From Chlorobium sp. (GTDB taxonomy: Bacteria; Bacteroidota; Chlorobiia; Chlorobiales; Chlorobiaceae), in the NCBI GenBank assembly GCA_005843835.1, contig SZXZ01000002.1, positions 1 to 42,868 on the forward strand: a stretch of DNA of 42,868 nt, in the 5' to 3' direction. A program made the translations under genes and the position numbers. Shown here piece by piece: positions 1 through 42,868 of this stretch. The stretch's first letter is position 1. Each line of letters opens with the position of its first letter. The notes beneath the pieces were generated by a model, which worked only from the letters and a program-made list of their open reading frames with translations, searched no databases and was not told where the DNA came from.

Positions 1-132
1 TTGACATACATAGGTAAAATGTCGTTAAGTATATATATAATAAACAGATAACTGGTATCATCTGGCCGGGTCGTGTTATTGCTTTTTATGGTGGTGCACT
101 TAAACAGTGTCTTGCCTCGCTCAAGATATAAT

Positions 133-480
133 CTACGGGACTTTATGCTTTTGCTGTGCAAAAACTTCAGCCGTCGGCATGACGGCTTCTTTTAATATAT
201 AACGCACTGTTATATCGATTGGTTTGTAAATAATGCCGTCACACCCGCCTCTGTGTGTTTTTTTATGTTCCAGCTTGGAGAAAATGCTGATTGTGCACTT
301 ATCGGTGTCTCGTTTCTGAGTTTCGTGTCAAGTTTTTGCTTCAATCCGAAGGTTAGGCGTGTTTTCCAGCAATTGCATTTTTTCAGAAAAAGCGTTGCCG
401 GTAAAGTTGTTGGTATCAATGAACCTGCCTTCACGAGTAAGAACCATCACATAAAGCGGAACCTCTATCAATTATCACCC
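133..480 (-). pseudogene. Possible remnant of a PAS/response-regulator type signalling gene
   Basis: Read on the minus strand, one frame gives VMVLTREGRFIDTN, which resembles the start of a PAS or sensor segment. After an in-frame stop near 330 it gives GGCDGIIYKPID, which resembles the end of a response-regulator receiver domain, where a Gly-Cys/Met-Asp-x-(Y/F)-x-x-KP motif is typical. The frame ends at a stop at 133-135. Stops at about 471-476 and 330 break it. This is inference from short motif likeness only. It could be chance, because no full domain survives. Confidence 0.2.
169..193 (+). terminator. Hairpin with T-rich tail (rho-independent terminator, perhaps bidirectional)
   Basis: Arms AGCCGTC (169-175) and GACGGCT (181-187) form a perfect 7-bp stem with a 5-base loop, followed on the plus strand by TCTTTT. 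On the minus strand the tail GAAGTTTTT would also serve, and the decayed minus-strand gene ends just beyond it. No intact upstream gene is visible in the window. Confidence 0.5.
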
Positions 481-732
481 CATTTCTCCGGCTCAAATCT
501 ACTGGTGATATGCCGATAATTTTACTACAGTCCGACCACCAGGAAAGTCTTGTGTCTTATGATGCGGAGGGAACAAAAAAAAGTTGCTTTGCGAATAAAT
601 CCTAAAGATGAAGACTATGGAATAGAGGCTCCACAAGCCCTCTTAGTCCCACGAGTGGATTGTTAGCTTATCAATACCCCATTTTATATATTGGCTGAAT
701 TATTTCTATTCGAGCGAAAAGTGATGCTATCA

Positions 733-2538
733 ATGAAAAATAAAAGTTTTAATCTTCTTCTTATTGCTGTTGTTACCGTTGTAGCGGTATGGTCTTTATG
801 GCCTACATGGCGCGACTACTCCCTTTCTCAACATAGCAACAGTTTCCATTCAACACCAGATAGTTTGAGATTTGCTCTCAGTAACCGCGACGAGATTGAG
901 AATGCGCGTAAAAAGAGTCTTAAACTTGGTCTTGATTTGAAGGGTGGCATGCATCTGGTGATGGAGGTTGATCAGGTCGATCTGTTCGAACAGAAAGCCT
1001 GGAATAAAGATGCAAAGTTTGCTGCCATTATGAAGACCGTGAGGGCAAAGGCCGCCGCAAGCGATACAAGAGTTATTGATCTTCTTTCAGGCGAATTCAG
1101 GAATGAGAATATGCGTCTGAGCAGGTATTTTTATGATATCCGCAATTCCGATCAGGAAATTGTAAAAAAGCTGGAGAAGGAATCAGAGGATGCGCTGAAC
1201 CGCGCAAAGGAAATCATCCGTAACCGTATTGATCAGTACGGAGTCGCTGAACCGGTTATTACGACGCAAGGCAGCAGGAAATTAATTATAGAACTGCCTG
1301 GTGTTTCTGATGAAAACAGGGTTAGAAATCTTCTGAAAGGAACCGCTAAGCTTGAATTCAGGCTTCTTCGTGATCCGGAAATACTTGTCAGGACTCTTGA
1401 CAGGCTCAATACCTATTTAGTTCAGAACAATACAGTTCCACCAGGGAATCCTGTTACTGATGCATCCCGGACACCAAAACAGACTTCGGCAAAACCTCTC
1501 TATGATCTTATTGGTGTTTTTCAAAATGGTTCGGCCTATACTACAGAGCACTCAAGAGAAACGGTATTATCCCTGCTCCATCGCAGTGATATACAGGCAT
1601 TGCTTCCGCAGGATACTGAACTGCTTCTTTCGGCAAAGCCCGATGTAAGCAAAAATGGCGAAAAGCTGTATCCAATATATCTTGTCAGAAAAACATCTGA
1701 ACTGACGGGTGGTGTTATTACCGAGGCAAAAGCAACCTTCGGGTCTCAGGGTGTTCAGCCGGAAGTGCTGATGTCTATGAACTCTGAGGGGACGTCCAAA
1801 TGGGCACGTATTACAGGAGCTAATATTGGCAAACGTATTGCGATAGTTCTTGATGGTGCGGTTTACAGTGCTCCTGTTGTCCAGTCTAAAATTCCCAGTG
1901 GCAACTCGGTGATCAATGGTATTGAAAGCCTTGAAGAGGCAAAGGATTTAGAAATTGTGCTTAAGGCTGGCGCTCTTCCGGCTCCCGTCAGGATTATTGA
2001 AGAGCGATCTGTCGGACCATCTCTCGGAGCAGATTACATTCGTGCGGGTGTGCTATCTCTTGGGTGGGCATTTTTTGCCGTCTCAATATTTATGCTGGTA
2101 TATTACAAAAAAGCAGGTATTGCCGCTGATATAGCTCTTGTACTCAATATTGTTATAGTGCTTTCAGTACTTGCCGGATTTAATGCATCCCTGTCGTTAC
2201 CCGGTATTGCGGGTATTGTATTGACTATCGGTATGGCAGTTGATGCAAACGTTTTAATTTATGAGCGTATAAGGGAAGAGCTCGATGCCGGCAAGGCGTT
2301 GAAATCCGCAATTGAACTCGGCTATGACCGGGCATTTTCGTCTATTCTTGACTCGCATGTTACCACATTGTCCGCAGCCTTTCTGCTTTATACCTACGGT
2401 ATAGGGCCTATTCAGGGATTTGCTCTCACCTTGATGATCGGTACTGCAGCTAGTTTGTTTACTTCGATTGTGGTAACCAAAGAGATATTTTCGTTCCTGC
2501 TTGGAAGGAACCTTATGACACAAAAAAGTTTCGGTTAA
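733..2538 (+). CDS. secD: Protein translocase subunit SecD
   Basis: SecD works with SecF at the inner membrane, using the proton motive force to help pull preproteins through SecYEG into the periplasm. From the start used here the protein is 601 residues. It has one N-terminal membrane helix (about 7-23), the SecD signature GLDLKGG at 66-72, a large periplasmic part, and a C-terminal block of membrane helices from about 440 to 590 containing [16 protein letters not shown]. The frame stays open to a TTG at 691, with ATGs at 724 and 733. I chose 733 because the protein then begins MKNKSFNLL directly before the first helix; 724 is also possible, and neither has a strong ribosome binding site. 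secF follows after 21 bases, surely as one transcript. Confidence 0.95.
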
Positions 2539-2559
2539 TTTTTTAAGACGCATCAACTC

Positions 2560-3495
2560 ATGAGGATTTTTCATAAGACCAGCTTTGACTTTATACGATT
2601 CCGTAAAATTGCTTACGTCTTTTCACTGGTAATTCTTGCATCAGGGCTGATATCGCTCGCGGTTAAAGGATTAAATTACGGTATAGACTTCAGGGGCGGA
2701 TCGGAAGTGCTTATACGTTTCGAGAAAAATATTGATGTTGGCGCCGTACGTTCTGTCCTGGATGTCGCCGGTATATCAGGATCTCTTAAACAGTATGGTA
2801 TGGACCGTTCTTTTTTGTTAAGCACGGTGTTCAATGGTGAAACCAATGATTTGAAAACTCTGGTCTCACATGCTCTTAACGACCGACTCAAGGGTAATCA
2901 CCATGAAATTGTCCGTATCGATGCAGTTGGTCCAAGTATTGCATCCGATTTGAAATGGTCTGCAGTAAAAGCACTGTTAGCCTCTCTGTTAGCTATTCTT
3001 CTTTACGTCGGGTTTCGTTTTGAGCTGAAATTTGCCACGGCTGGGGTTGTTGCTATTTTTCATGATATTCTTACCGTTTTAGGGCTTTTCAGTATTCTTG
3101 GAGGATTGTTTGATTTTATGCCGCTGGAAATGGATCAGAGTATCATTGCGGCTTTTCTTACTATAGCCGGGTATTCCATTACGGATACTGTTGTTGTCTA
3201 TGACCGTATACGAGAGCGTATTCGCGGACAGAAGCCCTCTGATTATGAACGGATTTTTAATGAAAGTATGAACCAGACCCTTGGGAGAACAATTATTACA
3301 TCCGGAACAGTGCTTCTTTCTGTTCTGGTACTCTTTATATTTGCCGGTCCTGCAATCAGGGGCTTTGCCTTTGCGGTGTTTATCGGGATTCTTATAGGAA
3401 CCTATTCATCCATCTTTGTGGCAGCACCTCTTGTCTTTGATTGGCTAAGGCTTTCTAAAAGCCCTGTTCATCTTAGAGGAAGCAAGGCATCTTGA
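2560..3495 (+). CDS. secF: Protein translocase subunit SecF
   Basis: SecF is the partner of SecD in the SecDF accessory complex of the Sec translocon. The 311-residue protein has the expected order: a first membrane helix (about 17-36), the SecF signature GIDFRGG at about 41-47, a short periplasmic domain, then five helices with the conserved VVVYDRIRE segment. The length is normal for the family. It starts with ATG 21 bases after the secD stop. The SecD and SecF genes are separate here, not fused as in some Gram-positive bacteria. Confidence 0.95.
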   Translation: MRIFHKTSFDFIRFRKIAYVFSLVILASGLISLAVKGLNYGIDFRGGSEVLIRFEKNIDVGAVRSVLDVAGISGSLKQYGMDRSFLLSTVFNGETNDLKTLVSHALNDRLKGNHHEIVRIDAVGPSIASDLKWSAVKALLASLLAILLYVGFRFELKFATAGVVAIFHDILTVLGLFSILGGLFDFMPLEMDQSIIAAFLTIAGYSITDTVVVYDRIRERIRGQKPSDYERIFNESMNQTLGRTIITSGTVLLSVLVLFIFAGPAIRGFAFAVFIGILIGTYSSIFVAAPLVFDWLRLSKSPVHLRGSKAS

Positions 3496-3555
3496 GAATT
3501 TCGCTAGCTTCAGCAAGCAGATTAAACAATTTATTTATACGTAAGGAGAGCAGGG

Positions 3556-6834
<3,279 letters not shown>

Positions 6835-6904
6835 CTATAACTAGTGAGATGAAAAATTGTTTATCAAGATAATAAAAAAGACGTTATTATATGCGCCTTT
6901 GTGG

Positions 6905-7288
6905 TTAGGAATTGCTCCAGAAGGCATCGATAAAATGCTCGATAACAAAAGAGCTTATAAGACTTTCTGTGGAGCTCTCGACCAGGACGGCAATGACATC
7001 AAATCTGCAGTCTGCATCCTCCTGCCCGGAAAAAGCAAGATAGGCACGCGCAACCTTGATGATCTCTTTTTGCTTTTTCATTGTTACTGATTCTGAGGGA
7101 TGCCCTTTATCAGCCGATGAACGGGTTTTAACCTCAACAAACGAGAGTGTCTGGTTATGTTGGGCAATAATGTCGATCTCGTTTCGATGGTACCGGTAAT
7201 TGCGAGTAATAATGCGGTATCCATGTTCTGCGAGGTATTCGGCAGCTAATCGCTCGCCTTCTTTGCCGAGCAGATGCGGATCGTTCAT
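6905..7288 (-). CDS. YraN/UPF0102 family nuclease-like protein
   Basis: This small 127-residue protein belongs to the YraN (UPF0102) family, which has a restriction-endonuclease-like fold. Its exact function is not established. The family marks are visible: GKEGERLAAEYLAEHGY near the N-terminus, then RNYRYHRNEIDIIA with the E/D metal-site residues, then FVEVKTRSS, which carries the E-x-K of the nuclease core. It starts 8 bases after the rnhB stop, the common rnhB-yraN arrangement, which suggests a link to nucleic acid processing or repair. Confidence 0.85.
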   Translation of the reverse strand: MNDPHLLGKEGERLAAEYLAEHGYRIITRNYRYHRNEIDIIAQHNQTLSFVEVKTRSSADKGHPSESVTMKKQKEIIKVARAYLAFSGQEDADCRFDVIAVLVESSTESLISSFVIEHFIDAFWSNS

Positions 7289-7296
7289 GGAGGGGA

Positions 7297-7914
7297 TTAC
7301 TTTTCTCCAAGTTGTTTGAGTTTGAAGCTGTTACGGTGTATCGGGCACCGCCCATGCTGAATAAGAGCACGTATGTGGGCTCCGGTGCCATAACCGACAT
7401 GTTTTTTAAAACCGTACTGTGGCCATGTTTCATGGTGTTCAGCCATAATGTCGTCCCGCATTGTTTTGGCGAGTACTGAAGCCGCTGCAATTGAAAACAC
7501 TTTCGAATCTCCTTTTACAATGGTTTCATAGGGAATTGGAAGGGTTGTCTTAAACCGGTTTCCGTCAATGAGTAGCAGTTCGGGTAGTATCGAAAGTGAC
7601 TCAATAGCCTTATTCATGGCAAGCATGGTAGCCTCAAGGATGTTGATTCTGTCAATGGTTTCTGCTTCCACAACGGCGACAGCCCAACTAGTAGCATTTG
7701 CTTTTATTTGAGGCAGAAGCTGCTCTCTTACTTTTGAAGAAAGAAGTTTTGAGTCATTAAGTTTTTCAAGCAAACCGCCTTCAGGCCTGAACCAGCGGGG
7801 AAAAATGACCGCTCCGGCAACCACAGGCCCTGCCAGTGGCCCACGACCTGCCTCATCAATACCGCACACCAGGCTGCTGGTTTCCCATAACTGTAATTCA
7901 TAGTCAGTATTCAT
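7297..7914 (-). CDS. rnhB: Ribonuclease HII
   Basis: RNase HII cleaves the RNA strand of RNA-DNA hybrids and removes single ribonucleotides from DNA. The family signature [20 protein letters not shown] lies close to the N-terminus with the first catalytic Asp and Glu. Further acidic sites follow in NDSKLLSS and LLIDGN, and the end has the typical HxxSF motif (HRNSF). I chose the ATG at 7914 (protein begins MNTDYELQ, 205 residues) over an upstream in-frame TTG at 7926, since neither has a visible ribosome binding site. A TATAAT at 7964-7969 on this strand could be the -10 box, but its -35 is poor. Confidence 0.93.
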
Positions 7915-8301
7915 AAGGTGAGACAAGCTTTTTATACAGTTGTAATCTGTTGTGGTAAAATAAATTATATTGCTTCCGCCAGATACAGAATAGGCAACTT
8001 TTTTGATAGTCTTAACTTACCGCTTTTCTATCTTATAGCCGGTATGGTCTCAGGGTCTGTTTTGCTGATTCCTTATATAATTTCTTATCTTGATCGTTGG
8101 TTTGCAGGCCCGTTTTCATAAGGGACTGAAGCCTTACCTGTCGAACAGTATCGATGGACAGTCGATGCTGATTCTTTTGTTTTTTTAGAGCAGCTTTCTG
8201 AGCTGTTGCTGTGAACGATGTTTTCTGCATGGCAAGTGCAGTATTGAGTTATAAAAGGGGCTTATCCCCTGGTTCTTACCATTATAAAAAAGAGTAAGCG
8301 A
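7915..8301. other. Divergent spacer between rnhB and rng with hairpins in the rng leader
   Basis: This 387-base stretch separates divergent genes and must hold both promoters. No convincing gene is seen: short frames at about 7918-8121 (plus) and 8033-8230 (minus) lack ribosome binding sites and recognisable domains. Ahead of rng there are two stem-loops: AGCAGCT/AGCTGTT (about 8190-8208, one G-U pair) and AGGGG/CCCCT (8256-8260 and 8266-8270). RNase E mRNA in E. coli is autoregulated through its 5' leader, so a similar role is conceivable here, but that is inference. Confidence 0.5.
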
Positions 8302-9987
8302 ATGAAGAAGAGTTCGAATAAGCAATTGCTGATGAACAAGACCGGTGACGAGATACAGGTTGCTCTGGTTGAAGAGGGTCGTCTGGTTGAGCTGATAATA
8401 GAGCGTCCTGAAAGCAAAAGAAGCATCGGCGACATTTACCTTGGCAGGGTGCATAAGGTTATCGAGGGATTGAAAGCTGCCTTTGTCGATATAGGACAGA
8501 AATCTGATGGGTTTCTCCATTTTTCTGATGTTGGAACAACGAGTGAGGACTACCGTGCGCTGATCGAAGATGATGATGACGATGAGGCTGTCATTGGGGC
8601 GGATGATGAAAATGCTCCCGAAGAGATTTCTGTTGAAGGACCTGTTGTTGAACCAACAGTTAAAGCGGCAGCTCGCAGCGGGGGGAAAAGGCAATCAGAA
8701 GATGCGGACGAAAAGTCTGAAAAACGCCAGTCCTATACACAGATTATTGCAGGTAAACTGAAACCGAATGACTCAATTCTTGTTCAGGTTATCAAGGAGC
8801 CTATAAGCAGTAAGGGCTCTCGTCTTACATCCGATATTACTATAGCAGGACGTTTCATGGTGCTTCTTCCTTTTGGTGGAGGACAGGTTGCGGTATCTCG
8901 AAGGGTTGTTGCGCGTAAAGAGCGTGCAAGGCTGAAAAAACTGGTGCGCTCCATGCTGCCGGAAGGCTTCGGAGCTATTATCCGTACCGTAGCCGAAGAC
9001 CAGGAGGAGGCTCTCTTGAAGCAGGATCTTGAAAAGTTGCTTGCAAAATGGAAACAGATCGAAGAAAAACTGCAGGATGCGGCTCCGCCTCAGTTGATTT
9101 TTAAGGAAGACACCATTATATCCAGTGTTCTGCGCGACTCCCTGACGTCGGATGTTACTGAAATTGTGGCGAATTCACCAGTAATCTATAAAGAGACGCT
9201 TAACTATATTCAGTGGGCAGCCCCTGAAATGGTAAAAAATGTCAGTCTTTATCAGGGAAAGCTTCCCTTGTTTGAAGGCTATGGCATTGCTAAGGATGTT
9301 GAATCAATTTTTTCGCGTAAAGTGTGGCTCAAATCCGGTGGTTACATTATTATCGAGCATACCGAAGCAATGGTAGTGGTCGATGTAAACAGCGGCAGAT
9401 ATGCGGCCAAACGTGAACAAGAGGAGAACTCTCTTAAAACTAATCTCGAAGCCGCGCGTGAGGTTGTCCGGCAGCTCAGGTTACGAGATATCGGTGGCAT
9501 TATTGTTGTTGATTTTATTGATATGCTCGATCAGAAAAACGCAAAAAAGGTTTATGATTCAATGAAAACCGAGCTGCGAAACGATCGTGCAAAGTCAAAT
9601 ATTCTCCCCATGTCCGATTTTGGAATAATGCAGATAACCCGTGAAAGAATTCGGCCGAGCCTTATGCAGCGTATGGGCGATCAATGCCCGGCATGTGGAG
9701 GCAGCGGTGTTGTTCAGGCAAGGTTTACCACAATCAACCAGATTGAGCGGTGGTTAAGAAAATATGCGCTTCGGCATCCTATGAAGTTCCAGCAGCTTGA
9801 CCTCTATGTCAGTCCTACTGTTGTCGAACCGCTCCAGAACAGCGATATGAAAACAGAGCTGAAATGGTTTCTCCAGCATATGCTTTTTGTTCAGGTTAAA
9901 CCTGATGAAAGTCTGAGAAGTGACGATTTCAGATTTTACAGCAGAAAAAACAACAAAGACATTACCGCAGAATACGGCGATATTTAA
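8302..9987 (+). CDS. rng: Ribonuclease E/G family endoribonuclease
   Basis: This RNase E/G family endonuclease acts in rRNA maturation and mRNA decay. The 561-residue protein has an N-terminal S1 RNA-binding domain (about 35-180: [21 protein letters not shown]). That domain is interrupted at roughly 85-150 by a very acidic, low-complexity insert starting at EDDDDDEA. The DNase-I-like catalytic core contains the two metal-binding Asp sites in [10 protein letters not shown] and IIVVDFIDM, and the zinc-link motif CPACGGSG is close to the C-terminal domain. There is no long degradosome scaffold tail, so it is RNase G-like in size. ATG at 8302 is preceded by AAAAAGAG. dapD follows after 18 bases. 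Confidence 0.9.
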
Positions 9988-10005
9988 TTATTAAGAAAGC
10001 TTTTT

Positions 10006-10869
10006 ATGGGACAGTATGATTCGTTGAAACAGGATATTCTAGGGTTGTCAACACTTGGTGCAGCTGCTCTCTGGGAAATTCCGGAAGCACGTACCGTGTT
10101 TGATGAGTTCAAGCAGTTGCTCAATAATGGACTGATCAGGGCAGCCGAAAAATCCGGCGACAACTGGGTTGTCAATTCGTGGGTCAAGGAGGGCATTTTA
10201 CTCGGTATGCGACTTGGCAGATTACAGGAAAACAAGGTTTCGCTTGATGGTAAAGGCAGCTCCTTTACGTTTATTGACAAGGATACTTATCCGCTCAAAA
10301 CAATAACGCTCGACAATAATGTCCGTATCGTTCCTGGTGGTTCTGCGGTACGTGATGGCTCATACCTTGCTCCTTCGGTAGTGATGATGCCTCCGGCATA
10401 TGTTAATGTAGGCGCCTATGTGGATGAGGGGACTATGATTGACTCTCATGCACTGGTCGGAAGTTGCGCTCAGGTGGGCAAAAAAGTTCATCTTTCCGCA
10501 GGTGTTCAGGTTGGCGGTGTCCTTGAACCGGTCGGAGCCATTCCTGTTGTTATCGAGGATGAGGTTATGGTTGGTGGCAACTGCGGTATTTATGAAGGCA
10601 CTATTGTAAGGGAGCGGGCGGTTATCGGTACAGGGGTTATCCTCAATGGTTCAACGCCGGTTTACGATCTTGCTCTGAATGCAATTTACAGAAAAACCAG
10701 CGATTCCCCTCTTGTTATTCCTGCCGGCGCAGTTGTTGTAGCTGGCTCCCGCGCTATCAAGGGTGATTTCGCCGCTGAACATGGCTTGTCCATCTATACT
10801 CCGGTTATTATAAAATACCGTGATGAGCGTACAGATAGCGCCACGGCACTGGAAGAGGCTCTCAGGTAA
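10006..10869 (+). CDS. dapD: 2,3,4,5-tetrahydropyridine-2,6-dicarboxylate N-succinyltransferase
   Basis: DapD transfers a succinyl group from succinyl-CoA to tetrahydrodipicolinate in the succinylase branch of lysine and meso-diaminopimelate synthesis, so it supplies both protein and peptidoglycan. The 287-residue protein has the N-terminal helical domain and a left-handed beta-helix built of hexapeptide repeats (about 105-230: [19 protein letters not shown], then [15 protein letters not shown]). It also has the family segment [19 protein letters not shown] and a C-terminal part with [15 protein letters not shown]. Length and motif order are normal. It lies 18 bases after rng and 2 bases before the protease gene, so probably one transcript. 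Confidence 0.93.
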
Positions 10870-10871
10870 TC

Positions 10872-12593
10872 GTGAGGTACAGCTCACAAAGGAACAGGGC
10901 CCCGCAACGGAGTATTCAGCTGTTGCCGGGAATCCGTGCTTGGATGCTGGCACTGTTTTTATTCTTTTGCGGCTCATCCTCCCCTCTTTATGCTGTACCT
11001 GCTTCCTCCGACAAAGACTACTTCGACATTGTTAAAAGTATCGACCTTTTCGGTGAGGTCTATCGAGAAGTTGCAAAAAGTTATGTTGATACGCTTAATG
11101 TCAGCAAGCTCATATATGCAGGGATTGATGGTATGCTCCATACACTCGATCCTTATACGGTTTTTCTTGACGAAGAGGATGCTGGTGATCTTGATGATCT
11201 CACAAGCGGGCAGTACGCTGGCATCGGTGTGATTATTTCACCGGTTGACGGAACACTTTTTGTGACATCGGTTGTAGATGGCAGTGCTGCTGCAAAGGCA
11301 GGTATCAGGGCTGGCGATGCTATTGTTTCCATAAACAATAAAGCGATAAAGAATTTACCGTTTGCCGAAGTCAAGTCGCTGATGAAGGGTGTGGCAGGTT
11401 CTCAAATTTCGCTTATTCTGGAACGCGAAGGATCACCTCCTCTCTCTTTACAGTTGATCAGGGAAGAGGTGCGGGTTAACCCTGTAAGTTATTCCGGTAT
11501 TGTTAATGGTATCGGATACTTCGAAATGAAGAACTTCAACAGTCATTCAGCTGATGAATTGCGTGAAGCTGTTAAGGGTTTGCAGCGTCAGGCAAGGGAG
11601 CAGCAGGTTCCACTGAAGGGGATTATACTTGATCTCAGAAATAATCCTGGAGGACTTCTCACTGTCGCTGTTGATGTTACGTCCCTTTTTGTCAATAAAG
11701 GCAGTTTGGCGGTGACTATTCGGGGCAGAACTCATGAAACATCCAAAGCGTATACAACGGCGACCCCTCCTCTTGACGCAGCGATTCCTCTTGCAGTACT
11801 CATCAATTCTGAAAGTGCATCTGCATCCGAAATTGTGGCTGGCGCAATCCAGGACTTTGACCGGGGGGTAATTATCGGTGAACGATCTTTCGGCAAAGGA
11901 CTGGTGCAGTCCGTTATAAGGGTTTCTTACCATAACACCCTGAAACTCACAACAGCTAAGTATTACACCCCCTCCGGCCGCTTGATCCAGAAAGATAAAG
12001 AAGCTCTGCCTGACTCGCAGAAAGTGCTTCACAAGGCAAAAGTGGATACACTTGCAAAGGTATTCTATACACGTGGCAAAAGAAAAGTTTACGGGAGTGG
12101 CGGTATTACACCCGATATACAGATTGTCGATCCTTCAAACTCCCCGTATCTCTCTGCGCTTCGCAAAAAAGGAATGCTGTTTTTATTCCCCTCTTTCTAT
12201 TGTGCATCTCACAAAGTAATGCCAACGTTGCCCATGGATCGCAAGGCATTGATGGTTTCCTTTGTTGACTTTTTGCGCCGTAAGAAATTTGTTTATATCT
12301 CTGACACTGAACGACGTTTCAATGAGCTGAAGGAGGGCATTAAGAAAAACTCAGGCGCTAATGCTAGCGACTGGAAAATCCTTGGAGAAATGCAGCAGGA
12401 GGTCAACAGGCTAAGGGAGCGGGAGATATCAAAAGAGTCTGAAAGAGTAGGGTTGGTGCTTGAAGAGGAGATAATTCGTAATTATAATCAGCGTCTTGCA
12501 CGTAAGGTGGAACTCGATCATGATCCTTTTGTCAAAAAAGCGGTTGAGGTGCTTTCCGACCCACGTAAATATTCAGGGATTCTTCATCCTTGA
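10872..12593 (+). CDS. C-terminal processing serine protease (S41, CtpA/Prc type)
   Basis: This is an exported tail-specific protease. The 573-residue protein has an N-terminal signal or anchor segment (about 22-44, MLALFLFF to YAVPA), a PDZ domain at about 105-195 (GIGVIISPVDGTLFVTSV), and an S41 catalytic domain. By spacing to known members, the catalytic set is Ser317 in SESASASE, Lys342 in GERSFGKG and Gln346. A charged C-terminal extension (about 440-573) follows the protease core. The start is GTG at 10872, two bases after the dapD stop; an ATG at 10944 is in frame but would remove the positively charged part of the signal. The stop abuts the stop of the convergent membrane-protein gene. 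Confidence 0.88.
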   Translation: MRYSSQRNRAPQRSIQLLPGIRAWMLALFLFFCGSSSPLYAVPASSDKDYFDIVKSIDLFGEVYREVAKSYVDTLNVSKLIYAGIDGMLHTLDPYTVFLDEEDAGDLDDLTSGQYAGIGVIISPVDGTLFVTSVVDGSAAAKAGIRAGDAIVSINNKAIKNLPFAEVKSLMKGVAGSQISLILEREGSPPLSLQLIREEVRVNPVSYSGIVNGIGYFEMKNFNSHSADELREAVKGLQRQAREQQVPLKGIILDLRNNPGGLLTVAVDVTSLFVNKGSLAVTIRGRTHETSKAYTTATPPLDAAIPLAVLINSESASASEIVAGAIQDFDRGVIIGERSFGKGLVQSVIRVSYHNTLKLTTAKYYTPSGRLIQKDKEALPDSQKVLHKAKVDTLAKVFYTRGKRKVYGSGGITPDIQIVDPSNSPYLSALRKKGMLFLFPSFYCASHKVMPTLPMDRKALMVSFVDFLRRKKFVYISDTERRFNELKEGIKKNSGANASDWKILGEMQQEVNRLREREISKESERVGLVLEEEIIRNYNQRLARKVELDHDPFVKKAVEVLSDPRKYSGILHP

Positions 12594-13271
12594 CTATTTA
12601 CCAGCTGTTTCGCCCTGAAATTTACGGATTTGACGATGTGCGCCTATCGCAATCATAAGGTTGCTCACGGTCAGAAGGCTTTCGGCAAGCCCGTGAAGCA
12701 GGTCATCGTGTGAAAGTGTCGGATAACCCCGAACCATTGTAGCAAGGTACATACAGAAGACGGTCACCGAAATAAAGACAAGAACAAACCAGAATCCTGC
12801 TACAGTAAGCCCTGAAAAAACAGTCCGGTCCCGCCGGAAAAGCACCAGAAGCAATACCAGAAAGGTCAGGTATACAACACTCGAAAGCTGCAGAATGGTA
12901 TCAAAGATATCAGCCCCCATGTAGGATTGAGGCTTTCCTGTAATCATTATAGCTGCAAGGGCAACAGTATATCCCGTTGCTGAAATTTTTTGCGTTGTTT
13001 TGAGAATGTTCAGCGTTGCCAATAACAGTGAAATGCTGCCGAAAAAATTAATGACCTCTGACATGTCCAGAAGAAGAGGTATTGAGTCAGTGGAGATGTG
13101 ATAGCCTAGAATAAAAAAACTGCCAATCCAGTGCGGCAGCATGGCAAGTCCAAAGAGGCGAATGTTTCGTCTCTGGGTCAATTTGCCATAACGGAATATC
13201 AAGGCGGCGCCTATACCCCATTCAAGGGCTGAAGAAATATGGATAATCCAGTTCGGAAAAGAGAGGAGCAT
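12594..13271 (-). CDS. Fused DUF2499-DUF3593 integral membrane protein
   Basis: This is an inner-membrane protein of 225 residues with about six to seven hydrophobic segments and no known reaction. The first half (1-95) carries PNWIIHISSALEW and later LAMLPHWIG, the pattern I know from DUF2499 (Ycf49-like) proteins of cyanobacteria and plastids. The second half (about 120-220) has GFWFVLVFISVT and DDLLHGLAESLLTVSN, the pattern of DUF3593, which I know as a separate cyanobacterial protein. Here both lie in one chain. Its ATG directly abuts the bchP stop codon (TAA then ATG), so it is translated from the bchP message, which points to a role near (bacterio)chlorophyll or the photosynthetic membrane. 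Family assignment is from memory of motifs; the role is inference. Confidence 0.65.
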   Translation of the reverse strand: MLLSFPNWIIHISSALEWGIGAALIFRYGKLTQRRNIRLFGLAMLPHWIGSFFILGYHISTDSIPLLLDMSEVINFFGSISLLLATLNILKTTQKISATGYTVALAAIMITGKPQSYMGADIFDTILQLSSVVYLTFLVLLLVLFRRDRTVFSGLTVAGFWFVLVFISVTVFCMYLATMVRGYPTLSHDDLLHGLAESLLTVSNLMIAIGAHRQIRKFQGETAGK

Positions 13272-14417
13272 TTAACGGCCCTTGATCAGATGGTAAATGT
13301 TTTTAGAAAAAATTTTCATCTGGGTTGACCAGGGAGCCGGTACCATTTTTTTATAGAGGTAGGAGTCAAAGGTAATCCTTTGTACATCGTCGTCTGCACA
13401 TATTGCCACAAAACTCTCCCTCAACCGGTCATTGCGGTAGTACATTGCCTGCAAAACTTCAAGACCGAAAAATATCGGAGCATAAAGCTTTCGAAACTCA
13501 GTTTCATAGTTTCTGAGAGGAGTATTTTTTTTAAGATGTTCAATCATGGCTTGTGCTCCTAGCTTTCCGGAACGCATGGCAAAAAAAATACCCTCCCCGT
13601 TTGCCGGAGTTACCAGTCCTGCAGCATCACCCACGAGAATAGATTTCTCTGCAGTAAACGATTTACGAGGTTTCATCGGGATTTTAGCTGCCTCATCGAG
13701 ATAAGGCGTATCGGTAATACCTATTTTTTCAACAAAGCGTTTCTGGAGCGCCTTGATATTGTGCCTATGATCCTCAGTGCCGGTGCCTATGGCAAGGTGA
13801 TCCGCCTTGGGAAAAATCCAGCCGTAAAAGTCGGGAGAAACCTCGCCATCAAACCAGATCTCAACAATATCACTGAATTTCTGGATGGCAGGAGTGTATT
13901 TGAACCGTTGCTGCATTGCGATAACTTTCAGCTCATTGGGCGGAAAGTGCAGTTCATCAGCGGTTTTCGAGTTTGCTCCGTCAGCTCCAATAATTCTGTC
14001 AGCCTCAATTGGCGGCACTTTATTATTAAGAGTGGTAAGAACGTACCCCCCCCTGCCGGATGGCTGGATGGAAGTCACCAGTCCTTCAATAACGGCAGCT
14101 CCAGCTTTTTCAGCTTCAGAACGAAGATACTGGTCAAATTTTTCTCGTCGCACCATTCCGACATAGCCGTTCGGCATCCGCATGTCAATAATTCGTCCTT
14201 TCGGGGAGCGTGCTTTCATCCTTGAGAGCTTCTTTTCCACCAAGTAGGATGGAATAGTAAACTCTTCAATGAGTCCCAGGGGAATGGCACCTCCGCATGG
14301 TTTGACATTATCCAGGTTTCGCTCAATAAGAATTGTTGAGACACCTGCTTTTGACAGTTCTGCAGCAGCAACAGCTCCTGATGGGCCTCCCCCTATGACA
14401 GCAACATCGTAACGCAT
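13272..14417 (-). CDS. bchP: Geranylgeranyl reductase (BchP type)
   Basis: This flavoprotein reduces the geranylgeranyl chain to phytyl, expected on bacteriochlorophyll a or chlorophyll a of the reaction centre and FMO protein. The 381-residue protein begins with an FAD-binding Rossmann motif ([21 protein letters not shown], split here as [14 protein letters not shown] at 9-22). It has the family segments [17 protein letters not shown] and [16 protein letters not shown], and the second FAD motif [18 protein letters not shown]. The length is right for BchP/ChlP. A general digeranylgeranyl-lipid reductase is the alternative, but the GWIFPK and NVKPCGG motifs favour the pigment enzyme. It lies 33 bases after glyS and is followed with no gap by the DUF2499-DUF3593 gene. 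Confidence 0.85.
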
Positions 14418-14450
14418 TGTTATAAATAGTAATTAACCCGCATTCACTCT

Positions 14451-15923
14451 CTATTGCACAAGTTTTGAGCCGAGAAACTCACGAACTCTTGATATGTCAA
14501 TCCTTTCCTGAACAGCAGTATCCCGATAACGCACCGTTACCGTATTTTCTTCAAGCGTCTGGTGGTCAACAGTGACGCAGAAAGGGGTACCTATCTCATC
14601 CTGTCTCCGGTAGCGCTTGCCGATAGAACCGGCATCATCATACTGGACGAGCAAATCAGTGGAAAGCTCTTCACGCAGGGTTGCGGCAACTTCACCCATA
14701 CCACCCTTTTTCATGAGCGGCAGTATTGCGGCTTTTACCGGTGCAACTTTTGGCGACAGTCTCAGAACCACTCGCTCTTCACCGTCAACAGTATCCTCAG
14801 TGTAAGCATCAGCAATAAGCGCAAGAAAAAGACGGTCGCACCCGGCAGATGTTTCTACAACGTAGGGGATGTAACGCTCATTCGTGAGCTGGTCGATATA
14901 TTCCATATTCTTGCCCGAAAACTCCTGATGCTGTTTCAAGTCAAAATCAGTTCTCGAGTGAATGCCTTCAATTTCTTCGATCCCGAAAGGGAATTCAAAC
15001 TTAATGTCGTAGGCAAGGTCAGCATAATGCGCCAGCTTGTCGTGCTTGTACCAGTGCAGTTTTTCTTTGCTGATACCGAGAGAACTCGTGTACCAGTTAA
15101 AGCGCTCTTCTCGCCATGCTTCAAAGGCTTCAATCTGCGTACCCGGTTTCACAAAGTACTGCATTTCCATCTGCTCAAACTCAACCATACGGAATATGAA
15201 ATTGCCTTTCACAATCTCGTTACGAAACGCCTTGCCGATCTGTGCAATACCGAAAGGCACTTTCATGCGTGAGGATTCACGTACGTTATGAAAGTTTACA
15301 AATATACCCTGTGCTGTTTCAGGCCGAAGGTAGACTATACTCGAAGTATCAGCTACAGCACCCATATTGCACTGGAACATGAGGTTGAACTGACGTACTT
15401 CTGTCCAGTCTCCGGATCCGGTATCCTGCGCCTTTATTCCCTCAGCAATGATCAAGTCATAAAGTGCCCGGTTAGAATCCTTTGATCCTGCGACACCCTC
15501 ATACGTTGCCTGTACTCTGAGAGCATCATCATCCTTTCCGTCCCGACGAAGTTTTTCGATATGGTTTTCAATCAGATGGTCAGCACGGTAACGCCTCTTC
15601 GTCGTACGATCGTCAATCATAGGATCGTTAAAGCTCGATACATGCCCGGAAGCCTCCCAAACCCTTGGGTTCATCATAATCGAAGCATCAAGCCCGACAA
15701 TGTTCTGATGACGGCGCGTCATCGCATTCCACCACAAGTCCTTGATGTTTTTTTTCAGCTCACTTCCAAGAGGGCCATAATCAAAGCAGGATGACAACCC
15801 TTCATATATCTCTGAAGAGGGATAAATAAATCCTCGTCTTTTAGAGAGTGAGACCAATTTATGCATAACTTTATCAGGCGGCAGATTTACATTCTGCACC
15901 CGTTTCTGCTCAGAATTACTCAT
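14451..15923 (-). CDS. glyS: Glycyl-tRNA synthetase (single-chain, class II)
   Basis: This enzyme charges tRNA-Gly with glycine. The 490-residue protein is the alpha2 (eukaryote/Thermus-like) type, not the two-subunit glyQ/glyS type of many Gram-negatives. Seen are the N-terminal FIYPSSEIYEGLSSCFDYGP motif 1 region, the motif 2 sequences FRNEIVKGNFIFRMVEFEQ and YLRPETAQGIFVNF, motif 3 as ETSAGCDRLFLAL, and an anticodon-binding domain (about 385-490: PVKAAILPLM onwards). ATG at 15923. It is the first gene of an apparent minus-strand series with bchP and the DUF2499-DUF3593 gene. Confidence 0.93.
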   Translation of the reverse strand: MSNSEQKRVQNVNLPPDKVMHKLVSLSKRRGFIYPSSEIYEGLSSCFDYGPLGSELKKNIKDLWWNAMTRRHQNIVGLDASIMMNPRVWEASGHVSSFNDPMIDDRTTKRRYRADHLIENHIEKLRRDGKDDDALRVQATYEGVAGSKDSNRALYDLIIAEGIKAQDTGSGDWTEVRQFNLMFQCNMGAVADTSSIVYLRPETAQGIFVNFHNVRESSRMKVPFGIAQIGKAFRNEIVKGNFIFRMVEFEQMEMQYFVKPGTQIEAFEAWREERFNWYTSSLGISKEKLHWYKHDKLAHYADLAYDIKFEFPFGIEEIEGIHSRTDFDLKQHQEFSGKNMEYIDQLTNERYIPYVVETSAGCDRLFLALIADAYTEDTVDGEERVVLRLSPKVAPVKAAILPLMKKGGMGEVAATLREELSTDLLVQYDDAGSIGKRYRRQDEIGTPFCVTVDHQTLEENTVTVRYRDTAVQERIDISRVREFLGSKLVQ

Positions 15924-16095
15924 TATACAATCAAAATGTTATAAAAAAATCCACAGGGATTCCTGTTCATTTGGAGAAATGGAATATAAGAAACATAGGG
16001 GATAATCAGTGGAGAAGGCTGTCAGGAGATGGTTTTAAGGGTTTAAGCGATGTATTTTAGAAGTTGAATAGAGTTATTCATGTGATGAAATCATC

Positions 16096-16413
16096 TCAGC
16101 CGGTCTGAATTTCTGTTTTCAGAGAAATTTCTTCAAGAATAGAACTGACCCGTAAACATGAACTCATTTGGCCGAAATAGACAATGCTTCTGCCTCGGGT
16201 ATGGACCTCCCAGGTACAGTGCTCTGCTTTCTGACGGCTGCATTGTGTGGCTTTGATGATTTGATCAATAACCTCGTCAAATGAATGTTCTTCATCATTG
16301 AAAAGCACAACGCGGTAAGCATCAAGCGTGTCGGTACCTGAACTTTGTTCTGTCTTTTGTGCTTCAGGTGATGATGCGGAGGCGTCCCATCTGGATATAA
16401 GTGAGATGTTCAT
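16096..16413 (-). CDS. clpS: ATP-dependent Clp protease adaptor ClpS
   Basis: ClpS delivers N-end-rule substrates to the Clp protease. The 105-residue protein has a flexible N-terminal tail of about 30 residues and then the ClpS fold. [20 protein letters not shown] matches the binding-pocket region with the conserved N-D pair, and [13 protein letters not shown] carries the pocket His. The C-terminal part [14 protein letters not shown] is shorter and more divergent than in E. coli. A perfect TATAAT lies at 16415-16420 on this strand, only two bases before the ATG. If it is a real -10 box, the transcript would be leaderless or the start lies further downstream; no good -35 supports it. Confidence 0.82.
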
Positions 16414-16451
16414 GATTATACCGTGCTGGTGTTAAAAAACATAAAATAGGC

Positions 16452-16473
16452 ATTGCATCACCATAGATGCAAT
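16452..16473 (-). terminator. Hairpin between ldcA and clpS (rho-independent terminator)
   Basis: A perfect 8-bp stem ATTGCATC (16452-16459) and GATGCAAT (16466-16473) with a 6-base loop lies 8 bases past the stop of the LD-carboxypeptidase gene. On the minus strand it is followed by GCCTATTTTATGTTTTTT, a T-rich tail. It likely ends the ldcA message before clpS. Confidence 0.6.
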
Positions 16474-16481
16474 AGTCTTGG

Positions 16482-17429
16482 CTACTCTTCAATAACCGGT
16501 TCAAGTGCTCCTAACGAAAATGTACCGGCCTGAGATATTTGAACCTTGAATCGCCCTCCTACAGGTATAGTCATAAGATCAGGGATATGACCATAGGAAA
16601 GTCCCGCTAATGCAATTGCCTGATTGTTCAGTGTGCTGTAATAATCGAATACTCTCTTCATGCGTTCACTTTCTCCAATTTTTTCAGGCTCAGCTGTGAA
16701 CTGCCCGAACAGTATTGCATTGCAGTTTGAAAGAAGGTTAGCATTGGAAAGGTGGGAAAGCATACGGTCAATGCGGTATGCCGGCTCGTTAATGTCCTCA
16801 AGAAAAAGAAGGGTGTCTTTGAATGAAGGCAGAAATGGGGTTCCAATCATGGAGGAGAGCACAGAAAGGTTGCCTCCGATGAGCTGCCCCTCAGCCGATC
16901 CTTCTCTCATGCACGTTACGGTATGGTTTGTGTGGTTCTTAATCGACAAGGCATAGTTTCGGGAAGTGAGTATCCCCCAGAAATGTTCTTCAGTATAAGG
17001 TGTTGGAGCAAAGAGTTCCGTTGCCGCCATTGGGCCGGAAAAACTTATCAGTCCGGTTTTTGCGTAGAGGGCGAGCGAGAGAGCGGTAATATCAGAATAG
17101 CCTGCAAGGATTTTCGGGTTGGCTGCAATCAGGTTATAATCAATATTGTTAAGAAGTCGAGCAGCTCCTGCCCCGCCCCTTAGGCAGAATATGGCCTGAA
17201 CATTCCGGTCGCAGAACATTTCATGAATATCGTGAAGCTTTTCTCTGTCGGCTATTGCGGGGTCTGGATCGATACGGTTAAGATGGCACGAAAGCTTTAC
17301 CTTGTAACCGTTTTTTTCGAGATAGCTGACAGCCTGCCCGATTTTTTCAGGAAAAGCGCAATGTGAAGAAGGGGAGATGAGCCCAATGGTATCTCCTTTG
17401 CGCAGGGCTTTTGGTGTGAGATTTTTCAT
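16482..17429 (-). CDS. ldcA: LD-carboxypeptidase (peptidase S66, muramoyltetrapeptide carboxypeptidase)
   Basis: This enzyme removes the terminal D-Ala from tetrapeptide stems during murein recycling. Family marks are GDTIGLISPSSHC near the N-terminus, FCLRGGAGAARLLNNIDY, the nucleophile region ILAGYSDITALSLALY with the catalytic Ser, GPMAATELF, then LFLEDINEPAYRIDRML carrying the catalytic Glu, and the C-terminal GLSYGHIPDLMTIPVGGRF with the His. The frame is open to GTG 17450 and ATG 17444, but those starts lie inside the terminator hairpin after atpC, so I use the ATG at 17429 (MKNLTPKALRKGD, 315 residues), which fits the family start. Confidence 0.88.
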   Translation of the reverse strand: MKNLTPKALRKGDTIGLISPSSHCAFPEKIGQAVSYLEKNGYKVKLSCHLNRIDPDPAIADREKLHDIHEMFCDRNVQAIFCLRGGAGAARLLNNIDYNLIAANPKILAGYSDITALSLALYAKTGLISFSGPMAATELFAPTPYTEEHFWGILTSRNYALSIKNHTNHTVTCMREGSAEGQLIGGNLSVLSSMIGTPFLPSFKDTLLFLEDINEPAYRIDRMLSHLSNANLLSNCNAILFGQFTAEPEKIGESERMKRVFDYYSTLNNQAIALAGLSYGHIPDLMTIPVGGRFKVQISQAGTFSLGALEPVIEE

Positions 17430-17435
17430 AAAGCC

Positions 17436-17473
17436 AAAAAACATCAGCACCCGGTAAGGCGATGATGTTTTTT
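17436..17473. terminator. Bidirectional terminator downstream of atpC
   Basis: Arms AAAAAACATCA (17436-17446) and TGATGTTTTTT (17463-17473) are perfectly complementary over 11 bases. The inner loop can pair further (CGCC with GGTG, one G-U). Read on the minus strand it ends the atpD-atpC message 17 bases after the atpC stop with a run of six T. It also overlaps two upstream candidate starts of the LD-carboxypeptidase gene. Confidence 0.75.
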
Positions 17474-17489
17474 AATCATTGGCATGAAA

Positions 17490-17756
17490 TCAGGAAATAT
17501 TTTCAGTCAACAGAATAGCTTTGTTGCTGCTGACTTCAAAAAAACCGTCTGAGATGGAGAACGATTGTTCGGTGCGATCCGGCAAGGCAATTTTAACCTT
17601 GCCTGTATTCAGGGAGGAAAGAAAAGGGGCATGGTTTTTCAGAATCTGAAATTGCCCATTTTCACCCGGTGCTGTTACGCTTACAACCTCCCCTGAAAAA
17701 TAAAGCTTCTGGGGAGTGACGATCTCTATATTGAATCCTTTATCGGAATTCGCCAT
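17490..17756 (-). CDS. atpC: F-type ATP synthase epsilon subunit, short form
   Basis: Epsilon is part of the central rotor stalk of F1. The protein has only 88 residues and consists of the N-terminal beta-sandwich domain ([32 protein letters not shown], cited here by its start and end only: [13 protein letters not shown] at about 8-20 and [20 protein letters not shown]). The C-terminal two-helix domain, which makes typical epsilon about 130-140 residues and acts as an inhibitory brake in many bacteria, is absent. The stop is natural and followed by a strong terminator, so this looks like a true short form, not a broken gene; short epsilon proteins are known in green sulfur bacteria. It starts 14 bases after the atpD stop. 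Confidence 0.92.
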
Positions 17757-17770
17757 GGTTTTTGCTTGGT

Positions 17771-19180
<1,410 letters not shown>

Positions 19181-19299
19181 TTATTGAGTAATCAAACGTT
19201 GAGGCTTCCATTCATTTCATGCGAAATTGCATGGCTGCCTTTTTTTAACCGGGTAACATGAATCAGATCGTCCCTTCGGTAATGGTAGTTCAGGATACG

Positions 19300-19372
19300 A
19301 GCCACCTGCGGGAGTCGAACCCACGACCTACTATTTACGAAACAGTTGCTCTACCAACTGAGCTAAGGTGGC
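19300..19372 (-). tRNA. tRNA-Thr, anticodon CGU
   Basis: On the minus strand a full cloverleaf folds: acceptor GCCACCT with AGGTGGC (7 bp), D-arm GCTC/GAGC with loop AGTTGGTA, anticodon stem ACTGT/ATAGT (one G-U pair) around loop TTCGTAA with anticodon CGT, 5-base variable loop, and T-arm GTGGG/CCCGC around TTCGACT. The discriminator is T (U) and no CCA is encoded. It reads threonine codon ACG. Confidence 0.96.
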
Positions 19373-19398
19373 CTCAGCGTATAAAAAAATCAAGCCCA

Positions 19399-19427
19399 AA
19401 TATAATTTTTTTGATAGAGAAACACAA
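19399..19427 (-). promoter_or_regulatory. Predicted sigma-70 type promoter of tRNA-Thr
   Basis: On the minus strand a TTGTGT (-35, 19422-19427) and a TATATT (-10, 19399-19404) are spaced by 17 bases. Transcription would start about 20 bases before the tRNA 5' end. The -10 is good and the -35 fair. It is the only such pair I found in the spacer up to the tlpA-like gene. Confidence 0.4.
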
Positions 19428-19537
19428 AGATAAATACATTCCTTTTATTAGCGGTCCAAAATAAAGAAGAATTGTATATTATGGAGATAAATTCGTTGAT
19501 ACAATTAATTTTTTCACAGAACTGTAGTTAATAGTTG

Positions 19538-20080
19538 ATGAATATGGTTAGATATTCCATACGGGTATTTGCAGTGAGTTGCTTTTTATTAGCGGCTTTA
19601 GCGACAAAGCTTGTCGCCGCTCCTCTTGCTGAGGCTGCTCCGCCGGCACCGGCTTTTTCCGTTGTTTCTCTTGATGGAAAAACAATCGGTTCAGTCAACC
19701 TTACTGGCACAACCTATATCATTAATTTCTTCGCTTCATGGTGCCCGCCCTGCAGATCTGAGATCCCCGATATGGTTGCCCTTCAGAATCGCTATGGGCG
19801 CAAAGGGTTTACCTTTATAGGGGTTGCTGTAAATGAAACTGAACCGACTATCCGTGAGTTCATCAAAAAAAATAAAATTACCTATCCCGTTGTAATGGCT
19901 AACGAGCAGGTAGTCAATGCGTTCAGTAGATTTATTGATGGAGGTATCAGGGCAATACCAACCTCTTTTGTTGTTAACTCTTCAGGACGGATTACCCAGG
20001 TTATTACCGGGGCAAGAAGTTTAGAGGTATTTGAAAAAATTATTCTTGATACGAGCAAGAAGCATAGACCCTTGAAATAA
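19538..20080 (+). CDS. TlpA/ResA-like thioredoxin-fold protein
   Basis: This is an exported thiol-disulfide oxidoreductase of about 180 residues. It has an N-terminal signal peptide (about 1-32, with a hydrophobic stretch VFAVSCFLLAALATKLVAA) and a thioredoxin domain with the CxxC site in FFASWCPPCRSEIPDM and the cis-Pro loop in GGIRAIPTSFVV. This layout is typical of TlpA/ResA proteins, which reduce protein disulfides in the periplasm, often for cytochrome c maturation; the specific partner here is not visible. The start could be TTG 19535, ATG 19538 or ATG 19544; none has a good ribosome binding site. A terminator follows at 20153-20189. Confidence 0.85.
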   Translation: MNMVRYSIRVFAVSCFLLAALATKLVAAPLAEAAPPAPAFSVVSLDGKTIGSVNLTGTTYIINFFASWCPPCRSEIPDMVALQNRYGRKGFTFIGVAVNETEPTIREFIKKNKITYPVVMANEQVVNAFSRFIDGGIRAIPTSFVVNSSGRITQVITGARSLEVFEKIILDTSKKHRPLK

Positions 20081-20152
20081 TACCCTCATTTCATGATTGA
20101 TGGTTTTCAGGTCAGGATGATCTGTAACATCCCGACATATATTTCTCCTTTT

Positions 20153-20189
20153 AACGTCTGTAGCCAGTGGTGGGTGCGGACGTTTTTTT
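20153..20189 (+). terminator. Rho-independent terminator after the TlpA-like gene
   Basis: Arms AACGTCTG (20153-20160) and CGGACGTT (20177-20184) pair over 8 bases with one G-U pair, followed by seven T in total ending at 20189. The loop is 16 bases. It lies 33 bases upstream of the pckG start, so a leader attenuator is an alternative, but no second competing stem is evident. Confidence 0.5.
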
Positions 20190-20221
20190 GTATAACCCTA
20201 TAGATAACGAAAGAAAAGATT

Positions 20222-22087
20222 ATGAGCTTACTTCAAATTAATCCTCCGGATTATGTGAAAAACAAAAAACTGATCCAGTGGGTTCAAGAAACCGCTGATC
20301 GGTGCCGTCCGAGTTCTATACACTGGTGTGATGGCTCCCAGGAAGAGTATGACCTTCTGTGTCAGCAGATGGTAGATAATGGCACGTTCATTAAGCTTTC
20401 TGAAGAAAAACGCCCTAACAGCTATCTTTGCCGCTCTGACCCGAGCGACGTGGCAAGAGTTGAGGATAGGACTTATATCTGCAGTCTTCGCAGACAGGAC
20501 GCTGGCCCGACAAACAATTGGGTCGCACCAAAAGAGATGAAAGAGACTCTCAATCAGCTGTTCGACGGTTGTATGGCTGGTAGAACCATGTATGTCATAC
20601 CTTTCAGCATGGGACCTCTCGGATCACCTATTGCTCATATTGGTGTCGAAATATCTGATTCACCTTACGTTGTCACCAACATGCGTATCATGACGCGAAT
20701 GGGATATAAAGTCATGGAACTGCTCGGTGAAACCAAAGACTTTGTTCCTTGTCTCCACTCAGTGGGCGCTCCGCTTGAGCCAGGTGCAATAGATGTTTCA
20801 TGGCCTTGCAATGACAAGAAGTATATCGTTCATTTCCCTGAAGAGCGGTTGATTGTATCTTATGGTAGCGGCTACGGCGGAAATGCCCTTCTTGGCAAAA
20901 AATGCTTTGCGTTACGCATTGCCTCGTCAATGGCCCGTGATGAAGGATGGCTTGCAGAGCACATGCTGATTCTTGGTGTTGAATCTCCAAAAGGTGAAAA
21001 AACTTATGTTGGAGCAGCATTCCCGAGTGCTTGCGGTAAAACGAATTTTGCAATGCTTATACCACCCCAGACATTTGAGGGCTGGAAAGTAACAACTATT
21101 GGAGACGATATTGCGTGGATCAAACCTGGCGAAGATGGTCGTCTTCATGCTATCAATCCTGAATATGGCTTTTTTGGTGTTGCACCTGGCACGTCGGACA
21201 AATCCAATCCGAATGCTATGGCTACACTTGCGAAGAACTGTATCTTCACCAATGTCGCCATGACTCCGGACGGAGATGTATGGTGGGAAGGCATGACTGA
21301 CGAAGCTCCTGAGGAACTTATTGATTGGCAGGGTAATAGATGGACCCCCGATTGTGGACGTGTTTCATCTCATCCTAATGCCCGCTTTACTTCACCTGCA
21401 AGCCAGTGTCCATCGCTTGACCCTGATTGGGAAAATCCTAAGGGCGTGCCGATCAGTGCGTTTATTTTTGGTGGTCGACGCGGAGATACTGTTCCTCTTG
21501 TGTATCAGTCTGCAAACTGGAATTTCGGTGTATATCTTGCAGCAACTATGGGTTCAGAAAAGACCGCTGCAGCAGCAGGCAAGATAGGTGAAGTCCGTCG
21601 CGATCCTTTTGCCATGATTCCTTTCTGCGGCTACCATATGGGTGATTATTTCAATCACTGGCTCCATGTTGGTCGTACACTGCAGGAGCCACCGAGAATA
21701 TTCGGTGTTAACTGGTTCCGCAAAGATGAAAACGGAAAGTTCCTATGGCCAGGTTTCGGCGATAATATGCGTGTTCTGAAATGGATTGTTGATCGTGTCC
21801 GTGGAAATGCAGCAGCTGTTGAAAGTCCGCTTGGCTGGATGCCTAAGTATGATTCAATAGACTGGACAGGTCTTGATGAAATGACTTCAGAGAAGTTTTC
21901 GAAACTGATGTCTGTTGACCGTGAAGCCTGGAAAAAGGAACTTCTTTCGCATGAAGAGCTTTTTGCTATGATTTACGACAGGTTGCCTAAAGAGTTCACT
22001 CACATCCGTGAACTGATGCTCTCTACGCTCTGGATGTCCCCCGAGCATTGGTCGATGGCTCCGGAAGATTATACACTCGATACCTGA
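20222..22087 (+). CDS. pckG: Phosphoenolpyruvate carboxykinase (GTP)
   Basis: This enzyme interconverts oxaloacetate + GTP and PEP + CO2 + GDP. In an organism with a reductive TCA cycle it can link C4 acids and PEP. The 621-residue protein has the normal length of the GTP class. The class-specific P-loop is [13 protein letters not shown] at about 266-278, followed by [17 protein letters not shown], the FGVAPGTS stretch, and [16 protein letters not shown], the conserved GGRR segment of the family. ATG at 20222 is preceded by AACGAAAGAAAAGA, a weak ribosome binding site. A long inverted repeat terminates it. Confidence 0.95.
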
Positions 22088-22100
22088 TTACGGTTACAAG

Positions 22101-22142
22101 AATAACAAAAAAGGCACCTTTAGAGGTGCCTTTTTTGTTATT
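22101..22142. terminator. Bidirectional terminator between pckG and the dodecin gene
   Basis: A perfect inverted repeat: AATAACAAAAAAGGCACCT (22101-22119) and AGGTGCCTTTTTTGTTATT (22124-22142), 19 bp per arm around a 4-base loop. It has an A-run before and a T-run after the GC-rich core, so it works for both convergent genes (pckG plus strand, dodecin minus strand). Confidence 0.88.
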
Positions 22143-22159
22143 AACTCAATATATAACCG

Positions 22160-22372
22160 TCAATTATCGTCAAGGGTAAAGCCGATTTTTACTGTAACCT
22201 GCCAGTATGCAATTTTCTGGTTTTCAACGTGACAGCGAGTCTCTAATACCTCAACCCACTTGATATTTCTTATCGATTCTGCTGCTTTCGTAACAGCATT
22301 ATTGACAGCTTCTTCAATGCTTGTAGGTGAGGAGCCTACAATTTCAAGTTTCTTATAAATATGAGCGCCCAT
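22160..22372 (-). CDS. Dodecin family flavin-binding protein
   Basis: Dodecin is a 12-subunit shell protein that binds flavins (in some species CoA), giving storage or photoprotection. The 70-residue protein matches the family in length and pattern: KKLEIVGSSPTSIEEAVNNA, then AAESIRNIKWVEVLETRCHV with the flavin-stacking Trp, and YWQVTVKIGFTLDD at the end, with the usual Gln. ATG at 22372. It is a single gene ended by the shared terminator. Confidence 0.93.
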   Translation of the reverse strand: MGAHIYKKLEIVGSSPTSIEEAVNNAVTKAAESIRNIKWVEVLETRCHVENQKIAYWQVTVKIGFTLDDN

Positions 22373-22548
22373 GTCGTATCGCAGTTTTAGTGTTTTAATA
22401 AAATAAGTTACGTAATAGAATATGTATGTGTCAGATCGACTTCTATATTAGCAATTCAGGCGAAATCTTCAAAAAACCTTTCTTTGCAAAAAAATGCCGG
22501 CTGAAAATGATAGGACAAAGATAGAGGTGAAAAACGTGGGTGGGTGCG

Positions 22549-22585
22549 GCCCGAAACAATCGTTAAACTCATGATTGTTTCGGGC
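22549..22585 (-). terminator. Long perfect hairpin downstream of the GPR1/FUN34/YaaH gene
   Basis: Arms GCCCGAAACAATC (22549-22561) and GATTGTTTCGGGC (22573-22585) form a 13-bp perfect stem with an 11-base loop, 15 bases beyond the stop of the minus-strand transporter gene. There is no T-run directly at the stem; the nearest (GTTTTT) lies about 14 bases further on. A factor-assisted terminator or an mRNA 3' stabiliser are both possible. Confidence 0.5.
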
Positions 22586-22600
22586 AATAAGAAGTTGATA

Positions 22601-23146
22601 TTACAGTCCCAGAGAGTGGAGAAGCAGCGGAACTGCGCAGATTGCAATAGCGATGTTAGTTGCACCGCAGATTTTCGTGATAAGTGCGTTATGTTTGTAC
22701 CAGGAAAACGGAAGAAGAATCGTCAGCACGTTGATGAGCAGCAGAACTGTTCCTAATGGCCATATTTTTCCAATCATGATAGCTTTGTAACTGAAGACAG
22801 CAGTCATGAAAAAGATGCCGAGAAAAAGATGGGCATAAATCTTCTTGTCACCGGGATTGTAAAAATGCATGGCCACAACAACCCAGAACAGTCCGTATGT
22901 GGCAAAAATGGTCCCAATATAAATTCTTGCTTCCGGGGGCATGCCAACATCAAACAGGTAAAGACAGGCTGCGGTGAAAAGCTGCGCAACGCCACCAAAA
23001 TAAAGGGCGATATGTGCAAGATTTCTGCCTAACTTTGCATGATCAGTATCTTTGTCAAGCCCAAATCCCAACTGTTCAAGGCCGAACACCCAGACAGTTA
23101 CGATAAGTCCAAATAACCCGATAGCTTCCGGATTAACAACACTCAT
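22601..23146 (-). CDS. GPR1/FUN34/YaaH (AceTr) family membrane protein
   Basis: This is a predicted six-helix inner-membrane channel or transporter of the acetate/succinate-type AceTr family. The 181-residue protein begins MSVVNPEAIGLFGLIVTVWVF with the family-typical N-P-x-x-x-G-L motif, then FGGVAQLFTAACLYLFDV, IFATYGLFWVVVAMHF and AHLFLGIFFMTAVFS, matching the order of helices in YaaH/SatP. Substrate is not certain; acetate uptake fits green sulfur bacteria, which co-assimilate it in the light. The ATG at 23146 is preceded by AAAGGAGAT at good spacing, so I reject the longer upstream frame to 23197. Two inverted repeats lie upstream and may be operators. Confidence 0.82.
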   Translation of the reverse strand: MSVVNPEAIGLFGLIVTVWVFGLEQLGFGLDKDTDHAKLGRNLAHIALYFGGVAQLFTAACLYLFDVGMPPEARIYIGTIFATYGLFWVVVAMHFYNPGDKKIYAHLFLGIFFMTAVFSYKAIMIGKIWPLGTVLLLINVLTILLPFSWYKHNALITKICGATNIAIAICAVPLLLHSLGL

Positions 23147-23187
23147 TGATAGATCTCCTTTTTTGGTTAGGTAAATTATTTCAAAAT

Positions 23188-23219
23188 ACCAATGCAATTA
23201 TAACGGTGACGGCATTGGT
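23188..23219. promoter_or_regulatory. Inverted repeat upstream of the AceTr-family gene (possible operator)
   Basis: Arms ACCAATGC (23188-23195) and GCATTGGT (23212-23219) are perfectly complementary with a 16-base spacer, about 42 bases before the transporter start codon. The spacing places the arms about two helical turns apart, as for a dimeric regulator. No regulator is encoded nearby. Confidence 0.35.
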
Positions 23220-23229
23220 GGCGTTAATG

Positions 23230-23260
23230 TACTGCTATTTTTATATATAGAATAGCAGTA
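23230..23260. promoter_or_regulatory. Second inverted repeat in the divergent spacer
   Basis: Arms TACTGCTATT (23230-23239) and AATAGCAGTA (23251-23260) form a perfect 10-bp dyad around an AT-only-like 11-base centre (TTTATATATAG). It may be an operator for either divergent gene or a cruciform or hairpin. The rest of the spacer to the MFS gene (23261-23433) shows no gene or clear promoter. Confidence 0.35.
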
Positions 23261-23433
23261 TTGTTGTATGCATTATTATTACGTCGTTTTTTTTGCTGGC
23301 GCATTATTTTTGAATCAACAGTGTATATATGTTCTCTATCTCAAACTTCAATATCCTCAGCCGGCAGGAATTCACGCTTTCTTTTGATACCTTTAAACTG
23401 AAATCAAGCGATAAATGAAGATGCTTAAACACG

Positions 23434-24744
23434 ATGACCTTACCTGTTGAGGAGACCTCAATAAACACATCAGATTCTCATAAACATCAAAGCCTCCAAG
23501 GTTTTTCAGGACACCTGCTTTCTGCTTTTCCTGCTTTCCAGAGTGCAAATTTCCGACGTTATTTCCCTGGACAGGTAATTTCAATGATAGGCACATGGAT
23601 TCAGATGGTGGCGCAGGGGTGGCTGGTGCTTGAAATCACCGGCTCAGCTTTTGACGTGGGCCTCGTTGCGGCAGCATCGACACTGCCGACTCTTTTTCTC
23701 TCTCTTTTTGGGGGAGTTGTTGTTGACCGCTATCCAAAGCGAACAATTCTGTTCTGGACCCAGTCAGCAGCAATGACACTTGCGTTTGTTCTGGGTATTT
23801 TTGCTGTTACGGGTACCGTAACTATCGGAATAATTATTACACTTGCCTTTCTTCTCGGGTGTGTCAATGCGCTTAATGTTCCCGCGCTCCAGGCTTTTCT
23901 CAGCGAAATAGTAGAGAAGGATCAGCTTTCTTCAGCTATTGCCCTGAATTCCGCAATCTATAATGGTTCAAGAGTTATTGGACCTGCTATTGCAGGATTT
24001 CTTATTTCAGCAACAGGTACAGGCGAAGCATTTCTCGTCAACGGCATCAGTTTTTTTGCCGTTATTCTCTCCTTGCTTTCAATGAAAGATCTGCCAAAAC
24101 ACGTCAAAGCTAAAACTGCGTTACATCCTTTACTGGCGATCAGGGAGGGACTTCACTATGCATGGAAGCATCCTTTGATCAGGACAATTGTCTTGTTTAT
24201 CGCAGTTATTTCCATATTCGCCTGGTCCTATGTCACGATGCTTCCTGTAATAGCCAAACATACTTTCGGTATGGGTGCAACGGGTCTAGGTTACCTCTAC
24301 GGAGTTTCAGGACTTGGTTCAGTGGTAGGTACGTTGTTTGTCTCTATATATTCAAAAAAAATCGACAGACTGGTTTTTATTGCTGGCGGCAATATTCTTT
24401 TCGCACTTGCCTTGATAGGGTTCACTTTTACAAATGCCCTTCATGTTGCGTTTTTCTTTCTTTTTCTCGCAGGTTTCGGGCTTGTTTCTGCTGTTTCAAC
24501 TATGAGTGCCACAATTCAGAGCACTGTTGATGATCGCTTTCGCGGCAGGGTTATGAGTCTTTATATGATGGTATTTATGGGCTTTATGCCGATAGGGAAC
24601 CTTGAAATAGGGTATCTTTCTGAGCATTTCGGGACAGGGTTTGCAATACGTATAGGGTGTATTGTCACAATTCTTGCTTCGCTGGTTCTTGTATACTCCA
24701 GCAAAAGTGTGCGAACTGCTTACCATCGCTACAAATCCCAGTGA
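23434..24744 (+). CDS. MFS transporter, DHA3/EntS-like exporter
   Basis: This is a 12-helix major facilitator protein of 436 residues, expected to export small molecules with proton antiport. FRRYFPGQVISMIGTWIQM followed by QGWLVLEITGSAFDVGLV is typical of the DHA3 (MefA/EntS) subfamily. The loop 2-3 motif is seen as GGVVVDRYPKRTILF, and the second half has VDDRFRGRVMSLYMM. Substrate cannot be told from sequence. ATG at 23434 lacks a strong ribosome binding site. msrB follows 114 bases downstream on the same strand; an operon is possible but not required. Confidence 0.85.
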   Translation: MTLPVEETSINTSDSHKHQSLQGFSGHLLSAFPAFQSANFRRYFPGQVISMIGTWIQMVAQGWLVLEITGSAFDVGLVAAASTLPTLFLSLFGGVVVDRYPKRTILFWTQSAAMTLAFVLGIFAVTGTVTIGIIITLAFLLGCVNALNVPALQAFLSEIVEKDQLSSAIALNSAIYNGSRVIGPAIAGFLISATGTGEAFLVNGISFFAVILSLLSMKDLPKHVKAKTALHPLLAIREGLHYAWKHPLIRTIVLFIAVISIFAWSYVTMLPVIAKHTFGMGATGLGYLYGVSGLGSVVGTLFVSIYSKKIDRLVFIAGGNILFALALIGFTFTNALHVAFFFLFLAGFGLVSAVSTMSATIQSTVDDRFRGRVMSLYMMVFMGFMPIGNLEIGYLSEHFGTGFAIRIGCIVTILASLVLVYSSKSVRTAYHRYKSQ

Positions 24745-24858
24745 TGGATTGAAAAGGGGAGGGTTTTCTTAAAGAATGGCATGCAGAGGAACCCTTATGC
24801 ATGGTGTTGCGTTAAAGCCTCCAGAAAGATGATATTTGTAAAGTGACGATTATTTCAC

Positions 24859-25410
24859 ATGAAACAGCTTCGTTTAATCCTGCTGGTTTTTGGGGCGCTG
24901 ATCTTATGTTCAACGGCATCAGCAGAACAAATCAAAACCGTTAAAAAAATGGACAGGCATCGTCCCGACAATCCCTATTATTCTCGTGTCGATACAATGA
25001 AACTCAACCTTCCTGACGGGGTATGGAAGAAAGTGCTTTCACCTGAAGTATATGCTGTAGCACGTAAAAAACAGACTGAGCAGGCTTTTTCCGGCAAGTT
25101 ATGGGACTATAACGAAAAGGGTACCTATTACTGTGCCGCATGCGGAAATGCCCTATTTCGCTCTGATGCGAAATTTGCTTCTACCTGCGGCTGGCCGAGT
25201 TTTTTTGAAACTGTCCGTAAAGGCAGTGTTACCTATCTTCCTGACCGTTCTTATGGAATGGTTCGTACTGAGGCCCTCTGCGGTAGGTGCGGTGCTCATC
25301 TGGGACATCTGTTTGATGACGGACCGCCACCAACAGGGAAACGGTTTTGCATGAATTCAGTTGTTCTCGAATTTGAACCTGATAAGCCTGGCGCAAAAAA
25401 AGGACATTAG
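24859..25410 (+). CDS. msrB: Peptide-methionine (R)-S-oxide reductase, exported
   Basis: MsrB reduces the R form of methionine sulfoxide in oxidised proteins. The 183-residue protein has a signal peptide (about 1-22, LILLVFGALILCSTASA), then an MsrB domain. Zinc-site cysteines are seen in YYCAACGNALF and LCGRCGAHLGHLF, with further marks TCGWPSFFE and the catalytic RFCMNSVVLEF. The signal peptide suggests repair of periplasmic proteins. Its stop is 7 bases from the stop of the convergent emrB-like gene. Confidence 0.93.
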   Translation: MKQLRLILLVFGALILCSTASAEQIKTVKKMDRHRPDNPYYSRVDTMKLNLPDGVWKKVLSPEVYAVARKKQTEQAFSGKLWDYNEKGTYYCAACGNALFRSDAKFASTCGWPSFFETVRKGSVTYLPDRSYGMVRTEALCGRCGAHLGHLFDDGPPPTGKRFCMNSVVLEFEPDKPGAKKGH

Positions 25411-25417
25411 AGAACTG

Positions 25418-27037
25418 TCAGTGTGTCGATGAGAGATCAACTTTTTCTGATTTGTTGATCCTGATCAAGAGAAGGAGTGGCAACGCAAGTGTAAAAAGAA
25501 TGGCTATAAGCATAAACGCATCCATATAGGCAAGATGGTGGCTTTGTACCATTACGGTTCCCTCAAGAGCTTTTATTCCGGCAACCTCAGCCTCAGAGGG
25601 TGAAAGGCCGGCCTTCATGGTGGCAACTTGTTTTACTGCCTCAAGTCTCATGACGGCGGCAGGGTCAAAAGCTGAAAGGTGGCTGAGCAGTTCAACCCTG
25701 TGAGCAGCTACCCGCCTTGCTATATACGTATTGGTAAGCGCAATCCCGAACGAGCCACCTAGCTGCCGTACCATATTATTGAGCCCTGTAGCCTGGCCTA
25801 TATCCTTTCCATGCAGGCCCGCAACAGCAAGCATGGTAACAGGGATAAAAATGAATCCGAGCGCGAAGCCCCGCAACAGGAGTATCCAAAAGAAATTCTC
25901 GGCACCGGACTGCATGGTTTGCTGGCTTAGTTCAAAGCAGAATATCGCAAAGGATGCCATTCCGACCGCCATAAGTTTTTTCGGTGAAATACCTCGTTGC
26001 ATGGCGATGCCGAGAGGCATGGAGATCATACCTGTTATCAATGAACTTGGAAAGAGTACCAGCCCAGTCAGAAGAGCTGTAAAGCCCAGTAGCCGCTGTA
26101 CAAATACCGGAAATACAAAAAGGGAGCCGTAAAGCCCGTATCCGACCAGAAAGGTCAGTACTGCTCCAATCGCCAGATTTTTACTTCGAATCAGCACACG
26201 CAAATCAACTGCTGGTTCTTCGGTATGCAGTTCCCACCAGACAAATGCAATCAGCGCAACAAAAGCGATGATTGTAAACCAGGTAATATAGGGGGTTTCA
26301 AACCAGTCTTTCGACTCTCCTCGTTCAAGAATGAACTGTAAGGAGCCTATGCCGACCGCAAGCAGACCGATTCCTGTCCAGTCAATTTTAGATACTGAAT
26401 GCTTAACTTTTGGTTCCCGGAGAAAGGTAAAGGCTGACCATGCGGCAAGCAATCCGACAGGAATATTGACGAAAAAGCACCAATCCCAGGAAAAATAGTC
26501 CACAAGAAAGCCCCCGAGCAATGGGCCCAGTGTAGGGCCGAGTACAAGTCCCATTGAAAAGATACCCGTTGCTTTTCCACGCTCTTCAGGACGGTAGGTT
26601 TCATAGAGTATGGCCTGAGATGTCGGAAGCAATGCACCACCGCCGAGACCCTGCAGAAATCGGAAAAAGACCAGGGCCCAGATGTTGGGAGCCATTCCAC
26701 AAAACAGGGAGGCAAGTGTAAAAAGCAGAATAGAGCCTATATAATAGTTTCGACGACCTAGCAGATTGCCCAAAAAACCCGAAAGAGGAATCACAATGAC
26801 GTTCGCTATGGCATAACTGGTTACTACCCATGCGACATCATCAATACTGGCACCAAGGTTTCCGCTGATCTGTGTAAGGGCGACATTCACAATTGTGGTG
26901 TCGATCAATTCAAGCATAGCCGAAACGATGACCGTCAGAGTAATAATGATTTTTCTGAACCCGGTGTCATACGTGTGTGCCGGATTCGGCAGCATTGCGG
27001 CTACCGATATACCGTTATTTTCTTCTATTCGTGCCAT
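25418..27037 (-). CDS. emrB: DHA2-family (EmrB/QacA type) multidrug efflux MFS pump
   Basis: This is the inner-membrane pump of a tripartite efflux system, a 539-residue protein with the 14 helices of the DHA2 family. Marks include LIDTTIVNVALTQISGNLGA in helix 1, FLGNLLGRRNYYIGSILLF (motif A), FLQGLGGGALLPTSQAIL, and the antiporter motif C region GLVLGPTLGPLLGGFLVD, followed by WDWCFFVNIPVG. It lies 48 bases after emrA and is the last gene of the tolC-usp-emrA-emrB operon. Substrate is unknown; toxic lipophiles are usual for the family. Confidence 0.9.
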   Translation of the reverse strand: MARIEENNGISVAAMLPNPAHTYDTGFRKIIITLTVIVSAMLELIDTTIVNVALTQISGNLGASIDDVAWVVTSYAIANVIVIPLSGFLGNLLGRRNYYIGSILLFTLASLFCGMAPNIWALVFFRFLQGLGGGALLPTSQAILYETYRPEERGKATGIFSMGLVLGPTLGPLLGGFLVDYFSWDWCFFVNIPVGLLAAWSAFTFLREPKVKHSVSKIDWTGIGLLAVGIGSLQFILERGESKDWFETPYITWFTIIAFVALIAFVWWELHTEEPAVDLRVLIRSKNLAIGAVLTFLVGYGLYGSLFVFPVFVQRLLGFTALLTGLVLFPSSLITGMISMPLGIAMQRGISPKKLMAVGMASFAIFCFELSQQTMQSGAENFFWILLLRGFALGFIFIPVTMLAVAGLHGKDIGQATGLNNMVRQLGGSFGIALTNTYIARRVAAHRVELLSHLSAFDPAAVMRLEAVKQVATMKAGLSPSEAEVAGIKALEGTVMVQSHHLAYMDAFMLIAILFTLALPLLLLIRINKSEKVDLSSTH

Positions 27038-27085
27038 CCTGTGAACGTGGATTTACTTTTTGCAATCTTCCTGCAGGCCATGATA

Positions 27086-28126
27086 TTATTTTACCTTAAC
27101 GTCAACAACGACGTTCATGCCCGCGGCAAGCGGGTGTTCCTTATCGGTCTTTTCAGTAAAGACGATTTTAACCGGTACACGTTGTGTAACCTTTATAAAG
27201 TTGCCGCTGGCATTATCAGGCGGAAGCAGCGCGAATTTTGCACCGGTACCCGATGACAGTGACTCAACCTTTCCCTTGAATTCTTTTCCGGGGTAAGCAT
27301 CAACATGAATAGTCACTGGCAGTCCTGGCTGAATTTTTTCCAGCTGGGTTTCTTTGAAATTCGCTACTACCCACAATTCCTTGCTGCCGACTATAGCTAT
27401 GAGTTGCTGACCAGGAGCAACGTATTGTCCGGGTTGTACGTTTTTTTTAGAAATCTGACCATCAGCTGGAGCAGTAATTGTTGTATACGACAACTGCAGT
27501 TCGGCCTGTCGGAGCTCTGCCTCGCGCTTTTTCAACTCTGCTTTTTGCAGCGGAACCTGAGCGAGAAAAGCCTTATACTGATTACCGGCCGCAGAGTATT
27601 GGGCTGAAGCAGCCTGAGCCCCGGCCTTGACTCCATCGAACTCTGCCTGGGAAACCACATCCTGATGTCTGAGATTTTGACTGCGAAGAAGGTCAGCCTG
27701 CTGTTTTCTGCTTATTGCAGCCGCGGCCTTTGACGATGCACCTGAAGCATTTGCCTGATCACCGGATGCATTTACTGCGGCTTTGGCGCTTTCAACAGTT
27801 GCGGCGGCTATGTCGCGGTGCACTTCATAATCTGCGGCTTCGAGTCGGATCAGGGTATCCCCTCTCTTGACCTGCTGGTTATCAAGTGCCATGACATCCT
27901 GCACTTTGCCCGGGATGCGTGAAATTACAGGATAGACATCACCCTCAATCTGAGCGTTATCAGTATCAACGTAAAGGAATGAGTGATAAAGGCTCTTGCC
28001 TCCCCAGAAAAGAGCTGCGGTAATAAATGCACCGGCAATAATGATGCGCATTGGATTCGTTGCCTTTTTCGGATCTTTGCCTGAGGCCTGGTTTCCAGCT
28101 ACTGTTTGTGATTCAGGGTGTTCCAT
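27086..28126 (-). CDS. emrA: HlyD/EmrA-type membrane fusion protein
   Basis: This is the periplasmic adaptor that joins the EmrB-type pump to the TolC-like channel. The 346-residue protein has a cytoplasmic tail, one membrane helix (about 28-46, IIIAGAFITAALFWGGKSL), then the EmrA start of the lipoyl domain (YVDTDNAQIEGDVYPVISRI). An alpha-helical hairpin rich in Ala/Gln lies at about 105-205, followed by the second lipoyl half (ITAPADGQISKKNVQPGQYV) and a beta-barrel domain. Its start overlaps the end of the universal stress protein gene by 14 bases, so translation is probably coupled. Confidence 0.9.
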   Translation of the reverse strand: MEHPESQTVAGNQASGKDPKKATNPMRIIIAGAFITAALFWGGKSLYHSFLYVDTDNAQIEGDVYPVISRIPGKVQDVMALDNQQVKRGDTLIRLEAADYEVHRDIAAATVESAKAAVNASGDQANASGASSKAAAAISRKQQADLLRSQNLRHQDVVSQAEFDGVKAGAQAASAQYSAAGNQYKAFLAQVPLQKAELKKREAELRQAELQLSYTTITAPADGQISKKNVQPGQYVAPGQQLIAIVGSKELWVVANFKETQLEKIQPGLPVTIHVDAYPGKEFKGKVESLSSGTGAKFALLPPDNASGNFIKVTQRVPVKIVFTEKTDKEHPLAAGMNVVVDVKVK

Positions 28127-28544
28127 GGTTTTTGTTTTTGTTGTCGGGTGATTTTAATATCACAACGGGACACGGTGCCTGCCGCATAACAGTTTCAGCA
28201 GTACTTCCAACCAGAAGTCTTCCTATTGCGGTGGTTCCGTGTGAACCCAGAAGAATCATATCTGCGTTATGTTCTTTTGCATATTCGAGAATTTCAGCAG
28301 CAGGATCGCCATACTCAACAGTAAATATGCTGTCAGCATTCCGTTGAGAAAGCATGTCGCTGTATCTCGAAAAGTCATGTAAGTGTTTTTTCAGAAGGAG
28401 GCCATGACTATTTTCTGCTGGTGCTACATAGAGAAGAGTGAGCTCTACATCTCCGTTATATATCGCGGCAGCATAGCGCACTACAGAATCCGCAACGACT
28501 GAAAAATCTACTGCGCAGATTATTTTTTTTAAAGAAGTCGTCAT
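28113..28544 (-). CDS. Universal stress protein (UspA family, ATP-binding type)
   Basis: This is a cytoplasmic UspA-fold protein of 143 residues. It begins MTTSLKKIICAVDFSVVADS and ends with the nucleotide-binding motif G-x2-G-x9-G-S, read as GSHGTTAIGRLLVGST, so it is of the ATP-binding subgroup. It sits between the tolC-like and emrA genes, one base after the tolC stop and overlapping emrA by 14 bases, so it is made together with the pump. I use the ATG at 28544, not the longer frame beginning inside tolC. A sensing or stress role for the efflux module is inference. Confidence 0.88.
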   Translation of the reverse strand: MTTSLKKIICAVDFSVVADSVVRYAAAIYNGDVELTLLYVAPAENSHGLLLKKHLHDFSRYSDMLSQRNADSIFTVEYGDPAAEILEYAKEHNADMILLGSHGTTAIGRLLVGSTAETVMRQAPCPVVILKSPDNKNKNHGTP

Positions 28545-28545
28545 G

Positions 28546-29859
28546 TTACCAGAAAATCTCCCCGGTTGCACGTTTCAGCATATAGCTGTTTATCACACAG
28601 GCATAGTCCGCCTGTAGTCTCGCAAGTTCTGCCTGTGAGAGGGATGCTTCGGTGTTAAGCAGGTCAAGTACTGTCGCCATGCCGTTTTCATACCGTGCTC
28701 TCGCATGTTCTGCTGCAAGTTTTGCCTGTTGCACCTGTACTTCAGTTGTTGTTATTTTTTCCGATGCAGTCTGCAGTGCATGGGCTGTTTCTTCTACATC
28801 TGATTTGACCTGCTGTTCGGTATCAAACTTTCGGTTCCGAGCGGCATGCATGAGGGCTGTCGCTTCCTGACGTTCAGCACTGGTTTTAAAACCGCTGAAT
28901 AGAGGCACCTCCAGATGCAGGCTGCCTGCAAAACTTTCCCGGATTTCATAAATATCGGGCATGAGACCATTGGTTACACCGTAGGATGTGCTGCCGGATA
29001 TTACTGGAAGCCCGTCTTTCATAGTAATGGAGCGTCGCTGTTGAGCAGCCTTTTCATGTTCGTTGGCAAGTTGCATTTCAAGGCGCTGCTCTAGTGCCTG
29101 TTTGACAAGTCCAGTATTTTCATGAATAGCAGGAGCGACAGCAAACGATCCTTGAATATTGAGCGGCAGGTTGTCAGCGATTCCTGTCAGGCGACGCAAG
29201 GTCAGCTCCTGTCTGAGGAGATCATGGTTCAAATCGAGCATTTTGCTCTTTGCGCCGGCAATTCGTACTTCAGTGGAAAGAACATCAAATCTGGTAGCTG
29301 CTCCTGTTTTGTAACGTTTTGTTGTGAAGTCGAGAGCCTTGCTGAGAGCCGCTATCTCTTTCTCTTCCACCTTTATACTTTCCCGTATAAACAGAATGCC
29401 GTAAAAGAGTTGAACAGCTTGAAAAGAGAGCTCTCTCTGTGATATCTCAAGGGAATGTTCAGCTGTTTTTTTCCCTGTCTTCGCAAGATCGACAGTCGCC
29501 CCTCTTTTACCGAAATCAAACAGGGTTGCTTTGGCGGTTATTTTAGCTTCATAGTTGTCGTTAGGCATGAACTTCAGCATGGGGCTTCCAAAAAAACTCA
29601 TTTCAGAAACAGGGTCAAGATAGGTGTACCCTGCACTGGCTGAAATCTGTGGAAGATATGCGCTTCTGCTCTGGGTAATTCGGGCATCGGCCGCACTTAC
29701 ATCATCCGCCGCCGCCTTCAGCGCTGGATGGTTTTCACGGACAAGACGTATCGTTTTTTCAATGGTAAGCGGTTCTTCTGCACCGATTGCAAGTAAAGGC
29801 CAGGAAAGCATCAGTGCAGTTGCAGCGATTCTAACAGTTTCTGTCAAAATTCTATTCAT
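28546..29859 (-). CDS. TolC-family outer membrane efflux channel
   Basis: This is the outer-membrane duct of the tripartite pump. The 437-residue protein has a signal peptide (about 1-27, ending LLAIGA), two repeated OEP domains with long coiled-coil helices, and the family start segment TIEKTIRLVRENHPALKAAADDV. Mid-protein it shows FDFGKRGATVDLAKTGKKTA and, near the end, GMATVLDLLNTEASLSQAEL, which is the typical TolC repeat ending. It is the first gene of the operon. A sigma-54 type promoter lies about 80 bases upstream. Confidence 0.9.
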   Translation of the reverse strand: MNRILTETVRIAATALMLSWPLLAIGAEEPLTIEKTIRLVRENHPALKAAADDVSAADARITQSRSAYLPQISASAGYTYLDPVSEMSFFGSPMLKFMPNDNYEAKITAKATLFDFGKRGATVDLAKTGKKTAEHSLEISQRELSFQAVQLFYGILFIRESIKVEEKEIAALSKALDFTTKRYKTGAATRFDVLSTEVRIAGAKSKMLDLNHDLLRQELTLRRLTGIADNLPLNIQGSFAVAPAIHENTGLVKQALEQRLEMQLANEHEKAAQQRRSITMKDGLPVISGSTSYGVTNGLMPDIYEIRESFAGSLHLEVPLFSGFKTSAERQEATALMHAARNRKFDTEQQVKSDVEETAHALQTASEKITTTEVQVQQAKLAAEHARARYENGMATVLDLLNTEASLSQAELARLQADYACVINSYMLKRATGEIFW

Positions 29860-29939
29860 AAGAGCTCGATGATTTGTTCCGTTATTTTACTGGTACATCC
29901 GAAAAACGTATGCTTGAACATGTCAAGTACCCTATAAAT

Positions 29940-29955
29940 TGCAATTTGCATGCCA
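29940..29955 (-). promoter_or_regulatory. Sigma-54 (-24/-12) promoter of the tolC-usp-emrAB operon
   Basis: On the minus strand TGGCAT (29955-29950), five bases, then TTGCA (29944-29940) matches the sigma-54 consensus TGGCAC-N5-TTGCA with one mismatch. The GG and GC doublets are exactly 12 bases apart, as required. Transcription would start near 29929, about 70 bases before the tolC ATG. The divergently encoded gene at 30104 is a sigma-54 activator, which strongly supports the site. Confidence 0.75.
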
Positions 29956-30042
29956 GGCTACTAAAATAGATCAATTACAGAGATAACCTTTGCTGCATAA
30001 GGGGGTTAATTCTTCTCGCGCGACTATAGATTCCGAAAAAGT

Positions 30043-30054
30043 CAGAAAATTCTG
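30043..30054. promoter_or_regulatory. Short dyad, possible enhancer site for the sigma-54 activator
   Basis: CAGAA and TTCTG flank AA, a 5-2-5 inverted repeat lying about 90 bases upstream of the -24 element. That is a usual distance for an upstream activating sequence. A single short dyad is weak evidence. Confidence 0.25.
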
Positions 30055-30103
30055 TATACTGTATTCCTAATATTTCAGAACAACCTGACTCGGCTATGTC
30101 GTT

Positions 30104-32203
30104 ATGAGTATTTCTTCTGTTCATGAGGCGCATCTTCTGATGCAGTACATCAGTGATGCGGTTGGTTCGATTCGCGATCCTGACGAACTTTTTCGCACAG
30201 TAACAGACAAGCTTCGCCTGGTGTTTGAGTTTGATTCTGTCGTGATTATCACCTTCGACAAAGAGCGGCGGTATAGCAATATTATTTTTGAGATGCTTAG
30301 ATTTCATGTTCCTGAAGGCATCGCTCGTAAAAAAAGACCGATAGCCGGATCATGGATTGAGCCGCATATGGCTGATTTGTCGGTTTCAGTTTTCAACGTT
30401 AAGGAAGTTCTTGACCGTTACCCGGCAGATTACCCCGTGCCGCATGTTCTTTACGAAGCCGGTATGCAACAGGTTGTGTTTTCGCCACTTCGTACTGGCG
30501 GAAAGGTTATAGGGTTTCTGAATTTTGTGACAAAAGAAGAAAAAAACTGGTCGGAAAGCGATAAGGAACTTCTGGCCACTCTTTCATCGCCAATTGCAGT
30601 TGCTGTAAGCAATACTCTAGCATACGAGGAGCTCCGTCTCCGTGAAGCTCAGACCGTTATGCAGCTTGCTGTCAATAATGCCCTGCTGACCATAAAGGAT
30701 CGGAACAGAATGCTCCTTGCTGTCTGTGAGCAGATCGATAAACTGGTGCCTTGTACGTTTCTTGGAATTCGTGTTATGGGTGATGATGGCAGGTTTAGAA
30801 TGTACGACAATTTCATGCGTGAAGACGGGAGTGGTTTTTTTCCTGTCTCCTCCGCTGAAAAGCTTGATATTGCAAATTTTGAAGAGATAGCAAAAGAGAG
30901 CTTTTCATTGATAACAAATCCTGGATGCTATGGAGGAGAAGCTTTCCTTCAACTTTGCTCAAAGTATCGCATACTGGCACTTGCACGGGAGAAATTTGGC
31001 GTATGCTCTCTGATAACCGTGAAGTTATGGGATACCCCGGGAAGCCGTGCCGGTCTGATTATTTCCGATACTTCCCGCTCTTTTGAGGAGCACGACCAGG
31101 CAACTGTTAACCTGATTGTGCCCCAACTCTCTCTTACGTTACAGAACTATCTCGCATTTGAGGAAATTGATGAACTCCGCCATAAGCTTGAAGGGGAACG
31201 AACCTGCCTTATAGAAGAAATAAAGGCCGATCATAATTTTGAAGAAATAATTGGTAACAGCGCTTCTCTTGCAACAGTATTGCGAAGGGTAAGTCAGGTC
31301 GGTTCTACCGATGCCACGGTATTGATTCAGGGCGAAACAGGTACAGGAAAAGAGCTTTTTGCCCGTGCTCTTCACAATCTTTCCAGCCGCAGAAAACGCA
31401 CATTGATTAAGATAAATTGTGCAACACTGCCGGGGACGCTTATTGAATCAGAGCTTTTCGGGCATGAAAAAGGGAGTTTTACCGGTGCAACAGAACGGCG
31501 GATAGGTAAGTTTGAGCTGGCTGAAGGAGGAACGATATTTCTTGATGAAATCGGCGAGTTACCGCTGGAACTGCAGGCAAAACTGCTTCGTGTGCTTCAG
31601 GAGCGTGAGCTGGAAAGGCTAGGAGGAAAAATGGTTATCAAGGTTGATGTGCGTGTTATTGCAGCTACTAACCGCGATCTTGCAAAGGAAGTTGCTGAAG
31701 GGAGGTTTAGGGAAGATCTATATTTCCGTCTCAATGTTTTCCCTCTTTCTATCCCCTCACTTTCTGAACGGCGTGAAGATATACCAATGCTTGCAGCACA
31801 CTTCGCCGCAAAATTTTCAAGAGAATTCGGCAAGCCTCTCCGAATGTTCAAAGAGAGTGATATGCAGCATCTGATTGTACGTGAGTGGAAAGGCAATATC
31901 CGTGAACTTGCTCATCTTGTTGAACAGGCAGTCATAGTGTCTGAGAGTTCTTCGCTTGATTTTTCAACGATTTTTTCTTTCCGGGACTCAGTTGTTGAGC
32001 CCTCAATTCAGGCAGAGATAAAGACAATGAGTTCTTTTGAATTTGATGTTTCAATGATGGAAAAAAAGCTGATTGTATCTGCTCTCGATCGATCAAATGG
32101 TCGAGTGAGTGGAGTTGGCGGAGCTGCAGAGCTGCTTGAAATGCATCCAAAAACCCTTTATTCGCGTATAGAAAAACATCATATCCATAAACGATACTTA
32201 TAG
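30104..32203 (+). CDS. Sigma-54-dependent activator with two GAF domains (FhlA-like)
   Basis: This is an enhancer-binding protein that remodels RNA polymerase-sigma-54 to open -24/-12 promoters. The 699-residue protein has two GAF sensor domains (about 25-175 and 200-350), then an AAA+ domain with Walker A GETGTGKE at 410-417, the sigma-54 contact loop GSFTGA at 457-462 (Ser where GAFTGA is usual), Walker [11 protein letters not shown] near 476-485 and [13 protein letters not shown]. It ends with a Fis-type helix-turn-helix (about 655-699, [20 protein letters not shown]). There is no receiver domain, so it likely senses a small ligand or redox state directly through GAF. It is divergent from the efflux operon, 244 bases apart, and is its probable regulator. 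Confidence 0.9.
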
Positions 32204-32212
32204 ATACACGAG

Positions 32213-33406
32213 CTACCCGCAAATGGTGCGAATGGCATTTGCTACAATCGGTATTCCCTCAGCAATCTGTTCCGGGGTGTTGTTGCAGTATGATAATCGA
32301 AGAGAGTTGTTTTGGCGACCTTCAGGATCAAAAGTTTTACCAACAACAAACACTGCGCCACCTTCAATTGCAAGTGTCACAATTCGTGTTGCATCAGTTC
32401 CTTCGGGCAGGGTAAGCCATAAGTAAAATCCCCCGCGCGGTTCACTCCACTGCACATAGTCAGGTAAATATTCTCTTAGAGCTGCCACCATAGCGGACGC
32501 TCTTTTTTTGTACTCCTGACGTACCCCGTCGATATAACTGTATATCTGCCCGGAACGGATAAATGCATCCGCCAGCACCTGGGTAAAGCTTGGTGAACAA
32601 GCATCAGCAGACTGTTTAATGAGTTCACATTTCCCATAAATCTTTTCAGGAACCAGCATCCATCCAAGCCGGAGTCCGGGACCAAGAATTTTTGAGAACG
32701 ACCCGGTATAACAGATATTGATACCCTCAGGATTGATAGCCTTGATAGGTTTTAGACGGTCAGCATCCTCTTTATAAAAATAGAGATCACCGTAAGCGTC
32801 GTCCTCAATCAGCGGAATGTTCGTTCCCTGAAGTGCTGCTATAAGCTGCTGTTTGCGTTCAGTAGTGTAAAGCACTCCTGCCGGGTTATGAAAATACGGG
32901 GTGATATAAAGAAATTTTGCCTTCTCTTTTCTGTCAATTTCCTGACGGAGAACGTCTATTGAAATTCCCTCAACATCAACAGGAACGCCTCTCAATTCGG
33001 CGTCATATGACCGGAAGGCCGAAAGTGCCCCTATAAAACAAGGGTTTTCAACAAGTACCGGTTCCCGTGGATCAATAAAGGCTTTTCCGAGAATATTAAG
33101 TGCCTGTTGGGAACCCGTAGTGATGAGAAGTCTGTTCTCATGGACAGGCAAACCCTTTTTTTCTAGAAAACCTTGCAACGATTCAAGAAGCGATGGCAGC
33201 CCCGGTGTAGGTCCGTACTGAAAAGCTGCCTGTTTTATTTTGATATCCAGTTCTCGATAAAGCTCCTCAACCTCCTTAACAGGAAAAAGGTCATTGCCGG
33301 GCATACCTCCTGCAAAAGAGATAATGTCAGGTCTCGAAGCCAGGGTCATGAGATCCCTGATTTCAGAAGAACGAAGAGATGATACTGCTTTAGAAAACCT
33401 TGGCAT
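32213..33406 (-). CDS. PLP-dependent aminotransferase class I (aromatic/2-aminoadipate type)
   Basis: This aminotransferase is of the fold-type I group that includes LysN/ARO8-like enzymes. Seen are FAGGMPGNDLFPVKEVEEL at the N-terminus, QYGPTPGLPSLLESL, ITTGSQQALNILGKAF, YITPYFHNPAGVLY, EDDAYGDLYF and the PLP-binding Lys239 in TGSFSKILGPGLRLGWM. C-terminal LRLSYCNNTPEQI holds the substrate Arg. The start is ATG 33406 (MPRFSKAVSSLRSSEI, 397 residues), 14 bases after the ACT-gene stop; the longer frame would overlap that gene. In the operon with IOR, PaaK and ACT it most likely interconverts arylpyruvates and aromatic amino acids. Confidence 0.88.
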   Translation of the reverse strand: MPRFSKAVSSLRSSEIRDLMTLASRPDIISFAGGMPGNDLFPVKEVEELYRELDIKIKQAAFQYGPTPGLPSLLESLQGFLEKKGLPVHENRLLITTGSQQALNILGKAFIDPREPVLVENPCFIGALSAFRSYDAELRGVPVDVEGISIDVLRQEIDRKEKAKFLYITPYFHNPAGVLYTTERKQQLIAALQGTNIPLIEDDAYGDLYFYKEDADRLKPIKAINPEGINICYTGSFSKILGPGLRLGWMLVPEKIYGKCELIKQSADACSPSFTQVLADAFIRSGQIYSYIDGVRQEYKKRASAMVAALREYLPDYVQWSEPRGGFYLWLTLPEGTDATRIVTLAIEGGAVFVVGKTFDPEGRQNNSLRLSYCNNTPEQIAEGIPIVANAIRTICG

Positions 33407-33420
33407 GGCACTGTAACTTA

Positions 33421-33849
33421 TTAAACCTGATAGACATCCCCTTCCATAAGAAGCTCCATTTTGTGCTCCTGAAGGACGTTGATTATTTTTTGCAGAGATT
33501 CTCCCCTGATAACTACGGTAGCTTTGCACTCCCCTGAAGCAAAAGCGTACATATAATCAATCGCAACATTGTTGTCTGAAATTATCTGAAGCGCTTTATG
33601 CAGTCCTCCGGGTCTGTGGGGAATAATCATACCCACTACATCAGTAATTTTGACCGTGAAACCGTGCTTTTTAAGAACCTCTGCAGCAAGTTCCGGTCTT
33701 CCGACAATCATGCGCAGAATTCCGTAATCGGCCGCATCAGCAATACTGAATGCGGAAATATTGATGTCGTTTTCGGCAAGGATTCCTGTCAGTTCAGTCA
33801 GCCTGCCTGTCTTGTTTTCAAGAAATACCGACAATTGCTTGATAATCAT
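33421..33849 (-). CDS. Tandem ACT-domain amino-acid-binding protein
   Basis: This 142-residue protein is made of two ACT domains: 1-68 (IKQLSVFLENKTGRLTELTG) and about 72-140 (GMIIPHRPGGLHKALQIISD). ACT pairs bind amino acids as allosteric sensors. No catalytic domain is attached. Proteins of this kind commonly stand beside paaK and 2-oxoacid:ferredoxin oxidoreductase genes in anaerobes, so here it probably senses an aromatic amino acid or adjusts one of the operon's enzymes; that is inference. The adjoining aminotransferase starts 14 bases downstream. Confidence 0.85.
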   Translation of the reverse strand: MIIKQLSVFLENKTGRLTELTGILAENDINISAFSIADAADYGILRMIVGRPELAAEVLKKHGFTVKITDVVGMIIPHRPGGLHKALQIISDNNVAIDYMYAFASGECKATVVIRGESLQKIINVLQEHKMELLMEGDVYQV

Positions 33850-33990
33850 GGTTTAGCTTCATTTTAGTGATGCAAGAACAGGTCCAGATAAAAAGCGAAT
33901 CAAAGAACATATATAAACCCGGCTACAATCAGGACGGGGAATAACCCCGGTGGATCTTATGCTACTGTTTTGCGAAGTGTTGGTTCTGAT
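33850..33990. other. Junction between the unknown two-gene cassette and the ACT gene
   Basis: This 141-base gap is the longest within the iorA-aminotransferase series, where other gaps are below 16 bases or overlaps. It holds a small hairpin CGGGG/CCCCG around AATAA (about 33935-33950) without a T-run. No direct repeat flanking the cassette was found by eye. Confidence 0.4.
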
Positions 33991-34236
33991 CTACTCTATT
34001 TCTCTCCGGATATCAATCAACTGATTTCGTTGTTCTGCAAAGTACTGATTATAAAATTTCCTTATCTCTCTCATTTCTCTCCACCCTCCGCCTTTATCTG
34101 CATTGCGCGCTACTTTGGCTTTTCCCGCATCCGTTCTGGGTCCAGTCGATTGATCCCATGGCTGCCACTTATGGATCATCTCAGATTGCTTAGCCCTGCG
34201 CTCTGCAGTCCATGCGTCTGCTCTTTGTTTTGTCAT
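33991..34236 (-). CDS. Conserved small hypothetical protein with a TGPRT-GKAKVARNA motif
   Basis: This 81-residue, basic, tryptophan-containing protein has no known function. It carries HKWQPWDQSTGPRTDAGKAK followed by VARNADKGG. A STGP-(R/K)-T-x-x-GKA-x-x-x-RNA stretch is one I associate with small uncharacterised proteins in many bacteria, often in mobile or phage-like settings; this is recollection, not a search result. Its ATG overlaps the stop of the preceding gene (ATGA), so the two are translationally coupled. It is not an enzyme of the surrounding aromatic pathway as far as can be seen. Confidence 0.65.
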   Translation of the reverse strand: MTKQRADAWTAERRAKQSEMIHKWQPWDQSTGPRTDAGKAKVARNADKGGGWREMREIRKFYNQYFAEQRNQLIDIRREIE

Positions 34237-34790
34237 GGTTCAATAGTTTGTTTTGCACGATCGATAATTTTTTTCTGAGTTTTATCATCGGAGCCACTAC
34301 TCTGGTGTAGTGTATTGTTTACCTGTTGCGGACCATTACTGATATTTGCCTGCTTCGTTATCACGGTCTGCCGTGGATTCTTGATGTTGGCAAGAGTGTC
34401 CAGCGTAGCGCGGCTCTGGTTCTGAGCTTTCAAGGCGAGGCTCACAAATAACTTAAGCTGATCATAACCGACAGGGCCAATAGAGAGCTTTGCAAAATGT
34501 GCAAACATAGTATCCAAGGTTATAGCTTGAGACATAAGGATCGACTCAATTCCTTTAGTCTCACCGCTATGAAATTCTTCAGTTTTTCTATTGATTTCAT
34601 CAACAATATTGTAAATGGACATCTGTCCCTTGTATTGCGAAAACTGGTCAATAACTTTGGCAGCAATACCCGGTCCGCTCAAACAGTGCTGGGCAATAAT
34701 TGCCTCATGTGATCGTTGATCATCAAGCTTTACTTTAACACTGTAATTATCGCGACTTTTTTCAGGGGGTTTCGTCACTAGCTTTTTCAT
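34233..34790 (-). CDS. Conserved hypothetical protein, partner of the TGPRT-motif gene
   Basis: This 185-residue soluble protein of unknown function has a mainly helical middle part and the segment LALKAQNQSRATLDTLANIK followed by KQANISNGPQQVNN, which I recognise as a conserved uncharacterised pattern (A-L-K-A-Q-x-Q-x-R-A-T-L, then ANI-x-x-G-P-Q-Q-V-N). No catalytic motif, signal peptide or membrane helix is visible. It starts 14 bases after the paaK stop with an AGAAAAGAAG ribosome binding site, so it is read from the operon message. Together with the next gene it forms a two-gene unit inserted between paaK and the ACT gene. Confidence 0.7.
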   Translation of the reverse strand: MKKLVTKPPEKSRDNYSVKVKLDDQRSHEAIIAQHCLSGPGIAAKVIDQFSQYKGQMSIYNIVDEINRKTEEFHSGETKGIESILMSQAITLDTMFAHFAKLSIGPVGYDQLKLFVSLALKAQNQSRATLDTLANIKNPRQTVITKQANISNGPQQVNNTLHQSSGSDDKTQKKIIDRAKQTIEP

Positions 34791-34804
34791 GGGGACTTCT
34801 TTTC

Positions 34805-36106
34805 TTATTGTATGTTACGGTTGTCGACCACCCGTTTTGCTTTACCCATACTGCGTTCGATGGTGCCGGGTTCAACCAGCCTGATTATGGCGCTGATGCC
34901 GAGGGTGCTGGAGATATTGGATTTGATTCGCTGTCGAAGTCCTTCAAGCTCTTTCACTTCATCGGAAAAGAATTCCTCCTCAACTTCAACCTGAATTTCC
35001 AGAGTGTCGAGGTTGTTTTCACGATTAACAACAATAAGGTAGTGAGGTTTTGTTTCACTCATTTCCAGAAGAACCGACTCCACCTGTGAGGGGAAGACGT
35101 TGACACCCCTTATAATGAGCATATCGTCCGAACGCCCGACGCACTTTTCCATCCGCACCAGTGTACGCCCGCATTCGCATGTTTCAGCATGAAGACGAGT
35201 CAGGTCACGAGTCCGGTATCGGATCAGCGGCATCGCTTCTTTTGTTACAGTTGTAAAGACCAGTTCCCCAAGTTCTCCGTATGGGAGCACTTCCTCGGTT
35301 TCAGGATTGATAATTTCAGGTATAAAATGATCTTCAAAAATATGCATGCCGCGCTGAAAATGACACTCCATAGAAACACCCGGTCCGATGATTTCCGTAA
35401 GGCCATAGATATCAAAAGCTTTGATGCCGAGTAACTGCTCAATTTGTGACCGCATTTCCGTAGTCCATGGTTCTGCACCGAAAATGCCTGCTCTGAGTTT
35501 GATTTTACCGGGGTCGATTTTTTCTTCTTCCAGAGACTCTCCAAGGTATGCTGCATAGGATGGCGTACAGGCAATTACTGTTGAACCAAAATCTTCAAGC
35601 AGCTGCAATTGCTTTTTTGTATTGCCGCCTGAGATTGGAATAACCGAAGCCCCAACTTTTTCAGCTCCATAGTGCAATCCAAGTCCGCCGGTAAAAAGGC
35701 CGTATCCATAAGCAACCTGGATGATGTCAGATTTAGTTACGTCTGCCATGGTAAGCGAACGGGCGACCACTTCGCTCCACATTTGAATATCGTTATGGGT
35801 GTAACCTACAACTGTCGGTTTCCCGGTTGTTCCGCTTGATGCATGAAATCGAACAATATCCGATTGTGGTAAAGCAAAAAGGCCAAAAGGGTAATTGTCG
35901 CGCAGGTCCTGTTTTGTCGTAAAAGGGAGTTTTTTAAGGTCTTCTATATCCTTGATGTCACCGGGTTCAATTCCCTTTTTCTGCAGCTGCATTTTGTAAA
36001 ACGGAACTGCGTCATAGACCCGTTTTACCAGTTCCTGCAGTCGTTCGCCCTGAACTTTCCGGAGCTCTTCCCGCTCCATACATTCGTAATGTTTGTTCCA
36101 GATCAT
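34805..36106 (-). CDS. paaK: Phenylacetate-CoA ligase
   Basis: PaaK activates phenylacetate or related aryl acids with ATP and CoA to the aryl-acetyl-CoA, AMP and PPi. The 433-residue protein has the normal length. Marks include the adenylate-forming P-loop [17 protein letters not shown], the segment [17 protein letters not shown], the acyl-adenylate motif [25 protein letters not shown], and the C-terminal domain with [20 protein letters not shown]. Its ATG overlaps the iorB stop by four bases (ATGA), so translation is coupled. With IOR it can bring free aryl acids into arylpyruvate synthesis. Confidence 0.93.
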
Positions 36107-36693
36107 GTCTCAGTCGCTTGAGTTTGAGATAATTCCTGTCCTTTTCTGAATGCCCTTATGTTGACATCTACAATCTCAGGGCCTTTTGCGTAAAAGAGCT
36201 CTCCGATAGCGGATTCAAGATGTTCAGCATCAATTCCGATAAACGGCGATGCTGCGCCCAGCATAACCATATTGGATGTTCTTGTATGCCCCGCTTCCCG
36301 GGCCAGTTCAGCTGCGTTAACCAGTAATGGAGAGTTCGTGAGGTGAAGTTCAGTGAGGATATCATCCATATCCGGATAATTCTCCATATTGATAAAGGGA
36401 TCAATCGCGGTTATCACACGACCCTCTGGAGCTAAAAATGGCAGGTAACGAAGTGCTTCATGGGGTTCTACTGAAAGAATCAGATGAGCGGTCCCTTCAG
36501 CAATAAGATCTGAATATATTTCAGAGTTGGATATCCGCAAATGTGACTGTACCGCCCCTCCCCTCTGGCTCATGCCATGTACTTCGGTCTGGCGAATAGT
36601 AAGGCCGCTCCTCAGGGCAGCGTGATCAATTACTGCCGCTATACTTAGAATTCCTTGTCCGCCAACCCCTGCAAGAATAATATTGATGTGCAT
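36103..36693 (-). CDS. iorB: Indolepyruvate:ferredoxin oxidoreductase beta subunit
   Basis: IorB is the gamma-type (catalytic partner) subunit of the 2-oxoacid:ferredoxin oxidoreductase acting on aromatic 2-oxoacids. The 196-residue protein starts [20 protein letters not shown], the nucleotide-binding loop of this family, and has [20 protein letters not shown], also typical. It begins 9 bases after the iorA stop and its end overlaps paaK by four bases. Reaction: arylpyruvate + CoA + oxidised ferredoxin to arylacetyl-CoA + CO2 + reduced ferredoxin, reversible under reducing conditions. Confidence 0.93.
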
Positions 36694-36702
36694 AGTCTTT
36701 TG

Positions 36703-38304
36703 TTACGCGCTGGCCAGTTTGTTACGTTTTTTTCGTGAAGCAGTTTCGATACATTCGCGCTGCGCAATTACAACAGATACACCTTCATAGGTGATCTCCT
36801 CTTTAAGTACCGATATATTTTTTTCTAGGTTTGATTTTAGTGGAACGATTGTTCTGATGTGCTCTTCTTCAACACCGAGTCCTTTGCAAATAGCCAGAAG
36901 TCTCGCCCCAGTTGCTGATGATGCCTGACCACCGGTCATAGCCGTTGTGTCGTTATCGGCAATAATAACAGTAAGTGCAGATCGGTCATTGATAGCATCA
37001 AGCAGACCGGTCATCCCTGAATGAGTAAAAGTCGAATCACCTATCACCGAAACAGCCGGACGAAGACCGGCGTCAGCAGCACCTTTAGCCATTGAGATTG
37101 ATGCTCCCATGTCGACACAGGTATGAATAGCGTTGAATGGTTCAAGTGCACCGAGTGTATAGCAGCCAATGTCTGAAAAGACATGGTGTTCTGCAAATGA
37201 GCTCATGACTAAGTTAAGCGCATCGTATAGGTCACGATGACCACATCCTTTGCAGAGTGATGGGGGACGATGTACAACAATATCTGGAACTTGAGTTACA
37301 GGACTTGTCGTAATACCGAGGCCCTTGACTATAATGTCGGTACTAAGCTCGCCTGCTCTAGGCAGCGTGCCGTCAAGTCGTCCCAGTATGTTTGTGTTGC
37401 CGAAATAACCTCTCAGCAGCTCTTCGTAGACAGGGTAACCCTCTTCAGCGACGAGAATGGTTTCACATTCAAAAAAAAGCTGTTCGACCAGTGTTCTTGG
37501 TAGGGGATATTGTCCAATTTGAAGCACTGGAAAGTCAAGAGCAAACGTCTGTCGAACCTCCATGACATAGTTAAAAGCAAGACCGAATGCAATGACCCCT
37601 TTGGATCCCGAACCCGGGATCAGGCGGTTAAGCCATGAATGCTCAGATAGGGTTTCTAGTTTTTCCTGTAAACTGAGTAAAAGATTGTACTGCTTGCGGG
37701 CATTTTGCGGGATCAGGACAAATCTTTCCGGTGAATAAACGGATTGCAAAGGGTTCTGTATACGCTTGTCAGCCTGAGTCACACCTGCACGGGAATGTGC
37801 AAGTCTTGTTGTAAGTCGCAGCATTACAGGAAGCTTTACCGATTCCGACAGATCAAAAGCATCACGAGCAGCGGTGTACAAATCCTGTTGAGAAGAAGGC
37901 TCAAGGACCGGTATCATGGCAAACTTACCGTAGACCCTGCTATCCTGTTCGTTTTGAGATGAGTGCATAGAAGGGTCATCAGCAACAGCAATCACCAGCC
38001 CTCCGTTTACACCTGTAATCGCGGAATTAATAAAAGCGTCAGCAGCAACGTTAAGGCCGACATGTTTCATGCATACCAGACTCCGTTTGCCGGCATAGGA
38101 CATACCAAGAGCTTCTTCATAAGCTGTTTTTTCATTGACAGACCATGAAGATCTAATAAGTTGGCTACTGCGGTTACTATTTTTTTGAATGTATTCGGTG
38201 ATTTCAGTCGAAGGGGTTCCCGGATAGGCATAGACACCGGATATCCCGGCATCAAGAGCACCAAGAGCAATTGCTTCCGCTCCCAGTAAAAGTTTTTTTT
38301 CCAT
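36703..38304 (-). CDS. iorA: Indolepyruvate:ferredoxin oxidoreductase alpha subunit, lacking the ferredoxin domain
   Basis: IorA carries the thiamine diphosphate site of the arylpyruvate oxidoreductase. The 533-residue protein starts LLLGAEAIALGALDAGISGV then YAYPGTPSTEITEYI, and has the TPP region with CKGCGHRDLYDALN, GCYTLGALEPFN and GDSTFTHSGMTGL, followed by DNDTTAMTGGQ. It stops soon after VVIAQRECIETA. In archaeal IorA (about 600-650 residues) a C-terminal domain with cysteines for two [4Fe-4S] clusters follows this point; no such cysteines exist here. The shorter form may be normal in this lineage; electrons would then leave by a separate ferredoxin. First gene of the operon. Confidence 0.9.
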   Translation of the reverse strand: MEKKLLLGAEAIALGALDAGISGVYAYPGTPSTEITEYIQKNSNRSSQLIRSSWSVNEKTAYEEALGMSYAGKRSLVCMKHVGLNVAADAFINSAITGVNGGLVIAVADDPSMHSSQNEQDSRVYGKFAMIPVLEPSSQQDLYTAARDAFDLSESVKLPVMLRLTTRLAHSRAGVTQADKRIQNPLQSVYSPERFVLIPQNARKQYNLLLSLQEKLETLSEHSWLNRLIPGSGSKGVIAFGLAFNYVMEVRQTFALDFPVLQIGQYPLPRTLVEQLFFECETILVAEEGYPVYEELLRGYFGNTNILGRLDGTLPRAGELSTDIIVKGLGITTSPVTQVPDIVVHRPPSLCKGCGHRDLYDALNLVMSSFAEHHVFSDIGCYTLGALEPFNAIHTCVDMGASISMAKGAADAGLRPAVSVIGDSTFTHSGMTGLLDAINDRSALTVIIADNDTTAMTGGQASSATGARLLAICKGLGVEEEHIRTIVPLKSNLEKNISVLKEEITYEGVSVVIAQRECIETASRKKRNKLASA

Positions 38305-38482
38305 GCACAGGCAATATTTTACTCAATCTTATACGGTCAAGAAAAATAACAATATGACAATTATTCCAACTATCGAACATACAAAAAAGCCTGCTTCCAG
38401 ATATGAAAAATGAGCGGATGTCTGATAACTGGCATTGCTATATTGAAATCGCTAACGCCTGATTCAGGGCTAAAGACTCAAT

Positions 38483-41188
38483 TCATTTTGTTTCGGGAGC
38501 TTGTACCGGGGGCGCTGGTTCCGGTACTGGCGGGACTGTAATAGTCAAGTTTAAGTCCAGGAGATAGTTGTCTTTTATGATAAAAGCACGTTTAGGGGCT
38601 TCAGGTACAGGTCGACCTTCCAATGATTGGGCCATAATTTGGTAGGAGCCGTTTCGAAGGGCATCAGCCCGGTAGTAACCAAATTCGTTTGTGAGTGTTT
38701 GGGATACAGGTTTATTGTCTTTGCCTGTAATGATCATCATGACATTTCCTATACCGTTGCCCGTGGAATCTGATACCAGTCCAGCAATACCAAACTCGGC
38801 ATAAACGGGGATATTGATACCTGTAACCGCACCATTTTTAACTTCGACTTTTCTTTCTTTTTGGTCGATCACAAGCTCAATAGGTAATTTTTCAGGGTCA
38901 ACAGTTACTCGGTATACGCCTGGTTGAAGGCTGCCTATAAAGAATGACCCATCCATCTGGCGCTGTTGCATATTTCTGCCGTTCAGCAGTATGCTGATAT
39001 TGTTAATGTCGGAAGATGAAAGCTTTGTGTCATTTGCGATATCAAGAGAGCCGGCAATAGCTCCCCTTGTAAGTGTGACTGCATTTCTGTTAATGGGGAA
39101 GAGTCCCTTATTCGACCACCCAAGGTCCCATGACAGAGATATGGCAAGGCTTTTCTGTGCTTCAGGGGTGATAACTCCGGTCACTATGTTGCCCATATTA
39201 AGACTGGTCGCATTGTTCATATTATAACTGTATTGCATTGCCAGTCTTAATCCGTTATTGACTTGCCTCGTCAACGAACCGCCAATACCGACAGCATTGC
39301 CCGAACGGGACATGGTTGTTTGAATCAGGTCTTTTTTGGAGTGCCCTGGTGACCAGTCTATGATAAGATTAGAAAGATTAGTCCGGCTTGATATTGAGTA
39401 ATCATTTAAAACTCTGACAGTTAGATGTTCGTTGAAATCGCGCTGGATATCGGCAGTGGCAATTTTATTTTGATAAATAGCGTGGATAGTATTATGATCG
39501 CCAACCCGAAGCCCTGCATCATAGCGATAGCTTGCATTATCGTCCGGGGTGGCAGATAAAGTAACGCGTGACACTGGAGAGAGACTGGCAGCCGGCATTG
39601 CATAATCATGAATTACAATCCCCCCCTGCTTTTCATAATGAGCAATCATTTGTAAACCCATCCCTGTGAAAGGATTTAGAGACCATCGGAACAAATGATT
39701 GATATCCTTCTGTTGCCCTGTACTTGCAAAATTTGCTTTGCGCAAGGTGCCCCAATATGAGGTATTCCAGAGTTTGTAGTGCCCTTCAAGCCTAGCATCT
39801 GCACCATAATTCTGGTTTGACCTTGCGCCGTATAGTGCTGTAGTCCAGTTAGCTCCTGGAGTGTATATTAATCCGGTCAGCAAGTCAGCACTTCCAAGGG
39901 CTGGGTTATCCTGTGTGGCAGCTTCAAGAGTCAGGCGGTCGTTCAGTCCATAAAGAAGATTTCCAAATGCTGTTGTTGTATGAATCTCACCAGCAAGGCT
40001 GCTGAGTAACGTACCCGACTTACCAACGCCCCCTCTAATAAGAAGTTCGCCCTTTGACTGGGCTCTGCTTGATATTGACTGACTGTAGTCAATAACCTTT
40101 ATAGGCTTTTCATTAATGGAACTTTCGTAGATATAAACTTCAGTCTTTCGCAGGTCCGTCGACATTCTTACGTTCTCAAAAACAAACTTTCCATCAAGAC
40201 TGATTCTTTGCCTTGCAACAACGACACCGTCAAAGCGAAGTTCGGCTATACTGGCAGGTGGCCCAGCGCCTTCTATGGTCCGTAGTTGATTTGAGTCGAG
40301 ATTTAAAAAGACATCGCTTGCGTTACTCTGTTCGGTATCGAGTTGTTTAAGAATTGAATGATTATTCCATCCGACCTGCATGCCGGTAAGATTCGTAGAA
40401 CCAATGAGCGAGTAACTTCCAGAGTTTCCGGTGCCGAGTCGAAGAGCAAGATTGTTATTGAAGGTCGTCCAATTGTATCGGGTCGGCGTAAATCCTTCTC
40501 CAGGATTTCCTTGAGCTGTTATATCCCATACCCCTCCGATCACCCTTCCACTTGTTTCGAGAAGTAGGTTTTTATAGATATTTTTGTTGAAATCATAAGC
40601 ACTTTGAGCTTCTATACCTATGAAAGAAATTGAGCTTTTTGGTGCTTTAATATCTGCAATGTCTTCAATTTTTTTCCCTGGAAGACCGGGATTCCAAGGA
40701 ATATTCATCATTACAGCAAAGAGCGACTGGTTAAATTCCGGCGCTGTAAGAAAAACATTTTTGAGGTCTGTGAATGAAATATAGGGAAGCGAATTAAGGA
40801 CTTTAAGCGCACCAGTATTGAAGTTGATAACACCGAGAGTTGTCTGGTAATGAGCGATTGGTCCGGACCGACTTGATTCTTTTAAATGAGTTGTTTCCAG
40901 AAAGAGTGAAAACGGAATCCAGAACTCATTTTTTTGACGATAAATAGTGTCTTCTTTTTGAAGACGGTTGTTCACGTATAATCCGACGAAAAGCGATTCA
41001 GCATCAGAAAAAACAACCGCATCAGCATTTTGTAGTTGCTGTTTTGCGTTCTCTTTCGTTCCCTGATCAACAAGTGCTGTTTTTTCTGATACGTTCGCGG
41101 TTGCAGCGGTTGGGAAGATGACAGGAGTGAAGGCAGAAAGTGCCCAAACAATAGAGACGAAAATTTTATAGAAAGAGGGGCAACTCAA
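38483..41188 (-). CDS. Divergent chaperone-usher outer membrane usher with an extra C-terminal domain
   Basis: This is a predicted outer-membrane pore and assembly platform for a secreted fibre. The 901-residue protein has a signal peptide (about 1-32, ending TAATA) and an N-terminal usher-like domain (about 60-170, FVGLYVNNRLQKED). A beta-barrel region is rich in alternating aromatic residues, and a plug-like segment is seen at about 310-400 (GPPASIAELRFDGVVVARQR, then GKFVFENVRM). C-terminal domains follow at about 735-830 (FIGSLQPGVYRVTVDPEKLP). After these a carboxypeptidase-regulatory-like beta domain (about 800-870, NEFGYYRADALRNGSYQIMA) and a Pro-rich tail (PPVPEPAPPVQAPETK) are added, unlike FimD/PapC. 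It lies 12 bases after the chaperone gene. Sequence likeness to classical ushers is low, and the family call rests on domain order and context. Confidence 0.7.
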   Translation of the reverse strand: MSCPSFYKIFVSIVWALSAFTPVIFPTAATANVSEKTALVDQGTKENAKQQLQNADAVVFSDAESLFVGLYVNNRLQKEDTIYRQKNEFWIPFSLFLETTHLKESSRSGPIAHYQTTLGVINFNTGALKVLNSLPYISFTDLKNVFLTAPEFNQSLFAVMMNIPWNPGLPGKKIEDIADIKAPKSSISFIGIEAQSAYDFNKNIYKNLLLETSGRVIGGVWDITAQGNPGEGFTPTRYNWTTFNNNLALRLGTGNSGSYSLIGSTNLTGMQVGWNNHSILKQLDTEQSNASDVFLNLDSNQLRTIEGAGPPASIAELRFDGVVVARQRISLDGKFVFENVRMSTDLRKTEVYIYESSINEKPIKVIDYSQSISSRAQSKGELLIRGGVGKSGTLLSSLAGEIHTTTAFGNLLYGLNDRLTLEAATQDNPALGSADLLTGLIYTPGANWTTALYGARSNQNYGADARLEGHYKLWNTSYWGTLRKANFASTGQQKDINHLFRWSLNPFTGMGLQMIAHYEKQGGIVIHDYAMPAASLSPVSRVTLSATPDDNASYRYDAGLRVGDHNTIHAIYQNKIATADIQRDFNEHLTVRVLNDYSISSRTNLSNLIIDWSPGHSKKDLIQTTMSRSGNAVGIGGSLTRQVNNGLRLAMQYSYNMNNATSLNMGNIVTGVITPEAQKSLAISLSWDLGWSNKGLFPINRNAVTLTRGAIAGSLDIANDTKLSSSDINNISILLNGRNMQQRQMDGSFFIGSLQPGVYRVTVDPEKLPIELVIDQKERKVEVKNGAVTGINIPVYAEFGIAGLVSDSTGNGIGNVMMIITGKDNKPVSQTLTNEFGYYRADALRNGSYQIMAQSLEGRPVPEAPKRAFIIKDNYLLDLNLTITVPPVPEPAPPVQAPETK

Positions 41189-41200
41189 TAATTTATTTTT

Positions 41201-42025
41201 TTAGGGGAATAATTTTTCAATTCTCTTGTCATCAATAGTTCCCTGCACTGCAACAGTGTAGTCACCGGATTTTGAATCAGGAACAGGAATTGTTGTGGTG
41301 ATAGTTCGCCGATTACCTGCGAGAACAGGAGTATTGTTCATTGCACCGACAGCAATAAAACCTTCAGGCAATTTTTTATCCTTAGGCCAGTTGAGGTAGT
41401 TGCTCATGGATTTAAACCCGGGGAACGTACCTTTTTTCCAGATGGCATAATCACCTTTTAATCGGGTGTGCACATTGCCGTTATTCTGCAGATCAACATG
41501 CAGTGCGCCTGATGTTCTGTCGAGCATTAAATTGTTTAATACCGCAGCGTGTTTTACCGGGTCAGTATAGCCATAGATTCCCACCCCAAGCTTGAATAAA
41601 ACTTCCACGCCTCCAGATGCTGATGAGGGTTGTTCTAAAAAATAGACAACAGCTCTATGTTCACCTGGAGTTGGAACTACTCGAGGACGAACTGAAAAAC
41701 GGATAACCTGTTCCTTACCGGGTTCTACAGTAAAGGATAGGGGATTTATCACCATCCATTGGTCAATTGATTGCGGGTTGGGGGGGAGAATTTTTACCTC
41801 ATTCTTTTCATCGAGAGCCCAGTTATAAACTTCAACTTTAAGGGTAATCGGGTTTTTTTTCAGGTTTTTTATTCTAAGAGACTCATTGACTGGCTGTGAG
41901 CCAATCTTTAGCTCGAACATTGCAGGAGATACGGCAATTTGACCGGGTGGATCATCAGCACGCAGGCTATTTGTCGAAAAAACAGAAAGCCACAGAATAC
42001 CGAAGATTACAATAAAGCGCCTCAT
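41201..42025 (-). CDS. PapD-like periplasmic pilus chaperone
   Basis: This is a predicted periplasmic chaperone for the neighbouring secreted subunit. The 274-residue protein has a signal peptide (about 1-23, ending SLRA) and a first immunoglobulin-like domain with IAVSPAMFELKIGSQPVNES, WMVINPLSFTVEPGKEQVIR and FSVRPRVVPTPGEHRAVVYF. These match the pattern of PapD-type chaperones (P-x-x-x-x-(I/L), basic residues in strand G region, then E-x-R-A). A second domain (about 160-274) follows. It starts two bases after the subunit stop and precedes the usher. Confidence 0.75.
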   Translation of the reverse strand: MRRFIVIFGILWLSVFSTNSLRADDPPGQIAVSPAMFELKIGSQPVNESLRIKNLKKNPITLKVEVYNWALDEKNEVKILPPNPQSIDQWMVINPLSFTVEPGKEQVIRFSVRPRVVPTPGEHRAVVYFLEQPSSASGGVEVLFKLGVGIYGYTDPVKHAAVLNNLMLDRTSGALHVDLQNNGNVHTRLKGDYAIWKKGTFPGFKSMSNYLNWPKDKKLPEGFIAVGAMNNTPVLAGNRRTITTTIPVPDSKSGDYTVAVQGTIDDKRIEKLFP

Positions 42026-42027
42026 TA

Positions 42028-42648
42028 TTACTGAAAATTTACACCAGTGACATTGACTTTTATAGTACCAGTATAAGTGCCAGTTCGACTGGCCTTACTA
42101 AAGTCAAAGTAGAGTGTTAGCTGTTCTTTCAATGTCCAATTATTGCTACTTTTTGTTGGTGTTATAAAGGTTTTTGCATAAGTAACAGGAACAGTTGACG
42201 TACCATTTGTAAAGTCAGAAACTGTGTATGATGTTGTATAGGTTGGTGGATTGCTTGTGGTAAATGAGCTTGTTCTAAATGTCCAAGTCCATATCGGGTT
42301 GATCGTGCGTGATACTGTCAATGGATTCGGATCAGTCTGTGTGAGATCGAGACTTGTTGGCGCGTCAAAATTTATGTTGTATGAATTACTACCAGTATAG
42401 ATTATTGTCGCCTGTGGCAAAATTTCTGTTCCTGATATATTTGAGAGACTGGGATTACTAGAAATAGTAAAAATTGAATTAGTGACTGTTGGTAGTGCCG
42501 CATGCAGAGTGCAGGCGAATAGCAAATTAACTGACACAACTATCAGAAACAGTCTGAGATGTTGTAGTGCATTTTCAGCTATGCGTTCAATTATTCCTTG
42601 ATTAACGGTATTATCTGCGCTTAGGTTTGTTATGAATCGTTTCAGCAT
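42028..42648 (-). CDS. Secreted beta-rich subunit, putative pilin of the chaperone-usher-like locus
   Basis: This 206-residue exported protein is rich in Thr, Ser and Asn, with alternating polar/hydrophobic strands (TYTTSYTVSDFTNGTS, KEQLTLYFDFSKASRTGTY). The signal segment is unusual: about 32 residues precede the hydrophobic stretch LFLIVVSVNLLFA, and cleavage probably falls after LHA (about residue 50). The mature part has no cysteine. The final strand (GTYTGTIKVNVTGVNF) resembles the closing strand of pilins, which supports a subunit role, but no pilin family is recognised. It is the first gene of the three-gene locus, 2 bases before the chaperone gene. Confidence 0.55.
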   Translation of the reverse strand: MLKRFITNLSADNTVNQGIIERIAENALQHLRLFLIVVSVNLLFACTLHAALPTVTNSIFTISSNPSLSNISGTEILPQATIIYTGSNSYNINFDAPTSLDLTQTDPNPLTVSRTINPIWTWTFRTSSFTTSNPPTYTTSYTVSDFTNGTSTVPVTYAKTFITPTKSSNNWTLKEQLTLYFDFSKASRTGTYTGTIKVNVTGVNFQ

Positions 42649-42868
42649 GATGTAGTGGTGGTTATGCTTTTCTTAAAGTCAACCAGACGTGGAAATATTG
42701 AATTATGTTTATGGCGAGCATGTATAGGTATATCAAATGTCTTCTGTCTATAGGCAAGCCAACTGGAATTCATCAACAATAAATTAAAAGGAACAGATGT
42801 ACTTATAGTTATTACACTTTAGGGGTGTTTTTTAAAGGTAATTTTTTTTCTTCTTTTATTTACTAGTT
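42649..42868 (-). promoter_or_regulatory. Upstream region of the chaperone-usher-like operon
   Basis: This AT-rich stretch to the window edge has no gene. On the minus strand a TTGCCT followed after 17 bases by GATATA lies within about 42725-42760 and could be a weak promoter. No operator repeat was found. The region beyond the window may hold further genes of the locus. Confidence 0.3.

Follow-up and report, generated by a model that had tools for sequence, protein, structure and literature searches.

A divergent chaperone-usher-like operon as a candidate for surface fibers in a green sulfur bacterium

In the chaperone-usher pathway, subunits are stabilized by a chaperone through donor-strand complementation, delivered to the N-terminal domain of the usher, and joined by donor-strand exchange through the usher pore. 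In the ushers FimD and PapC, the plug comes after barrel strand 6. Archaic (sigma) systems were placed in Proteobacteria, Cyanobacteria, and Deinococcus-Thermus by a structural study of 2015 (PMC4654587). Genome studies of net- or consortium-type green sulfur bacteria have explained cell-cell contact by Tad pili and giant adhesins, with no mention of an usher (PMC7762298, PMC4053972). Literature searches returned no description of fimbriae or ushers in any green sulfur bacterium, nor one for DUF4402.

The window, that is, the whole stretch of 42,868 nucleotides analyzed here, is an entire contig (G000:C131:1-42868) of a Chlorobium assembly of 2.09 Mb that is 88.7% complete. Close to one end it carries three minus-strand ORFs which, read from 42648 to 38483, encode 206, 274, and 901 aa and are separated by exactly 2 and 12 bases:

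42649..42868, no strand: AT-rich non-coding stretch reaching the contig end; a promoter or a further pilin gene may lie here or beyond
42028..42648, minus strand: pilin-like subunit (type B), 206 aa; an ORF whose family lies beside chaperone and usher homologues
41201..42025, minus strand: PapD-like periplasmic chaperone, 274 aa; PapD_N, archaic-chaperone profile match, hallmark residues
38483..41188, minus strand: predicted divergent outer-membrane usher, 901 aa, TTG start; AlphaFold2 (AF2) model, FimD/PapC fold matches, DUF4402-linked homology

These ORFs, their order, and the two gaps had been described in the initial annotation and are real, as judged from the ORF coordinates and from relatives arranged in the same order. 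Many other genomes contain relatives of all three genes in this order; the trio therefore lies far beyond chance. Scans for promoters, covering the AT-rich end stretch, and for terminators found sites no more numerous than in shuffled sequences. Downstream of the usher gene, on the same strand (34805-38304), genes were read as indolepyruvate ferredoxin oxidoreductase subunits and a phenylacetate-CoA ligase-like protein; these were not seen as conserved operon neighbors.

The 901-aa protein was modeled with AF2 from 25 homologues (mean pLDDT 76.8, pTM 0.58). The predicted order is an N-terminal domain, six strands, a small beta domain, ∼18 more strands, and C-terminal beta domains:

40703..40999, minus strand: predicted usher N-terminal domain, residues 64-162; AF2 secondary structure
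40364..40633, minus strand: first six predicted barrel strands, residues 186-275; AF2 secondary structure
40127..40285, minus strand: plug-like domain, residues 302-354; AF2 secondary structure
39038..40045, minus strand: remaining predicted barrel strands, residues 382-717; AF2 secondary structure
38576..38992, minus strand: C-terminal beta-sandwich domains, residues 733-871; Pfam (1.4e-10) and AF2

The core of the plug-like domain, GPPAGIAELRFDG, is strongly conserved. When the model was used to search the PDB for similar folds, FimD or PapC took each of the first 18 places (lowest E 1.6e-25, at ∼10% identity), followed by an Ig-domain protein (2.6e-10) and, from ∼3e-6, by ordinary barrels. 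The prediction thus contains what defines an usher, an N-terminal domain, a plug between strands 6 and 7, and C-terminal domains, at moderate TM-scores to FimD/PapC of 0.45 and 0.51. As these scores are accompanied by an rmsd of 14, the orientation of the domains in the model is not trustworthy. Sequence families behaved differently from the fold: in Pfam/NCBIfam searches, the 901-aa protein matched neither Usher nor PapC_N, and only CarboxypepD_reg was recognized, at residues 801-857 (Pfam 1.4e-10), a domain present in 25/25 usher homologues. Neither the window protein and its 25 homologues nor the genome yielded a match to Pfam Usher (PF00577); an E. coli control was matched. Single-sequence PDB searches with the usher, the chaperone, and the proteins of the second family described below yielded nothing useful; with the usher profile, only the generic C-terminal domain was matched in the PDB, and a plasmid search with the window usher returned only weak C-terminal matches. 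At one locus (L066, 10038-12797), either an in-frame stop or a sequence error divides the usher homologue into ORFs of 357 and 542 aa.

The PapD_N match of the 274-aa protein (23.3 bits) lies barely above the cut-off of 23; the same domain matches 20 of its 28 relatives. A profile of these chaperones matched a Variovorax chaperone from a locus annotated as spore-coat-U plus usher (E 2e-11) and a Deinococcus chaperone (E 3e-9); these E-values are from single pairwise comparisons, in which reversed and shuffled decoys reached 0.04 or worse. FimC and YehC, as single sequences, did not match the profile. P95 and R124 align with Pro59 and Arg89 of CsuC (R124 was placed via the Variovorax chaperone), and an alignment of 12 members shows R124 in every sequence and P95 in nearly all. 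Where CsuC has its anchor residue Tyr196, the aligned residue is a proline (P233), so that this tyrosine is lacking. PapD_N, the archaic profile homology, and P95 together point to a two-domain PapD-like chaperone with the superfamily proline. Judged by its sequence, the protein belongs with the PapD-like chaperones, is a homologue of the archaic (sigma) ones, and has a non-classical anchoring arginine. Several neighborhoods of chaperone relatives are worth recording. An orphan chaperone accompanied by a pilin-like gene, but without usher, occurs at loci L057 (8508-10048), L068 (7675-9184), and L069 (6540-8234), each time near a PAS-domain hybrid histidine kinase, the full operon being elsewhere in those genomes. 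A phosphate-binding-like periplasmic protein adjoins a chaperone or usher homologue at L046 (5711-10168) and L041 (8649-9479), followed at L046 by a 7TMR-DISM histidine kinase and a response-regulator-like protein; this group is possibly a sensing module. On plasmid MP1 of Deinococcus radiodurans (L106, 6108-9006), a gene for a molecular chaperone is followed by an overlapping one for a 729-aa "hypothetical protein" at the usher position.

The 206-aa subunit combines a signal sequence, a Thr/Ser-rich beta domain, and a C-terminal strand motif, SGxYxGxI. The predicted mature part consists of 35% S+T, in agreement with the Thr/Ser-rich product proposed initially, and contains no cysteine. Iterated profiles grouped the subunit with ∼75 ORFs, nearly all of which adjoin chaperone or usher homologues. 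This family splits into types A and B, the window subunit belonging to B; profiles of the two types are homologous (E 4e-9 versus 0.05 for a reversed decoy), and both share the terminal strand motif, as SGxYxG or SGxHxG. Type-A pilins are also weakly related to DUF4402 proteins (2.5e-5). The AF2 model of the subunit has a confident beta core, and a fold search with it gave no significant match; among its weak hits, CfaB, FimA, CooA, PapK, and CsuA/B were mixed with unrelated Ig proteins. No pilin family in the sequence libraries matched the subunit either. Family membership and context, rather than fold, make it a probable pilin.

At least 22 related loci have the order two to five pilins, chaperone, usher, which makes the single subunit of the window atypical; the few related loci with one pilin are those where the mechanical ORF caller lost genes, too. 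The notion of a minimal set with one subunit therefore finds no support as a general feature, the window being cut at the contig end. In none of the loci could a gene be assigned to a tip adhesin. A type-A pilin was not found in the window's own assembly, and the 220 bases between the subunit gene and the upstream contig end hold no recognizable pilin remnant, pilin similarity there being not above chance. In two relatives, identical type-A pilin genes stand in tandem (L046, 10357-12200; L070, 4444-6056). Such copies suggest a duplication, or gene conversion, in the recent past and could break assemblies. For the window, whose end was checked and is not repeated within its own assembly, a break at such genes is unproven.

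Full-length usher homologues were found in 21 of 65 genomes of the window's genus and in seven genomes of a sister genus (Chlorobiaceae). A sample of ∼395 genomes from the phylum contained no further full-length homologue, only the generic C-terminal domain being matched, and a search of genome contigs returned one relative, an uncultured Chlorobiaceae MAG with 59% identity. The initial annotation had advised looking for the same trio in other green sulfur bacteria, where it was indeed found, in the same order, in many genomes. The suspected restriction to a lineage is likewise upheld: the trio recurs in roughly one in three genomes of the genus and in the sister genus, not beyond.

Of 65 genomes examined in the genus, 15 have a related operon comprising DUF4402 pilins, a PapD-like chaperone, and a large CarboxypepD_reg protein of ∼900 aa; three of these 15 have both operon families. 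Its pilins are clear members of DUF4402 (5.7e-27), in contrast to the window pilin, which scored 9.4 bits (E 2.1) versus a cut-off of 25.2. Homology between the large protein and the window usher covers nearly their full length, 748 columns (E 1e-12), and that between the chaperones of the two families covers 228 columns (E 1.9e-12), both with clean decoys. Like the window usher, the large protein did not match Usher at the cut-off (best E 0.42); it made weak contact with classical ushers (6.8e-5). The second family, whose neighbors include annotated fimbrial chaperones, is also found elsewhere in the phylum, and plasmids of Polaromonas, Novosphingobium, Sphingopyxis, and Pseudoalteromonas carry relatives. 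These plasmid relatives, several of them annotated as "carboxypeptidase regulatory-like", are adjoined by DUF4402 and chaperone genes. Loci of this family (L073, 3973-10600; L097, 7458-10199; L075; L076) are not annotated as ushers.

Taken together, the best explanation of the trio is a chaperone-usher operon of a divergent, non-classical kind that would build a surface fiber; to this we assign a probability of roughly 0.86. For it speak the AF2 domain order, the FimD/PapC matches, PapD_N and the archaic-chaperone homology, P95/R124, the conserved gene order, and the homology to the second family; against it, the missing Usher, PapC_N, and pilin family matches, the TM-scores, the unmatched subunit fold, the proline at Tyr196, the marginal PapD_N score, and the single visible pilin. 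The chaperone-usher identity proposed in the initial annotation is thereby sustained by the predicted usher fold, the chaperone homologies, and a subunit from a pilin-like family beside chaperones and ushers. The profile searches it had called for delivered only in part, as PapD_N exceeded its cut-off and Usher, PapC_N, and the pilin families went unmatched.

Least probable is that an unrelated outer-membrane barrel (a TonB receptor, an LptD-like protein, or another secretion pore) lies beside an Ig-like protein. The missing Usher match and the generic CarboxypepD_reg domain would be compatible with it, but in the fold search FimD/PapC outranked generic barrels by a wide margin, no profile similarity to FhuA or LptD emerged, and the gene is conserved in its coupling to PapD-like chaperone and pilin-like genes; the TonB-receptor and LptD-like readings were rejected on the fold ranking and the FhuA/LptD result. 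That the trio is a decaying or incomplete copy, which lost its other pilin and makes no fiber any more, appears improbable: the single pilin, the want of type A in the assembly, and the remnant-free upstream bases agree with decay, whereas none of the three frames is broken and each is conserved, the contig of this incomplete assembly ends at the locus, and pilin genes in relatives can be spaced by 240-620 bases. A less remote, though still unlikely, variant is a chaperone-usher machine whose linear polymers form a capsule-like coat, thin and flexible (Caf1-type), instead of a defined adhesive pilus. Such a coat would fit the small number of subunit types at each locus and the fact that no gene for a large two-domain adhesin was found beside any of the loci; two distinct pilin types in most relatives fit a composite fiber.

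If the trio is a chaperone-usher operon, the signal sequence would export the 206-aa subunit into the periplasm, where the 274-aa chaperone, to judge from its hallmark residues, would capture it by a lent beta strand, the conserved arginine gripping its C-terminus. According to the predicted fold, the N-terminal domain of the 901-aa usher would receive the chaperone-subunit complex, and the plug in the barrel would gate the usher, through whose pore subunits would be polymerized and exported. In relatives, the fiber would contain at least two pilin types; a further pilin gene of the window would lie beyond the contig end or be missing. We infer assembly and function of the window system from its parts list, namely gene order, homology, predicted fold, and chaperone hallmarks.

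The trio is a concrete candidate for surface fibers in green sulfur bacteria; its involvement in aggregation, net formation, or consortia is speculation. The loci would extend the range of archaic-like chaperone-usher systems to green sulfur bacteria and, via the related family, to other members of the phylum. It is plausible that the trio belongs to a wider, unannotated branch of the pathway. We lean towards uniting it with the DUF4402-linked operons in a further, unrecognized branch marked by the lack of the Pfam Usher signature, a CarboxypepD_reg C-terminus, and archaic-like chaperones, and spread over green sulfur bacteria, phylum relatives, and Proteobacteria; its ushers would be those now annotated as "carboxypeptidase regulatory-like" or hypothetical. 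The loci indicate that automated annotation misses a class of ushers; the window pore has diverged so far that it goes unrecognized by protein-family libraries.

Compared with known systems, the window shares with archaic (sigma) pili, such as Csu of Acinetobacter, the operon plan and a chaperone that is homologous to the archaic-type chaperone of Variovorax and carries the Pro59/Arg89 hallmarks. It differs from this class in that its usher profile touched the archaic usher tested at the C-terminus alone, and weakly (5e-5), its cysteine-free subunit did not match spore-coat-U subunits by profile, and its chaperone has no equivalent of Tyr196. The classical FimD/PapC systems (type 1 and P pili) resemble it in predicted usher fold and domain order, whereas identity is only ∼10%, neither usher nor chaperone is matched by sequence profile, the window usher ends in CarboxypepD_reg, and a FimH-like adhesin is missing from the locus. 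The DUF4402-linked operons of Chlorobium, phylum relatives, and Proteobacterial plasmids have their own DUF4402 pilins, to which the window pilin has but a weak profile link, yet they share with the window the operon plan as well as homologous large proteins and chaperones.
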